In this document: piece by piece, positions 1 to 58,786 of the stretch
Layout: the number at the start of each line of letters is the position of its first letter
How positions within the stretch are numbered: position 1 is the first letter of the stretch
Source of the DNA: Enterococcus dongliensis
Lineage (GTDB): Bacteria; Bacillota; Bacilli; Lactobacillales; Enterococcaceae
Reading direction: 5' to 3'
Assembly: GCF_005405225.1 (NCBI RefSeq)
Contig: NZ_BJDQ01000013.1
Coordinates: 1-58,786, forward strand
Length of the DNA stretch: 58,786 bases
Position numbers and translations under genes: made by a program
Notes under the pieces: generated by a model
The model's input: only the letters and a program-made list of their open reading frames with translations
Told to the model about the DNA's origin: nothing
Databases searched by the model: none

Positions 1-59
1 ACGAAATGGAAGAAAAGTACTTTAATCATCTGTAAGTATCTGCTCTTTTCGTGTCTACT

Positions 60-299
60 TTATTGACATCTATCCAAAGGTAATTTTATCCCTAACCAAA
101 ACTGCATCAGTAATCTATGAACGTGTATTTTTATGTTCCCAATACTGACAGCAGGATAATATCCATGCATGTATATTTTCTTTTTTGATAATGTAGGATG
201 TTTCTGGCACCATAAAATCGCCTTGGCTAAATCTTCTTCGTCAACAATACAGCCGCATTCATTAACAAAACTAATTTTCTTTTGTTCTTTTACCGTCAT
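60..299 (-). CDS. Small phage protein resembling the start of an HNH-type endonuclease
   Basis: This 79-residue protein begins inside the end of the YopX-like gene (29-base overlap) and has no good ribosome site of its own, so translation is probably coupled. Its C-terminal stretch, with HVHRLLMQFWLG near residues 59-70, resembles the segment that precedes the catalytic His-Asn-His core in phage HNH homing-type nucleases. The reading frame then stops where the catalytic part would be expected. It could be a naturally short DNA-binding protein or the truncated stump of a nuclease. The similarity is recalled from the family pattern and is tentative. Confidence 0.5.
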   Translation of the reverse strand: MTVKEQKKISFVNECGCIVDEEDLAKAILWCQKHPTLSKKKIYMHGYYPAVSIGNIKIHVHRLLMQFWLGIKLPLDRCQ

Positions 300-684
300 T
301 TATAAGATCGCCATCCTCCCATACATTGCCAAGGACTTCATATTGATAAATTGAACTCCCTAATGAACTCATAAATTTTTGATGTCCAAAGCTATCATTA
401 TCTAAATAAAACATCGTATTTCTTTTTGAATACTTAACTACCCCTTTAATCTCAAAAGGTGTACGTAAATCTGTAGTCAGGTGTTGCTGTCCAACAACGA
501 TATCCCCCTCGAAAATCTCAACATCATTTTTATCTTTCAGCCCTGTTGACTGCATAATTTTATAGTCATCCGGACTCATTTCGGCATGTGTTAACAAACT
601 CCCCGCTGATCCATGTTTCATTTTATTGAACTGTTTCACCGATCCACCAAACGGTGTGTACCAAGCTCTAAACTTCTGTATCAT
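271..684 (-). CDS. YopX-family phage protein
   Basis: The 137-residue protein has the layout of the YopX family found in many Firmicute phages: an N-terminal MIQKFRAWYTPF segment, a central block around MQSTGLKDKNDVEIFEGDIV (residues 44-63), and a C-terminal YEVLGNVWED segment. The family forms small beta-rich proteins of unknown function encoded among early genes. The start codon overlaps the stop of the upstream 40-residue ORF as ATGA, with GGGAGGGG just upstream as ribosome site. Its place at the distal end of the early operon is typical. Confidence 0.85.
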   Translation of the reverse strand: MIQKFRAWYTPFGGSVKQFNKMKHGSAGSLLTHAEMSPDDYKIMQSTGLKDKNDVEIFEGDIVVGQQHLTTDLRTPFEIKGVVKYSKRNTMFYLDNDSFGHQKFMSSLGSSIYQYEVLGNVWEDGDLINDGKRTKEN

Positions 685-803
685 TGTTCCCCTCCCAACA
701 GTCTAATAGCCTCTTTAATCTGCAGCTTCTGCCACTCTGTTAAATTAACAGAGCTTAAAATTAAGTCTTTCAGTATGTTGATTGCTAAGTCGTTGTTGAT
801 CAT
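681..803 (-). CDS. 40-residue phage miniprotein
   Basis: A short ORF of 40 codons plus stop lies exactly between its neighbours. Its ATG overlaps the TGA of the upstream 61-residue gene and its own TGA overlaps the ATG of yopX, so all three are joined by ATGA junctions. A strong GGAGG sequence sits seven bases before the start. The predicted protein (MINNDLAINILKDLILSS at the N-terminus) looks alpha-helical and ends in GGEQ. No function is recognised; the two-sided coupling and ribosome site argue that it is really translated. Confidence 0.65.
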   Translation of the reverse strand: MINNDLAINILKDLILSSVNLTEWQKLQIKEAIRLLGGEQ

Positions 804-985
804 TGTGCGTCCTCCGATTCGGTCAAATCGTCAAATAGTTGTGTAGCCTTTTCTTCTCCAGCTCGTAGACGACGCTTAACTGTATTTTTTGTGAATAACT
901 CACCTTCTTCTGTTTCTACGAACTCTCTTTTTAAAGTTTTCATTTTTTCAAATTCTTCTTTGCTATATAATTTCATTTCATTCAT
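800..985 (-). CDS. 61-residue charged phage protein
   Basis: The open frame extends further upstream, but the ATG at 985 is preferred because AAAGGA lies just before it and the longer version would have to read through a GC-rich hairpin. A second ATG nine bases further in (976) has even better spacing to the same ribosome site. The product is highly charged and probably helical (KLYSKEEFEKMKTLKREF), with a basic patch TVKRRLRAGEEK. It is translationally coupled to the next small gene. No family was recognised. Confidence 0.6.
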   Translation of the reverse strand: MNEMKLYSKEEFEKMKTLKREFVETEEGELFTKNTVKRRLRAGEEKATQLFDDLTESEDAQ

Positions 986-1006
986 CCTTTCAATGCCCAG
1001 CTCACT

Positions 1007-1037
1007 GACCGCCGACTTATCCCGGCGGTCTTTTTTT
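1007..1037 (+). terminator. Plus-strand intrinsic terminator inside the leftward early operon
   Basis: An 8-bp perfect stem (GACCGCCG with CGGCGGTC) with an eight-base loop is followed by seven T residues when read on the plus strand. It points against the direction of the surrounding genes. Confidence 0.7.
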
Positions 1038-1064
1038 GTTTGGGCTAACGTTGTATAATACACT

Positions 1065-1101
1065 CAGGTTAGATAAATAACTTTCTGATCAATCTAACCT
1101 G
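1065..1101. repeat. 10-bp inverted repeat in a non-coding gap
   Basis: CAGGTTAGAT at 1065-1074 is matched exactly by ATCTAACCTG at 1092-1101. No T-tract follows on either strand, so it is more likely an RNA structure or protein site than a terminator. Confidence 0.6.
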
Positions 1102-1103
1102 AT

Positions 1104-1135
1104 GGCTGCCTGTTCATAATCAAGCAGTCTTTTTC
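1104..1135 (+). terminator. Second plus-strand terminator-like hairpin in the early operon
   Basis: GGCTGCCTG (1104-1112) pairs with CAAGCAGTC (1121-1129) except for one C-A mismatch and one G-U pair, with an eight-base loop, followed by TTTTT on the plus strand. It has the same build as the element at 1007-1037. Confidence 0.45.
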
Positions 1136-1137
1136 TG

Positions 1138-1153
1138 TGCAGTTGGGTCGGTT
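1138..1153. repeat. 16-bp direct repeat, copy 1
   Basis: TGCAGTTGGGTCGGTT occurs here and again at 1689-1704, both times upstream of an early gene. On the minus strand it can encode NRPNC, and in this copy the adjoining frame has further cysteines (CNRPNCTEKDC) but no ATG start. Confidence 0.8.
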
Positions 1154-1222
1154 GCAAAAACCACTCAATTCTTGTAATTTGGTTGCAACGACTCAAAAAC
1201 GTTGATATAAAGACTTTTTATT

Positions 1223-1669
1223 TTAAAATTCACTTAATGATTGAATAACTTCAACAGAGCTGATCGTATACCACCTCGGTAAATAGTCATTTCTAATAAA
1301 CCAGTCAAATACAAGATTTTCTAATTCTTCTCTATCCTCTTTAGTTACATCATCCAAATAAGTCTCTGCCCATTCGCCACCTTCGTCATAGGCACTTTCC
1401 TGAACGTTCTCTATTAATGTATCTACACAGAATGGAACAGCCGAAGCATTCATTTGACCTACCAAGAATTCTGTAACGACCTCATCAGGAGTGCTGCCCA
1501 TTTCATCATCTAAATATTCCGTATCAGGGTTGCCATTAAATCGATGAGCTGATTCCAAACCAGCTTTTATTGCTTCTTCTTTAGAGCCGAAATAATCACA
1601 TGATTGCCAAATATCTTCTTTTAGAGAACACATCCATTTTTTATCTATCTGATCTTTTTTCAAGTCCAT
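1223..1669 (-). CDS. Acidic phage protein of unknown function
   Basis: A 148-residue, strongly acidic protein with many Trp and Tyr residues (for example EDIWQSCDYFGSKEEAIKAG at residues 18-37 and FDWFIRNDYLPRWYTIS near the C-terminus). ACGAGGTAG lies eight bases before the ATG. It has no signal peptide or membrane segment. The composition resembles small cytoplasmic phage proteins, some of which imitate DNA or bind host proteins, but nothing in the sequence proves such a role. Confidence 0.75.
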   Translation of the reverse strand: MDLKKDQIDKKWMCSLKEDIWQSCDYFGSKEEAIKAGLESAHRFNGNPDTEYLDDEMGSTPDEVVTEFLVGQMNASAVPFCVDTLIENVQESAYDEGGEWAETYLDDVTKEDREELENLVFDWFIRNDYLPRWYTISSVEVIQSLSEF

Positions 1670-1674
1670 TTTTT

Positions 1675-1782
1675 CTACCTCGTTTCTATGCAGTTGGGTC
1701 GGTTAGCGGAAGAAACGCTTATTTCACATGAAGGAGCGCTTGTCTTATTCTCCCATTTCTCAATCAATTCCTGTTTTTCCAT
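1675..1782 (-). CDS. 35-residue phage miniprotein
   Basis: A 36-codon frame starts behind a very strong AAGGAGGAAG ribosome site and ends only five bases before the next ATG. The protein begins MEKQELIEKWENK, a likely amphipathic helix, and ends with SSANRPNCIETR, whose NRPNC is encoded by the second copy of the 16-bp repeat. The excellent ribosome site and tight spacing support translation; the function is unknown. Confidence 0.65.
   Translation of the reverse strand: MEKQELIEKWENKTSAPSCEISVSSANRPNCIETR
1689..1704. repeat. 16-bp direct repeat, copy 2
   Basis: This is an exact copy of TGCAGTTGGGTCGGTT at 1138-1153. Here it lies inside the 3' end of the 35-residue ORF. Confidence 0.8.
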
Positions 1783-1808
1783 TACTACTTCCTCCTTGAT
1801 TTCTTCCG

Positions 1809-2357
1809 TTAACTAACTAATATTTCTTTTTTGTTAATTTCTTCGAACATAACTTTATCCGGCAATATTTTTGAAGTGATATAAACACTTGAAAACGGCG
1901 GATTTAAAGCTGTTTTTCCACTTGAATAATCTTTCATGAATGAAATTCGGCGATTTAAATATAAAATTTCAAACTCGTGATCCCTGAAAAGTTCGAAACG
2001 TTTTTGGCTTTCAAAAAGTCCAACGACACCGATTAACATCGCAAAGGGCTTTTCAGTTTCAAATAATTTTTCTAAAACTTCTGTTTTTACCGAATAAGGC
2101 GGGTTACTAACGATATATTCGCACCAGTCGCAAATTTCTGAGTTCACTAATTCAAAGAAATCTTCGCCGTTGAAAATGTGAGTATTTATGACTGTGCACC
2201 CCTTATCTTCTAACATTTTTACGTAAAGGCTGTCTTTGGTGTCAAATGGACACCAAACTTTCGCCCCATCCGGAATATATTTTAAAATCGGCATAACGCC
2301 ATATTTTGGCGTGAAAAATTCATCATTTTTGCTATTTGCAACTTGATCTAATTTCAT
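1809..2357 (-). CDS. Phage DNA N6-adenine methyltransferase-like protein
   Basis: The 182-residue protein carries YIVSNPPYS at about residues 81-89, the NPPY catalytic motif of N6-adenine methyltransferases. The expected glycine-rich AdoMet motif is not obvious; the segment VWCPFDTKDSLYVKML near residues 34-49 may stand in for it, as in the short phage proteins of this type often mislabelled as sugar-phosphate nucleotidyltransferases. AAGGAAG precedes the start. It may modify phage DNA to escape restriction, or be a degenerate relative without activity. No cognate nuclease lies beside it, so it looks like an orphan enzyme. Confidence 0.72.
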   Translation of the reverse strand: MKLDQVANSKNDEFFTPKYGVMPILKYIPDGAKVWCPFDTKDSLYVKMLEDKGCTVINTHIFNGEDFFELVNSEICDWCEYIVSNPPYSVKTEVLEKLFETEKPFAMLIGVVGLFESQKRFELFRDHEFEILYLNRRISFMKDYSSGKTALNPPFSSVYITSKILPDKVMFEEINKKEILVS

Positions 2358-2423
2358 ATTAATCTTCCTTTCTTTCCTCTTTGATAGTTCCAGTTACTGG
2401 AGCCATGCTAATTCCACCACTCG

Positions 2424-2612
2424 TTACTGCTCCAGCTTCATCAACTTTTTAGTGAACGGATTTCTTTCGTACAGCTCGCCTGACTCAATGTTCACCACAA
2501 TCACAACGCCATTGACCTCTGCCGAAAAGTGAACGCTATCCCACTGACGATAATTTCTAAGCCGCTGATAGCCGTATTTTGACGCTATTTCACGAATTAA
2601 TTTTTTGGGCAT
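2424..2612 (-). CDS. Small basic phage protein
   Basis: A 62-residue protein with a basic, probably helical N-terminus (KKLIREIASKYGYQRLRNYR) followed by a predicted beta-hairpin (VHFSAEVNGVVIVVNIESG). The start lies 16 bases inside the upstream zinc-finger gene, so the two are translationally coupled. The family was not recognised; small nucleic-acid binding is possible from the charge but is only inference. The 66-base gap after it, up to the methyltransferase-like gene, holds no convincing gene. Confidence 0.65.
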   Translation of the reverse strand: MPKKLIREIASKYGYQRLRNYRQWDSVHFSAEVNGVVIVVNIESGELYERNPFTKKLMKLEQ

Positions 2613-3055
2613 AAATCATACACATCTTTCTTTTTCAGATTGACGCGCCGATTCAGTTTTGCTACCACTTTTTCATCGATTGAGTTGCATTTAACGATTT
2701 CAAAACTAGCGGCGTTACTATATTCATTGACCAACTTCCCCTCACACGAATAGACACATTGTGGGCAATCTAGCTCGTATAACACGTCATACTTAAATTT
2801 CGGACGTTTAGATCGCATCCAATTTTGCATTTCAGCAAACTTGTCCTTTTTTGGTTTTTTATTTTTCGTTCGCAACTTCGCTGCGCAACTCTTGCAGCGC
2901 TTTAGTTTCCAGATGTTATCATTTTTGACTATGCGTTCTCTGCCACAGGAACATCTAGCAATCCATTCCCTGTCGTTTTCTGCAGGTCTGACGATCGTGT
3001 AATCTCCGTATATTTCGCCAGTACGATCACGCTTCTTATTTTTTGTGGCTTCCAT
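2597..3055 (-). CDS. Phage zinc-finger protein
   Basis: The frame can be extended to 3073, but the ATG at 3055 is chosen because AGAGGT precedes it at good spacing. The 152-residue product has a CSCGRERIVK...CKSCAAK arrangement near its N-terminal third, which can bind one zinc ion, and a second CPQC pair further on. The rest is rich in Lys and Arg. Such proteins are common among early phage genes and probably bind DNA or RNA. It follows the resolvase gene directly and overlaps the next gene, so it belongs to the same transcript. Confidence 0.72.
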   Translation of the reverse strand: MEATKNKKRDRTGEIYGDYTIVRPAENDREWIARCSCGRERIVKNDNIWKLKRCKSCAAKLRTKNKKPKKDKFAEMQNWMRSKRPKFKYDVLYELDCPQCVYSCEGKLVNEYSNAASFEIVKCNSIDEKVVAKLNRRVNLKKKDVYDLCPKN

Positions 3056-3069
3056 CAACGAACCTCTTT

Positions 3070-3573
3070 TCATTTCAAGTCTTCAAGAATATTTCTGCGG
3101 TAATCAATAATTCCAGTCGCTTGATCCACCTCGTATTGCTCTAATCTCGCGATAGGAATCGATTTGCGCTTGTTTAAAAGCATTTCTTGCTCAATGGTCA
3201 TGTAACTGTCTATATCGACTAAAAACACTCGCCTAGCGTTTTCTAAAGCAATTAGGAAAAAGGCTTGCCCACCACTTTTTTTGAAGTCTTTTAGAAATGC
3301 TTTTTGGTGTGGTTTGACCGTTACGACTTTGCCTGATCCAAACGGAAAATTCGTCTTGTTAGCGGTCAATTTGCAGTCAAAGGCAATCGGTGTGCCGTCT
3401 AAATGTCCGATAAAGTCACATCCTGTTTTGGTGTCTCTAACAATAATCTGGCGGCCGCCTTGCCTGATTGTTTTCGTGCCGTTCGGAATCTTTTCGACAA
3501 CCCCAAATCCTTTGACACGATAGAATTGATTCACGCTCTCAATATGTTTTTCAAACTGACTCCAAGGCTTCAT
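3070..3573 (-). CDS. RecU-like Holliday junction resolvase
   Basis: The 167-residue protein matches the phage branch of the RecU/PD-(D/E)XK fold: GCDFIGHLDGTPIAFDCK (residues 51-68) contains the acidic residues and the final Lys of the active site, followed by NKTNFPFGSGKVV and HQKAFLKDFKKSGGQAFFLI, both typical of RecU. It should cut four-way junctions formed during recombination-dependent replication, and so complements the Bet annealase and exonuclease encoded in the same operon. It overlaps its upstream neighbour by four bases. Confidence 0.82.
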   Translation of the reverse strand: MKPWSQFEKHIESVNQFYRVKGFGVVEKIPNGTKTIRQGGRQIIVRDTKTGCDFIGHLDGTPIAFDCKLTANKTNFPFGSGKVVTVKPHQKAFLKDFKKSGGQAFFLIALENARRVFLVDIDSYMTIEQEMLLNKRKSIPIARLEQYEVDQATGIIDYRRNILEDLK

Positions 3574-3857
3574 GCACTTATTACCTGCCTTTTTTGAAGT
3601 TCAACTAGTTTCTCATTCGCCTTGTCTTTCCAAAATGAGTAAGATTTATCCATCAAATTCCGAAGATCATTTTGGTTAGGGAAAACAACTAAGTAAAAAA
3701 TGATCATGTATTTTTTGAATTGCCATTGCAGTTCTCTCAGTGGCGGTTCTTCTTCGCTATATACTGATTTCAGAGTGTTTAAGGGATAAATCATACATTG
3801 TTGATAATTTAAAGGCAGCAGATCAGTAATACTTTTCGCTAATTCATAATCAGTCAT
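3570..3857 (-). CDS. Phage protein of unknown function, 95 residues
   Basis: The protein is mainly helical, with a hydrophobic aromatic stretch YMIIFYLVVFPNQ near residues 50-62 that is too short and broken for a clear membrane segment. It starts within the last codons of the DnaD-like gene (8-base overlap) and ends in the resolvase gene start. The position between replication initiator and resolvase suggests a part in phage DNA metabolism, but no family was recognised. Confidence 0.65.
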   Translation of the reverse strand: MTDYELAKSITDLLPLNYQQCMIYPLNTLKSVYSEEEPPLRELQWQFKKYMIIFYLVVFPNQNDLRNLMDKSYSFWKDKANEKLVELQKRQVISA

Positions 3858-4704
3858 TTATCGTCACTCCTAAGTTAATCAATTCTTGTCGGGCTTTTTC
3901 AGACGCCTCTGCCTCAGTCATCGGATTTGCAATGTGATCCGGTAATGGTTCGACACGTCGGTTATTATTTTTATAAGTTTGCTTAGGCTTCTTGTTTGCC
4001 TTGGCTTTTTCTATGTTGTCGATCCCATCGTTTTTCCAGTTGCTTAAAATCGTGTTTACATACGGCTTAACTCCTCGCATATCAACGGACTGCTCAAAAG
4101 CAAGCTCTAACGCATAACAAATCATTTCATTAGGCCATGTATCGCACCAGTTGATAATTGCACCTTGCAACACACCGTTAAGCGGCCGAAGCTTTCCCCA
4201 CAAATCATTAGCAAGCCCCAAAGGAGATTTTCCCTCATCATGATTATTCTCTTTAGTTTTGTTTTGTTTAGTCTTGTTTATATAAGCTGAAGTATCTACT
4301 GAAGAATCTACTGAACTATCTACTGAAGAATCTACTGAAGAATCTACTGAAGAATCTACTGTAGTATCTACAGGAATATTTCCAGTAGTAGCATTATCTA
4401 CAGGAGTCTTTACTGTAAAATTTCCAGTTATATCAGATAAGATATAAATTCCAGCTTTTGTTCTACCACGCTTTTTATATTGAAGGAGCCCGTTTTGGAT
4501 TAACTGATTCCTATTATTAATCAATGTTTTTTCAGACGTTTTAGTCATTGATTGTAGCCTTGTATTTGAAATAGATAACTCCTTCTGCCAACCGCTCAGG
4601 TTTGCTACTCGCATAAGCTTGTACCAAAGCAACTGTGCCCCAGGCCCGATGTCATTAAACTCATTCAAATTTTCGAAAGCATTAATCTGTCTGATGTAGT
4701 CCAA
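3850..4704 (-). CDS. DnaD-type phage replication initiator
   Basis: This 284-residue protein has an N-terminal winged-helix region (residues 1-95, with SISNTRLQSMTKTSEKTLIN and a GLLQYKKRGR wing) and a C-terminal DnaB/DnaD-like helical region (residues 160-235, ending in VKPYVNTILSNWKNDGI). Such proteins bind the phage origin and help load the host helicase. The two domains are joined by a striking repeated linker of VDSS units. A phage origin may therefore lie in or near this gene, although I could not identify one. GGAGG precedes the start. Confidence 0.88.
   Translation of the reverse strand: MDYIRQINAFENLNEFNDIGPGAQLLWYKLMRVANLSGWQKELSISNTRLQSMTKTSEKTLINNRNQLIQNGLLQYKKRGRTKAGIYILSDITGNFTVKTPVDNATTGNIPVDTTVDSSVDSSVDSSVDSSVDSSVDTSAYINKTKQNKTKENNHDEGKSPLGLANDLWGKLRPLNGVLQGAIINWCDTWPNEMICYALELAFEQSVDMRGVKPYVNTILSNWKNDGIDNIEKAKANKKPKQTYKNNNRRVEPLPDHIANPMTEAEASEKARQELINLGVTIND
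4290..4372. repeat. 12-bp tandem repeat coding for VDSS units
   Basis: About seven in-frame 12-base units (core TCTACTGAAGAA on the plus strand) encode VDTT, five VDSS and VDTS in the linker of the DnaD-like protein. Unit number should vary by slippage without frameshift. Confidence 0.9.
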
Positions 4705-4719
4705 AATCGTTCCTCCTTT

Positions 4720-5526
4720 CTATAGATCATTCATATTGATAAAACCTGTAATTCGTTTATGACCTCTGCAATAATCACATTGACCGCATTGAGTAGGTTC
4801 TTCTTGTCCCATCTTCACTCGATGAATATGATCAATGTTTTCTTCCAATCTCGATAGTTCTGATTGCATCTTCGATTCGTCTAAAGTAATTAAACCAACG
4901 TCACTAGGTGCCTGTTTGCTAACTGCTGCAATGAATGGAACGAACTGTTTATTGTACTGTTGCTCTAACAACTCTCGATAGACAGCCATTTGAAGCGCAT
5001 ATCCGTAACGTTCGATGAAGTTAGCTCCAGTGCCCCAATAAAGGTCATACTTCTTTTCATGTATATCTTTTGTTGTCTTGATATCAACAAAGTAACCATC
5101 ATTTAGATTTAAACAATCAATCTTGCCTTTCCATTCGATTCCAAATAGTTCGCCAGCCACAATGACTTCCTTATCACCTTGATAAATTTGATTGAATGCT
5201 GGTTCCTGTTCTAACCGATCAATCATCTGTTCTGCAATTTGAAAGTCTTTTAAAAGTCCGTAAGGTTTTCGACTGGAGAACATTTTCTCTTTGTTCTCTG
5301 CTTTAAAAGATTCATGCGCTTCTGCTGATTCAAAATAAGAATGAACATAATTCCCAACTAATAAAGGCTTTTTATCGCTGTCTGGTTGCCACTCGCCTTT
5401 TAGCTTGGCTAAAGCAGCAGCTGGACACTTTATGAAGTCCTTATATTGGCTGACTGACATATAATGCCAATCAGCCTCATTTGAATAGTAATTTTCATCA
5501 GAAAGGATATTCGTCTCCATCTTCAT
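4720..5526 (-). CDS. Phage PD-(D/E)XK exonuclease (RecB/Cas4-like fold), partner of the annealase
   Basis: The conserved core is EWKGKIDCLNLNDGYFVDIK at about residues 130-150, with the Asp and the D-I-K triad of a PD-(D/E)XK nuclease, followed by YALQMAVYRELL. The C-terminus has CGQCDYC, which could bind metal or an iron-sulfur cluster. Proteins of this type act as 5'-3' exonucleases that make single strands for a Bet or RecT annealase, and the annealase gene lies directly upstream, overlapping it. The start is uncertain: the frame opens at 5565, while ATGs at 5526 and 5520 are equally plausible; I list 5526. Confidence 0.82.
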   Translation of the reverse strand: MKMETNILSDENYYSNEADWHYMSVSQYKDFIKCPAAALAKLKGEWQPDSDKKPLLVGNYVHSYFESAEAHESFKAENKEKMFSSRKPYGLLKDFQIAEQMIDRLEQEPAFNQIYQGDKEVIVAGELFGIEWKGKIDCLNLNDGYFVDIKTTKDIHEKKYDLYWGTGANFIERYGYALQMAVYRELLEQQYNKQFVPFIAAVSKQAPSDVGLITLDESKMQSELSRLEENIDHIHRVKMGQEEPTQCGQCDYCRGHKRITGFINMNDL

Positions 5527-6295
5527 CAATTGGAGCCACTTCCTCTCTATCAAAATTGATTGCATTTGGATCTTTATAATTAAGATCTAATGATTCTTGC
5601 TCAGGTTCGCTTTCTAGCTCGACTACATCAGCTTCTCTAGGACCATTCACGGCATTGCTAAAGAATTTGTTTTCTAGTTCCTGTGTTTTTTCAGGTTCAG
5701 GCGTTACTTGTTTAGCATTTGTTTGTTGCAATTTTACATTTTGGTCATCTTCTGTATACATAGCACCTAAAGCTTCTGGAAAGGCTTCTCTTAATGCGTT
5801 AACTATTGCTGTTTTTCTAATCATTGTGTTTGGCATATTCTTCCAAGTAGCTTGTCCTTTAGAAAATTCTTCCAATGCTACTTGAGAGACAATTGGCATC
5901 GTTCTATCTTTTCTATAAACCTTAGCCCAGCCGCCGATTAACACATCTTTAGGCAATTTAATCGCTCCAGCCAATTCCTTAATTTCTTCACCACGTTGGA
6001 CAACGATTCCTGCTTCAAATCCATCATATTGAGGATGACTTTCTGCTCGTTTCATAAAAGCTTCTTTTGAAACAATAATTTGTGCAGGTTGTGTTCCGAA
6101 CTTGACTAAATATGCTTCATTCAAGAATGGATTTAGCTTTTGATACTTAGCTAATTGTAGAAACATTACTAACTCTTGGTCCGTCACATTCCCATTTCCA
6201 GAGACAAGATATTGTTTAACCATGTTCCCGGTAAGTTTTACTTCTTCACCGTTCACTTCATATTCAATCGGTTTTTCTAGAATTTCATTACTCAC
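5498..6295 (-). CDS. bet: Bet/RecT-family single-strand annealing protein
   Basis: The 265-residue protein carries the signature of the phage Bet (Red-beta) branch of the RecT superfamily: TDQELVMFLQLAKYQKLNPF (residues 38-57), QIIVSKEAFMKRAESHPQY, GGWAKVYRKDR and a closing RKTAIVNALREAFPEALG. It anneals complementary single strands during recombination and replication. The tail after about residue 185 is acidic and probably disordered, ending DEDGDEYPF, similar to tails that contact single-strand binding protein. It is encoded directly before its exonuclease partner. Confidence 0.9.
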   Translation of the reverse strand: MSNEILEKPIEYEVNGEEVKLTGNMVKQYLVSGNGNVTDQELVMFLQLAKYQKLNPFLNEAYLVKFGTQPAQIIVSKEAFMKRAESHPQYDGFEAGIVVQRGEEIKELAGAIKLPKDVLIGGWAKVYRKDRTMPIVSQVALEEFSKGQATWKNMPNTMIRKTAIVNALREAFPEALGAMYTEDDQNVKLQQTNAKQVTPEPEKTQELENKFFSNAVNGPREADVVELESEPEQESLDLNYKDPNAINFDREEVAPIDEDGDEYPF

Positions 6296-6617
6296 GGTCC
6301 AACACTCCTTCTAGTTTCTTCTGTAGGTATTCTCTGCCTTCAACGGCAAAGCTATAGTCTTGATATTCAATGCCGATATCATCGATCAATTCCACGTAAT
6401 TATCGATCACTACGTATTTAGCAAAGGTGACTTTTACTAATCTGTCTTGCGTGATTTCTCTTTTCGAAAAGACAACTTTCATAACTAAATCGCTAGGAAA
6501 AACCTGAGTGCCATAATCATCGAACATATAATCATATTCAGTATTGATATTGCTTTGACTAACATTTGTAAAAATATGACTCTTTGTATCTGCCATTGCA
6601 CGATCGTAATTAAACAT
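6288..6617 (-). CDS. Phage early protein of unknown function, 109 residues
   Basis: An acidic, Tyr- and Val-rich protein that looks largely beta-stranded (DLVMKVVFSKREI, RLVKVTFAKYVVIDNYVEL). AGGAGGATTATATC precedes the start, an excellent ribosome site. It overlaps the annealase gene by eight bases and immediately precedes the recombination genes, so a role in that module is plausible but unproven. No family was recognised. Confidence 0.7.
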   Translation of the reverse strand: MFNYDRAMADTKSHIFTNVSQSNINTEYDYMFDDYGTQVFPSDLVMKVVFSKREITQDRLVKVTFAKYVVIDNYVELIDDIGIEYQDYSFAVEGREYLQKKLEGVLDRE

Positions 6618-6629
6618 GATATAATCCTC

Positions 6630-6698
6630 CTAGATATTAATTCGTTTGGGACTTACTTTTGCTTGCAGGCTAGTAAGTCTTTTTTTGTGCTTTCTCAT
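6630..6698 (-). CDS. Possible 22-residue basic mini-ORF
   Basis: A 23-codon frame (MRKHKKRLTSLQAKV...) starts with an ATG that overlaps the stop of the upstream membrane-protein gene and ends 12 bases before the next start. AAAGGTGC lies about seven bases upstream. It coincides with a hairpin followed by A residues on this strand, so it could equally be just the leader of the next gene. I give it modest weight. Confidence 0.35.
   Translation of the reverse strand: MRKHKKRLTSLQAKVSPKRINI
6651..6686 (+). terminator. Third plus-strand terminator-like hairpin in the early operon
   Basis: ACTTACT (6651-6657) pairs with AGTAAGT (6672-6678), followed by C and seven T on the plus strand. As with the elements near 1.0-1.1 kb, it opposes the direction of the operon. 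Confidence 0.5.
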
Positions 6699-6895
6699 AG
6701 TCCCAGCACCTTTTTCCCAACTTTGTTTACTATCCATAAAAAAGGTAATAGGATAAATGCTGCTATCATCCAATAGCCAGTACACAACACACCGACCATC
6801 GCACCAGTCACGGTTATTTTTGCCGCTTTAAAATCTGAACGTTTTCTTGCTAATTCCGTTGGAATCGTTGGTACATATTCAAAATCATTTCTCAT
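6695..6895 (-). CDS. Small phage membrane protein
   Basis: The 66-residue protein has a soluble basic N-terminus and two hydrophobic segments, about residues 27-45 (ITVTGAMVGVLCTGYWMIAA) and 46-57, that could form a tight transmembrane hairpin; the C-terminus is KVGKKVLGL. The stop codon overlaps the next possible start. Small inner-membrane proteins among early genes sometimes act in superinfection exclusion or host takeover, but nothing here is specific. Confidence 0.65.
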   Translation of the reverse strand: MRNDFEYVPTIPTELARKRSDFKAAKITVTGAMVGVLCTGYWMIAAFILLPFLWIVNKVGKKVLGL

Positions 6896-6897
6896 GC

Positions 6898-7143
6898 TTA
6901 GGCCTCCCTTAAAAGTTCTGCTACGTCTACGTCTAACCCATCTGCTAATAAAACTAACGTCGTAAATCCCGGTCTTAATTCGCCTTTATAATCATTTTTG
7001 ATCGAACTAATCGTCACTTCTGAAACACCTGATTTCTTAGATAACTCTCGGTTTTTGATGATTCTTTCGTTCGCCATTAACAATCGAAGGTTTTTCGATA
7101 TACGAATGGCATATCGTTGCATCGTTACTTCTTTTTCCGTCAT
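6898..7143 (-). CDS. XRE-type helix-turn-helix regulator
   Basis: This 81-residue protein contains a lambda-repressor-like helix-turn-helix with RELSKKSGVSEVTISSIKND at residues 33-52 and a following LVLLADGLDVDVAELL helix. GGAGGCGATAACGC gives a well-spaced ribosome site, and the ATG overlaps the stop of the preceding gene as ATGA. It is the third helix-turn-helix protein in the switch region, after Cro and the 184-residue regulator, and probably tunes early transcription. Confidence 0.82.
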   Translation of the reverse strand: MTEKEVTMQRYAIRISKNLRLLMANERIIKNRELSKKSGVSEVTISSIKNDYKGELRPGFTTLVLLADGLDVDVAELLREA

Positions 7144-7694
7144 GCGTTATCGCCTCCAAAATATCCTTCTGAAATCCATCTATCCATGAACATTTCGATT
7201 AGCTCCATTACGCTCATTCCAAGTTGCTCACATAATGCAAATAAAAATTGATTATTTACGATGCAAACTTCTGCTTGTTCTCTCGCTGTATCTAGAATTT
7301 TGTCATGACTAACTTTATCTAAGTTTTTAGATTTACAGAGGATACGCTTAATCTCTTTGTTTCCTATTTTCTCGTCTCGCTCGTCCTCTTCGATTTCTCG
7401 AAGATCGTCTAGATATGAAAGATCAAGTCTATAATCGCCGTTCATTGATGGCGGAAGACCTAAATAGTAATAGCCAATCACTTGAGCTAACGAAGAATCA
7501 TTCGCTACTTCATTTAATCGTACTGCGTTTTCAGCGGTGACATTCTTAGCGGATCCGTCTTCTTTCGTCCAATCGGTAATCGTTTGTGCGACTACGTGCA
7601 TATCTTTGGCTAATGTACGTTTGGTAATGCCCGTTCTACTTAAAAACTGATTAATCTCTCTTGGCATCTTCCTTGATGTTGATTTTGCTATCAT
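7140..7694 (-). CDS. Phage regulatory protein with N-terminal helix-turn-helix
   Basis: A 184-residue protein whose N-terminal region (residues 12-60) has a predicted helix-turn-helix, with TGITKRTLAKDMHVVAQTITDW, followed by helices (AENAVRLNEVANDSSLAQVI). The rest is acidic and helical, ending in LFALCEQLGMSVMELIEMFM. It resembles Cox/antirepressor-type phage regulators in arrangement only. GAGGGGTG lies upstream of the start. Being second in the cro operon, it is probably expressed in lytic growth. Confidence 0.65.
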   Translation of the reverse strand: MIAKSTSRKMPREINQFLSRTGITKRTLAKDMHVVAQTITDWTKEDGSAKNVTAENAVRLNEVANDSSLAQVIGYYYLGLPPSMNGDYRLDLSYLDDLREIEEDERDEKIGNKEIKRILCKSKNLDKVSHDKILDTAREQAEVCIVNNQFLFALCEQLGMSVMELIEMFMDRWISEGYFGGDNA

Positions 7695-7757
7695 TTAAAA
7701 CACCCCTCTCTTATTTTCCTGGCTTTTAATCAGCAGGTTCAAAGCGGTAATCTGTAC

Positions 7758-7916
7758 TTATGAAGCAAAAGCAGCATCGACTGCATGTTGCGTCATCCAA
7801 TTTTTAACTAATCCAATTTGCAAAGAAAGCTCATCGTCTGTCCAACCACTCCAAAAATCACTTGGAATGTCTGGCCTTGCTTTAGTAAGAATTTTGATCA
7901 TTGTTTCTCGTTTCAT
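7758..7916 (-). CDS. 52-residue phage protein directly after the Cro-like gene
   Basis: The frame starts at an ATG overlapping the stop of the Cro-like gene and has a perfect AAGGAGGT site six bases upstream. The product starts MKRETMIKILTKARPDIPSD and has a Trp-rich middle (FWSGWTDDELSLQIGLVKNW). The ribosome site is fused to a copy of the phage operator, as at the cro start, so repressor binding may affect this gene specifically. No family was recognised. The 63 bases after it are non-coding. Confidence 0.75.
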   Translation of the reverse strand: MKRETMIKILTKARPDIPSDFWSGWTDDELSLQIGLVKNWMTQHAVDAAFAS

Positions 7917-8134
7917 TTTGAAACCTCCTTATCACGTTTTGTGATTTCTTCATTAAAAAAAAGATAGCCGATAGGTAATTTAAAAAAGGTGGCTACTTTT
8001 TGCTTTGTATCGTCATTACCAGTTTTTAAACCTTGCTCCATTTTCTGATACAAAGAATACGAAATGCCAATGGATTCTGCAGCTTCGTCTTGTTTTAAAC
8101 CGAGTTTTTCACGAGCTTTTTTTAACTTATTCAT
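7913..8134 (-). CDS. Cro-like XRE-family regulator
   Basis: A 73-residue protein made almost entirely of a helix-turn-helix domain (KLGLKQDEAAESIGISYSLY, residues 10-29) plus a short tail. It is divergent from the CI-type repressor gene and the first gene of the leftward transcript, the classical place of Cro. The promoter has TTGACA and TATATT with 17-base spacing, with operators inside and on both sides. AAGGAGGTCAGAGC precedes the ATG. It presumably represses the lysogeny promoter during lytic growth. Confidence 0.88.
   Translation of the reverse strand: MNKLKKAREKLGLKQDEAAESIGISYSLYQKMEQGLKTGNDDTKQKVATFFKLPIGYLFFNEEITKRDKEVSK
7931..7945. promoter_or_regulatory. Operator copy within the 3' end of cro
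   Basis: ATCACGTTTTGTGAT is a full match to the ATCAC-N5-GTGAT palindromes of the switch region. It sits just upstream of the ribosome site of the 52-residue gene, more than 200 bases from the other operators. Confidence 0.85.
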
Positions 8135-8166
8135 GCTCTGACCTCCTTATCACGTTCTGTGATTAT

Positions 8167-8195
8167 AATATATCATCACATTTTGTGATTGTCAA
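8167..8195 (-). promoter_or_regulatory. Leftward early promoter (cro promoter)
   Basis: On the minus strand TTGACA (8195-8190) and TATATT (8172-8167) are separated by 17 bases. One operator fills the spacer, so repressor bound there should exclude RNA polymerase. Confidence 0.9.
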
Positions 8196-8211
8196 CAATT
8201 AAAATCACTTT

Positions 8212-8242
8212 TTGTGATAAAGAGAGGTTTAATATTTATAAT
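8212..8242 (+). promoter_or_regulatory. Repressor promoter
   Basis: A perfect TATAAT at 8237-8242 overlaps the operator at 8241-8255. Only a weak -35 (TTGTGA, 8212-8217) is seen, itself part of another operator, which fits a promoter that depends on bound repressor. Confidence 0.6.
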
Positions 8243-8283
8243 CACAGTTAGTGATAGTACAATCACATTAAAGAGGTGTAAAA

Positions 8284-8946
8284 ATGACAACAGGAGAAAA
8301 AATAGCTAAACTGCGAGCTGATCGAAATTTGTCACAGGCGGCACTAGCAGAACAGTTAAATATCGGGACTAGCACTCTTGGAATGTGGGAAACAGGCAAA
8401 AGAGGATTAAAAGATGATACCTTAAAAATGATTGCAAATTTCTTTGATGTTTCAGTTGACTATCTTTTAGATATTAGTGATGAACCAAATACTTTGAAAA
8501 ATACCGTACCCATTGCTGGAAAAATCCCCGAAGAATACACAATACCAATCCTTGGGCGCATTGCCGCCTCCGCCCCTGCCGGTCTGGTCAGTGATTATGA
8601 AGGAGAAATATCTATTCAACCATCTACAGTTAGAAGGTATGGACGCAAAGATATTTTTGCCTTGCGAGTTTTAGGTGACTCAATGAACAGAATTATCCCC
8701 GAAGGTGCAATTGCGGTAATCTATAAAACTTGCGATTGGGAAGACGGAGATATTTGTGCAGTAACGATTAATGGAGACGATGCAACTTTAAAGCAAGTTA
8801 CAAAAACAGACCGTGGAATCAAATTTACTCCCCTCTCCTACTCTAAATTTCATGCGCCTTGGGAATATATTAAAGATGAAGATGAGGTTGATGTAATCAT
8901 TCACGGGGTATTCTTATACGGGATTATTACTACAGATAAAATGTAG
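8284..8946 (+). CDS. CI/LexA-type phage repressor with S24 peptidase domain
   Basis: This 220-residue protein has an N-terminal helix-turn-helix (NLSQAALAEQLNIGTSTLGM, residues 15-34) and a C-terminal LexA-like self-cleavage domain. The predicted cleavage bond is Ala99-Gly100 in ASAPAGL; the catalytic pair is Ser133 in GDSMNRII and Lys170 in ATLKQV. It should keep the prophage silent by binding the ATCAC-N5-GTGAT sites and be inactivated through RecA after DNA damage. AGAGGTG precedes the ATG. All residues needed for cleavage are present, so the prophage is probably SOS-inducible. Confidence 0.93.
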   Translation: MTTGEKIAKLRADRNLSQAALAEQLNIGTSTLGMWETGKRGLKDDTLKMIANFFDVSVDYLLDISDEPNTLKNTVPIAGKIPEEYTIPILGRIAASAPAGLVSDYEGEISIQPSTVRRYGRKDIFALRVLGDSMNRIIPEGAIAVIYKTCDWEDGDICAVTINGDDATLKQVTKTDRGIKFTPLSYSKFHAPWEYIKDEDEVDVIIHGVFLYGIITTDKM

Positions 8947-9061
8947 ATGCAGAAGAATATAAAGAGTCACTTACAGTTATAGAAACAGTTAGTTAATTTG
9001 GCGACTACTGCTACCTGCCGTTAAGTGGGAGTTAAAAATAAAGTTTTAGGAGGAAATTAAA

Positions 9062-9688
9062 ATGAAAAGGGTATTATTAGCTTCTATTGTTATTATCTCA
9101 ATGTTAGGGTTAGCTGCTTGTAGCGGAGAATCAGATTCTAGTAGTGATGTACAAGTTAGCAAAACGTCAACATCTAGTAATGATAGTTCAACAAAAAAGG
9201 AAGAAAAATCTGCTGAGGCTGCTGTTGGCAAACGTTCTAATCCAGTTCCATTTGGCTCTACCGCAACTTTTGATACCACTTATTACAGTGAGGACAGTGA
9301 AGATATACCCGCAAATATTTCAATGACTATCTCAAATGTTATTCGTGGTGATGAAGCAATGAACTACTTAACTAATGCAAATGAGTTCAATGAAGCTGCT
9401 CCTGAAGGCAAAGAATGGTTATTATTTGATGTATCTATGAAAATGAATAAGGGTAGCCAAGATGACGCGTATTACGTAACTCCTTCCTTTATTCCAATAA
9501 GCTCCACTGGTGAAGAAGTATCCCAGGATACCTATGGAACTTTAGTAGATGGGGAAGAATTTGGAAATAAAGATCTATATGAAGGTGGAACTCAAACTGG
9601 GAAAGTCGCTTTATTAGTGCCTACTGGCGACAATACTTTGGTTGAATTCCAAGATTTTGATACTGGAGTATTCTTTAAATTACAATAA
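9062..9688 (+). CDS. Prophage-encoded lipoprotein, DUF4352-like
   Basis: The 208-residue protein has a lipoprotein signal peptide with lipobox LAAC (Cys20), a Ser/Thr/Asp-rich linker to about residue 55, and a C-terminal beta-rich domain starting GKRSNPVPFGSTATFD, a pattern typical of the immunoglobulin-like DUF4352 family. AGGAGGAAATTAAA gives an ideal ribosome site. Lying between repressor and integrase, it is likely expressed from the silent prophage as cell-surface cargo. Possible roles are superinfection exclusion or host adaptation; neither is shown by sequence. Confidence 0.85.
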   Translation: MKRVLLASIVIISMLGLAACSGESDSSSDVQVSKTSTSSNDSSTKKEEKSAEAAVGKRSNPVPFGSTATFDTTYYSEDSEDIPANISMTISNVIRGDEAMNYLTNANEFNEAAPEGKEWLLFDVSMKMNKGSQDDAYYVTPSFIPISSTGEEVSQDTYGTLVDGEEFGNKDLYEGGTQTGKVALLVPTGDNTLVEFQDFDTGVFFKLQ

Positions 9689-9859
9689 TATAAAGTTCAG
9701 CCCTTTTGCTTCTTTTCCACTTAGAGCAGCCAATTCGATTATATCCAAAAAGAAAGAAAGTAAATCGAAATGTCAGATGAAGAAATTAGAAAAGCGGCTA
9801 CAAAGAGCTCAGTCTTTATTTTTAAAACAAAAAAATTCAGATTAACAGGAGGAATAAAA

Positions 9860-10507
9860 ATGAAAAAATTAAGCGTTGCATTGTTGGTATGCTCTGCCCT
9901 ACTTTTATCTGCTTGTTCGAATGATAAAACTACAGACTCTACTTCTAAACAGCAGGAAACTAAAAGTAGCCAGACTAAAGAAAGTAGTAGTACCACAACT
10001 ACAAGCTCAATTTCAAGCGCTACTACTGATTCATCGTCAACTGCTGTTACATCATCAACTACAAATTCTGTTACTACTCCTGTTACTACTCCTGCAACAG
10101 CTCAAGAGGAAACGTATGAACAGCTAAAACAACGCACATTACAATCCATTCCTACGGATAGAGTGAACTGGTCAAACAAAGAGTGGGAAGCTTTCGGTAT
10201 GGCGTTAAGCGAAAACGGCTTGGCTATGGATGATGCTGGCAATATCATCACTCAAGCTCAAAAGGAGCAGCTTGAAGCTGAAAAGCAACAAGCAGACTCT
10301 CAATCACAAGTTGTTCATTCTGCGGAACAAGCCGTTCAAATCGCTCAAAGTCAATTTGGGGATAATGGTGGAGCATGGACATGGGGCTCTATGGGCGAAG
10401 TTGATGATGGATATTTCGTCAAAGCTGTGGATCCAAACGATGGTACTATGACACACACTGTTAAGAGCGTTATTGTTCATTATGATGGTTCGGTAACTGA
10501 AAATTAA
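9860..10507 (+). CDS. Second prophage-encoded lipoprotein with Ser/Thr-rich stalk
   Basis: The open frame begins at 9770, but the ATG at 9860 has a perfect AGGAGGAATAAAA ribosome site and starts a classical signal peptide with lipobox LSAC (Cys19). Residues 20-80 are almost only Ser, Thr and Lys, a wall-spanning stalk, and residues 80-215 form the outer domain with EQAVQIAQSQFGDNGGAWTW and DDGYFVKAV. It is organised like the lipoprotein before it but shares no obvious domain. It may be surface-exposed and could block phage adsorption or DNA entry. Confidence 0.85.
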   Translation: MKKLSVALLVCSALLLSACSNDKTTDSTSKQQETKSSQTKESSSTTTTSSISSATTDSSSTAVTSSTTNSVTTPVTTPATAQEETYEQLKQRTLQSIPTDRVNWSNKEWEAFGMALSENGLAMDDAGNIITQAQKEQLEAEKQQADSQSQVVHSAEQAVQIAQSQFGDNGGAWTWGSMGEVDDGYFVKAVDPNDGTMTHTVKSVIVHYDGSVTEN

Positions 10508-10579
10508 CGTCCCCGCCCCATTCATCCGAGGCTCTTTAGTAAATACTCGTCTCTCATACTAGCACGCAGGAGGAGTTTC

Positions 10580-10771
10580 ATGTTTCAAGAATTCAACTCT
10601 TTAATTCTTTTAGAAATCCTCATGATTATTTATGGTATTGGTTTGGTAATCGGAACTGTCCGTATCTTCATTGAGGACAAAATATTAGACGCGCTAACAC
10701 TATTTTGTGGTATTGCGTTAATTATCGCTGGGGTGTTTGCTATTCTCTTAACTCAGTTATTGGATTTATAG
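10580..10771 (+). CDS. Small two-helix membrane protein
   Basis: A 63-residue hydrophobic protein with two predicted transmembrane helices (about residues 8-28 and 38-58) separated by FIEDKILDA. AGGAGGAGTTTC gives a good ribosome site. It is part of the cargo between repressor and integrase. Small membrane proteins in this location can mediate superinfection immunity, but there is no diagnostic motif. Confidence 0.7.
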   Translation: MFQEFNSLILLEILMIIYGIGLVIGTVRIFIEDKILDALTLFCGIALIIAGVFAILLTQLLDL

Positions 10772-10790
10772 TTCCCTCCCCGCCCGACGC

Positions 10791-10809
10791 CGCCGGTTCG
10801 ATTCCGGCG
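10791..10809. other. tRNA T-arm-like remnant
   Basis: CGCCGG and CCGGCG flank the seven-base loop TTCGATT, the standard T-psi-C loop. No acceptor, D or anticodon arms surround it, so it is a fragment or a chance hairpin. It sits in a short GC-rich island within AT-rich cargo DNA. Confidence 0.45.
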
Positions 10810-10846
10810 AGGAGAATAACGTATTGATTATTTTTGGAGGTGTAAA

Positions 10847-11545
10847 ATGCCAATTTCAGTAATGGTTGTAAAAACTAAATCATTTTACAAAAATGGACTA
10901 AATTTAGGCGGTCAGGAACAGCTTATAGGGAACGATGGTTTAGGTCTTTCTGAAGGAGAGGGACATCTTTTCTTAGACCCAACGGATAAACAATTAGGGA
11001 TTGATGATTGTGTATTTGATGTATACACAGTTGATTATGATCATCGTTATGAGACAAAAGGATTTGTATTTGATAGACAGTTTGATTACTACTTTAAAAA
11101 TTATAAATTTAGAATTTACCATGAAGCAAGTAAAAACCTGCTGATCTTAGCTGTTAAGAAAGAAATAGCTAAAGCATTTCTAAAAGAAATTTCTAAAGAA
11201 AAAGTGAGATCTCAAAAACTCTATGATTTTGACTATTTGAAAATTGATTTTGATAAAATTGTTTCCAAAGCTGAAAATCTTTCAGGTCTTTGGGCTCAAG
11301 TGAATAGAACTGAAGTTCAAACTCAAGCTTATTTTGGTGAGAATATCAATTTAGATGACGAAGTAAAATTGGTGTTGAAAGAAAAAGATGCTTCCTATGC
11401 ATTATTCGACTCAACCATAGGAAACAACTATCAAAAAATTGGTATCACTAAAGAAGGAAACATCGTAATTTATGAGGATCATAGCGAGGATCAGCAATTA
11501 ATCACTAACATATACAAAATATATAAAATTTTTCTTGAAGACTAA
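10847..11545 (+). CDS. Unrecognised prophage cargo protein, 232 residues
   Basis: A soluble, Lys/Asp/Phe-rich protein without signal peptide or membrane segment. Its N-terminus MPISVMVVKTKSFYKNGLNL is followed by an acidic glycine-containing block (GNDGLGLSEGEGHLF) and helical middle portions (EIAKAFLKEISKEKVRSQKL). TTGGAGGTG precedes the ATG. It ends tail-to-tail with the membrane protein gene on the other strand, sharing CTAA so that both stops overlap. Its location between repressor and integrase is where temperate phages commonly carry anti-phage genes, which makes that role worth testing. I recognise no family. Confidence 0.75.
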   Translation: MPISVMVVKTKSFYKNGLNLGGQEQLIGNDGLGLSEGEGHLFLDPTDKQLGIDDCVFDVYTVDYDHRYETKGFVFDRQFDYYFKNYKFRIYHEASKNLLILAVKKEIAKAFLKEISKEKVRSQKLYDFDYLKIDFDKIVSKAENLSGLWAQVNRTEVQTQAYFGENINLDDEVKLVLKEKDASYALFDSTIGNNYQKIGITKEGNIVIYEDHSEDQQLITNIYKIYKIFLED

Positions 11546-12297
11546 CTTTCACTTAATACTAAATAATTTTCAGAGAATTTTGACAATCCGATAAAAGAAT
11601 TTGTTCTAGCTTCTATTGTATTTTTAGAAACAGTTAATTTTAAATTATCCGTACTATATTTTAGAATAAAACTTGAAATGCTACCTTCTTCCACTGATTT
11701 AAGCAACAATCCGTAATAAGGATTTTCATTCTTAAATGTAATTTTTAGAGAATACTCTTCAGAATTAGGGTTCTTTTCAAGTGTTCTATTTACAATTTTT
11801 TGTAAATATTCGAAGTCTTGGCCTAATTGTTCTTTGCTATCCTTGTAATTCACATTTGATGAACTGGTAATTTTCAATGATGAATCAGACAAAACAGAAA
11901 GTGTATATTGAGTAATTCCTATTTCAATTATCAAGGTATTATTCCTTTTTAAAATCATTTGCGGAGTATTTCCTCCGTAGTAATTATAGTTTTCTACTTG
12001 CAATACATTGTCGTAAAATTCATTCATTTTATCCATATCAATATCTGAATAGTCTAAGTAACTAGTTAATTGCCATTTTAATCCTGGATTTTTAAATCTA
12101 ACTTTTACTTTATTCCACCATATAAATGCATTAGTTTGATTCTCAACAAGGAACTGAACATAAAAAAGCAATATAGGTACTATAGCAATCAAGAAATTTA
12201 TTATCTTTATATCCCAATTTTTGAAAATACTAAACCCGGTGAAAGCAACTGATGCTACAACTAACCCGGATACAGTAACTATCCATTTTTTTTTCAT
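11542..12297 (-). CDS. Unrecognised membrane-anchored prophage cargo protein, 251 residues
   Basis: Two N-terminal hydrophobic segments (about residues 5-24 and 33-51, WIVTVSGLVVASVAFTGFSI and IINFLIAIVPILLFYVQFLV) are followed by a roughly 195-residue soluble domain of mixed alpha/beta character, probably cytoplasmic. GAGGTGAAAGAAT precedes the ATG and TATAAT lies at 12330-12325, so it has its own leftward promoter, opposite to the other cargo genes. Its 3' end overlaps that of the neighbouring unknown gene. Sensor or effector roles in prophage-encoded defence are possible; no catalytic motif is visible. Confidence 0.75.
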   Translation of the reverse strand: MKKKWIVTVSGLVVASVAFTGFSIFKNWDIKIINFLIAIVPILLFYVQFLVENQTNAFIWWNKVKVRFKNPGLKWQLTSYLDYSDIDMDKMNEFYDNVLQVENYNYYGGNTPQMILKRNNTLIIEIGITQYTLSVLSDSSLKITSSSNVNYKDSKEQLGQDFEYLQKIVNRTLEKNPNSEEYSLKITFKNENPYYGLLLKSVEEGSISSFILKYSTDNLKLTVSKNTIEARTNSFIGLSKFSENYLVLSES

Positions 12298-12474
12298 ATT
12301 CTTTCACCTCGTTTTTTTAATTATATTATACTTCCATTTTTTTTTAAAGAAAAAACGAACGTACGTTTGAATTGAACTAACTTTATCAGATTTTCCCTCT
12401 ATTTTTTTCTATATATGAATTATCAAGGAATTAAAATCTGATTTCAACTACAAATATCAGAAAGGTTGATCACA

Positions 12475-13617
12475 ATGGCAGAACCAAAGATGATAAAAAA
12501 AGGAAAGTGGAAACTGAGGACCCGCTATAAAGACCCGCTCACAAACGAATGGAGCGAAAAGAACTTTACTGGTTCTACTCGTGCAGAAGTTAAAGAAAAA
12601 GAAACAGATTTTCTTTCTAAATTAATGAACGGTGAAAACATGAAGAAAGTCGGACTCGTTACTTTTTTTAATCAATACATCGATACATTTAAGCGCGGTA
12701 AAATCAGTCCTGGCCGAATCGCAAAATACGAACTAGCTGCCAAGTACGTTGAAGAATATTTTGGAAAGAAAAAAACATTGAATAGTCTTTCGAAATATAA
12801 TTACCAAAGCTATCTCAATTGGTTAGCTTCCACCGACGGACCGAATAAACAAGGATTATCGAAAACGACAGTCGCTGATCAGCACACGATATTTAAAACA
12901 GCAATCCTTGAAGCAATCGATATGGGATATTTACGTGCAAATCCTACCCGTAATGTCAAAATAACGGGTCGTCAGGCGACTCATTCAACCGAGACGACTC
13001 TTTCCCAAGAAGATGCGGAAAAGCTCAAAAACACGATTTTAGAGGCTACAGATACAGCGGCCAAATATTTTTGTTTAGTTCAGTTCTATACTGGCGCAAG
13101 ATACCAGGAAGTCGCTGCTTTAAAATGGGATTCTGATATTGATGAAAAAAATGAACAAATCATTATTGATGAGGCGTTTAAATATGATGGTGGTATCTAT
13201 CGATTCGGGATAACCAAAACCAATGCAGGTTATCGAAAAATTGATGTGCATAGGCATCTCTTTAAATATCTAAAAAAATGGAAAACTGTCCAAGCTCAAG
13301 ATATTATATCTGGCAAACTGCTCAATCCACACAACTTATTATTTGTCACGAATAACACTTACCCTATTTCAAATTCAGCAATCAACAAGTATTTAAAATA
13401 CTGGTGTGATAAAGCAGAAGTTCCAAGAATCCGAAGTCATAGTTTTCGCCATATCCGATCAGACTTCTTTACCTTATCTGAAACTGATCCGATTTATATC
13501 AAAGACCAATTAGGTCATGCAAGTATTCAACAATCGTATGAATATGCAAGCGCAACTGAAGAAAGACGCCAAAAAAATAAGCAAAAATTCGAGTCCTTTT
13601 TTGAAGAAATTCTCTAA
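12475..13617 (+). CDS. int: Prophage tyrosine integrase
   Basis: The ATG at 12475 is preferred over an in-frame TTG nine bases earlier because AGAAAGG lies nine bases upstream. The 380-residue enzyme has an N-terminal arm-binding domain (GKWKLRTRYKDPLTNEW), a core-binding domain, and the catalytic domain with TGARYQEVAALKW (Arg), HSFRHIRSDFF (His-x-x-Arg), and LGHASIQQSYEYAS (His and Tyr nucleophile). It inserts and, with an excision factor, removes the phage at the tRNA-Leu 3' end located just downstream. Confidence 0.95.
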   Translation: MAEPKMIKKGKWKLRTRYKDPLTNEWSEKNFTGSTRAEVKEKETDFLSKLMNGENMKKVGLVTFFNQYIDTFKRGKISPGRIAKYELAAKYVEEYFGKKKTLNSLSKYNYQSYLNWLASTDGPNKQGLSKTTVADQHTIFKTAILEAIDMGYLRANPTRNVKITGRQATHSTETTLSQEDAEKLKNTILEATDTAAKYFCLVQFYTGARYQEVAALKWDSDIDEKNEQIIIDEAFKYDGGIYRFGITKTNAGYRKIDVHRHLFKYLKKWKTVQAQDIISGKLLNPHNLLFVTNNTYPISNSAINKYLKYWCDKAEVPRIRSHSFRHIRSDFFTLSETDPIYIKDQLGHASIQQSYEYASATEERRQKNKQKFESFFEEIL

Positions 13618-13660
13618 CAAAAAAACTTTTCGTGGGTTTTTCGTGGGGGAAATTAAAAAA

Positions 13661-13700
13661 ACAACCTACGAACACTGTTATATCAACGTTTGTAGGTTGT
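13661..13700 (-). terminator. Terminator downstream of tRNA-Leu
   Basis: ACAACCTACGAAC (13661-13673) pairs with GTTTGTAGGTTGT (13688-13700) with one G-U pair. On the minus strand it is followed by seven T, ideal for ending the tRNA transcript. It lies on the phage side of the tRNA, so the phage probably supplies it. Confidence 0.88.
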
Positions 13701-13707
13701 ATCTGTA

Positions 13708-13791
13708 TGCAGCGAATGGGATTTGAACCCACACGGGATTTCTCCCACATGACCCTCAATCATGCTTGTCTACCAATTCCAACACCACCGC
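13708..13791 (-). tRNA. tRNA-Leu(GAG), prophage attachment gene
   Basis: A full cloverleaf of 84 bases folds on the minus strand: acceptor GCGGTGG/TCGCTGC, D-arm TTG/CAA, anticodon stem CATGA/TCATG with loop TTGAGGG (anticodon GAG), a long variable arm with GGGA/TCCC as in leucine tRNAs, and a T-arm GTGGG/CCCAT around TTCAAAT. CCA is not encoded. Three G-U pairs occur in the acceptor stem. The prophage integrase lies next to the 3' half, which is therefore the probable attachment core. Confidence 0.95.
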
Positions 13792-13838
13792 GCAAAACTT
13801 CTTTTATGATAGCGAGCAAAAATTAAAAAGTCAATAGT

Positions 13839-14024
13839 CTACACAATAGTTGTATCATAAACATAGATGATATTTCCTTTTAATCCTGCTATTCCTCGGA
13901 AAAATTTCTTGTCTTCTTGTGTTCCCCATGCCTCACGAAACAAAAAGAACTCTTCGCGAGTCACTTCGATTTTATCAATCTCACCTGCACGTAATTGGTG
14001 GATTTTTTCTTCAAATGGATTCAT
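13839..14024 (-). CDS. Small conserved-looking hypothetical protein
   Basis: A 61-residue protein with a charged helical first half (PFEEKIHQLRAGEIDKIEVT), an aromatic centre (EEFFLFREAW) and a beta-rich end (GIAGLKGNIIYVYDTTIV). GGGAGAAG gives a clear ribosome site. It follows the 198-residue hypothetical gene on the same strand, separated by a terminator hairpin. It is the first chromosomal gene outside the prophage. I do not recognise the family. Confidence 0.7.
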   Translation of the reverse strand: MNPFEEKIHQLRAGEIDKIEVTREEFFLFREAWGTQEDKKFFRGIAGLKGNIIYVYDTTIV

Positions 14025-14049
14025 CTTTGCTTCTCCCTTTCATCAATAT

Positions 14050-14083
14050 AAAATCAAAGGGGGCTATAGCCTCCTTTGATTTT
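14050..14083 (-). terminator. Intrinsic terminator after the 198-residue hypothetical gene
   Basis: AAAATCAAAGG and CCTTTGATTTT form a long stem that overlaps the stop codon of the upstream gene, continuing inward as GGCTATAGCC. The A/T-rich outer arms supply the U-tract on either strand. Confidence 0.8.
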
Positions 14084-14678
14084 AGTCGTGAAAATATTTA
14101 CTATTTTCAATACTTGAAGTCTCTTCTTGTAAGATTCCTCGTAAAGAACGATCTAACCGTTGGCGTGATTTTTTTCGTTCATCTGGTTGTTTTTCTTCTG
14201 ACGCAAACAGGATATATGATTGGCGGGGTTTTTCCATCCGTTGCATCAATTCTCTTGGTGAAATTGCATCTGCTGGTTCATCTGGAATCAATGAAGAAGG
14301 CACATATTTAGGCGCAAAAGGCGTAGCACTGCGGGTAGTTCGTGCATTGAACGTCGTTTTTGGCTTCGTCATATCTTTTGGTTTGCGTTCTTCAAACAGC
14401 TTTACTTTCTTTGATTCTTTTCGATCACCGTCATACATTGGCAGATTGGCTTTGTGACGGGCCAATTCTTTATGGGGCTCTTCGTTTAACTGTACATGTC
14501 GCGTCCGTTTAGTTTTTGGCAGGGGACGTTCGAAAATATCTTTCGCTTCTAACTGATAATTTGTAATCAAGTCATCTTGTCCATCAAACAAGACACGTTG
14601 ATTTGACTGTAATAACTTTACACCTGCTTCATCATCAAAGGCAGGAAAACGGCTTTTTTTTCTGCTGTAAGTTTGCAT
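14082..14678 (-). CDS. Basic, probably disordered hypothetical protein
   Basis: The frame begins at 14708, but the ATG at 14678 has AAGGATG seven bases upstream and is preferred, giving 198 residues. The protein is rich in Lys, Arg, Pro and Glu with few hydrophobic stretches (RKKSRFPAFDDEAG at the start, ERKPKDMTKPKTTFNARTTR in the middle), and has no signal peptide. Such composition suggests a flexible adaptor or nucleic-acid-associated protein. It is monocistronic, with a strong terminator at its 3' end. No family was recognised. Confidence 0.7.
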   Translation of the reverse strand: MQTYSRKKSRFPAFDDEAGVKLLQSNQRVLFDGQDDLITNYQLEAKDIFERPLPKTKRTRHVQLNEEPHKELARHKANLPMYDGDRKESKKVKLFEERKPKDMTKPKTTFNARTTRSATPFAPKYVPSSLIPDEPADAISPRELMQRMEKPRQSYILFASEEKQPDERKKSRQRLDRSLRGILQEETSSIENSKYFHD

Positions 14679-14726
14679 AAAATCATCCTTATTGTTCTGA
14701 TATAGCATAGTTTAGCATAAATACAT

Positions 14727-14751
14727 AAAAAATGCTGTCAAATATCCAGCA
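14727..14751 (-). terminator. Terminator of the glycogen operon
   Basis: TGCTG and CAGCA (14733-14737 and 14747-14751) flank a nine-base loop; on the minus strand six T follow. It lies immediately after the last gene of the glycogen operon. Confidence 0.7.
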
Positions 14752-14759
14752 ACAGATGA

Positions 14760-16592
14760 TTACTTCGTCTCATAAGCAAAGAAACTGTCTTTTGGTGCAA
14801 GGTACTTATTCTCCATGATTCGATTTAAAACAGCATAATCTCCTCGATAAGCACGTGGACTGATCAACTCACTAACTTTTAGGCTTTGCTCTTGCTCAGA
14901 AAGATTGATTGCATAAATCACATATGCTTCTTCTAAATAGCGAATGATTCCAAAAATTTGTTGCTTTTGTGAATAAAACGGAAAAAATTCTCCTTGTTTC
15001 AGCACGTCAAATGTCTTTCTGCGTGTGATCCATTTTCGACAATTTTCAAAGATTGCAGGATCAATCGACTGCCAAGGGAAAAATTTCCGATTTTCAGGAT
15101 CTTTTCCGCCTGTCAGACCGGCTTCATCGCCATAATAGACACAAGGAATTCCTGGCATCATAAACATCAATCCCCAAGCTTGATCCAATGCTTCGATGGA
15201 TCCATCTAACATGGTCAAAATACGTTCGGTATCGTGGGTCCCAATATTATTTAACTGATTATAATAAAAATCGGTGGGATAATTCTCTTGATAACGAATC
15301 ATCTCTTCGCAAATGTCTTTTAAAGAGCGTGACTGTTTCAAAATAGCTAAAATTTGCTGACGTAAAGGATAATTCATGACACCTTGCAGATGATCGCCAA
15401 AAACATATTTTCGGCGGGTATCATACGCTATCTTATTTGAAGCATCTTCCCAAACTTCGCCAATCAAAATTTTTTCTTGGTAAGAAGCTAACTGTTTGCG
15501 GATACCGGATATAAATTCATCGGGCAATTCATCGGCTACATCTAGACGCCAACCATCTACACCCATTGTGGTCCATTTTGATAAAACACTATCTAAATCG
15601 CCATAAATAAATTCTTGATAGCTGGGATTTTCTTTCCGTACTTCTGGGAGATCCGCCACCCCCCACCAAGCTTTATAATCATCTGGATAGTGGTTGAAAG
15701 TAAACCACTCATAATAAGGACTCTGCGGATTACGAGCAGCTCCGGTGGATTTCCCATAAAGACCAGACAGATTAAAGTAGCGGCTGTTTTTACCTACATG
15801 GGAAAATACACCATCTAATACCACCGCAATTCCAGCTTCATGCAAGGCGGCGATCAATTCACGAAAATCCTCTTCCGTTCCTAAAACTCCATCAACCTTA
15901 AAATAATCATTGGTGTCATATCGATGATTAGAACTTGCTTCAAAAATCGGATTTAAATACACTGCTGTGATTCCTAGCTCCTGAAAATAAGGAATCTTTG
16001 CTTGTATTCCCTTGAAGTTTCCACCAAAAAAATCCCAGCGCGCAATTTCATTTTGCTGATTTTTGATATAAAAAGGCGTGTCTTCTTCGGTCGCATAGAT
16101 AAAGGAATCCTTTTTCGGTTGATTAATCTTCCGATCCGGATTGCCGTTTGCAAAGCGATCAGGAAAAATTTGATAAAAAACCGCGTCACGGTACCAGCTC
16201 GGTGCAATTTCTGGTTTTTGATAACAGGTCAATTGATAAGGAATGACTTCCCGTTCTGATCCATAAATTTTCCCTTCTCCTCCTTGACCATTGAAGCCAT
16301 AATATTGAGTGGTCTTATAGCCTTCTGATTCATGGATAATCTTAAAATAGTAAAAATACAATCCCCATCCTTGATCCATGGTCGCTCGAAAGTGAAAACG
16401 ATCTTCTGCAACAGCATCCATCGCAAATATTTTTTGACCAGCGGTGTTGCCTTCTTTGTGAACAACCAAGAACACTTCAATGTTTTGTTGCTCTAAAACA
16501 GATAACCAAATATTGACCTCCGTCTTTTCTTGTACAGCACCAAAAGGCTGCTTATAGCGTTCTAACCAAGGATTAAAGTAAATAGGAGTCAT
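14760..16592 (-). CDS. GH13 glycoside hydrolase (neopullulanase/amylopullulanase-like) of the glycogen operon
   Basis: The 610-residue enzyme has an N-terminal beta-sandwich (residues 1-120), then the GH13 barrel with FYQIFPDRFANG, GITAVYLNPIFEASSNHRYD, GWRLDVADE (nucleophile Asp351), ILIGEVWED (acid Glu379) and NIGTHDTERIL (transition-state Asp). No signal peptide is present, so it acts inside the cell, opening alpha-1,6 or alpha-1,4 links of glycogen or maltodextrins. It is the last operon gene and overlaps glgP by 20 bases. Comparable operons in Lactobacillus end with such an amylase-type gene. Exact substrate cannot be fixed by sequence. Confidence 0.9.
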   Translation of the reverse strand: MTPIYFNPWLERYKQPFGAVQEKTEVNIWLSVLEQQNIEVFLVVHKEGNTAGQKIFAMDAVAEDRFHFRATMDQGWGLYFYYFKIIHESEGYKTTQYYGFNGQGGEGKIYGSEREVIPYQLTCYQKPEIAPSWYRDAVFYQIFPDRFANGNPDRKINQPKKDSFIYATEEDTPFYIKNQQNEIARWDFFGGNFKGIQAKIPYFQELGITAVYLNPIFEASSNHRYDTNDYFKVDGVLGTEEDFRELIAALHEAGIAVVLDGVFSHVGKNSRYFNLSGLYGKSTGAARNPQSPYYEWFTFNHYPDDYKAWWGVADLPEVRKENPSYQEFIYGDLDSVLSKWTTMGVDGWRLDVADELPDEFISGIRKQLASYQEKILIGEVWEDASNKIAYDTRRKYVFGDHLQGVMNYPLRQQILAILKQSRSLKDICEEMIRYQENYPTDFYYNQLNNIGTHDTERILTMLDGSIEALDQAWGLMFMMPGIPCVYYGDEAGLTGGKDPENRKFFPWQSIDPAIFENCRKWITRRKTFDVLKQGEFFPFYSQKQQIFGIIRYLEEAYVIYAINLSEQEQSLKVSELISPRAYRGDYAVLNRIMENKYLAPKDSFFAYETK

Positions 16593-19008
16593 GTTCTACA
16601 CCTCGATCATTTTTATGAGCAAAAACAGGTTCTATTTGCCAGATGTCCTCTGCATATCGCTGGACCGTATCATCTGAAGAAAATCGTCCTGCATGAGCAA
16701 TATTGCGTAAACTTATTTGGCTCCAGTGACGTTTATTTTGATAGGCTTTGTTCACAGATTCTTGTGCCAAACAATAGTCCTCAAAATCACGCAAAACAAA
16801 AAATTCATCGTTGTATTTGATCAGTGAATCAAAGATCTCATACCCTTCTGCAACGATATTTGGAATCGTTCCATCAATCAATGTTTTGACCACACGTTGT
16901 ACGATCGGACTATCTTGGTAAATACTCAGCGACGAATAATTTTTGTTTTCATAATATTGATAGACTTCTGTTTCTGTTAGACCAAAAATAGCGATGTTTT
17001 CTTCACCAACAGCATCACGAATCTCGATATTGGCACCATCTAATGTTGCAATCGTCACCGCTCCATTTAACATCAATTTCATATTTGAAGTCCCAGATGC
17101 TTCTTTTGAAGCCAATGAGATCTGTTCGCTGACATCAGCTGCCGGAATGATTCTTTCAGCTAAACTGACATTATAGTTTTCTAAAAAGATCACTTTTAAT
17201 TTATCTTTGATCATCGGATCATGATTGATTAGATTTGCTGCTTCATTGATTACTTTAATAATTGATTTTGCATAATGATAACTCGGAGCTGCTTTAGCCC
17301 CGAAGATGAATACTCGTGGTTCCATCGGTAAATCTGGATTTTCTTTTAGATCTAAATAGAGTTTCATGATGTGTAAAAGGTTCAATAATTGCCGTTTATA
17401 CGCGTGCAAACGTTTGATTTGAACATCAAAGATTGCTTGAGGATTCACCTTGATCCCACAATGTTCGTGGATATAAGTTGATAAATGCTTTTTATTTTCT
17501 AGTTTTGCCTCTGCCAAAGCGGCCAACACCCGATCGTCTTCCACATAATTTAACAATAAGCGCAGATCATTTGGCTGTTCCCGCCATAAATGACCAATCG
17601 TTTTATCCAAGACGTTGCTTAATGCCGGATTGGCTAACTGTGACCAGCGCCGCATCGCTATCCCATTTGTTTTATTATTAAAACGAGTCGGATAAAGCAA
17701 ATAAAAATCATGCAAAACGACAGATTTTAAAAGATCTGAATGTAGTTTTGCGACCCCATTAGTCGAATGAGAACCGATAATCGCAAGATGGGCCATATGG
17801 ACTTGTCCATCTTGAATGATCCGAGTTCGTTGAATCAAATCAAAATCATGAACTCCAGTCATCTCTTCAACAAAACGACGATCAATTTCTTCAATAATTT
17901 GATAGATTCTAGGACAAACACTTTCCATCATACTGATTGGCCACTTTTCTAATGCTTCCGCCATGATTGTATGATTGGTGTAACTCATTACCTCTTTAGT
18001 TAAATTCCACGCTCGTTCCCAACTTAATTGCTCGTCATCGACTAATAAGCGCATGAATTCAGCCACACACATGGCAGGATGCGTATCATTGATATGGATA
18101 GCAATGAATCGATTGATGGTATCAATCGATCGATTTAATTGTTTGTAATAACGTAAAATGCTTTGTACACCTGCAGAGACAAAAAAATATTCCTGAGAAA
18201 GTCGCAACTTTCTGCCATCTTCACTCGTGTCATCTGGATAGAGCACTGATGTCAGATCTTCTACTGTACGTCGATCTTCGATACTTCGATAATTTTCCTC
18301 TTCTTCTGGCGGAATTTCTACTGACCATAATCGCATCGTATTGACAATAGCATTTTGATAGCCTACCATCCCTGTATCATAAGGGACAGCACGTAAGACT
18401 ACCCCACCTTGATAATTTGGTATCAAATTACCAGAATCATTGTCACTCATAAAAACTTTACCGCCGAGTCGGACATCTACAGCTTTGCTTTCTTTGCGTA
18501 TTTCCCATAGATTTCCTTTTTGCAGCCATTTATCTGGCAATTCTACCTGGTAATTATCAACAAAATGCTGTTTGAATAAACCGTACTCATAGCGAATTCC
18601 ATTGCCATTTCCAGGCAGCCCCATTGAGGCAATCGAATCCATAAAACAAGAAGCCAGGCGGCCGAGCCCGCCATTGCCTAAAGCCATGTCTGGTTCAACT
18701 TCTGCTAAATCGTCTAGATTGATCCCTAATTCAGCAAGACCTTCTGTTACCATATCTAACCATCCCATATTTAAAAGGTTGCTCTTTAACAATTTTCCTG
18801 GCAAGAATTCGATGGAAAAATAATAGACTTGTTTTTGTTCGGCTTCTCGATAGTCTGTCCATGTCTGCTGCCAATCTTGTGAGTATGTCGAGGTCATCAA
18901 TGAACCCAGTGTTTGATAAAGTTCGTTTGGTGAGGCGTCCGCGACTCCCATAGCAAATTTTTCAGCTAAACGTTGGCTGAAAGATTGTTTAAATTCTGTT
19001 TTGTTCAT
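16573..19008 (-). CDS. glgP: Glycogen phosphorylase
   Basis: This 811-residue protein is full length for the family. Characteristic blocks include ALGNGGLGRLASCFMDSIAS (residues 109-128), the active-site region IHINDTHPAMCVAEFMRLL, and EASGTSNMKLMLNGAVTIAT, which contains the pyridoxal-phosphate Lys. It releases glucose-1-phosphate from glycogen. A terminator and a 110-base gap separate it from glgA, so its expression can differ from the biosynthetic genes upstream. GGAGATGAGAAA precedes the start. Confidence 0.97.
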   Translation of the reverse strand: MNKTEFKQSFSQRLAEKFAMGVADASPNELYQTLGSLMTSTYSQDWQQTWTDYREAEQKQVYYFSIEFLPGKLLKSNLLNMGWLDMVTEGLAELGINLDDLAEVEPDMALGNGGLGRLASCFMDSIASMGLPGNGNGIRYEYGLFKQHFVDNYQVELPDKWLQKGNLWEIRKESKAVDVRLGGKVFMSDNDSGNLIPNYQGGVVLRAVPYDTGMVGYQNAIVNTMRLWSVEIPPEEEENYRSIEDRRTVEDLTSVLYPDDTSEDGRKLRLSQEYFFVSAGVQSILRYYKQLNRSIDTINRFIAIHINDTHPAMCVAEFMRLLVDDEQLSWERAWNLTKEVMSYTNHTIMAEALEKWPISMMESVCPRIYQIIEEIDRRFVEEMTGVHDFDLIQRTRIIQDGQVHMAHLAIIGSHSTNGVAKLHSDLLKSVVLHDFYLLYPTRFNNKTNGIAMRRWSQLANPALSNVLDKTIGHLWREQPNDLRLLLNYVEDDRVLAALAEAKLENKKHLSTYIHEHCGIKVNPQAIFDVQIKRLHAYKRQLLNLLHIMKLYLDLKENPDLPMEPRVFIFGAKAAPSYHYAKSIIKVINEAANLINHDPMIKDKLKVIFLENYNVSLAERIIPAADVSEQISLASKEASGTSNMKLMLNGAVTIATLDGANIEIRDAVGEENIAIFGLTETEVYQYYENKNYSSLSIYQDSPIVQRVVKTLIDGTIPNIVAEGYEIFDSLIKYNDEFFVLRDFEDYCLAQESVNKAYQNKRHWSQISLRNIAHAGRFSSDDTVQRYAEDIWQIEPVFAHKNDRGVEHDSYLL

Positions 19009-19069
19009 TTTCTCATCTCCAACTATACTTTAAGTTACAACTCTTTGCTTATTGAGGTGTGATAAGTTA

Positions 19070-19112
19070 AAAAGCCAAAATCCACAGCCGATGACCCTAG
19101 ATTTTGGCTTTT
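19070..19112 (-). terminator. Terminator between glgA and glgP
   Basis: AAAAGCCAAAATC (19070-19082) is a perfect inverted match to GATTTTGGCTTTT (19100-19112). It follows the glgA stop directly and probably reduces read-through into glgP. Confidence 0.85.
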
Positions 19113-19118
19113 CGAATG

Positions 19119-20546
19119 CTACATTAATTTGTATAAATCTAAATATTGCTGACTAGAGACATTCCAGCTGAAATCACGCGACATTGCTTCTATCATCAAT
19201 TTACGCCAATCAGCTTGATGATTGTGATAAAGTTTGACTGCTTGTTTTAATGCATTCATTAGATAGAAAGGCTCAAAAAGATCAAAACCAAAACCAGTTC
19301 CTTCATTCGTAAGCGGATTGTATGACTGAACAGTGTCTTTCAAACCACCGATTTCATGCACAATTGGCAAGGTTCCATAGCGCATAGAAATCATTTGTGA
19401 CAACCCACAAGGTTCAAACGCAGAGGGCATCAAAAACATATCCGCACCCGCATAGATTCTTTGCGCTAAATTCACATCAAAAGTAATTTGAATGCTTGTT
19501 TTATGCGGATATTTCTGACCGAAGTATTGGAAACCTTCTTCAAAATCAGGATCTCCAGTCCCAAGTACAATCAACTGGACATCAAATTGCATCAAATTCT
19601 CCATTTCTTGTAACAGCAAATGAAATCCTTTTTGATAAGTCAAGCGGCTAACGATACCAATCACTGGAACCTCTGGGCGAACAGGCAAAGCCAAACTTTT
19701 TTGTAATTGAACTTTATTTTCTATTTTCTTATCAAGGTGCGTTTTATCATAATTGGTAAAAATCGCTGGATCACTAGCTGGATCAAATGCATCATAATCG
19801 ATTCCATTTAAAATCCCGTAAAGCTTTCCACTTTCCATTCGCAAAATTGGATCTAAACCTGCACCAAAAGCAGGCGTTTTGATTTCTTCGGCATAAGCTG
19901 GACTGACCGTCGTCACACGATCAGCGTAAAGAATGCCTGCTTTCATGAAATTCACACAATCATTAAAACGTATGGTCCCATCATCATAACGCTCACAGCC
20001 CATACCAAATAGATCAGGCAAGATCTCACGGTCGTATTGTCCCTGAAATTCGATATTATGAATGGTCAAAACTGTATGGATGTGACTAAACTTCTGTATC
20101 CAATGATATTTTTCTTTTAATAAAAAAGGAATAAAGGAAGTATGATAGTCATTTAAGTGCATGATTTCTGGAATGAAATCGATTTTTTCCATCAGTTCGA
20201 TAACAGCTTGTTGATAAAAAGCAAAACGTTCACCATCATCGTAATAACCATACAACTCTGGTCGATTGAAATAATAAAGATTATCTAAAAAATAATAATC
20301 GATTTCATTCATCCGTAGATACTTCACTCCACAATATTGTCTGCGCCAGCCGACTTGAACTTCATAAGAGAATAAATCTTGTAATTGGTTCTTATACTGC
20401 TGCGCCATTTTGGTAAAAAATGGCAATACCACTTTAATCTCCGCTCCCTTTGCTTGCAAAGCCTTGGGTAAAGCACCAGCCACATCTCCTAATCCACCAG
20501 TTTTAAAAAAAGGCGCACATTCTGCTGCTACAAATAATGTTTTCAC
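19119..20546 (-). CDS. glgA: Glycogen synthase
   Basis: The 475-residue GT5 enzyme starts with VAAECAPFFKTGGLGDVAG, where K15-T-G-G binds ADP-glucose. LTIHNIEFQGQY, GIVSRLTYQKGFHLL and MPSAFEPCGLSQMISMRYG, with the catalytic Glu, complete the signature. It adds glucosyl units from ADP-glucose, made by GlgC/GlgD, to the growing chain. It starts two bases after glgD, indicating tight coupling. Confidence 0.97.
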   Translation of the reverse strand: MKTLFVAAECAPFFKTGGLGDVAGALPKALQAKGAEIKVVLPFFTKMAQQYKNQLQDLFSYEVQVGWRRQYCGVKYLRMNEIDYYFLDNLYYFNRPELYGYYDDGERFAFYQQAVIELMEKIDFIPEIMHLNDYHTSFIPFLLKEKYHWIQKFSHIHTVLTIHNIEFQGQYDREILPDLFGMGCERYDDGTIRFNDCVNFMKAGILYADRVTTVSPAYAEEIKTPAFGAGLDPILRMESGKLYGILNGIDYDAFDPASDPAIFTNYDKTHLDKKIENKVQLQKSLALPVRPEVPVIGIVSRLTYQKGFHLLLQEMENLMQFDVQLIVLGTGDPDFEEGFQYFGQKYPHKTSIQITFDVNLAQRIYAGADMFLMPSAFEPCGLSQMISMRYGTLPIVHEIGGLKDTVQSYNPLTNEGTGFGFDLFEPFYLMNALKQAVKLYHNHQADWRKLMIEAMSRDFSWNVSSQQYLDLYKLM

Positions 20547-20548
20547 GT

Positions 20549-21697
20549 TTATTCGCCTCCGTAAACATCATTGAGTACATGCATATTTTTCTTGATCACA
20601 ATTGGTCGATCAGCTGAACCAATAATTTTGATACCCGGTTCTACGACGACATTTTTATCCAAAATTGCATACTTAATGACTGCTTGTTCACCAATACGGC
20701 AGTTGGCCATAATGATCGAACCCTCAACGACTGCCTCTTTTTCAATGACAACACTCCGCGAAAAAAGAGAATCAGAAGCTTTTCCGTCAACCAAACATCC
20801 AGTCGCAAACTGGCTGTTTTTCACTTCAGATATTGGCGAATAATACGTAGCTACTTCATTTTTTAATTTTGTGTAGATTTTTTGTTTAGCATACAATAAG
20901 GCGGAAAATTTTTGGGGATCCAACATTGCCATATTCGCATCATAATAAGATTTGATATCAAAAATATTTCTTAAAAAACCGGTATATTCATAAGCAGAAG
21001 TTTTTACTTTGCCCATAGCTAAATTTAAAAAGTCTAATAATGCTACTGGACTGCCCAGATTTTGCCCTTCTTGTAGTGCATTAATCAACCATTCTGTTGA
21101 ACAAATAAAGATCTTCATACCAAGGTTAAATAATGCATCCTCTGATTTATCTTCTAAAAAATTATGATGACCTTGAACAATGCCCTGTTCATCAACTTCT
21201 AAAATCTCATCTTGCCGATAGATCTGTTCTTTGGGCATTTTTTTATAGACAACTGTTATCGTACTATCACTTTGTTGATGACTTTTTAAAACGGCTTCCA
21301 GATCAATATTGCACAACATCCGATTCCCCATAAAGACGGTATATTCCGATTTTGATTTATTAAGGTAATCGATGATCGATTCAAAATAAGGTCGGCCTTC
21401 TGTTTTCTTTTTCAAAAAATCTTGATAAAAATGAATAAAATGACGACTATCTACACTGTCTAAATGCCATTCACGACCACCACCGATATGATCAAAAACT
21501 GATTTTGTCGTCCCTTGATTAAAAATCATATAAACAGACTTGATATTGGCATTGATTGCATTAGATAAATCAAAATCAATCAGGCGATATTTACAATCAA
21601 AAGGCAATGTAGCTAACGGTCGTTTTTCAGTCAAAGGTAATAATTCTGGGCATTCATACACATTACCCAAAATCGCACACATTTTATTCGCTCTCAC
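20549..21697 (-). CDS. glgD: Glucose-1-phosphate adenylyltransferase, GlgD subunit
   Basis: The 382-residue protein is the regulatory-type partner of GlgC. It keeps the nucleotidyl-transferase fold ([20 protein letters not shown]) but lacks the glycine-rich AGGKGSRL nucleotide motif, having [17 protein letters not shown] instead, as usual for GlgD. A left-handed beta-helix ends the protein. The frame opens at a GTG at 21697 that overlaps glgC by 14 bases; an ATG at 21682 is an alternative start. With GlgC it forms the heteromeric ADP-glucose pyrophosphorylase typical of Firmicutes. Confidence 0.93.
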
Positions 21698-22856
21698 TTG
21701 TCAACACTCCAATCACTTCTGAATAGCCCACAACGGCGATTTCTTCGGAACCATCAATTACAGCATTATCTCCAATGATGGCATTTTCACCAATGATCGC
21801 TCTTGTAATTTGAACATTCTTTCCAATTGTTGCTCCTGGCATGATCACACTATCAATAATTTTGGCCCCATCTTTGACTTGAACATCATTGGATAAAATG
21901 CTGTGTTCAACTCGACCTGCGACATAACAACCATCGACGACCAAGGAATTTTTTACCTCTGCGTTTGCTGTTAAAAAATGCGGGGGAGAAACGGTATTTT
22001 TTGCCAAGATTCGCCAGCTTTTATCACGAATGTCCAAGCTGTGTCTTGGATCGATAAATTCCATACTCGCTTCCCATAACGATTCGATTGTACCAACATC
22101 TTTCCAATACCCATCAAAACGATACGCAAAAACATTTTCTCCACTTTCTAAGTACGCAGGAATTACGTGCTTGCCAAAATCCAGCATTTGATCATCTTTT
22201 TTATAACTGTTCAACAAGACACTACGTAAGCGGCTCCAATTAAAGATATAGATTCCCATGGACGCTAGGTTACTCTTTGGCATTTCTGGTTTTTCTTCAA
22301 ATTCAATGATTCGATCATGTTCATCGGTATTCATGATCCCAAATCGCGATGCTTCTTTGATAGGGACTTCAATTACTGCTACCGTTAATGACGCATTGTT
22401 TTCTTTATGTTTTTCCAGCATCGCTTCATAATCCATCTTATAGATGTGATCGCCAGACAATACCAATACATACTCTGGATCCATTTGATCAATGTAATCC
22501 ATATTTTGATACAGCGCATGAGCAGTCCCTTCAAACCACTTGCTGCCATCATTACTAGAATAAGGCTGTAAGATTGTTACTCCTGCATTCAACCCGTCAA
22601 ATCCCCAACTTGAACCATTACCGATATGGTTATTTAGCGCTAATGGTTGGTATTGTGTCACAACACCGACATTGTTGATTCCCGAATTGATACAGTTACT
22701 CAGTGTAAAATCGATAATTCGATAGCGACCGCCAAAAGGGACAGCAGGTTTTGCGATTTTTTGAGTTAGTTTTCCCAGACGTGAACCTTTTCCGCCGGCT
22801 AAAATCATTGCTAATATCTCTGTTTTCATTTTAGTTGATGAAGGACTTTCCTCCAT
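21684..22856 (-). CDS. glgC: Glucose-1-phosphate adenylyltransferase, GlgC subunit
   Basis: A 390-residue catalytic subunit with [20 protein letters not shown] near the N-terminus, [20 protein letters not shown], and [20 protein letters not shown], which carries the metal and substrate ligands. It makes ADP-glucose, the committed step. The ATG at 22856 follows GGGGAGGT; a second ATG at 22829 lies closer to the usual family N-terminus but has no ribosome site of its own. Confidence 0.96.
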
Positions 22857-22867
22857 CGACCTCCCCT

Positions 22868-24772
22868 CTATCTCTTACGTGTATTGATGGTTTCTGGCTT
22901 TAAAATGATCGCACCCAATGCAGGAACGGTCGTTGTGATTACTTGACTGTACTCTTTAAATTTGGTCGATTGACTTTGACAAACTTCATTATGACGTGTC
23001 CAAGTACCGCCAAATTCTTGCATCTCAGTATTCCAAACTTCTTGATATGTTCCTGGATAGGGCACACCAATTGAAAAATCACGACGTTCAATTGGTGTCA
23101 TATTCAAGATGACGATTAAAAAATCTTTTTTTCGTTTTCCTTTTCGTATAAAAGACAAAACAGATTCTTCTGTATTATCTGCATCGATAATCTCAATTGT
23201 GTCGTAAGAATCTTCCATCTCCCATAAAGCTGGCTGATTTTTATAAAAATCATTTAATCGAGTCGTGAACATCTGCATGGCATGATTCAACGGATCATTT
23301 AAATCGCCCCACTCAAGTCCCTCGTCGAATTTCCATTCCAAAAATTGCCCCCATTCACTACCCATGAACAATAATTTTTTTCCTGGATGTACCATAAGAT
23401 ACGTATATAGATTTCTCAGCTGAGCAAATTGTTTATAACGATCGCCCCACATCTTATGCATCAGACTTTTTTTTCCATGAACGACTTCATCATGGGACAA
23501 AGGCAAAATAAAATTTTCTTGCATCATATACATGAAAGAAAACGTAAGCAAATTGAAATGATCTTTTCGATAAATCGGATCCATTTCATAAAAACGTAAA
23601 ACATCATTCATCCATCCCATGTTCCATTTGAAGTCAAAGCCTAATGACCCGTTTTCGATCAAACCAGTCACGGGAGTTTCAGAAGAACTTTCTTCTGCGA
23701 TCATCAAAACTTCTGGATGTGCCAACTTAATCACTGCATTTAATTTTTGTAGAAAATAATATCCTTCAAAGTTGCGGTTTCCGCCTTCATGATTAGGCGT
23801 CCACGGACCGTCATCATAATCTCGATAAATCATACTCGAAACAGCATCTACCCGGATACCATCGATGTGGAACATCTCAATCCAAAACATCGCGCTAGAG
23901 ATCAAAAAACTCTGAACTTGTGGTTTACCTAGATCAAAATTAATGGAACCCCAGCGATTATTTTTTGCTCGATCAGGATCGGTATACTCAAATTGCGGAG
24001 TGCCGTCATAGTAAGGCAGTGTGTCTTCATTGATGCAATAATGACCTGGGACCCAGTCAACAAATACACCAATATTGTTCAAATGACATGCTTCAACAAA
24101 ATCTTGAAATTGTGCTGGCGTACCATAATAAGAACTCAGAGCAAAATAACCAATCAATTGATAGCCCCATGAACGGTCTAATGGATGTTCCATTAACGGC
24201 ATAAATTCAACATGAGTATATTTTTTTTCGACTAAATAGGGGATCAATTCCTCCGTTAGATCAGCTAAACTATAGGGCGATCCATCTTCATGATGTTTCC
24301 ATGAGCTTGTGTGGATTTCGTAGATATTTATCGGTCGTTTGAATGGATTGGAACGCTTGGTGCGTCCACGCCACAAACCATCTCGCCACTTTTTTTCAGG
24401 GAACTGATACAATTTTGCTGCATTACCAGGGCGTTTTTCAAATCGTATAGCAAAAGGATCAATTTTTAAGAGCTCTCGTCCATCGGCTTGCCGTACTTTA
24501 AACTTATAAAGATCGCCCTCTTTTGCATCCTTGGTAGTTATTTGCCAAACCCCACTCACTTCATCCTTTTCCATTGGTAAAGTATCTTGCCAATCATTAA
24601 AGTCGCCGACTAATGATACCGCCAACGCATTTGGTGCCCATACGCGAAATACATACCCTTCTTCCATTCGATGAGCACCTAAAAAATGGTGTGCATAAAA
24701 ATTTTCTCCTGATAAAAATGTTTTCTTCGCATCAGCCACTTTTCGTGTTGCATCTTGTTTACTGTTTTTCAT
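22868..24772 (-). CDS. glgB: 1,4-alpha-glucan branching enzyme
   Basis: The ATG at 24772 has AAAGGTGG at good spacing and gives 634 residues, normal for the family; the longer frame from 24886 has no support. An N-terminal CBM48 domain ([20 protein letters not shown]) precedes the GH13 barrel with [13 protein letters not shown] (Asp309), VLMIAEESS (Glu360) and [14 protein letters not shown]. It introduces alpha-1,6 branches. It is the first gene of the operon, followed within 11 bases by glgC. Confidence 0.97.
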
Positions 24773-25139
24773 GAGAACCACCTTTTTAACGCAGAGCGCC
24801 CTTCTATTACAATTTGATGTGTAAAATTTAATAATAAAAATAGATTCCGTTCTATTAAAACAACGAAAATATTTAATAAATAACATTCTAAATATTTTTA
24901 TCGCTATTTTAACAGCGCTAAACTCCTCTTCATTTAATATTATATTATAACAATAATTAAAATAGAAGGCATTTTTTTAAAATTATTAAATCAATTGTTT
25001 TTTTTATATTAAAATAACTTATTTTATTTATATATTTTTCCTTCTATTTGCCTTTTAGCAAAATAATCGTTAGGCTAATAACTATAAGATACGTCAATTG
25101 TTCGAAACAATAGAAAACGAAAAGATTGGGGGTCGTGTA
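24773..25139. promoter_or_regulatory. AT-rich divergent control region for the glycogen operon and the UPF0316 gene
   Basis: The gap is very AT-rich. On the minus strand a TATAAT lies at 24949-24944. Downstream of it, near 24911-24925, TTTAGCGCTGTTAAA shares the AGCGCT core of catabolite-responsive elements but misses outer consensus bases, so CcpA control is only a suggestion. No gene is seen in the gap. Confidence 0.45.
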
Positions 25140-25694
25140 ATGATCGATATAAAAATGTTGGCGATGATTTTTTTTATTAATTTTGCCTATGTCACACTGA
25201 ATACACTTCGTTTTATGCTCACGATGAAAGGCTATCGCATTTTAGCTCCATTAATGAGTATGGTAGAGATCACGATTTATATTCTAGGTCTTTCAATGGT
25301 CTTGGACCGTTTAGACAATCCGATCAATCTACTGACTTATGCATTAGGTTATGCGATTGGGATTAGTGTTGGGATAAAAATTGAAGACAAATTAGCTCTT
25401 GGATACATTATGGTCACTGTTATCTTGCCAACAAATACTGATCAAGAAGCTAGTTTGCCACGAGTTTTACGAAAAAACGGGTACGGAGTCACACAATCTT
25501 ACGGGGAAGGATTGGAAGGAGAGCGGATGGTATTAGAGATTTTATCCCCTCGCAATACGGAACGAACCTTATACGCATTGATTAAAGAGATCGAAGAGCG
25601 TGCCTTCATTATTTCCTATGAACCAAAATATATTTCTGGCGGATTTTGGACCAAAAAAGTTCATAGACGACAAAAAAACAGCGCAAAGCCTTAG
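25140..25694 (+). CDS. UPF0316 family membrane protein
   Basis: Starting at the ATG at 25140, behind GGGGGTCG, the 184-residue protein has three N-terminal transmembrane helices (residues 1-80, including IFFINFAYVTLNTLRFMLT and a GYAIGISVGIKIEDKLALG segment). A cytoplasmic DUF2179-type domain follows, with RVLRKNGYGVTQSYGEGLEG, and the end is very basic (KKVHRRQKNS). The layout matches the UPF0316/YebE group, whose function is unknown; DUF2179 domains may bind nucleotides. Confidence 0.85.
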   Translation: MIDIKMLAMIFFINFAYVTLNTLRFMLTMKGYRILAPLMSMVEITIYILGLSMVLDRLDNPINLLTYALGYAIGISVGIKIEDKLALGYIMVTVILPTNTDQEASLPRVLRKNGYGVTQSYGEGLEGERMVLEILSPRNTERTLYALIKEIEERAFIISYEPKYISGGFWTKKVHRRQKNSAKP

Positions 25695-25711
25695 CTTTAC
25701 GCTGTTTTTTT
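25672..25711. terminator. Bidirectional terminator
   Basis: AACAGCGCAAAG (25677-25688) pairs with CTTTACGCTGTT (25695-25706) with one G-U type difference; A and T runs flank both sides. It serves the two convergent genes and overlaps the stop of the plus-strand one. Confidence 0.88.
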
Positions 25712-26560
25712 CCAGAGAAAACGAATCAATGCATTTTCTAATTCAGCACTTTTAGTAATATTCGAATGACTGCCACTTTTTTCAGTAACGAGTAATTCTT
25801 GATAACTAGCAGCATGCTCTTGCAACAAATAGCGCAATGCAAACGCACTATGAATCGAAACAGAACCATCGCTGTTTGATCCATCCTTTAAATCACCCGC
25901 TACATCAAGGACTTGCAAATTCTTTGGTAATCGATTCATCGCTTTGTCAAAGTATTGATAAATCGGTGTCTCTCCTTTAGGTCCTTCTTTAGTCATCTCA
26001 TAAGCAAAAATCTCTTTAGTTTCTTCAGCAATCTCTAAATCGTTAAACGGTGCCGCGATGGCGACAAATCGTTCCGTCGTCGGTGTTTTTTCGCGGCTAT
26101 CTTCTAATAAATAGCGCAGCGCTGAGACTCCGCCCATCGAATGGCTGACTAAATTGATCCGTGTGATTTTTTGTCGATAAAGATAGTGCATTACGTGGGC
26201 TATCCATTTACTTTGTGTTGTCTCATCGGCCACGTCTTTTGCAAAAAGGACCATAATGGTTGGATTGTCATTATTTTTGTTGATTTTTCCTTCTACAGTC
26301 AATGTTCCATCTGCTTGAACTATGATCGTCATCTCACGTTTCGCGACATTTTCTTTTTCTAATCTGTGCAAAAGCGGACCGAATGAAAAAGAACTTCCTT
26401 CGTAACCGTGAATAAATACAGTTGGAACGTTGGAATAATGAATCCCCTTTTGTTTGACTAACATTCCTGGACTAAAATAGCGGATTTTCATATAATAGCT
26501 CCCAATAAGAAGCAAAAACAAACTCAGCAGCAACAAGATTCCTTTAATTATTCGTTGCAC
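25697..26560 (-). CDS. DUF915-type alpha/beta hydrolase, membrane-anchored
   Basis: The 287-residue protein begins with an uncleaved signal-anchor (IIKGILLLLSLFLLLIGSYY) and continues with an alpha/beta hydrolase domain: VPTVFIHGYEGSSFSFG (oxyanion region) and NLVSHSMGGVSALRYLL with the nucleophile Ser. DGSNSDGSVSIHSAF and a late GSHSNIT supply the other triad residues. DUF915 proteins are surface-associated hydrolases of unknown substrate in lactic acid bacteria. It follows the DUF1803-like gene by five bases, suggesting co-transcription. Confidence 0.88.
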   Translation of the reverse strand: MQRIIKGILLLLSLFLLLIGSYYMKIRYFSPGMLVKQKGIHYSNVPTVFIHGYEGSSFSFGPLLHRLEKENVAKREMTIIVQADGTLTVEGKINKNNDNPTIMVLFAKDVADETTQSKWIAHVMHYLYRQKITRINLVSHSMGGVSALRYLLEDSREKTPTTERFVAIAAPFNDLEIAEETKEIFAYEMTKEGPKGETPIYQYFDKAMNRLPKNLQVLDVAGDLKDGSNSDGSVSIHSAFALRYLLQEHAASYQELLVTEKSGSHSNITKSAELENALIRFLWKKTA

Positions 26561-26564
26561 GTAT

Positions 26565-27362
26565 TCATTCCTTCTTTTTTATCAGATACGTATAACTCGC
26601 TTTACTTTCTAATAACCGATCTGCTAACTGACGTTCAAATAGAAAGCGGGTCTGATCATCCATCGACAGTGAGTGGTCAAGCACAGACTCTTCTTCAAAA
26701 CATGGGATAACAAATTGCCAAGCAGGTTCAGCTTCAAGCACTTGACTAGCAACCAAACTTGTCAAAAAAATTGATTCTCTTCGAGGGGCTTTCCCTGCTG
26801 CTATCCGTTCGATCAGTAAGCCTATCTGATTATTGAAAAACTCACGATTGACATCACCAAGGAGTTCAGCTAGTTTTGGAAATAGTTCTGGTTGTTCAAT
26901 CTTATTAAAATAATTAGGCAATGTCTCTGTTAACGTCCCGCTATGATTAATGGTGACTAGATCAAAATTTTTATGTTCCAAGCGAGTACAAGTCGCTGTT
27001 GGAAAATCGATTGCCAGTGTCTCAGTCAAATTTTCACTCCAAAATTTTTCACTCAACCAAACTAATAATTGTTCATTGGAATATCCAGTCATTTCTGTCA
27101 AGAAATGCTCAACAATTTCTGTCGTTGGATACTCATCTATTACTGAAAGACGAAGATAATACCGACGATCTTGACGAGTGATGATTTTGTGATCGATCAA
27201 GAAATCCAGGTTTTTATCTAAATGCTTTTGTTTTGGGAAAGCTTGTCGTAGTTCGCGTAAGATTACGGGATTTTCTAATTTATTAAAATAGTACAACAAT
27301 TCAGCCATTTCTGGTCTTTTTACTAACTGTTCCGTCTTTTTATCATTCATATAGATATACAT
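26565..27362 (-). CDS. DUF1803-like hypothetical protein
   Basis: The ATG at 27362 is chosen because AAGAAAGGAAACAACC precedes it, giving 265 residues. The N-terminus has a winged-helix appearance (RPEMAELLYYFNKLENPVIL, then DKNLDFLIDHKIITRQDRRYYL). The remainder is helical and acidic with EPAWQFVIPCFEEE near the end. I associate it with the DUF1803 family of streptococci and enterococci from memory, without certainty. It is the first gene of a two-gene unit with the hydrolase. Confidence 0.65.
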   Translation of the reverse strand: MYIYMNDKKTEQLVKRPEMAELLYYFNKLENPVILRELRQAFPKQKHLDKNLDFLIDHKIITRQDRRYYLRLSVIDEYPTTEIVEHFLTEMTGYSNEQLLVWLSEKFWSENLTETLAIDFPTATCTRLEHKNFDLVTINHSGTLTETLPNYFNKIEQPELFPKLAELLGDVNREFFNNQIGLLIERIAAGKAPRRESIFLTSLVASQVLEAEPAWQFVIPCFEEESVLDHSLSMDDQTRFLFERQLADRLLESKASYTYLIKKKE

Positions 27363-27469
27363 GGTTGTTTCCTTTCTTAATGGAAGGAATAATTTATAGT
27401 ATCCCATTAATTCATTAAAGTATAGGTGATAAGTACCCGTAGATTATCTTCAAATAGTCATTTTTTCTA

Positions 27470-27496
27470 CAAAAAAGTGGACTTTCAAAAGTCCAC
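27470..27496 (-). terminator. Terminator of the pyrophosphatase gene
   Basis: GTGGACTTTCAAAAGTCCAC (27477-27496) is a perfect 8-bp stem with a four-base loop; on the minus strand TTTTTT follows. Confidence 0.88.
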
Positions 27497-27508
27497 TCGT
27501 CTTATCAA

Positions 27509-28438
27509 TTATTTTTCAAACGCTGCTGTTAGTTGCGGAACAACTTGTTTTTTCCGTGAGACAACGCCTGGTAAGAAGGCCCGATCATTTTTCAGTTGTA
27601 CATTGAAGGCTTCGGTTACCATTTCTCTTGGTTCCCCAGCTACTAACAGTTCTGAATCCGAATTTAATATATTTGTTACGAGTAATAAGAATAAATCATA
27701 CCCATTTTTAGTATTTTCGGTCAGCATCGCATCCCGCAAAGCATCTTGGCGAGCAAATACTTCATCAAGATCGACTGTATTGACTTGAGCGATCCGAACT
27801 GTTTTATTTGCCATTGGAAATGACTTAGCATCTAAATCTAATAATTCTGCTTCAGATTTATTGCCTAAATTTGTCCCTGCTTTTAATAAATCAAGTCCAT
27901 AACTGTTTCCATCTACACCAGCAATTTGAGCCAATTCATTTGCTGCATCAACGTCTTCTTGAGTACAAGTAGGTGATTTGAATAATAATGTATCAGAAAC
28001 GATTGCTGAAAACATCATGCCTGCAATTTTTGCTGGAACCGCAATGTTGTTTTCTTTATAAAGCTTCAATACGATGGTCGATGTACAACCAACTGGTTCT
28101 GCTCGATAATATAGCGGATTAGCTGTTTGGAAATTAGCGATTCGGTGATGATCAACGACCGCTAAAATATTTAATTCCTCAATATCTGCTACACTTTGTT
28201 GGAATTCATTATGATCGACTAACATTACATCGCTTGTTTCAGCAGCGATTTTTTCTACCACACGTGGAGCTGTCAAACCGAAATGATCCAAAGCAAATTG
28301 TGTTTCTTCATTTGGTGTTCCAAGTGCTACTGCCTCTGCATCTACGCCCAATTCTTTTTGTAAATTAGCAAAGGCGATCGCTGCCCCGATTGCATCTGTA
28401 TCAGGATTTTGATGCCCAAAAATTAAAACTTTTCCCAT
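27509..28438 (-). CDS. ppaC: Manganese-dependent inorganic pyrophosphatase
   Basis: The 309-residue class II pyrophosphatase has the metal-binding [20 protein letters not shown] motif at residues 7-26, the DHH-family signature [10 protein letters not shown], and a C-terminal DHHA2 domain ending with [13 protein letters not shown], the substrate-binding Ser-Arg-Lys-Lys. It hydrolyses pyrophosphate to phosphate in the cytoplasm, driving biosynthetic reactions such as ADP-glucose synthesis. It stands alone with its own terminator. Confidence 0.97.
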
Positions 28439-28578
28439 AGTTGATTCGCTCCTTTAAATAAGTTCCTCTTTATCATATCAAAAAAAAGTAAAAGAGCAAC
28501 AACATGCCTCTTTTTTCTCACATAAAACAGTAATTCTTTCTAAATAAACAGCTTCAGCTAAGATTTGCTACTTTTATC

Positions 28579-28617
28579 AAAAAAAGAGGCTGCGACGATC
28601 AAACGTCCACAGCCTTC
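28579..28617 (-). terminator. Terminator of pflA
   Basis: GAGGCTGCGACG pairs with CGTCCACAGCCTTC around a six-base loop, leaving one mismatch; on the minus strand a run of seven T follows. Confidence 0.8.
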
Positions 28618-28620
28618 TTC

Positions 28621-29406
28621 TTAATTGACACGTTCTAAGTAGCCTTTGTAATCTTCTGTATGCAATAATTTCTTTGCATTTTCTACTCGATCATCGGTTG
28701 GTGGTTCGATGCCTTCTAAAGGATAATCCATATCCATCTCGATCCACTTATATTTACCCATTGTGTGATAAGGTAAAATCTCCACTTTATCGACATTATT
28801 TAAACTCTTAATAAATTTATCTAATCGAATTAAAAATTCGTCATAGTCACTTCTAAAAGGTACCAATACATGGCGGATCCAAACAGGTTTATTGATATCT
28901 GAAAGGTATTTTGCCATCGCTAAGATATTATCATTACTTTGTCCAGTCAGTTCTTTATGTTTTTGGTTATCAATTTGTTTAATATCAAATAATACTAAAT
29001 CCGTATATTTCATTAATTCTTCAAATTTAGAGAAAAATGGTTCATCAAAAGTAAATGGATTTCCACAGCTGTCTAAAGTCGTGTTGACCCCCATTGCTTT
29101 TGCTTTTTTGAATAGATCAATCAAGAAGTCGATTTGTAACAATGGTTCACCACCACTTACAGTAATTCCACCCTTTTTACCCCAATAGCTTTGATAATTT
29201 AACGCTTCTTTTAAAACATCTTCAGCCGTTCTTTTTTTCGCTTTAGGATCATTGATCTTCCAAGTATCTGGATTGTGACAAAATTGGCAACGCATCCGAC
29301 AGCCTTGCATAAAGACGATAAAACGTACACCAGGTCCGTCAACGGATCCAAAGCTTTCAATTGAATGGACATTTCCGAAAATCGGTTGTTCAGCCACAGT
29401 AGACAT
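28621..29406 (-). CDS. pflA: Pyruvate formate-lyase activating enzyme
   Basis: The ATG at 29406 follows AGAGGGGGA and gives 261 residues, normal for the family. The radical-SAM cluster motif is CRMRCQFC in FMQGCRMRCQFCHNPDTW, followed by the TVSGGEPLLQ motif that binds SAM. The enzyme makes the glycyl radical on PflB, the gene upstream. A strong hairpin between the genes may lower its level relative to PflB. Activity requires anaerobic conditions. Confidence 0.97.
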   Translation of the reverse strand: MSTVAEQPIFGNVHSIESFGSVDGPGVRFIVFMQGCRMRCQFCHNPDTWKINDPKAKKRTAEDVLKEALNYQSYWGKKGGITVSGGEPLLQIDFLIDLFKKAKAMGVNTTLDSCGNPFTFDEPFFSKFEELMKYTDLVLFDIKQIDNQKHKELTGQSNDNILAMAKYLSDINKPVWIRHVLVPFRSDYDEFLIRLDKFIKSLNNVDKVEILPYHTMGKYKWIEMDMDYPLEGIEPPTDDRVENAKKLLHTEDYKGYLERVN

Positions 29407-29475
29407 AAACAGTCCCCCTCTTTTATATGTAAAAACCTCCACGGAGATTTTTAAAGTTTGCTTTTCATAAACTTT

Positions 29476-29511
29476 AAAAAAGTAAGGCGAATAGACCTCC
29501 GTCCATCCGCC
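29476..29511 (-). terminator. Partial terminator between pflB and pflA
   Basis: GGCGAATAGAC (29486-29496) and GTCCATCCGCC (29501-29511) pair fully if two G-U pairs are allowed, around a CTCC loop. On the minus strand TTACTTTTTT follows. Confidence 0.75.
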
Positions 29512-29543
29512 CTAAACTTTTTTATCTGCTTATTGTATTTTTA

Positions 29544-31835
29544 TTACATTTTTGCGTGGAATGTACGGCTGATTACATCTTCTTGTTGTTCACGAGTCAA
29601 GTCGATGAATTTAACTGCATAACCAGAAACACGAATTGTAAAGTTTGCATATTCTTCTTTTTCTGGATGTTCCATAGCGTCGATTAATTTTTCTTTGCCG
29701 AATACGTTCACGTTCAAGTGGTGAGCGCCTTGGTCAAAGTAACCATTTAAAACGTTAGTCAAGTTTTCGATTCGTTCATCTTCATCATGACCTAATGCAT
29801 CTGGATTGATACTTTGAGTATTTGAAATACCATCTAATGCGTATTCGTAAGGTAATTTTGTCAATGAATTCAATGAAGCCAACAAGCCATTTTGTTCAGC
29901 ACCATAAGATGGGTTTGCCCCTGGAGCTAATGGTTCGCCCGCTTTACGGCCATCAGGCATTGTACCTGTTGCTTTACCGTAAACAACGTTTGAAGTGATT
30001 GTTAAGATTGATGTTGTTGGTTCTGAATTACGGTAAGTATGATAATGTTCTAATTTTTCCATAAATGTCTTCAACAACCATACAGCAATGTCATCTGCAC
30101 GAGCATCATCATTACCATATTTAGGGAATTCGCCTTCAGTCTTGAAGTCTGTTACGATACCATCTTCATCACGGACTGGGAATACTTTTGCGTATTTGAT
30201 TGCTGCTAATGAATCTACTACGTGAGAAAATCCAGCAATACCAGTAGCAAATGTACGTTTCAAGTTTGTATCCATCAATGCTAATTCTGCTGCTTCATAA
30301 TAATATTTATCATGCATGTAGTGGATGGCATTCAATGTATTGACATACATACCAGCTAACCATTCTAACATGTCATCGTATTTAGCCATAACATCGTCAA
30401 AATCTAGCGCATCATCTGAATCGATTGGACGGAAATCAGGTCCAACTTGAACTTTAGATTTTTCATCAACACCACCGTTGATCGCATATAACAACGCTTT
30501 TGCTAAGTTAGCACGAGCACCGAAGAATTGCATTTCTTTACCAGTTTGTGTTGCAGATACACAACAGCAGATTGCATAATCATCTAACCAGATTGGACGC
30601 ATAACATCGTCATTTTCATATTGAATTGATGATGTATCGATTGAAATTTTTGCTGCATATTCTTTGAATCCTTGTGGTAAACGAGAAGAATATAAAACAG
30701 TCAAGTTTGGTTCTGGTGATGGTCCCATGTTTTCTAATGTGTGTAAGAAACGGAAATCATTTTTCGTTACCAATGTACGTCCGTCCATACCCATACCAGC
30801 AATTGATAATGTTGCCCAAACAGGATCGCCTGAGAACAATTCATTGTATGAAGGGATACGTGCAAATTTAACCATGCGTAGTTTCATAACTAGATGGTCG
30901 ATTAATTCTTGAGCGCCATCTTCTGTTAATAGACCATTTTGAATATCACGTTGGATATAAATATCTAAGAAAGTAGAAACACGGCCGATTGACATTGCAG
31001 CACCGTTTTGTTCTTTGATTGCAGCTAGATAGCCAAAGTATGTCCATTGAACAGCTTCTTGAGCATTTTCTGCTGGACGAGAAATATCAAAGCCATAAGC
31101 AGCTGCCATTTCTTTGATGCGTTTCAACGCATTGTATTGATTTGTGATTTCTTCGCGTAAACGAATATCTTCATCAGTAAATTGACCATGTCCACAATTT
31201 TCATGATCTTTAAATTTTTGTTCCATCAAATAATCGATTCCGTATAAAGCTACACGACGATAATCGCCTACGATTCTTCCGCGTCCGTACGTATCAGGTA
31301 AACCAGTAATGATCTTGTTACGACGTGCTGCACGGATTTCTGGTGTGTATACATCGAAGACCGCTTGGTTATGTGTTTTATGATAATCATTGAAGATTTC
31401 AGTGAATTTAGGATTTGGTTCATATCCATAACTTGTCAATGCTTCTTCAGCCATGCGAATCCCACCATAAGGCATGAATGCACGTTTTAAAGGTTTGTCC
31501 GTTTGAATACCAACGATGGCTTCTTTGTCTTTCATCTTTTCATCGATGTAACCAGCGCCATAAGCATTTGCAGCAGAAACAATATCCGCTTCCATGTCTA
31601 ATACGCCACCATTTTCACGTTCTTGTTTTTGTAATCCTTGTAATTTGCCCCATAATTCGTTTGTTGCATCAGTTGGTTCAGCTAAGAAATCTGCGCCGCC
31701 TTCATAAGGTGTGTAGTTTGCTTGGATAAAGTCACGTGTGTTGATTTCACTTTTCCATAGATCGCCTTTGAAGCCTTTCCATGCAGATTTTTCTGTGTTC
31801 TTCATTTTTTCTAGTTCATTTGTTGCAGTTCCCAT
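29544..31835 (-). CDS. pflB: Pyruvate formate-lyase
   Basis: A full-length 763-residue glycyl-radical enzyme. The catalytic cysteines lie in [12 protein letters not shown] near residue 424, and the radical glycine in RVSGYAVKF near residue 735. [20 protein letters not shown] and a long conserved N-terminal domain complete the match. It converts pyruvate and CoA into acetyl-CoA and formate in mixed-acid fermentation. GGAGGTCC precedes the ATG. A promoter and a palindromic site lie upstream, consistent with redox control. Confidence 0.98.
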
Positions 31836-31888
31836 TTTAAAAGGACCTCCTTAGAATAAAAACTTAATTGCTACAGCTTTATGACCAA

Positions 31889-31972
31889 AGTATAACACAT
31901 AATATTCTTTATGCAAGCCTTTCCTTGTGAAAGATTAATTAGAAAACGAAATATTTTTGTAATCATTTACAA
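31889..31972 (-). promoter_or_regulatory. pflB promoter and upstream palindrome
   Basis: On the minus strand TTGCAT (31916-31911) and TATACT (31894-31889) are spaced by 16 bases. Upstream, TTGTAATCATTTACAA at 31957-31972 is a perfect 6-4-6 palindrome, somewhat like Rex or CRP/FNR sites but with different spacing. The regulator is not identified. Confidence 0.7.
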
Positions 31973-32060
31973 AACATTGATATAAAAGGATTTTCAGCAA
32001 TATTATTCTTTATTTTTTTACGTAGATACACATCTATTTAAATGCTTTTGTGATAGAACA

Positions 32061-32092
32061 AACGGGCAACTGTGTTAATACAGTTGCCCGTT
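32061..32092. terminator. Terminator between parC and the pfl region
   Basis: AACGGGCAACTGT and ACAGTTGCCCGTT form a perfect 13-bp stem with a six-base loop. Flanking T residues are better on the plus strand, but the hairpin follows the parC stop and should end that transcript. Confidence 0.85.
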
Positions 32093-32120
32093 TTTATTAT
32101 AATTATATAGTACAGAAAAG

Positions 32121-34568
32121 TTAATCTTCAACCAATTTTTGGATGTTTTGAACAGAGAAAAGTTCACCATCTTGTTTTTCATTGATGACAAATGTGCCAT
32201 TTGTCATCCGATCACTAATCGCAATCTCGGCAATCTCGATTTCTGTTTCAATCCCTTTTTTCGTTGTCAAGGCAAGGGTTCCTTCTGTCTCGGTTGTCAT
32301 ATACGCTAGGCGATGTGGATTTTTTTTCAATTCACGGAAAATCATCAATCCACGTTTTGCTCTGCCAAGTTGCGGCAACTCTTGCGCTAACATTCGTTTA
32401 GCTGCTCCTCGTTGACTGAGTAATAAAATTGGCGAATCCCCTTCAGAAGGAACCAACGCACCAGCTACTACATAATCGTCTTCTTTCAAATTGATGGCTT
32501 TAACACCCGCTGCTTTTGCACCGACCACTGGGACTTCTTCTAAAGGATAACGCAATCCAAATGCACGATGTGAAGCAATGAGCACGTCCATATTGTGTGT
32601 TTCATTAGTTAAAAAGACTGATACGATTTGATCAGTATCATTTTTTAATTTCATCGCTGTTGTCGGACGACTGCGATAAGTCCGCCATGGTGAAAATTCG
32701 GTCATCCGTGTTTGTTTAATCATGCCTTCTTTACTCATAAAAATAAAGAGTTTGTTGGCATCGATCTCCTTGTAAGGAAATGCTGCAATGATCTCTTCTG
32801 TCACAGACAGATTGGTGATGGTTTGTGAGATATGTTCTCCGACATCTTTCCATTTTAATTCAGTAATCTCATGGACCGGGCGATAAATCATATTTCCATG
32901 ATTGGTTAATATCAATAAATGATCCAACGTATTTAATTTATCGATGAAGATGATCGTATCGCCGTCTTTCATCCCATGTTCTTCTAAACGTGAAGCATTG
33001 TACGAACGTAAACTACTGCGTTTGAGATACCCTTCTTTTGTCAAAGTCACAATGACATCTTCTTGAGCGATCAATACTTCTGTTTCAATCTTGATTTCGC
33101 TAATCTCATCTTCAATTGGTGTCAAACGGTCATTTCCGTAATTCTTTTTGATTTGACGCCATTCATGTTTCATTACTTTATGCAGCTCTTTTTCACTGTT
33201 TAAGATCAAATGCAATTCATCGATCTGAGCAGCTAGTTCAGCAGCTTCTTTTTCCAATTGAGTAATATCTGTATTAGTCAAACGATAGAGTTGTAAAGTT
33301 ACGATGGCTTCTGCTTGTTCTTCACTAAATGCAAAGCGTGCAACTAGGTTATTTTTGGCATCTTTTTTATCTTTACTGTTGCGGATTTCTGTGATTACTT
33401 CATCCAAGATAGATAGAGCTTTCATCAGACCTTCAACAATATGCTGACGTTTTTTTGCTTTGGCAAGTTCATATTGACTGCGTTTAGTGATTACAGATTT
33501 ACGGTGTTCAATATAGCTGCTTAAAATATGTTTCAATCCCACTTGTTGAGGAGTCATATTATCAATAGCTACCATATTGAAGTTATAATTGATTTGAAGA
33601 TCGGTATTCTTAAATAAATAATTTAAGATTCCTTCAGCATTAGCATCTTTTTTCAGTTCCACTACTACTTGTAACCCCGTCCGGTCAGATTCATCACGAA
33701 CTTCAGCAATACCGTCGATTTTTTTATTCAAACGGATCTCATCCATTTTTTTAACTAAGACAGCTTTGTTTACTTCATAGGGGATCTCATGAATGACAAT
33801 CTGTTGTTTCCCACCTTTTAGCGGCTCGATTGAAGTTTTCGAACGAAGGATGACTTTGCCTTTTCCTGTTTCGTAAGCTTTTTTTATTTCGGCTTTTCCT
33901 TGTAAGATTCCGCCAGTCGGAAAATCTGGTCCAGGGATGTATTCCATGATTTTTTCTAATGATGCATTAGGATGGTCCACTAAATAAATAGCTCCATCAA
34001 TCACTTCAGATAAATTATGAGTAGGAATCTCTGTTGCATAGCCTGCTGAGATTCCTGTTGAACCGTTGACTAATAAGTTCGGATACGCTGCTGGTAATAC
34101 AGTCGGTTCTTTTTCGGTATCGTCGAAATTCCACACAAAATCGACCGTTTCTTTTTCAATATCTCTTAGCATCTCTCCGCTTAATTGCGACAGACGTGCT
34201 TCAGTATAACGCATCGCAGCTGGTGGATCCCCATCCATCGACCCGTTATTTCCGTGCATTTCAATCAAAACTTGGCGCAATTTCCAATCTTGACTCATTC
34301 GCACCATCGCTTCATAAATCGAACTGTCGCCATGAGGATGATAATTCCCCATGATGTTTCCGACCGATTTTGCAGACTTTCGGAAACCTTTATCGTAAGT
34401 GTTCCCATCTTTATTCATTGCAAATAAAATGCGTCGTTGAACTGGTTTCAACCCATCACGAATATCTGGCAATGCCCGCTCTTGGATAATATATTTTGAA
34501 TAGCGGCCAAAACGGTCACCCATAACTTCTTCCAATGTTAATTCTTGAATTGAATGTTTTCCATCCAT
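32121..34568 (-). CDS. parC: DNA topoisomerase IV subunit A
   Basis: The 815-residue protein begins with the breakage-reunion domain; DIRDGLKPVQRRILFAM and AAMRYTEARLS, with the catalytic Tyr, are clear. The quinolone-determining stretch reads HPHGDSSIYEAMVR with Ser82 and Glu86 (E. coli positions 80 and 84) unmutated. The C-terminal beta-pinwheel follows. With ParE it unlinks daughter chromosomes. It starts 14 bases after parE. Confidence 0.97.
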   Translation of the reverse strand: MDGKHSIQELTLEEVMGDRFGRYSKYIIQERALPDIRDGLKPVQRRILFAMNKDGNTYDKGFRKSAKSVGNIMGNYHPHGDSSIYEAMVRMSQDWKLRQVLIEMHGNNGSMDGDPPAAMRYTEARLSQLSGEMLRDIEKETVDFVWNFDDTEKEPTVLPAAYPNLLVNGSTGISAGYATEIPTHNLSEVIDGAIYLVDHPNASLEKIMEYIPGPDFPTGGILQGKAEIKKAYETGKGKVILRSKTSIEPLKGGKQQIVIHEIPYEVNKAVLVKKMDEIRLNKKIDGIAEVRDESDRTGLQVVVELKKDANAEGILNYLFKNTDLQINYNFNMVAIDNMTPQQVGLKHILSSYIEHRKSVITKRSQYELAKAKKRQHIVEGLMKALSILDEVITEIRNSKDKKDAKNNLVARFAFSEEQAEAIVTLQLYRLTNTDITQLEKEAAELAAQIDELHLILNSEKELHKVMKHEWRQIKKNYGNDRLTPIEDEISEIKIETEVLIAQEDVIVTLTKEGYLKRSSLRSYNASRLEEHGMKDGDTIIFIDKLNTLDHLLILTNHGNMIYRPVHEITELKWKDVGEHISQTITNLSVTEEIIAAFPYKEIDANKLFIFMSKEGMIKQTRMTEFSPWRTYRSRPTTAMKLKNDTDQIVSVFLTNETHNMDVLIASHRAFGLRYPLEEVPVVGAKAAGVKAINLKEDDYVVAGALVPSEGDSPILLLSQRGAAKRMLAQELPQLGRAKRGLMIFRELKKNPHRLAYMTTETEGTLALTTKKGIETEIEIAEIAISDRMTNGTFVINEKQDGELFSVQNIQKLVED

Positions 34569-34582
34569 TTTTTGACCACCTC

Positions 34583-36628
34583 CTACTCATCAAACAGACC
34601 GATTGATTTTACATCGTCAGTCGTTTCTTTCATTTCTTTCATTTCATTTTGATTTGTTGTTGAAGCAGTTGGTACTTCTTCTTTATTGTCTAATAAACTG
34701 CCCTCTTCTTCTAACGTGAATTGGACATGGTTTTCAATCCATTTTCGTCTTGGTTCCACTTTATCACCCATCAAAGTTGTCACACGTCGTTCTGCTTGAG
34801 CCGCATCATCGATTCTTACACGGACAAGTGTCCGATACTCAGGATCCATCGTTGTTTCCCATAATTGTTCTGCATTCATTTCGCCAAGACCTTTATAACG
34901 TTGCAACATATATCCTTTACCAACTTTGTCGATCACAGCTTGTAATTCATCATCTGTCCATGCATACTCGACAACTTGTTTGCGTCCTGTTCCTTTTGAG
35001 ACTTTGTATAATGGCGGCAATGCGATATAGACTTTGCCTGCTTCGATCAAGGGTTTCATATAACGATAGAAAAAAGTCAATAACAAGACTTGAATGTGAG
35101 CACCATCGGTATCGGCATCGGTCATGATGATCACTTTGTCATAATTACAATCTTCAATAGAAAATTCCGGTCCCACACCGGCGCCAATAGTGTAGATCAT
35201 TGTATTGATTTCTTCATTTTTTAAAATATCTTGCATTTTTGCTTTTTCCGTATTGATGACTTTTCCTCGCAATGGCAAAATTGCTTGGAATTTTCGATCT
35301 CGGCCTTGTTTAGCTGAACCGCCGGCTGAATCACCTTCGACTAAAAATAATTCATTTTTTGCCGCATTACGGGACTGAGCAGGGGTTAACTTTCCTGAAA
35401 GTAACGATTCGCCTTTTTTACGTTTCTTTCCATTGCGGCTTTCTTCACGAGCTTTACGCGCAGCTTCACGAGCTTCACGGGCTTTGATTGCTTTACGAAT
35501 CAACATTTGGCTATTTTCACTATTTTCTTGTAAGTAAAAGCCCATTTGTTCGCCGATCACTGCATCTACTGCTCCGCGTGCTGCCGGAGTCCCTAATTTT
35601 TCTTTTGTTTGTCCTTCAAATTGCAAAAGGTCCTCTGGGATTCGAACTGATAAAACCGCAGAAAGACCTTCTCGAAAATCAGAGCCTTCTAAATTTTTAT
35701 CTTTTTCTTTCAATAACCCTAGTTTGCGCGCGTACTCATTGAAGGCTTTGGTCATGGACGTCTTCATCCCTGATTCATGGGTCCCGCCATCTTTTGTACG
35801 AACATTATTGACAAATGATAACAAGTTTTCTGAATAACCATCGTTGTATTGATAAGAAAATTCTACTTCGATTCCTTCACGTTCCCCGGAAAAATAAACA
35901 ACCGGTGTCAATGTATCCTTGTCTTCATTTAAATATTCGACAAATTCCTTGATTCCTTCTTCAAAATGGAATACTTCTGTAACTTTTTCTTCGCCACGCA
36001 GATCCGTTAACGTAATCTTTACACCACGTAATAAAAATGCCGATTCTCGTAACCGTTCAGATAATGTCTCGTAAGAAAAATTCAAAACTGAAAAAATTTC
36101 TTTATCAGGTAAAAAATGGACCGTGGTACCATTTGGTTTTTTGGTCTTGCCAATTTTTTTCAACGTTCCTTGGGGCTTACCGCCGTCTTTAAATTCTTCG
36201 CGGTATTCTACACCTTCTCGAACAATCGTTACTGTCAGCCATTTTGATAAGGCATTTACTACACTGGCACCTACTCCGTGTAAGCCGCCAGAAGTTTTAT
36301 AACCTCCTTGGCCAAATTTTCCGCCAGCATGTAAGATCGTAAAGATTACTTCAACAGTCGGAATTCCTGAAGCATGCATCCCAACGGGCATCCCACGTCC
36401 TTTGTCGCTTACTTCTACACTATTGTCATGATGAAGGGTAACTTCAATCTCATTTCCATAGCCTGACAATGCTTCATCTACTGCATTATCAACAATTTCA
36501 TAAACCAAATGATGCAGGCCTCGACTGTCTGTCGAACCGATATACATCCCCGGGCGTTTTCTAACCGCTTCTAATCCTTCTAACACTTGGATCGAAGCGT
36601 CATTGTATTCGTTGTTTATCTTAGCCAA
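34583..36628 (-). CDS. parE: DNA topoisomerase IV subunit B
   Basis: The 681-residue ATPase subunit has the GHKL motifs (EIVDNAVDEALSGYG; DKGRGMPVGMH; GGLHGVGASVVNALS) and the TOPRIM region with LVEGDSAGGSAKQGRDRKFQ and MTDADTDGAHI. A C-terminal acidic tail rich in Glu, Met and Thr (about 35 residues) extends beyond the usual core. It forms an operon with parC. GGAGCTGTAGGA-like sequence lies before the ATG. Confidence 0.97.
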   Translation of the reverse strand: MAKINNEYNDASIQVLEGLEAVRKRPGMYIGSTDSRGLHHLVYEIVDNAVDEALSGYGNEIEVTLHHDNSVEVSDKGRGMPVGMHASGIPTVEVIFTILHAGGKFGQGGYKTSGGLHGVGASVVNALSKWLTVTIVREGVEYREEFKDGGKPQGTLKKIGKTKKPNGTTVHFLPDKEIFSVLNFSYETLSERLRESAFLLRGVKITLTDLRGEEKVTEVFHFEEGIKEFVEYLNEDKDTLTPVVYFSGEREGIEVEFSYQYNDGYSENLLSFVNNVRTKDGGTHESGMKTSMTKAFNEYARKLGLLKEKDKNLEGSDFREGLSAVLSVRIPEDLLQFEGQTKEKLGTPAARGAVDAVIGEQMGFYLQENSENSQMLIRKAIKAREAREAARKAREESRNGKKRKKGESLLSGKLTPAQSRNAAKNELFLVEGDSAGGSAKQGRDRKFQAILPLRGKVINTEKAKMQDILKNEEINTMIYTIGAGVGPEFSIEDCNYDKVIIMTDADTDGAHIQVLLLTFFYRYMKPLIEAGKVYIALPPLYKVSKGTGRKQVVEYAWTDDELQAVIDKVGKGYMLQRYKGLGEMNAEQLWETTMDPEYRTLVRVRIDDAAQAERRVTTLMGDKVEPRRKWIENHVQFTLEEEGSLLDNKEEVPTASTTNQNEMKEMKETTDDVKSIGLFDE

Positions 36629-36739
36629 TCCTACAGCTCCTTACTTCTAATAACGTAATCATTTATCTTAGTGAAAAATGATTGTGTTGTTTGTACCTTT
36701 ACTAACGTACATCATTTGTATGATACGCTAAAAAAGTCC

Positions 36740-36771
36740 AAAAAAAAAGCCTCTCCTGTTTCTGAAAAGGC
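36740..36771 (-). terminator. Terminator after the CoA-binding protein gene
   Basis: GCCTCTC (36749-36755) pairs with GAAAAGGC (36764-36771) with slight irregularity; on the minus strand nine T follow. Confidence 0.7.
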
Positions 36772-36808
36772 ATTTTAAGCTTTTTTTTTAAGAAAAGCAA
36801 CTCAAGAA

Positions 36809-37231
36809 TTATGCTCTTTTGTTTAATTCAATCTTTACGCAGCGATCCATGACAATATCATTACGACCATGCTCTTGTAAGATTTCTGCTGCTTTTTCGC
36901 TGCTTAACCCAAGTTGGGCCCAAAAAACTTTAGCATCTGTTTTTAAAAATTCTTCGGCTATTTCTGGTAAAAACTCACTGCGTCTAAAGATATCCACGAT
37001 ATCGATCGTCTCTGGTACAGCAGCTAGATTTTCTACAACTGGGATGTCATTGATTGTTTGACCAGCTAACTTGGGATTTACACCGTATAATTTATAGCCG
37101 TGAGCTTTTAGAACAGCTGCAATTTTATAGCTCGTTTTATCGGGATTCGCACTAAGACCCACTACTGCGATGACTTTTGCTTCATCCAAGTATTGAAAAA
37201 TTTTTTCCTGACTAGGATTTTGAAAACTCAT
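36809..37231 (-). CDS. CoA-binding (YccU-like) protein
   Basis: The ATG at 37231 has GGAGGTATTCAA upstream, giving 140 residues. The protein is a single Rossmann-type CoA-binding domain: IAVVGLSANPDKTSYKIAAV (residues 24-43), YGVNPKLAGQTINDIPVVEN, and VFWAQLGLSSEKAAEILQEH. Members bind CoA or similar nucleotides and may sense cofactor status; the exact role is unknown. It is monocistronic, divergent from plsY. Confidence 0.9.
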   Translation of the reverse strand: MSFQNPSQEKIFQYLDEAKVIAVVGLSANPDKTSYKIAAVLKAHGYKLYGVNPKLAGQTINDIPVVENLAAVPETIDIVDIFRRSEFLPEIAEEFLKTDAKVFWAQLGLSSEKAAEILQEHGRNDIVMDRCVKIELNKRA

Positions 37232-37350
37232 TTGAATACCTCCGCTCACTTTGATTATTTACGATAACCAGTATATCATGGGATTAGAATTTGTTCACTC
37301 ATTTGAAATCTGCTAAAATGACCTTACTACTCGAAGAAATGAGGACACAT

Positions 37351-37980
37351 ATGAAAACCGCCATACTTTTAGTCTTAGCTTATCTTTTAGGCTCTATCCC
37401 TTCTGGAATTTGGATTGGGAAACTTTTTTTCAAAAAAGACATACGTGAATTTGGCAGCGGAAATTCTGGTACTACCAATACGTTTCGTGTATTAGGAAAA
37501 GCAGCCGGACTTATTGTTTTTGCCATGGATTTATTAAAAGGTACACTAGCAACTTGTTTGCCTATAATCTTTCATTTAGATATCAATCCATTATGGTTTG
37601 GTTTAGTAGCAGTCATTGGTCACACATTACCTATTTTTGCTGGCTTCAAAGGCGGCAAGGCTGTCGCTACTAGTGCTGGAATGTTGTTAGGCTTTGCTCC
37701 TTTATTTTTTTGTTATTCAGTGGTTTTCTTCCTGATTATTTTGTACATCACCAGTATGGTCAGTGCAGCTAGTATCACTTCAGCTATTTTTGTTACTCTA
37801 TCTTCAATTTTTCTGCCTTACATTTGGCCAACAATCTTGCCTACCCAAAATTGGCTGCTGACATTGGTGTGTTTTCTTTTAACTTGTTACATCACTTATC
37901 GTCATAAAGAAAATATTTTGCGGATTAAAAATGGCACAGAAAATCGGGTTCCTTTTGGTTTGAATAAGAAGGAGAAATAG
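37351..37980 (+). CDS. plsY: Acyl-phosphate:glycerol-3-phosphate acyltransferase
   Basis: The ATG at 37351 follows GAGGACACAT and starts directly with a membrane segment typical of PlsY (AYLLGSIPSGIWIGKLFF). The 209-residue protein has the hallmark FGSGNSGTTNTFRVLG, GHTLPIFAGFKGGKAVATS and about five to seven hydrophobic helices. It makes lysophosphatidic acid from acyl-phosphate in the membrane, the first step of phospholipid synthesis. Its stop codon abuts the Nudix gene start. Confidence 0.96.
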   Translation: MKTAILLVLAYLLGSIPSGIWIGKLFFKKDIREFGSGNSGTTNTFRVLGKAAGLIVFAMDLLKGTLATCLPIIFHLDINPLWFGLVAVIGHTLPIFAGFKGGKAVATSAGMLLGFAPLFFCYSVVFFLIILYITSMVSAASITSAIFVTLSSIFLPYIWPTILPTQNWLLTLVCFLLTCYITYRHKENILRIKNGTENRVPFGLNKKEK

Positions 37981-38595
37981 ATGGACGAACAACTATTGGA
38001 TTGGGCAATCGAACTTCAAGCAATTGCTCAAGCTGGGCTGACTTACACAAAAGATCCATTCGATCAAGAACGTTTTGAGCGAATCCGAACAATCGCAACA
38101 GAACTACTTGCATTACAATCACCCCTTCCTGTATTAAAAGTAAAAGAACTTTTTGCCAAAGAAACAGGCTATCCAACACCAAAATTAGATACACGGGCAG
38201 CGGTATTCAATGAAGGTAAGATCCTACTTGTCCAGGAAAAAAATGAACTTTGGTCATTACCAGGCGGTTGGGTCGATTTTGATCAATCAATCAAAGAAAA
38301 TACGGTGAAAGAAACACTAGAAGAAACCGGGTTACAGGTAAAACCTATAAAAATGATTGCTATTCACGAACGTAACAAACATAATCATCCTCGTTATGCC
38401 TATAGTGTTTGTAAAATATTTGTGGAGTGCTGTTTACTCGGTGGAAAGTTTAAAGAAAATATTGAAACGATCCAGATTGCTTGGTTTTCTTTAAAGGATC
38501 TACCACCATTAGCAGAAGCAAAAAATACGAAAGAACAAATCAAACTTTGTTTTGAGGCTCATCAAAACAATGAGTGGCGTGTTCCTTTCGACTAA
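37981..38595 (+). CDS. Nudix hydrolase with N-terminal helical domain
   Basis: The 204-residue protein has the NUDIX_hydrolase_N-type helical extension (residues 1-65) before the Nudix fold. The Nudix box runs GGWVDFDQSIKENTVKETLE then ETG (about residues 94-116); the catalytic ETLEETG portion is intact, while the upstream Glu of the general consensus is Gln, as is usual in this subgroup. It probably cleaves nucleotide diphosphate derivatives. AAGGAGAAATAG, including the plsY stop, provides the ribosome site, so translation is coupled. Confidence 0.92.
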   Translation: MDEQLLDWAIELQAIAQAGLTYTKDPFDQERFERIRTIATELLALQSPLPVLKVKELFAKETGYPTPKLDTRAAVFNEGKILLVQEKNELWSLPGGWVDFDQSIKENTVKETLEETGLQVKPIKMIAIHERNKHNHPRYAYSVCKIFVECCLLGGKFKENIETIQIAWFSLKDLPPLAEAKNTKEQIKLCFEAHQNNEWRVPFD

Positions 38596-38616
38596 AAAAT
38601 CTTCTAATCAATGAAT

Positions 38617-38650
38617 AAACAGGCTGCGCCGAATTTAGCGCAGCCTGTTT
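38617..38650. terminator. Bidirectional terminator between convergent genes
   Basis: AAACAGGCTGCGC and GCGCAGCCTGTTT form a perfect 13-bp stem around an eight-base loop. It serves the plsY-nudix operon and probably the converging epimerase gene. Confidence 0.9.
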
Positions 38651-38689
38651 ATTCTCTATAATTCTCATTGGATTAGCCAACTGTTGTTA

Positions 38690-39559
38690 TCAACTGACGG
38701 TAATCGAAAATTCTGTTTTAAACTGTTCGTTTGCTGCCAATCGATTCATGCCTTCTTTATCTTCTAGACGCCCAGTACTATCGATGGTATCTGCAAATCC
38801 CCACCATGGTTCGATGCAAACAAATGGTGCTTCAGCAGGATAAGGTGACCATAGACCGACATAAGGAACATTGTTGTAAGCCACTCTTACACGATGAGAG
38901 GATTCTTCGCTGCCTAATGTATAAGCATTTAATCCTCGTGTTTCATAAATCAATGCATCTTCTTTGAACAAATCTCGGCTTAATTGAATGTTTGTATTTG
39001 TTTGACCAATCGTTTTTTGATCTAAATTTGTGAATGGCCCTTCTAAAGGAATTTTCACCCGTGATTTTTGAGGAGAAAAAGCAATAAAATAATCCTCAAA
39101 TTTCAATTCTTCTGTCAATGGAATATTAAAAGCTGGATGTCCACCCAAAGCAAAAATCATTTCTTCAGTCCCGGTATTTTCTACATTAAAACGAATCCGA
39201 ACACCTTCACCCCAAATTTCATAACTAACAGTGAGCGCGAAATCAAATGGGTAAACTGCCTTAGTTTCTTCATCGCTTTCAAGTAAAAAAGTGACTTTAT
39301 CTTTTGTTTGTTCGACTACTGAAAATAGTTTGTCCCGTGCAAATCCATGTTGACCCATAGAATACGTTTTTCCTTGATACGTATATTGATCGTCTTTCAA
39401 ACGTCCTACAAATGGAAAAAGCAACGGTGCATGGCGTCCCCAATATTTTGGATCTGCTTGCCAGATATATTCAATCTCATTGGCACGCAAGCTGGCGAGT
39501 TCTGCGCCTTGTTCATTGATTGTTGCTTCCAAAAAATCATTACTGATTGTCACTGACAT
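38690..39559 (-). CDS. Aldose 1-epimerase family protein (LacX/YihR-like)
   Basis: With the ATG at 39559 (GAGGAGTG upstream) the protein has 289 residues. The all-beta mutarotase fold is shown by HAPLLFPFVGRLKDDQYTYQ, the catalytic His in YSMGQHGFARDKLF, ALGGHPAFNIPL, and WSPYPAEAPFVCIEPWWGFA with the catalytic Glu. It likely interconverts anomers of a hexose or hexose phosphate. It stands alone. Confidence 0.9.
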   Translation of the reverse strand: MSVTISNDFLEATINEQGAELASLRANEIEYIWQADPKYWGRHAPLLFPFVGRLKDDQYTYQGKTYSMGQHGFARDKLFSVVEQTKDKVTFLLESDEETKAVYPFDFALTVSYEIWGEGVRIRFNVENTGTEEMIFALGGHPAFNIPLTEELKFEDYFIAFSPQKSRVKIPLEGPFTNLDQKTIGQTNTNIQLSRDLFKEDALIYETRGLNAYTLGSEESSHRVRVAYNNVPYVGLWSPYPAEAPFVCIEPWWGFADTIDSTGRLEDKEGMNRLAANEQFKTEFSITVS

Positions 39560-39656
39560 AAGTCTTTCACTCCTCATTTCTATCTCGCTTTTCATTGTAC
39601 AGTCTGAACTTTATGAACAGTTCTTTTTATTGAACCAAAAAAACGAGTATTTTTTT

Positions 39657-40445
39657 CTATTTGTGACGGACTAATTCTTCTTTGAATAATGGATTCAAAA
39701 CTTTCAAATAAGTCCCTTTCATTCCAAGAGAACGAGATTCGATGATACCAGCAGACTCTAATTTTCGTAGAGCATTCACAATCACAGAACGTGTGATACC
39801 GATTTTATCCGCAATATTTGAGGCCGTCAATCGACCTTCATCCCCTTCTAGTGCTTCAAAAATCGCTTTGACAGCTTTTAATTCACTGTATGAAAGAGTA
39901 GATATCGCCATTTGTACAGCCGTTTGACTGCGGATTTTTTCTCCTACATGTAAAAATTGTTGGTATAAAATTTCCATACCGATAACAGTCGCCCCGTATT
40001 CGGCTAAAACAAGGTCATCATCAGTAAATATCTCTTCTGTTCGAGCTAGCACGATCGTCCCTAAACGTTCTCCAGAGCCAAAAATCGGAATAACAGTCGT
40101 TAATCCATGAGGATAAAGTTCTGCTCGTTCAGTCGGAAAAGCAGTCAGTTCATTTTCTACCGGAATATTCGCCTCTGTTCGCATGACTTCTTTCATTCCT
40201 GAGACATAACTATCCGGAAACTGCCGATCAACTAAAAAAGAACGAACTCGATCAGTATTAATATCGATCTTTTCATTTAGTCCCAACAATTTTCCCTCAG
40301 CCCCGATAATATAAGTCAGTGTGCCTAAAATATCTCCTAAGATCCGCGCCATATTATTATAAGGTAACTCTGCTGCCGGTTCAAAGGCATTTTTTTGTTG
40401 CATTAATTTATTTATCTGACGTGTTTTTTCTAATAATGTTTCCAC
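39657..40445 (-). CDS. codY: Global regulator CodY
   Basis: The 262-residue protein has an N-terminal GAF domain (starting LLEKTRQINKLMQQKNAF) that senses branched-chain amino acids, and a C-terminal winged helix-turn-helix with LTASNIADKIGITRSVIVNA (about residues 201-220). It represses nutrient-acquisition genes when amino acids are plentiful. It is the last gene of the xerC-hslV-hslU-codY operon, as in many Firmicutes. GGGGAGGAGAAA lies before the start. Confidence 0.98.
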   Translation of the reverse strand: METLLEKTRQINKLMQQKNAFEPAAELPYNNMARILGDILGTLTYIIGAEGKLLGLNEKIDINTDRVRSFLVDRQFPDSYVSGMKEVMRTEANIPVENELTAFPTERAELYPHGLTTVIPIFGSGERLGTIVLARTEEIFTDDDLVLAEYGATVIGMEILYQQFLHVGEKIRSQTAVQMAISTLSYSELKAVKAIFEALEGDEGRLTASNIADKIGITRSVIVNALRKLESAGIIESRSLGMKGTYLKVLNPLFKEELVRHK

Positions 40446-40463
40446 TTTTTCTCCTCCCCAGTT

Positions 40464-41855
40464 TTAAAGAATAAAGCGACTCAAATCTTTATTTTGAGCG
40501 ATTGATGCTAGTTTTTCATCCACATATGCCTCTGTAATCTTGATTTCACCCATTTGCATATCTGGTGCTTCGAATAAAAGATCTTCCAACAATTTTTCTA
40601 AAATCGTGTGCAAACGGCGGGCACCGATATTGTCTGTTTCTCGATTCACATCAAATGCGATCTGTGCAATTCGTTCGATAGCTTCTTGTGTAAAAATGAT
40701 CTCAACATTCTCTGTTCCTACCAAAGCAACGTATTGTTTGATCAATGAATTGTTTGGCTCGCTCAAAATTTTCACAAAGTCTTCGGCTGAAAGATCATTC
40801 AATTCAACACGAATTGGAAAACGTCCTTGCAATTCTGGAATCAAGTCACTTGGTTTAGACAAACTAAATGCACCGCTGGCAATAAACAAAATATGATCTG
40901 TTTGGATTGCTCCATACTTTGTATTCACTTGAGAGCCTTCAACGATCGGCAGGATATCTCTTTGAACACCTTCACGAGATACTTCTCCTGAATTTTGTTG
41001 TGATTTAGAAGTAATCTTATCGATCTCGTCGATAAAGATAATCCCTGAACTTTCTGCTAAATTAATCGCTGCAGTAGAGATATCTCCTTCATTGACTAAC
41101 TTTGCTTGCTCTTCTTTTACTAATAACTCTTGTGCCTTTTTAACAGTTACGGTGCGCTGAATCTTCTTTTCCGGTGTCAAAGCGCCCAATGTATCTGACA
41201 AGTCAATACCCATTTGTTCTAAGCCGTTGTTCATTGGCATCGCTTTTTTTGGCTCAGTTATTTCAATCGTCACTTCTCGTTGGTCCAATAACCCTTTTTC
41301 TAATTGTTCAAGAATAGTTTGACGATTTACTTTAATCGCTTCTGTGACTTCTTCTTTTGGTTCGTTTTGTGCTTGGTTAAAGATATTCATCATTTGTTCA
41401 TAAGGATTGTTGCTTTGTTTTTGTTCTTTTTTAATCCCAGGAACTAAAATTTTCACTAAACGTTTATTGGCACGTTTCAATGCTTGTGAATACACTTTTG
41501 AATATTGTTCTTTTTCCACGATTGTGATAGCATTCTCAACTAAATCACGAACCATGGACTCAACGTCACGACCAACATAACCCACTTCTGTGAATTTTGT
41601 TGCTTCAACTTTCACAAAAGGTGCTTTGACTATTCGTGCCAAGCGCCGAGCGATTTCAGTCTTACCAACACCAGTAGGGCCAATCATTAAAATATTTTTA
41701 GGCGTGACTTCTTGTTGCATGGTTTCTTCTAATTGCATTCGACGATAACGATTACGTAACGCAATCGCCACAGAACGTTTTGCATCGTTTTGTCCAATAA
41801 TATATTGATCCAATTCACTTACAATTTCTTTTGGTGTTTTGTTAACTTCCGTCAT
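40464..41855 (-). CDS. hslU: ATP-dependent protease ATPase subunit HslU
   Basis: The 463-residue AAA+ protein has Walker A GPTGVGKT at 59-66, Walker [11 protein letters not shown], and C-terminal [20 protein letters not shown] plus a final RFIL that activates HslV. An inserted I-domain spans roughly residues 110-230. It unfolds substrates for the HslV peptidase encoded just upstream. Confidence 0.98.
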
Positions 41856-41902
41856 TTCGATTCTCCTTATGTTTAGTATTCTGCTCTTCTTTATCAGTCG
41901 AT

Positions 41903-42448
41903 TTACATTTCTTCTACGATAATATTATGGTTAGTAAAAACACAGATGTCTGCAGCGATATTCAATGCGCTCTCAGCAATTTCTTTTGCATTCATGTCAG
42001 AGTTGTGTTTCTTCATTGCTCGAGCAGCAGCTAAAGCATAATTTCCACCTGAACCGATTGCTAAAATTCCATCATCTGGTGCAATGACCTCGCCGTTACC
42101 AGAAACAAGCAGCATCTCTTTGTCATTCATGACAATCAATAACGCCTCTAGATTTTTCATCGCTTGTTGTGTCCGCCATTCTTGGGCCAGTTCTACAGCC
42201 GCCCGTTGTAAGTTGCCGTTATATTCATTGAGTTTTCCTTCAAATTTTTCTTCTAAAGTAAATGCATCGGCTACGCTGCCAGCAAAGCCTACGACAACTT
42301 TGCCATTATAAATACGGCGGACTTTGCGGGCCGTTCCTTTCATAATCACTTGTTCGCCCATTGTGACTTGGCCGTCACCAGCCATGGCTAATTTCCCATC
42401 TTTTTCGATTGCGCAAATTGTAGTGGAATGAAATTGTGATTCAGACAT
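41903..42448 (-). CDS. hslV: ATP-dependent protease peptidase subunit HslV
   Basis: The 181-residue proteasome-type peptidase has FHSTTICAI near its N-terminus; by family knowledge the propeptide is removed before the catalytic Thr. [20 protein letters not shown] and [16 protein letters not shown] complete the pattern. It is in operon with hslU. AGGAGAGAATA precedes the ATG. Confidence 0.97.
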
Positions 42449-42505
42449 ATTATTCTCTCCTTCTTGATTAGTCAGTGGACACCACTAAAACTAAATAATT
42501 ATAAT

Positions 42506-43417
42506 TTAAGCTCTTGGATGAAATGAGCGATAGCTCTTTTGTAAACTTTCTTTTGTAACATGGGTATAAATTTGGGTCGTTGACAGATTAGCATGGCCCA
42601 ATAATTCTTGGACTGTTCGTAAATCCGCCCCATTGTTCAGCAGATGAGTCGCAAAAGTATGACGCAACATATGTGGATGGATATCACTGTTCAAACTGCT
42701 TTTTTTGATCATTTGATTAAGCACATATTCGATCCCAGTCGGTGTAATTTGATCGCCACGATGATTAATAAACAAAAAATCGTGCTCTTTTCCAAAATGA
42801 TTCATAATTTTTTTCCGACCATCTTGAACAAATTCTTGAATCGCATCTGCTGCATAAGAACCTAGCGGTACATAACGATCTTTGCTCCCTTTTCCGTGAA
42901 TCAGCATCACACTGTTGTCAAAGTCGATTACTGACAGATGAAGGTTCGCGCATTCGCTCACACGTAAACCTGAACCATAAAGGATTTCTAATAATGCACG
43001 GTTGCGTTGATCGAGGGGTTTTGTCCCATCGACACTAGCAAACAATACCTCGATCTCTTTTTCATAGAAAAAACGTGGAAGGCGTGCTTGCTTTTTTTTG
43101 AGATGGACATAAGAAAATGGATTCTCTTCAATTTTTCCATGTTTCAAAAGATATTGATAAAAAGAGCGTAAACTTGCGATTTTGCGACTGATCGTATTGC
43201 GGCTATATTTCTGATCGTTTAAAAATGCTAAATACACCCGAACATCTAAATGATTCACCGATAATAATGAAGCTTCTCCTGAATTTTTTAAAAAATGACA
43301 AAAGTCATTTAAATCTCGCTGATAGGCCTCTTTTGTCTTCTCAGAGTAGCCGCGTTCAGTCATTAAATAACTCACAAACTCTTGCATGATTGCTTCATTT
43401 TCCAAATTTTTTCTCAC
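42506..43417 (-). CDS. xerC: Tyrosine recombinase XerC
   Basis: The enzyme has a SAM-like N-terminal domain and a catalytic domain with YGSGLRVSECANLHL (Arg), HPHMLRHTFATHLLNNGA (His-x-x-Arg) and LGHANLSTTQIYTHV (His and Tyr). With XerD it resolves chromosome dimers. It differs clearly from the prophage integrase by lacking an arm-binding domain. The start is uncertain: the frame opens at a GTG at 43417; a TTG at 43405, behind GAGGTGAG, and an ATG at 43387 are alternatives. Confidence 0.93.
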   Translation of the reverse strand: MRKNLENEAIMQEFVSYLMTERGYSEKTKEAYQRDLNDFCHFLKNSGEASLLSVNHLDVRVYLAFLNDQKYSRNTISRKIASLRSFYQYLLKHGKIEENPFSYVHLKKKQARLPRFFYEKEIEVLFASVDGTKPLDQRNRALLEILYGSGLRVSECANLHLSVIDFDNSVMLIHGKGSKDRYVPLGSYAADAIQEFVQDGRKKIMNHFGKEHDFLFINHRGDQITPTGIEYVLNQMIKKSSLNSDIHPHMLRHTFATHLLNNGADLRTVQELLGHANLSTTQIYTHVTKESLQKSYRSFHPRA

Positions 43418-43571
43418 CTCACAAACATATCACAAATGTAGCATAAGAGCTTTTTAATTACAATTGAATTGTCAGAATCTATTGACTTTTCACGAATATA
43501 CTAACAATTATTTATAAATCTTTCATATTTATAGCTAAAATAGCCGTTGATTTCATTTATTTTAAGTAAAT

Positions 43572-43605
43572 AAAAAAACTCCACTGTTTTTATCAGCGGA
43601 GTTTT
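43572..43605 (-). terminator. Terminator after trmFO
   Basis: AAAACTCCACTG (43575-43586) pairs with CAGCGGAGTTTT (43594-43605) with one mismatch, with T runs on both strands. It separates the topA-trmFO group from the xerC-codY operon. Confidence 0.88.
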
Positions 43606-43609
43606 TTTT

Positions 43610-44908
43610 CTAATCATTTATTGTTTCTAATGCATTCAATGCTCGTTCGGCTAATGTTTCATAGCGTAATTTTTTATCACGAATCCGTTCTGGCAGACTA
43701 GGAAATAGCCCAAAATTTGCATTCATTGGTTGAAAATGTTTGCCTTCTGCGTGGGTAATGTAATAGGCCATCGAACCAATCGCAGTCTCGCGAGGAAATT
43801 CGATCAGCTCTTCTCCTTTAGCAAGTCTTGCAGCATTCAAACCAGCAACTAATCCGCTGCCCGCGCTTTCCACATAACCTTCAACGCCCGTCATTTGACC
43901 AGCGAAGAATAGATCGGGACGCTTTTTACTTTGATAGGTCGGCTGCAACAGCTCTGGTGAATTCATAAAACTATTGCGATGCATCACACCATAGCGTAAA
44001 AATTCAGCATTTTCTAATCCTGGGATCATTTGAAAAACACGTTTTTGTTCGCCCCATTTCAAATGCGTTTGAAAACCAACAATATTATACATAGACGCTG
44101 CGGCATTGTCTTGACGTAATTGGATTACAGCATACGGACGTTTACCTGTCTTAGGATCTTCTAAGCCAACCGGTTTCATTGGACCAAACAACATTGTTTT
44201 TACGCCGCGTTTTGCCATAACTTCAATCGGCATACATCCTTCAAAGAATTTTTCTTTCTCAAATTCTTTTTGCGGCGCTACTTCTGCTTCAATCAGTGCA
44301 TTATAAAAACGCATGAATTCTTCTTCTGTCATCGGGCAATTTAAATATGCTGCCTCACCTTTGTCATACCGTGATTTCAAATAAACCTTTTCATGATCGA
44401 TAGTAGACTCATCAATAATCGGCGCTGCGGCATCATAAAAATAAAAACCTTCCGAACCATTATACGTTGCGATTTCTGTTGCTAGAGCCTCTGAAGTTAA
44501 AGGTCCCGTCGCAATAATCGTAATCCCTTCAGGAATTTTTGTGACTTCCTCAGAGATGACTGTTATCATAGGATGGTTTTTCACTTTTTGAGTAATCAGC
44601 ACTGAAAAATCTGTCCGATCTACTGCAAGTGCTCCGCCGGCGGGTACAGCTGTTTCATCTGCTGCGGCAATCACTACTGAGTTTAGCCGGCGCATCTCTT
44701 CTTTTAAAACGCCGACTGCATTTGTCAAACTATTGCCACGCAATGAATTACTACAAACAAGTTCTGCAAAATTTGCTGTATGATGCGCCGGTGTTGACTT
44801 TACTGGACGCATCTCATATAAATTGACCGGAACACCTGCTTCTGCTAACTGCCACGCAGCTTCGCTTCCAGCAAGCCCTGCTCCAATAACATTGACTGTT
44901 TTTACCAT
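43610..44908 (-). CDS. trmFO: Methylenetetrahydrofolate-tRNA-(uracil-5-)-methyltransferase TrmFO
   Basis: The ATG at 44908 follows GTGAGGAAATCA and gives 432 residues. [20 protein letters not shown] binds [35 protein letters not shown] and [20 protein letters not shown] are TrmFO signatures. It methylates U54 of tRNAs using folate carbon. It lies 21 bases after topA, its usual partner in Firmicutes. Confidence 0.97.
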
Positions 44909-44929
44909 TGATTTCCTCACTTATGGAAG

Positions 44930-47008
44930 TTATTTTTGTACTGCTTCTTCGTAATCGCCATTGACACAAACAACTTGTTTGCCGCCCTTGACTTTTTTCT
45001 CAACTAAATAGCCATCACATTTTGGACACTTCCGCCCAACTGGTTTATCCCAAGAAGTAAAGTCGCAATCAGGATAACGGGAACAGCCGTAAAACAAACG
45101 ATTTTTTTTCGATTTCCGTTCAACGACTTGTCCTTTATGACAAACTGGACATTCTATGCCGATTTCTTTAACGATTGGTTTTGTGTTACGACATTCTGGA
45201 AAATTACTGCATGCATAGAATTTTCCATAACGACCTAGTTTGATCACCATTGGATGACCACAAACATCACAATCAAAGCCCGCGGGCTCATCTTTAATCT
45301 GGATTTTTTCAATTCCTTCTTCGGCTTTTTCTAATTCTACAGCAAACGGTTTGTAGAAACGGTCCACGACTTTTGTCCATTCTTCTTTGCCATCTTCAAC
45401 TTTATCCAAATCATTTTCCATTTCAGCAGTAAAATTAACATCAACAATCTGTGGGAAAAAGTCCACGATCAAAGTATTCACGATTTCACCAAGTTCAGTT
45501 GGCTCAAAACGTCTTTGAGTTAATTTCACATAATAACGCCGTTGGATCGTATCTAGTGTCGGCGCATAAGTTGATGGCCGACCCACACCATTTTCTTCCA
45601 ATGTTTTGATCAGTGTCGCTTCGCTAAAACGAGCTGGTGGTTGTGTGAAGTGTTGTTTAGGCTCAATATCGACAGATTGAACGACGTCTCCTTTTTCAAG
45701 TTCTGGCAAGATATTTTCTTTATCTTCTTTGCCATCATCGCGTCCTTCAATATACACTTGCATAAATCCTTTAAATTTGATTTTTGATCCATTAGCAATA
45801 AAGATGACGCCATTTTGTTCTAAAGTCACTTTCATCGTATCAAGGATTGCAGCTGTCATTTGACTAGCCACAAATCGTGACCAAATCAATGTATAAAGTT
45901 TTAATTGATCTTTGTCCAAGTATTGTTTCATTTCATCAGGAGTTCGTTGGACACTGGTTGGACGAATCGCTTCATGGGCATCTTGTGAACCTTGTGGATT
46001 TTTCACCTTACGGGCATGGTGCTGTGAATATTCTTTGCCATACATCTTTTCAATAAATTCTGCAGCTTCTGTCTTTGCAGTATCAGAAATACGTGTGGAG
46101 TCAGTACGCATATAGGTGATCAAACCAACTGTTCCTTGTTTTCCTAAGGCGATTCCTTCATATAATTGTTGCGCAACCATCATAGTTTTACGTGTTCGGA
46201 AATTCAGCTTGCGGGCAGATTCTTGTTGCATATTACTCGTTGTAAATGGTAAAGCTGGATTGCGTTTGCGTTCTTTTTTCTCAACTTTGGTGACTTCATA
46301 GTCTTTACCATCAATTCTTGAAGTAATCTCTTTTACAGCTTCAGCATTCGGTAATTTCTTCTTCTTGCCATCGATTCCCCAAAAATTTGCTTTGAATTTT
46401 TTTGTTTTCTTCTTGAAGTTTCCATCGATGCTCCAGTATTCTTCTGGAATAAAATCGCGAATCGCTTGTTCACGGTCAATAATCATTTTTAAAGCAATAG
46501 ACTGAACACGACCAGCACTCAAACCTTTTTTGATTTTTTTCCAGAGAATCGGTGAGATAGAATAGCCCACTAATCGATCTAGGGCACGCCGTGCTTGTTG
46601 GGCATCGACTAAAGAAACATCGATCGACCGTGGCTCTTTAAACGCCGCTTTGACAGCATCTTTTGTGATCTCGTTAAAGACTACACGATTTTTGTCTTTC
46701 AAATCTAATCCCAACAAATACGCAAGATGCCAAGCAATTGCTTCCCCTTCTCTATCCGGGTCACTTGCAAGATAAACTTTTTGCGCTTTTTTAGCTGCTT
46801 GTTTCAATCCTTTAATAACATCGCCCTTACCGCGAATAGAAATATAATGGGGTTCATAATTATTTTCGACATCGATTCCCATTTTGCTTTTAGGTAAATC
46901 ACGGACATGTCCTACACTTGCGACCACTTTGTAATTTCTTCCTAGATATTTTTCAATGGTCTTTGCTTTAGCAGGAGATTCCACGATAACTAAGTATTTA
47001 TAGGCCAA
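44930..47008 (-). CDS. topA: DNA topoisomerase I
   Basis: A TTG start at 47008 is chosen, since GAGGAGG lies nine bases upstream and the protein then begins [20 protein letters not shown], as expected. The 692-residue enzyme has the TOPRIM domain ([20 protein letters not shown]) and the active-site Tyr in [13 protein letters not shown]. Three C-terminal zinc-ribbon units follow: two with four Cys, the last (CPKC...VVC) with only three. It relaxes negative supercoils. Confidence 0.97.
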
Positions 47009-47109
47009 ATATTTTTGCCTCCTCAATTTTTTCTACTATTATATATTGAAAACTACTGACAAATCGTAGCCTATAATACGCTATTCAAATTTTGTTTGTC
47101 AAGTCAGGC

Positions 47110-47964
47110 CTAATGAATTTTATGCCATAAATCATAAGAATCAAAAATATCTTGTGTTTTTTCAACACAGATTGCCCCATCTTGAATCAATTGATGACAA
47201 CCACTAGAACGGCCATCTAAGATCGACCCGGGAATCACAAAAACATCCTTTCCATAATCTAACGCTTGTTGTGCAGTAATCAAAGAGCCACTGCGCTTTT
47301 TAGCTTCTAACACAAGTACCCCGCTACTGATTCCTGCAATGATTCGATTACGCATTGGAAAATGGAACTTTGCTGGCAGGGTGCCATTAGGATATTCACT
47401 CAACACCAAATGATGTTGACACATTTCAATTTGTAAATTTCCGCTTGCTTTAGGATAGCAAACATCTAAGCCTGTGCCAATTACACCAATCGTCTTTCCT
47501 TGATTACTGATGGCAAACTGATGGGCGAAGCTATCGATTCCCTTAGCTAGTCCACTGACAATTACCAATCCACGTTTTGTAAGATCAGGCATTAATTTTT
47601 TTAATACTTGATAACCATAATCACTTGCTGCACGTGCACCTACGATTGCTAAGTGTTCATGATCCAATAAAGACAAATTTCCTTTATAGAATAGAATCAA
47701 AGGTGGTGTGGGAACGTGTCGCAATCTTTCTGGATAGATTTTGTCTTCGATCGTTAAATATTGATGCGTTCTTTTGATTTGGTCTAAACGATCATCTGTC
47801 CATTCGTCCCAATCATTGGGTTTCATCGTTTGTGCTAATAAACGGATTTCAAAACTGTCAAACTCCCATCGTTGGTGTTTTTTAGCAAATTGATAGATCC
47901 GTTGTTTGCCAAAATGGCCAACGCCTTTTAATAAACTCAATCGTAGAAGAAATTCATTTTTCAA
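47110..47964 (-). CDS. dprA: DNA processing protein DprA
   Basis: The 284-residue protein has the Rossmann-type DprA core: HLAIVGARAASDYGYQVLKK, IVSGLAKGIDSFAHQFAI, TIGVIGTGLDVCYPKASGNL and MRNRIIAGISSGVLVLEAKK. An N-terminal helical domain precedes it. It loads RecA on incoming single strands during transformation. It lies between rnhB and topA, its usual location. Its presence alone does not prove natural competence. Confidence 0.96.
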   Translation of the reverse strand: MKNEFLLRLSLLKGVGHFGKQRIYQFAKKHQRWEFDSFEIRLLAQTMKPNDWDEWTDDRLDQIKRTHQYLTIEDKIYPERLRHVPTPPLILFYKGNLSLLDHEHLAIVGARAASDYGYQVLKKLMPDLTKRGLVIVSGLAKGIDSFAHQFAISNQGKTIGVIGTGLDVCYPKASGNLQIEMCQHHLVLSEYPNGTLPAKFHFPMRNRIIAGISSGVLVLEAKKRSGSLITAQQALDYGKDVFVIPGSILDGRSSGCHQLIQDGAICVEKTQDIFDSYDLWHKIH

Positions 47965-48023
47965 AAAAATCCCTCTTTTCAGCTCTTTATCAAAAAGATA
48001 CAGCGAAAAGAAGGATTTTATTT

Positions 48024-48788
48024 TTATTTATTTTTGATCGGAGCAAAAGTCTTGCGATGAATTGGTAGAATACCATATGTCTCGATTGCTTTTAGATGTT
48101 CTTTGGTCCCATAGCCAGCATTTTTACTAAAACCATATGCTGGATATTCTTCACCGTAAGTCGTCATCCATTCATCTCGATAAACTTTCGCAATAATACT
48201 TGCTGCAGCGATAGATACGGAACGTGCATCGCCTTTGATGATTTTTTCTTGAGGTAATCCATTATCTAAGACCATCGCATCGATCAATAAACAATCTGGT
48301 GTAATCATTAGTTGATCAATCGCTCGTTGCATAGCAACTTTAGTGGCTTGATAAATATTTAATTGATCGATTTCTTCAGCAGTAGCTTCCCCAATCCCAA
48401 TTGCTCGTGCATTTTTTCGAATCTCAGTGACCAGCTCTTCTCGCTTATGCACTGAAAGTTGTTTGGAGTCATTCAGACCTAAAATCTTATGCGTATCGTT
48501 TAAAATTACAGCGGCTGCAACTACTGGACCGGCTAATGGCCCTCTACCGACTTCATCAATCCCGCAAATCGCTTGAAATCCCTGCGCTTTCTTTTCTTCT
48601 TCAAAAACAGACATTTCCTGATATTTTTCTGCCAGCTTCACTTGTTTTGCTTGCTGTTTTTGCCATTGAGCCATTGCTGACTGTACGCCTTTTCGTTGAT
48701 CTTGCTCAAACTCACTTAAGCGTGGATCATTCTCTGACGTGATTGTTTTTAGAATCATTTTGATCTCACTAATGGATAATTTGTCCAT
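48024..48788 (-). CDS. rnhB: Ribonuclease HII
   Basis: The 254-residue enzyme has a helical N-terminal extension (residues 1-70) followed by the catalytic ICGIDEVGRGPLAGPVVAAA with Asp78 and Glu79, LNDSKQLSVHKREEL, and CLLIDAMVL. It removes ribonucleotides from DNA-RNA hybrids. It overlaps the rbgA stop by one base, indicating coupling. Confidence 0.97.
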   Translation of the reverse strand: MDKLSISEIKMILKTITSENDPRLSEFEQDQRKGVQSAMAQWQKQQAKQVKLAEKYQEMSVFEEEKKAQGFQAICGIDEVGRGPLAGPVVAAAVILNDTHKILGLNDSKQLSVHKREELVTEIRKNARAIGIGEATAEEIDQLNIYQATKVAMQRAIDQLMITPDCLLIDAMVLDNGLPQEKIIKGDARSVSIAAASIIAKVYRDEWMTTYGEEYPAYGFSKNAGYGTKEHLKAIETYGILPIHRKTFAPIKNK

Positions 48789-49645
48789 TATTCGCTCAAC
48801 TCCTCAAAACGATCCAAGGTGTAGCGTCCCAGTTTTCCTTGTCGCAATTCAAGAATCAGCATCTCACTTGCACGCTCATAATCATCTCTAAATCCACGTT
48901 TTTCAGAAATCAACATTAACAACTCAGGTAATTCCTTAAACAAATCATCCTCGGTTAATTTATAACGCTCTTTTAGCTGTTCTGGATAGAAACGGCTGAA
49001 CATTTCTAATTCATACAAAGCTAAATCATCTAAATGCAATAAATCATCTTTGATTGCGCCGGTCAATGCCAATTTTTTCCCCACTGCTGGATCTTCAAAT
49101 TTAGGCCACAATATTCCTGGAGTATCAAGCAATTCCAATTGCGAACCAAAACGTAGCCATTGCTGTCCTTTGGTGACTCCGGGGCGATTGCCAGTGCTTG
49201 CGACTTTCTTACCAGCTAAATGATTCAATAAAGTGGATTTTCCCACATTAGGAATCCCTAGGACCATTGCTCGGATCGCCCGTGGTTTTATCCCTCGCTC
49301 ATTATCACGAGCAATTTTTTCTGCTAATACTTTCTTACTTGCAGGAATAATCTGCTTCACACTTTTATCACTTTTAGCTGTTAAGGCCAACACAGGATAG
49401 CCCTGCTCCCGAAAATAATTGACCCATAAATTGGTTTGATTCGGATCTGCTAAATCAGCTTTATTTAATAAAATCAATCGCGGTTTTTGCTGTACGATCT
49501 GATCCAACATTGGATTACGAGAAGACAGCGGCAATCTCGCATCAATCAATTCAAAAACAATATCGACAAATTTTAATTTTTCAGAAACTTCCCGCCTAGC
49601 TTTCGCCATATGACCAGGAAACCATTGAATTGACATCTTATTCAT
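48788..49645 (-). CDS. rbgA: Ribosome biogenesis GTPase RbgA (YlqF)
   Basis: A 285-residue circularly permuted GTPase: G4 NKAD at 61-64 precedes G1 GIPNVGKST at 130-138 and G3 DTPG at 174-177. IQWFPGHMAKARRE at the start and a C-terminal helical region complete the YlqF signature. It acts late in 50S subunit assembly. GGAGTTGC lies before the ATG. It is the first gene of the rbgA-rnhB-dprA-topA block. Confidence 0.97.
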   Translation of the reverse strand: MNKMSIQWFPGHMAKARREVSEKLKFVDIVFELIDARLPLSSRNPMLDQIVQQKPRLILLNKADLADPNQTNLWVNYFREQGYPVLALTAKSDKSVKQIIPASKKVLAEKIARDNERGIKPRAIRAMVLGIPNVGKSTLLNHLAGKKVASTGNRPGVTKGQQWLRFGSQLELLDTPGILWPKFEDPAVGKKLALTGAIKDDLLHLDDLALYELEMFSRFYPEQLKERYKLTEDDLFKELPELLMLISEKRGFRDDYERASEMLILELRQGKLGRYTLDRFEELSE

Positions 49646-50033
49646 GCAACTCCATTCATATCAAGGTTTTAAATGCCTTATTTATTTTTATACTAACAAA
49701 ACTGCTTGGAAGAAATATGGGATAGGATCATTTATCATCGAAATAAGGATTATTCCATCTGTTATCTTATATCCAAGTATCTTTCGCATTTTACCATAAA
49801 TTGACAAGAGATTAAACACTAGGTATGTTCCCATTTGCTCTATCAATAGAGCTTTTTTGAAAATCTGTGCTGCTTTCATTGATTAAATAATCACGTAGTT
49901 TATCTAGTTAACGACCTTCCTTGCATTATTGTTAGGTGTTTGAAAGATGATTCGCTCGTATTCCTTATTTGATTCATGTAAATTCCTTATAGGAAATAAA
50001 ATAGCTCGCTAGTAGCCTACAGGAGGATTTTAA
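49646..50033. other. Intergenic region with a short promoter-terminator unit
   Basis: Between divergent rbgA and the YxeA-like gene I find no convincing gene. On the plus strand TTGACA (49801-49806) and TATGTT (49824-49829) are spaced 17 bases apart, and eight bases later GCTCTA/TAGAGC (49837-49852) is followed by six T, a tiny terminator. A 63-codon minus-strand frame here lacks a ribosome site. AGGAGG before 50034 belongs to the next gene. Confidence 0.5.
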
Positions 50034-50426
50034 ATGAAGAAACTATTTGGCGGAGTTGCTCTGTTATTGTTGATTATCAGTGGGGTGTTTGGATATAAAT
50101 ACTACTCTGAGACCTATATCACCCACACTGAGTATGCTAAAACGCCTGCAAAAATTCCTGCAAAGACCCAAACGAAGGACGCTCGTGGAAAAATAGTAGA
50201 AAATATGTATTCTTACAAATACAAAATGACTTTTTTTGACAAGGAGGGCGTATCACATAAAAGAGAAACTGACATTCATGGAGAGCAGGTTTCACCTTTA
50301 CCAACAAAAACTATTGTCAAGATCAAAACAAGTAAAAAAAGAGCTACTGCCCCAGAAGTCATATCAGAATCAGAAGTTCCTACATCTATCTTAGAAAAAT
50401 TAAATGCTGAATCAGGAGGAAAGTAA
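50034..50426 (+). CDS. YxeA-like DUF1093 protein
   Basis: A 130-residue protein with an N-terminal signal or anchor (LFGGVALLLLIISGVFGYKY) and a small extracytoplasmic beta-rich domain containing TEYAKTPAKIPAKTQTKDAR and YSYKYKMTFFDKEG, the pattern of the DUF1093/YxeA family. There is no lipobox. CAGGAGGATTTTAA is a strong ribosome site. It is followed without gap by a small membrane-protein gene. The family function is unknown. Confidence 0.85.
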   Translation: MKKLFGGVALLLLIISGVFGYKYYSETYITHTEYAKTPAKIPAKTQTKDARGKIVENMYSYKYKMTFFDKEGVSHKRETDIHGEQVSPLPTKTIVKIKTSKKRATAPEVISESEVPTSILEKLNAESGGK

Positions 50427-50639
50427 ATGAATGAAATCAAAACAGCCTTTGAAATGAATCCCCTCTTCACAATCGGGTGTCTTTTATTTATGATTGGTAT
50501 TTCAGTCTTTTGTTTTGGGAAAAAATTTTTCCTATTTCGATTATTTTTTGGTGATAGAAGCATGTTCTCACAGATTTTTTGGGGACTTATCTTTTCCGGG
50601 ATTGGTCTTTTGCTCATTCTGTTTTTCAAACAATTCTAA
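50427..50639 (+). CDS. Small membrane protein downstream of the YxeA-like gene
   Basis: The 70-residue protein has two hydrophobic helices (PLFTIGCLLFMIGISVFCFG at residues 11-30, and IFWGLIFSGIGLLLILFF near the end). AGGAGGAAAGTAA precedes the start and overlaps the end of the upstream gene, so the two are an operon, ended by a long hairpin. No family was recognised. Confidence 0.75.
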   Translation: MNEIKTAFEMNPLFTIGCLLFMIGISVFCFGKKFFLFRLFFGDRSMFSQIFWGLIFSGIGLLLILFFKQF

Positions 50640-50705
50640 TGCTAGACTACGACCTGTAATCACTTTCTTCAAATAAAACTGATTCTATAAAATCGGAACC
50701 AAATA

Positions 50706-50755
50706 AAAACACTTCTATCTAAATTCAGAAAAATGAATTAAGATAGAAGTGTTTT
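50706..50755. terminator. Long-stem terminator
   Basis: A 22-bp stem with one mismatch (AAAACACTTCTATCT... 50706-50727 with 50734-50755) and a six-base loop, with A and T runs outside. It ends the YxeA-like operon. The following 175 bases to 50930 hold no gene I can support. Confidence 0.9.
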
Positions 50756-50930
50756 TATATAGAGTTAAGAGTGACTAATCCAATAGAAATGAAGAAAGAA
50801 GATCCAACAAAAATTGGGACTTCGTTATCAAATAACTCTCTGTCAACTTACCGCTAAAAAGGAGACTGACAACAGTTTCATCAGTAATCATCACCTTAGT
50901 TAATTCAACACTTTCCTGTAAAAATATATT

Positions 50931-51251
50931 TTATTTTTTTAATCCAAATATCTCTTTTGCCATTGAAAAAGCGGTCCAAGCTTTTGGCCAACCTGCATAA
51001 AAAGCTAGTTGAGTAATCAATGCCGTTACTTCCTCTTTTGTTACCCCATTTTCTTTGGCCATTTTTAAATGTGCCTCTAATTGAGGTGCTCCCATCGCTA
51101 ATAACGCTGAACAAGTGATCATACTCCTATCATGAGGGGATAATTCATTTTCCCTTGACCAGACTTCCCCAAAAAGAACATCATCATTCAAAGCTGCAAA
51201 TTGTGGCGCAAATTCTCCAAGCTGTTCTCTTCCAGCAGTTTGTTTTTTCAT
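50931..51251 (-). CDS. Carboxymuconolactone decarboxylase family protein
   Basis: The 106-residue protein is a single CMD domain: EVWSRENELSPHDRSMITCS (residues 29-48), EAHLKMAKENGVTKEEV and AFYAGWPKAWTAFSMAKEIF. The cysteine-pair motif of AhpD-type peroxidase partners is absent; only one Cys occurs in the helix. It lies 12 bases after the cupin gene, a common association in which the pair may act on small organic metabolites or peroxides. Substrate is unknown. Confidence 0.88.
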   Translation of the reverse strand: MKKQTAGREQLGEFAPQFAALNDDVLFGEVWSRENELSPHDRSMITCSALLAMGAPQLEAHLKMAKENGVTKEEVTALITQLAFYAGWPKAWTAFSMAKEIFGLKK

Positions 51252-51263
51252 AATAATTCTCCT

Positions 51264-51677
51264 TTATTTTTTTAATTTCTCATACCATTCATCAGTTACT
51301 GGTTCCAACCATTCTGGTGTTCCTGATGTAATGGCGATGTGTTCAAACCAACTATCTTTTGTTGCCCCGTGCCAATGTTTCACTCCATCATGAGTAACGA
51401 TCACGTCTCCTGCCTTTAAAACTTGTGCTTTTTTCCCTTCTTCTTGATACCAGCCTTCCCCACCAGTTACTAAAAGTAACTGAAACCCATCGTGATGAAC
51501 ATGCCAATGATTTCGGCAACCAGGTTCAAAGGTGACGTTTGCTACTCCTACATTAATTTCAGGATCTGAAATCAACCCTTGAAGATAACTTTGGCCAATA
51601 AAATATTGCGCGTAAGCCTCATTTTTTTCTCCAATTGGAAAAATAATTCCATTTTTTACTTCTTCATGTTTTGCCAT
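51264..51677 (-). CDS. Cupin-domain protein
   Basis: With the ATG at 51677 behind GGAGGAAGGACTC, the protein has 137 residues and a single cupin barrel. Metal ligands are visible in GCRNHWHVHHDGFQLLLVTG (motif 1) and GVKHWHGATKDSWFEHIAI (motif 2). It probably binds a divalent metal and a small molecule. It forms an operon with the CMD gene, downstream of a LysR regulator gene. Confidence 0.9.
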   Translation of the reverse strand: MAKHEEVKNGIIFPIGEKNEAYAQYFIGQSYLQGLISDPEINVGVANVTFEPGCRNHWHVHHDGFQLLLVTGGEGWYQEEGKKAQVLKAGDVIVTHDGVKHWHGATKDSWFEHIAITSGTPEWLEPVTDEWYEKLKK

Positions 51678-51778
51678 GAGTCCTTCCTCCATTGCATTAT
51701 TTAATTATAAGTAAACAACCAATTTTCAATCGCTCTATCTGATTGATTCATCTGTGAGCCGCAATTTCTGTTAACAAA

Positions 51779-51816
51779 ATAGGCTGTACGATTAATACAG
51801 TCATCGTACAGCCTAT
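51779..51816. terminator. Terminator between the LysR gene and the cupin operon
   Basis: ATAGGCTGTACGAT (51779-51792) and ATCGTACAGCCTAT (51803-51816) form a perfect 14-bp stem. The LysR gene and the cupin-CMD pair therefore have separate transcripts. Confidence 0.88.
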
Positions 51817-51850
51817 CTTATTTTTGGTCTAATGCTTATTTTAAATAGTG

Positions 51851-52732
51851 CTATGCTTTAAAGGCATGATTAAAGCGAGAAAGTAGTTCTTGAACTACTG
51901 GCGTTTGAATCCTATCTTTCCAAACAAGCAGACAATTTGTTTTTACTTCTGGATCCAGCGGGATAAATTCTGTACTAGCTGACCTTCTGTTTATTACAGC
52001 ACCTTCTATCGTAAGAGCTGCGCCCACTTTATTTTCAACTAATGCTGAAACATTAAAAATAAGGTTAAAATTTCCTACAATATTTAACTGATTATATGAA
52101 CAGTTCGCCCAAGCCGTTAATAATTCTTGGACTTCTTTTCGATTTGAGCATAGAAGTGGTAACCCTTGAATATCTTCTGGTGTTAAATAAGATTTACTGG
52201 AAATAAACAGTTCTTTTGAGACCAAAAATCCCCATTTTTCTTCTCGAGGAAGTTTTAAGCTTTTCACATTCTCGAGTCCAACTGGATCAAGCAGCACAGC
52301 TAGATCTAATAATCCTTTTTCTAATTGATCACTGATATCATCACTTGTTCCGGTAACCAAATTAAAGTGAACAGTCGGATAATCACTGATCATCTCTTCT
52401 AGCATCATAGCCACAGTATCTGAATTGTCTGCTTCTACACAGCCGATTGTGATCATTCCTGTTAGTTGGGTCTTTTTCTTTTCTGAAAAAGTACGATCAA
52501 GTTTATCGCTTAAGTAGAGAATTTCTTCTGCTCTTTCTTTAAGAAATAACCCCTCAGGAAGTAACGATAGATGATTTTTTTCACGACGAAACAATGGTAC
52601 TCCTACTTGCTCTTCTAATTCCCGAATTTGTCGACTCAAGGTCGGTTGAGTGATGTTTAGTAACTTGGCTGCCCGAGAAATATTTCCTTCTTGTGCCACT
52701 GTCCAAAAATAACGTAACAGTCTAATTTCCAT
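51851..52732 (-). CDS. LysR-type transcriptional regulator
   Basis: A 293-residue regulator with a winged helix-turn-helix at residues 1-60 (GNISRAAKLLNITQPTLSRQ) and a type 2 periplasmic-binding-like effector domain (ITIGCVEADNSDTVAMMLEE onward). It lies upstream of the cupin-CMD pair in the same direction rather than divergent, so it may control that pair or be unrelated. The inducer cannot be inferred. Confidence 0.93.
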   Translation of the reverse strand: MEIRLLRYFWTVAQEGNISRAAKLLNITQPTLSRQIRELEEQVGVPLFRREKNHLSLLPEGLFLKERAEEILYLSDKLDRTFSEKKKTQLTGMITIGCVEADNSDTVAMMLEEMISDYPTVHFNLVTGTSDDISDQLEKGLLDLAVLLDPVGLENVKSLKLPREEKWGFLVSKELFISSKSYLTPEDIQGLPLLCSNRKEVQELLTAWANCSYNQLNIVGNFNLIFNVSALVENKVGAALTIEGAVINRRSASTEFIPLDPEVKTNCLLVWKDRIQTPVVQELLSRFNHAFKA

Positions 52733-52925
52733 TTTAAGCCCCGCTTTTTTACTTAACTATAGCAAATTTATAGACTATCGTCTCTTTTGTAATCAGAAAT
52801 TGCTTATCTAAAAAATTAGAACTTCATATTTTAATTCTTATGTATACGATTGGTCAGGTGGCTAAAAAATCTACGACTAATATCAACAAAGCAATAGCAG
52901 TTTCTCACATCATGAACGCTTAAAC

Positions 52926-52967
52926 GAATAAAACGACAATCCCCAAAAAGGAATTGCCGTTTTATTC
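52926..52967. terminator. Terminator of the YeeE-type transporter gene
   Basis: GAATAAAACGACAAT pairs with ATTGCCGTTTTATTC with one mismatch. The region 52733-52925 before it holds no gene I can support. Confidence 0.8.
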
Positions 52968-53022
52968 ATATGAACAATTGATTACCTGATTTTAGCTAAT
53001 CACTGATTTATCAAAAGATTTT

Positions 53023-54345
53023 CTAAGCTTTCGCAGTTTTTAAATCAACTTGTTGGCGAGTGTGACGTTTAGGGAATAGCACTAATTTTCCTTCTAAAAT
53101 ACTTAAAGTAATCACACTACCAATAACTAAGAAAATCAAGAAAATATATCCATGAACAGAATAATTAGTGATACCAGAATACAAAGCACCAATGTTACAG
53201 CCTTTAGCCAAACGTGCTCCTACACCCATGAATAACCCGCCTAACGCATAAGTCGCACTATCCTTAAGATGAAAATTAAATTTAAAATGGAACCGTCCCG
53301 CTAATAAGAAAGCGACTAGCGAACCAAGGACAATCCCCAGATTACGGACTGACGATCCATCAACTAGAAAACCACCTTGCTGGATTTTCAAATTAATCGC
53401 TGCAAATACAGGGTCATTTAATGAAAACCCTAAGGCATGCAGCAACTGAGTTCCTTGCAGGGTAAAGGCCGAAGTGACTCCCCATGATTTGCCCGTGGTG
53501 ATAATGATAAAAGCGGCAATGATTGATGTTAATAAAGCGGCTGTTGTAAATGACCAGCGTTGAATAAACAAGCGATGGTATAAGTTCACCTGTGTATTTG
53601 ATGTCTCTAATGATTTTTCAAATTCAGCATAAGTCGTCTGATTGATTGCTAAGCCAGCTTGTTGTCGATGTTTTTGGTAAGCACGGATCACTAAGTATAA
53701 AATCCCTAAAAAAACAAGTAAGAAAATAAATGAACCAATATAACCAAAATACGTCGGCAAGTAATACTCGCCACCAATCTTACCGATAGCAGAAGCATCT
53801 AATTTTCCGCTCAACCACAACCCTAACGGTGAACCAATAATGAAAAATGGCAAGGTAATAATGGCATGTCCTTCACCTTCACCAAAGTCAGTCAAAGTTC
53901 CAGAAGCACAACCGCCAGCTAACAACATGCCGCTACCGAAAATTGCTCCACCAATTATAGTTCCGATATTCGTGAGTTCTACCGATGCTGAGCCAGGAAT
54001 AATGGCTTGTTTAGCACTAGCCAAGTATGCTGGAACTGCTCCTTGACTAGCGGCCTGCCATTGAATACCTGTAGTCAAAAATGCTGTCACTCCCAATAAA
54101 ATCAATAGTGAAACAGCTAACTGACTATTGCCGCCATAAAAGAGGCTCTTGATTCCTCCCGCAAAACCAAAACGTGAGCGAGTGAAAACATACCCAATTG
54201 CCAGACCAGCAATTAAGAACACTGGTAACTCAACAGCTTGTGTTGAGGTAAAAAGACCGTAAGCAATAATTAAAACTAGAACGATTAGTGCATAATACGG
54301 TTGACGACTATCTAAATCATTTTCATCAAAATAAGTTTTTAACAT
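53023..54345 (-). CDS. YeeE/YedE-family thiosulfate or sulfur-compound transporter
   Basis: A 440-residue protein with about ten or more transmembrane helices arranged as two repeats. Each has a key cysteine: GGCASGT (Cys146) and AKGCNIGALYSG (Cys383), the conserved residues through which YeeE (TsuA) passes thiosulfate. A soluble loop around residues 225-262 separates the halves. GGAGGTC precedes the ATG. It is transcribed behind a T-box leader I read as methionine-specific, and lies beside a sulfonate-type ABC importer. Thiosulfate, sulfite or polysulfide are possible substrates. Confidence 0.92.
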   Translation of the reverse strand: MLKTYFDENDLDSRQPYYALIVLVLIIAYGLFTSTQAVELPVFLIAGLAIGYVFTRSRFGFAGGIKSLFYGGNSQLAVSLLILLGVTAFLTTGIQWQAASQGAVPAYLASAKQAIIPGSASVELTNIGTIIGGAIFGSGMLLAGGCASGTLTDFGEGEGHAIITLPFFIIGSPLGLWLSGKLDASAIGKIGGEYYLPTYFGYIGSFIFLLVFLGILYLVIRAYQKHRQQAGLAINQTTYAEFEKSLETSNTQVNLYHRLFIQRWSFTTAALLTSIIAAFIIITTGKSWGVTSAFTLQGTQLLHALGFSLNDPVFAAINLKIQQGGFLVDGSSVRNLGIVLGSLVAFLLAGRFHFKFNFHLKDSATYALGGLFMGVGARLAKGCNIGALYSGITNYSVHGYIFLIFLVIGSVITLSILEGKLVLFPKRHTRQQVDLKTAKA

Positions 54346-54425
54346 ATAAAGACCTCCATAAATTTATCTGCTTATAAAAACACTCGAATTGACTCATTAA
54401 ATAAAAACAAGTTATATTAGATACA

Positions 54426-54458
54426 TTTCAACTTGAAATAATACTGATTCAGTTGAAA
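54426..54458. promoter_or_regulatory. Palindromes between T-box and transporter gene
   Basis: TTTCAACTTGAAA (54426-54438) is a perfect 6-1-6 palindrome, and TTCAGTTGAA-type sequence follows at 54448-54457. Together they also make an 8-bp inverted repeat, TTTCAACT and AGTTGAAA. A second regulator may act here. Confidence 0.45.
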
Positions 54459-54480
54459 AAAAGTTTTTCTCACCTACTTT

Positions 54481-54764
54481 CTCGATAAAAAAATTCGCCC
54501 ATAGATCCATCTCTGAATCTAAGGACGAAGATTTTTCTTCGTGTTACCACCTTAATTTAAATCACTTTCGCAAGTCATTCCTCTTCGGGTACAACATACC
54601 CTAGCTCGCTAACGGGAGCACCCGTTATTGTTTCACCGCAGCTTAACAATACGTATTATCCAAGACCATCTTCAATTATTCGATAAGATCGCTTTTCACC
54701 AGCCGCGACTCTCTAAACTTATCAAGTTAATCTACTCATCTTTTCATTTACTTTTAATTATATT
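54481..54764 (-). promoter_or_regulatory. T-box riboswitch, probably tRNA-Met specific
   Basis: On the minus strand the leader shows stem I with AGTAGA, AGAGAG and GGCTGGTGAAAA apical motifs (TCGC/GCGA stem), a specifier region reading TGAAG-ATG-G (ATG at 54669-54667), and the T-box AAGGTGGTAACACG (54553-54540). A terminator stem follows (TTCGTCCTTAGAT with ATCTATGGGCGAA) and seven T. The bulge TGGT should pair with a tRNA ending ACCA, fitting methionine tRNA. Uncharged tRNA would let transcription continue into the YeeE-type gene. Confidence 0.88.
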
Positions 54765-54770
54765 ATTAGA

Positions 54771-54799
54771 ATTATTATCCGAAAAACCTTTCCTGTCAA
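54771..54799 (-). promoter_or_regulatory. Promoter of the T-box leader
   Basis: TTGACA (54799-54794) lies 16-17 bases before TAATAA/AATAAT (54777-54771) on the minus strand. It shows the transporter gene is transcribed separately from the ABC importer genes upstream. Confidence 0.75.
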
Positions 54800-54852
54800 G
54801 AAGTTTTTTTGATTTTTTAACAGTCGTTACTTATTACTGCTGCTCATAGAGC

Positions 54853-55596
54853 TTATTTAAGTTGATCCAGCAGCATTCGTCGAAAAGAAAAATACTCTGA
54901 ATTATTGATCATCGTGTCAAAAGTACTTTTAAAATACGGATTGGTAACGGTTTGTTGCACCGTACCTGGTCTGCCATTCATAATAATGATATTCTGACCT
55001 AAGTACAGTGCCTCATCAATATCATGTGTGATGACGATGACACAATTACCCGTATTGGTCCATAATTCAAGTAAAATTTGGTGCATCTCATCACGAGTCA
55101 AATTATCTAGAGCACTAAAAGATTCATCCAACATCAAAATATCTGGCTGATTAATAAATTCTCGTGCAAGTGCCACGCGTTGTTTCAACCCGCCAGATAA
55201 TTCATAAACATAACTTGATTTAAATTTTTCCAAACCTGTTTCCTGTAGCAGTACTGCTAAACGCTGATTGATCTGTTGCTTAGGTACTTTACGCATACGC
55301 GGTCCAAAAGTAATATTTTGGGACACATTGAGCCATGGATAGAGCGCCATATCTTGAAAAACGATTCCACGTTGCCAACTGGCTTTTTGAATTGGTTGGT
55401 CATTCATTCGCAATTCACCAATTTGTGGTTTCAGGTAACCGGCAATTAAATTGAGTAATGTACTTTTACCAATACCAGAAGGTCCAATAATCACGTTGAT
55501 TGAGTTAGCTTCAAGTGTTAAATTGATGTTGTCAATTGATTGCGCACCACTACCAGCATACTGGTATCCTACATGCTTAATTTCTAATAATGGCAT
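54853..55596 (-). CDS. ABC importer ATPase (sulfonate/taurine/nitrate type)
   Basis: The 247-residue ATPase has Walker A GPSGIGKSTLL, the Q-loop in GIVFQDMALYPWL, signature LSGGLKQRVALAREF (with Leu in place of the more usual Gln) and Walker B DILMLDESFSALD. Its closest pattern is the SsuB/TauB group. It overlaps the binding-protein gene by one base. With the permease and lipoprotein it should import sulfonates or another sulfur compound, judging from the neighbours. Confidence 0.92.
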   Translation of the reverse strand: MPLLEIKHVGYQYAGSGAQSIDNINLTLEANSINVIIGPSGIGKSTLLNLIAGYLKPQIGELRMNDQPIQKASWQRGIVFQDMALYPWLNVSQNITFGPRMRKVPKQQINQRLAVLLQETGLEKFKSSYVYELSGGLKQRVALAREFINQPDILMLDESFSALDNLTRDEMHQILLELWTNTGNCVIVITHDIDEALYLGQNIIIMNGRPGTVQQTVTNPYFKSTFDTMINNSEYFSFRRMLLDQLK

Positions 55597-56597
55597 CAGC
55601 GTGTCTTCCCTTCTATAATAAATTGGGTATCGATGAATTGTTGAATCTGTTGCAGATTAGGTCGACTATTCAACGTTTGTCTTTGATACATGAATTGACT
55701 CGTTTGATAAAATTGTTTTGCAAATTCTGTATTCATAAATTGTACTAACTGATCACTTGGCAACCAGCTCGATGTTCCAATCTGCTGTTTGGCTTCATTT
55801 GAAGTGATATTCATCTGTTGTGCCGTTAACTGATAGATTTTCTGCGGCTGTTGCTGATAAAGAGTATGGGCAGTGCCTAACGTACTCAGAATCTGACGTA
55901 ATATTTCCGCATGTTGCTGAGCAAATTTGTTGGTAACTAAAGTCACATTAGCCGTCAGAGCACCTCGTTCTGCCAACTGATCGCTACTAACTAATGTAGT
56001 GCTTGCGTGTAAGCTATCCAGACTAGGTTGCCACGTATAAGCACCATCTATATCATCACGCTGCCATGCGGCAACGATTTCTGGCGTCTGCATATCCACC
56101 AATGTCACTTGATCAGTCAAATGTTGTTGTTGTAAATACATCATCAGACTGTAATGAGAGGTAGAAGCAAAAGGGGTAGCTATTTTTAGGCCACGTAAAT
56201 CTTGAGCTTGTCGAATGCCAAGCTTTTTTTTGACTACCAGAGCTTCATTATTTCCAATCACATCATTGATCCAAACTAATTTTGCCGGAATTGCTGCTGC
56301 CATCGCTACTACGGCGTTTGTATCACCCATCGTAGCTAAATCAACACTATTAGACAACAATGCTTTATTCGCATCGACACCAGAATCAAAAGTAATGTAT
56401 TTAACTTTATAACCATTTTGAGCACAAGCTTTTTTTAATATTTTCATTTGATGTGTAGCCGCCACATCATTGGGCACCCGTAAAATACCAATACGGATTA
56501 CTTTCATCGACGTTGTTGATTTTTTAGTAGAAGTACATGCTGTTAACGTCAGGGTTACGCCAACGATGACCAAAAATCGTAAAAATTTCTTCAACAT
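55596..56597 (-). CDS. ABC importer substrate-binding lipoprotein (SsuA/NMT1-like)
   Basis: The 333-residue protein has a lipoprotein signal with lipobox LTAC (Cys21) and a periplasmic-binding fold of the SsuA/TauA/NMT1 type: RIGILRVPNDVAATHQMKIL, DLATMGDTNAVVAMAAAIPA and GLKIATPFASTSHYSLMMYL. Family members bind sulfonates, taurine, nitrate or thiamine precursors. The start overlaps the permease stop by seven bases. The Gln-rich C-terminal half (TLYQQQPQKIYQLTAQQ) is notable. Confidence 0.92.
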   Translation of the reverse strand: MLKKFLRFLVIVGVTLTLTACTSTKKSTTSMKVIRIGILRVPNDVAATHQMKILKKACAQNGYKVKYITFDSGVDANKALLSNSVDLATMGDTNAVVAMAAAIPAKLVWINDVIGNNEALVVKKKLGIRQAQDLRGLKIATPFASTSHYSLMMYLQQQHLTDQVTLVDMQTPEIVAAWQRDDIDGAYTWQPSLDSLHASTTLVSSDQLAERGALTANVTLVTNKFAQQHAEILRQILSTLGTAHTLYQQQPQKIYQLTAQQMNITSNEAKQQIGTSSWLPSDQLVQFMNTEFAKQFYQTSQFMYQRQTLNSRPNLQQIQQFIDTQFIIEGKTR

Positions 56598-57376
56598 TCT
56601 TTTTTACCACGCCAATGAACGATTCGGCAGGCCATTTCTCTTAATAACCAATCAATCAAAACTCCTGTGATTCCCAGCAAAATGATGCCGGCAAACATAA
56701 CATCACTTTTCAAATAGTGAGAGGAATCGATAATCATCCAGCCAACCCCGGAACTAGAAGCAATCATTTCAGCTGAAACAATCGTGGTGTATGCTACACC
56801 GACAGCAGATCGTAATCCAGTAAAAATATCAGGTAATGATGCGGGAAAGACGATATTGAAAAAGATCTGATGACGATTGGCGCCAAGTGACGCCGCACTT
56901 TGCAAGTACTCACTATCAATTCGTTGTACCGCATCAAAACAAGAAATATAAATCGGTGGCAGAGCCGCCCAAAACAACAACATAATTTTAGAGGATTCAC
57001 CGATACCCAACCATAAAATCAGCAACGTATAATAAGCTAGTGGTGGAATCGGCCGAATAAATTGAATCAATGGATCGACTATGGCATTTATCCAGCGTAC
57101 ATATCCACTGAGTAATCCTAATGGGATACCGATAAGTACCGCAAATAAAATTGCTACAAATAATCGACGCATGGTGATCCAATAATGAACATACAAAAGT
57201 GTACCACCGTAACCCGAACGATTAAGATCGATGAAAGTCTGACTAATTTTATCTAATGATGGCAGCAGTACTGCTGGTACAATCCTTAAATTGGTGGCGA
57301 CGATCCATGAGCCTAACAACACAGTGATCGTCATGACGCTGATCAATAAATAACGTAATTTAATACTTTTTTTCAC
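56591..57376 (-). CDS. ABC importer permease (SsuC/TauC-like)
   Basis: A 261-residue membrane protein with about six helices and the BPD permease EAA loop SAASLGANRHQIFFNIVFPA (roughly residues 160-180), which contacts the ATPase. It fits the SsuC/TauC class. It is the first intact gene of the importer operon and follows the reductase-rhodanese fragment by 57 bases. Confidence 0.92.
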   Translation of the reverse strand: MKKSIKLRYLLISVMTITVLLGSWIVATNLRIVPAVLLPSLDKISQTFIDLNRSGYGGTLLYVHYWITMRRLFVAILFAVLIGIPLGLLSGYVRWINAIVDPLIQFIRPIPPLAYYTLLILWLGIGESSKIMLLFWAALPPIYISCFDAVQRIDSEYLQSAASLGANRHQIFFNIVFPASLPDIFTGLRSAVGVAYTTIVSAEMIASSSGVGWMIIDSSHYLKSDVMFAGIILLGITGVLIDWLLREMACRIVHWRGKKEC

Positions 57377-57433
57377 CTGACTCCTCCCCTGATGATAATT
57401 TCGTCTGCGAAACGTGTATCTTTAAATATCAAA

Positions 57434-58726
57434 TTAATCAAACCAATACGTATCGATGATCGACTCGCGTGGTTGTACTTGATCATTGAAATATTCATAT
57501 TCACAGATTGCCATAAATGAACCGGCAATATTGTAAACATTGGTGTAGCCTAAATTCATCAGTGCGCGTGCTACATTATAACTACGTTGACCGCTTAAGC
57601 AGTGAATATAAATTGGTTTATCTCGAGGAAATTCGTCTAAACGTTCACGAAATTCGCTCATAGGAATATTGATTGCACTTACGACGTGTCCTTTTGCATA
57701 TTCATCAGGTTCACGGACATCGATAATCAATTCATGCTGCTCCACTAATCTTCGTACTTGACTAGCTGAAATTTGGTAAAATTCTTCGTTTAAAATATTG
57801 GTTGCTACTAATCCAGCCATATTAACTGCATTTTTGGCTGTGCTGAACTTCGGCTGATAACACAGCTCCAGATTTTCCAAATCTTCCACATAATTGTGAT
57901 TAGTAATCATCGTGGCGATTACATCAATCTGTTTATCGACTCGACCTTCGCCAATTGCTTGAGCTCCTAAAATCTCTCCGGTAGGGTAGGCAAAAATTAG
58001 TTTGAAAAATAATGGCTTGGCTCTAGGCATCAATAAAACTTTATCCTTTGGAATCACCATCACGGTTCGATAATCAATGTGATTTTTTTGACAATTTTTT
58101 TCTGTTAAACCAGTGGCGGCAACATTCATTTCAAATACCGGTACACATTGTGAACCAATCACACCACGATTATGCGTTTGTCTTCCATAAATGTGATCCG
58201 CGGCTTGACGGGCTTCCATCTGTGCTGGAAAGGCTAAGCTTAACTTCTGCCGTTGATGAGTTTGGCGATTGATCACTTCCACTGCATCACCGACAGCATA
58301 AATATGCGGGATATTCGTTCGAAAATTTTGATCGACTTGAATACCACCTGTACTACCAATTTTAATCCCAACGGCTTCTGCTAACCTAGTATCAGGAGTC
58401 ACTCCCAACGCTAATACTACAGCGCCTGTTTTTAATTGACGCCCAGATTTCAGTGTCACATTTGTTTCACTGATAGCTGTTACCGTATCCCCAACAATCA
58501 CATTGACTTTATGATTTAGCAGCGTTCTCTGAATGATTTGCGCCATGTCATAATCAATCGTATTGAGAACGTGATCCTCTCCTTCTACTAAATTAACATT
58601 AAAACCACCATTGACCAGATTCTCTACAGTTTCGATACCGATGAATCCACCGCCAACTACGGTGACATCAGTGATAGAGTGATTTGTCAGATAATCGTAT
58701 AATGACTTGATTGGTGTTAGTATCAA
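57434..58726 (-). pseudogene. CoA-disulfide reductase/rhodanese fusion lacking its N-terminal FAD domain
   Basis: The 430-residue remnant starts at the NAD-binding domain (VTVVGGGFIGIETVENLVNG), continues through the FAD-contact IPHIYAVGDAVEVINRQTHQ and the dimerisation domain, and ends with a rhodanese domain whose active Cys is in IHCLSGQRS (Cys376). Complete family members are about 550 residues; the first 110-130, with the FAD-binding glycine motif and the redox-active Cys, are missing. An in-frame stop lies just upstream and only a TTG could start it. The homology ends close to 58726, so an insertion or rearrangement is likely. It should once have handled persulfides or CoA disulfides. 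Confidence 0.8.
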
Positions 58727-58786
58727 ATCTTAGACAACTTTTCGTAGAGACAGAAATAAATTAAACTTATCTACGAGAGGATGGAT
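58727..58786. other. Foreign-looking sequence at the truncation point
   Basis: These last 60 bases do not continue the reductase reading frame. They contain an inverted repeat TCGTAGA/TCTACGA and GAGAGGATGGAT at the edge. It could be the end of an insertion sequence or other junction, but I recognise no specific element. Confidence 0.4.

Follow-up and report, generated by a model that had tools for sequence, protein, structure and literature searches.

A methionine-type T-box leader precedes a YeeE/YedE-family sulfur transporter gene in Enterococcus dongliensis and appears to have moved together with it

The window is the whole 58,786-nucleotide stretch of Enterococcus dongliensis DNA analyzed here, and it carries a putative sulfur cluster on its minus strand. 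Read in the direction of transcription, the cluster starts with a CoADR-rhodanese (persulfide-reductase-like) gene present only from about residue 138 on (57434..58711; Pyr_redox_2 and Rhodanese domains), followed by genes for a tauC-like permease (56591..57376; TauC model 197.1 bits, cut-off 342), a tauA/ssuA-like substrate-binding lipoprotein (55596..56597; taurine_ABC_bnd 166.5 bits, cut-off 304.25) and a tauB-like ABC ATPase (54853..55596; TauB model 225.9 bits, cut-off 357). The last gene, yeeE (53023..54345, minus strand), encodes a YeeE/YedE-like sulfur transporter of 440 amino acids (PF04143, E 1.4e-54). The contig ends in a repeat (58708..58786) with DNA matches on seven other contigs of the same assembly (C2, C11, C12, C15, C16, C21 and C22; 96-100% identical over about 72-80 bases, several at contig starts or ends) and in genomes of the same genus, and we infer that it represents an IS-like end. 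Two RNA matches at gathering level occur in the window, a T-box and a tRNA-Leu. Beside the tRNA-Leu(gag) lies a phage-type integrase-like ORF (12466-13791), and repressor-like and phage-like ORFs are found at 1-9 kb, all named by reading and probably parts of an element integrated at tRNA-Leu(gag).

The T-box leader is placed on the minus strand between the tauB-like gene and yeeE, in the stretch 54346-54852 where the initial annotation had listed a promoter, stem I motifs, an ATG specifier, a TGGT bulge and a terminator, all of which are present. The Rfam covariance model RF00230 matches positions 54756-54518 over its full length (model 1-219 of 219) with 106.6 bits and an E value of 1.4e-22, compared with a gathering score of 93, and this score rules out a chance match. 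The specifier motif taken alone occurs at chance level (one found, 0.8 expected), and the complete element is above chance. The fold of the whole leader (54518..54756) has a z score of -3.9, with none of 200 shuffles equally stable. By its sequence the leader is a real methionine T-box with an unusual target gene.

Upstream of the leader a promoter located by consensus scan (54771..54799, minus strand) is composed of a -35 element TTGACA (54799-54794), a 17-base spacer and a -10 element AATAAT (54776-54771). It agrees with the consensus in 11 of 12 positions in a scan that overall is at chance level (three found, 2.3 expected), and both hexamers with the 17-base spacing recur before the yeeE T-boxes of two Loigolactobacillus clusters, supporting the proposal that the leader has its own promoter. 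Stem I (54662..54742, minus strand; RF00230 and folding) contains the lower helix AAGA/UCUU, a helix beside the specifier loop, the AGUA...GAA motif and AGAGA. Folded alone it is no more stable than shuffles (z -1.3; 24 of 200 as stable), and its pairing is instead seen in an alignment of three sequences only, in which 96.8% of the cells are paired and seven of 21 pairs are changed on both sides. Four of the five pairing measures are equalled by one shuffle in 500 and the fifth, further pair types, by 10 in 500; sliding the structure along the alignment drops the pairing to 27-46%. The helix that ends just before GAA, beside the specifier loop, has changes on both sides in four of its five pairs across the three species, and this supports the specifier register.

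The antiterminator (54521..54553, minus strand; RF00230 and folding) reads AAGG[UGGUAAC]ACGAAG...CUUCGUCCUU, with the UGGU bulge at 54549-54546, and its AAGGTGGTAACACG is identical across three species, the window's host and two Loigolactobacillus species. Its folding energy of -8.5 kcal/mol is no better than that of shuffles (z -1.2; 26 of 200 as stable). The intrinsic terminator found by folding (54487..54529, minus strand) is formed by a stem (54529-54494) and a run of seven T (54493-54487), and the hairpin of -19.9 kcal/mol has a z score of -5.5 with none of 200 shuffles as stable. The segment CUUCGUCCUU is common to both structures, and the T-box bulge stands in the competing antiterminator. 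A strong terminator is a shared property of all five cluster leaders from the window and the two Loigolactobacillus species (z -5.0 to -7.2). A simple consensus scan for terminator-like sites does not list the window terminator, an omission that an internal mismatch may explain. In the alignment with relatives the terminator gives no covariation signal (171 of 500 shuffles reach the observed level), and the apparent reason is a different folding register in one relative. A second candidate hairpin between the terminator and yeeE was rejected, since 63 of 200 shuffles are as stable.

The specifier codon is AUG (54667..54669, minus strand) in the context GAA-G-AUG-G (54673-54666), which the RF00230 alignment places on GAA-a-uuc-a with no indel alongside. 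The alignment could have placed another codon there, and the methionine codon read in the initial annotation thus stands. The nearest homologous leaders, the two Loigolactobacillus yeeE T-boxes, share the AUG specifier and the UGGU bulge; in all, AUG is aligned in four of four leaders of both Loigolactobacillus clusters, and AUG with UGGU is seen in five cluster leaders from three species. The bulge had been argued to require a tRNA with A73, and this is borne out by the tRNAs of the host itself in a survey that scanned 12 of 30 tRNA loci: three CAU tRNA types carry A73, with U73 in tRNA-Cys and G73 in tRNA-Asp. The cysE-cysS T-box of the same genome has a UGC specifier and a UGGA bulge.

The covariance register was calibrated on 10 of the 17 T-boxes of the host genome (a total that includes the yeeE leader), namely those before synthetase genes or cysE-cysS, with codons read by eye and gene names resting on reading of the ORFs. 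The specifier column of the model is cognate in six of the 10 (Val, Leu, Pro, Thr, Gly and Cys), is shifted by one base in three (Phe, Ser and Ala) and gives an Asp codon before hisS in one, so the register alone leaves some doubt on AUG. The T-box might accordingly read another tRNA (Cys, Asp or Ile) or have its codon one base off, and a GAU (Asp) codon does lie one base upstream of AUG. This is nevertheless very improbable, as Cys or Asp specificity is rejected by the mismatch of UGGU to the U73 and G73 of the host tRNAs, the distance from GAA to the lower helix is five bases, the helix beside GAA covaries, and the same alignment, GAA-N-AUG-R, is common to the other Met-type T-boxes of the host, including those before met genes.

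Five such further Met-type T-boxes, each with GAA-N-AUG-R and UGGU, are present in the host genome, and four precede methionine genes. Three are placed, with names given by reading, before metQ-metN-like genes (L003), before a metQ-like gene followed by an msrA-like gene (L009) and before a MetE-like gene followed by an ABC ATPase gene (L013). The fourth (L012) stands before the O-acetylhomoserine sulfhydrylase gene metY (TIGR01326, 620.2 bits, cut-off 495.1) in the order hom-thrC-thrB-[T-box]-metY-metA, where the hom and thr names are by reading and the metA-family gene scores 397.1 bits, under its cut-off of 460.5. MetY is a sulfide-using enzyme, and in the host a step from sulfide to homocysteine therefore lies behind a Met T-box; sulfur delivered by YeeE could enter at this step.

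Other T-boxes show unusual features of their own. The fifth Met-type T-box (L006; GAA-A-AUG-G, UGGU) is ahead of a racemase-like gene (L172:6702-7463, G000:C8; PRK07475 model 237.2 bits, cut-off 231), an unusual target for a Met T-box. A His-type CAC T-box (L001, G000:C7:80769-80993) before an amino-acid ABC system named by reading has a UGGA bulge, in contrast with the host tRNA-His, which apparently has C73. In two Loigolactobacillus genomes, pairs of T-boxes about 0.7-0.9 kb apart (L042 in G020:C1 and L044 in G021:C69) are followed by an acetolactate-synthase-like ORF (by reading).

The only solved relatives found for the window YeeE are the Spirochaeta thermophila YeeE structures (PDB codes 6leo and 8k1r). 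The likeness to TsuA/YeeE lies in the PF04143 family and in the conserved counterparts of Cys91 and Cys293 (PMC11073785, PMC11582611); the window protein differs in its length of 440 amino acids rather than 330-350, in a glycine at one cysteine position and in the CoADR-rhodanese gene that neighbors yeeE in relatives. Residues C146 and C383 align with TsuA cysteines and are kept in each of the 16 aligned sequences, and in all 16 G60 replaces a cysteine of Escherichia coli TsuA that we take to be its third and that presumably corresponds to C22 of S. thermophila YeeE. The scores with two curated TsuA models are far below their cut-offs (65.4 bits against 400 and 50.1 against 645), and no TsuB/YeeD-like gene is present among the eight neighboring ORFs scanned (50.9-58.7 kb). 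The description of the protein as a thiosulfate-type channel thus holds for its PF04143 membership and fails on the TsuA scores and the third cysteine; for a YeeE clade that, by its sequence, appears to be without one TsuA cysteine, the name thiosulfate channel is too strong.

PmpA and PmpB each have one cysteine, matching Cys91 and Cys293, and proteins similar to them facilitate the uptake of zero-valent sulfur (PMC11582611). The window CoADR protein is 84% identical to residues 138-565 of the L. binensis protein, which has an FAD/NAD reductase and a C-terminal rhodanese domain and matches the CoA-persulfide reductase 8a56 and 3icr over residues 2/3-539, with 398.6 bits against the CoADR equivalog (below its cut-off of 578.8). 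The L. binensis protein thus shares the CoADR-type reductase and C-terminal rhodanese domain of 8a56 and 3icr, whereas the window copy is without the N-terminal part at the contig end. Enzymes of the CoADR-rhodanese type reduce persulfides and polysulfides to H2S (PMC7969121). The cysteine pattern, the findings on PmpA/PmpB and the adjacent CoADR-rhodanese favor sulfane sulfur (thiosulfate, polysulfide or zero-valent sulfur) as the probable substrate over thiosulfate specifically.

A different cargo is the most substantial alternative, though an unlikely one: the Met T-box would be genuine and the cargo of YeeE and the Tau-like ABC system an organic or other sulfur or selenium compound, so that methionine tRNA would be linked to another nutrient and not to inorganic sulfur. 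The best NCBIfam score belongs to the selenium-associated YedE/FdhT model (120.8 bits, cut-off 350), which outscores TsuA (65.4 bits) with neither above its cut-off, the one TsuA cysteine is missing in 16 of 16 sequences, and the neighboring genes resemble taurine/sulfonate ABC genes. Sulfane sulfur is preferred to such a cargo in view of the two TsuA cysteines that are kept, the sulfide-requiring metY-metA genes that the host carries under a Met T-box, and the position of CoADR next to yeeE in other lineages. The last is shown by 27 distinct non-Loigolactobacillus loci whose YeeE reaches 40% identity or more; yeeE lies directly before a same-strand CoADR gene in 26 of them, and the remaining locus stops at its contig end.

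These loci belong to a comparison of gene order covering 37 loci, 17 YeeE loci from named records and 20 stretches picked for yeeE-family and/or tauA-like matches, of which 33 are distinct (four are duplicate contigs). The 26 yeeE-CoADR loci comprise 14 from the named records and 12 picked for close yeeE and tauA matches. tauC-tauA-tauB follow CoADR in 21 of the 26, making yeeE-CoADR/rhodanese-tauCAB the usual order, and six loci have a YeeE paralogue of about 30% identity further upstream. A second YeeE paralogue (about 30% identity) is observed next to or in the cluster in L019, L030, L032, L033, L183, L186 and L193. The nearest of the named-record proteins are those of Loigolactobacillus binensis (87% identity) and L. 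zhaoyuanensis (80%), and among the compared clusters, yeeE in final position and T-boxes at the cluster are confined to these two and the window. The yeeE T-boxes of L. binensis (88.8 bits) and L. zhaoyuanensis (98.6 bits) both have GAA-G-AUG-G and UGGU, and at the other end of the cluster each species has a second Met-type T-box before CoADR (77.4 bits with GAA-A-AUG-A and 86.1 bits with GAA-G-AUG-G, respectively). Three of these four T-boxes are under the Rfam gathering score, and a cmscan at gathering level is too insensitive for such loci, having missed both T-boxes of one Loigolactobacillus cluster (L018) and one of two in the other (L029).

A more sensitive covariance model of Met stem I (R1, 18 sequences) searched over 545 kb gives five matches at E <= 1, one in the window and two in each Loigolactobacillus cluster, all within the training set, and none in the 31 other cluster loci. 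As a control on T-box loci not used in training, R1 recovers 27 of 32 at E <= 1 (25 at E <= 0.01) in a smaller search whose E values are not strictly comparable. R1 also finds none in another 24 loci of the YeeE family taken with short flanks, several of which are duplicates of those 31 cluster loci or paralogues of about 30% identity. The T-box core motif is absent within 700 bases upstream of the first gene in 29 of 29 other loci, with a pattern that is itself incomplete (one version missed two of 30 T-box loci and another one of 17). A T-box as a general trait of yeeE operons is unsupported by these searches. A divergent LysR-like ORF is seen by eye in 17 of the 29 other loci, and Pfam assigns all 10 that were tested to LysR; a LysR gene beside the operon does not prove that it regulates the operon. 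Two stretches on the minus strand, in L067 (2682-2837) and L018 (2324-2509), weakly resemble the Vibrio V_AS7 antisense RNA family, with scores below gathering; the latter overlaps the CoADR coding start, and the similarity probably reflects protein-coding DNA.

The distribution of the genes suggests horizontal movement. TopA, encoded on the same contig, is 95-98% identical to that of three same-genus genomes, 89% to a fourth, and 74 and 73% to two Loigolactobacillus genomes, showing that the host of the window is not Loigolactobacillus. Compared with this 74% for TopA, YeeE and the CoADR part are 87 and 84% identical to their L. binensis counterparts. The YeeE protein is found in one of 20 genomes of the genus, that of the window itself, and in none of the other 19, five of which have weakly matching PF04143 proteins of 351-359 amino acids; in the Loigolactobacillus set, yeeE is present in two of eight genomes. 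A DNA search with 46.0-58.8 kb of the window, with 15 candidates scored per genome, matched 46.0-49.6 kb in 19 of 19 genus genomes and 50.9-52.8 kb in part of them, and the sulfur cluster gave only pieces of at most about 120 bases.

The switch follows the same pattern as the gene. The window yeeE T-box shares 85 and 79% identity with its two Loigolactobacillus counterparts and at most 59% with the other Met T-boxes of the host, and in a T-box tree, which is rough given the short sequences, the yeeE T-boxes group with Loigolactobacillus T-boxes before metN-like and other ABC genes (support 0.91). As the T-box and YeeE are both closest to Loigolactobacillus, gene and switch appear, on sequence comparison, to have moved together between Loigolactobacillus and the lineage of the window, in either direction. 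Two further ideas were rejected. The two T-boxes of a cluster are not recent twins, the CoADR T-boxes being only 52-54% identical to the yeeE T-boxes and neither CoADR T-box being among the other's eight nearest, and plasmid-borne spread is opposed by matches below 60% identity in 107 of 107 matched plasmid records (the 20 listed at 29%).

The absence of YeeE from the other 19 genus genomes and the short pieces of cluster DNA found there would also fit contamination or chimerism of the contig, or a transferred remnant in decay whose T-box is dead in its host. The CoADR gene is cut at the repeat, and the adjoining cmd-cupin-LysR DNA sits elsewhere in relatives. At the junction (49640-50940), core genes (topA...ylqF) lie beside cmd-cupin-LysR, and in the same-genus genomes that match both, the two are on separate contigs or far apart, indicating a rearrangement or an assembly join; the assembly is 74% complete and may contain joins. 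Host-genus DNA is nonetheless present on both sides of the cluster, as cmd-cupin-LysR on one and as the repeat shared with other host contigs and same-genus genomes on the other, and the T-box, promoter, terminator and yeeE frame are intact. Contamination of the contig is unlikely, and there is little probability for this alternative as a whole; joint movement of T-box and yeeE into or out of the lineage is preferred. Since the repeat meets CoADR at about residue 138, the reductase may be broken in the host, with yeeE and its T-box intact, and the missing N-terminal part is not found elsewhere in the assembly (other matches are at most 36% identical). The sulfur reduction step may thus be broken in this genome.

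The switch itself has well described counterparts. Met T-boxes with an ATG specifier are placed before methionine biosynthesis and transport genes in Lactobacillales (Wels 2008, PMC2494555; PMC3771891), and six methionine-specific T-boxes are described in the single strain L. paracasei FAM18149 (PMC6004538). The Met T-boxes of the host resemble these in specifier and met-gene targets. The targets given in the available text of these sources are amino-acid ABC systems and met enzymes, with no YeeE/YedE or CoADR among them. The met leader of Staphylococcus aureus is a Met T-box with a mutually exclusive terminator and antiterminator, as in the window, and prefers the initiator tRNA (PMC3771891), whereas the window leader could be read by the elongator or the initiator. 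The Cys T-boxes of Clostridium perfringens also control sulfur acquisition and assimilation genes (cysK, cysP1, cysP2 and ubiG), but differ in their TGC specifier and in targets for cyst(e)ine transport and cysteine synthesis; the thiosulfate and sulfite transporters of that organism are called uncharacterized in the accessible part of the same paper (PMC2940859). A search of open-licence literature gave no report combining T-box, methionine and YeeE, or T-box, methionine, taurine and thiosulfate, although older surveys may contain an earlier mention. The combination of T-box, thiosulfate and antitermination gave only the C. perfringens Cys T-boxes (PMC2940859) in that literature, and the term T-box is absent from the accessible part of PMC3616900. 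The switch is therefore of an ordinary type, and novelty appears to lie in its target gene and in the apparent joint movement of switch and gene across bacterial lineages.

Taken together, the locus is best explained, with good confidence for an argument built on sequence comparison, by a canonical antitermination Met T-box acting on yeeE, with sulfane sulfur directed to methionine and the T-box-yeeE unit moved jointly. By the established T-box mechanism, charged tRNA-Met would allow the terminator to form and turn yeeE off. Uncharged tRNA-Met, elongator or initiator, would pair its anticodon with AUG and its ACCA end with UGGU, and the tRNA-bound leader would adopt the antiterminator so that yeeE is transcribed. 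yeeE would in this way be tied directly to the charging of Met-tRNA, and the cell would probably import more sulfur when its methionine tRNA is empty. YeeE would import a sulfane-sulfur compound, thiosulfate, polysulfide or zero-valent sulfur, which the CoADR-rhodanese of the cluster would reduce to sulfide, and the sulfide would be converted to methionine by MetA-MetY and a MetE-like enzyme, which the host encodes behind Met T-boxes.

A bolder form of this proposal is put forward tentatively and is somewhat more likely to be wrong than right. It supposes that lactic acid bacteria have a full route, gated by methionine tRNA, by which sulfane sulfur from the environment becomes methionine, with a two-cysteine YeeE clade and a rhodanese persulfide reductase replacing TsuB and feeding MetA-MetY-MetE, a rewiring from LysR-type to Met T-box control in Loigolactobacillus, and passage of T-box-yeeE between genera with its specificity intact.

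T-boxes serve to predict transporter substrates, and the Met T-box described here would identify a YeeE/YedE transporter as a source of sulfur for methionine, together with, in two relatives, the persulfide reductase that partners it. This gives a direct, testable function to a gene cluster present in many Lactobacillales. The cluster also offers a compact example of regulatory rewiring, the same genes lying near LysR across many lineages and downstream of T-boxes in a single one, with an RNA switch apparently moving along with its gene.
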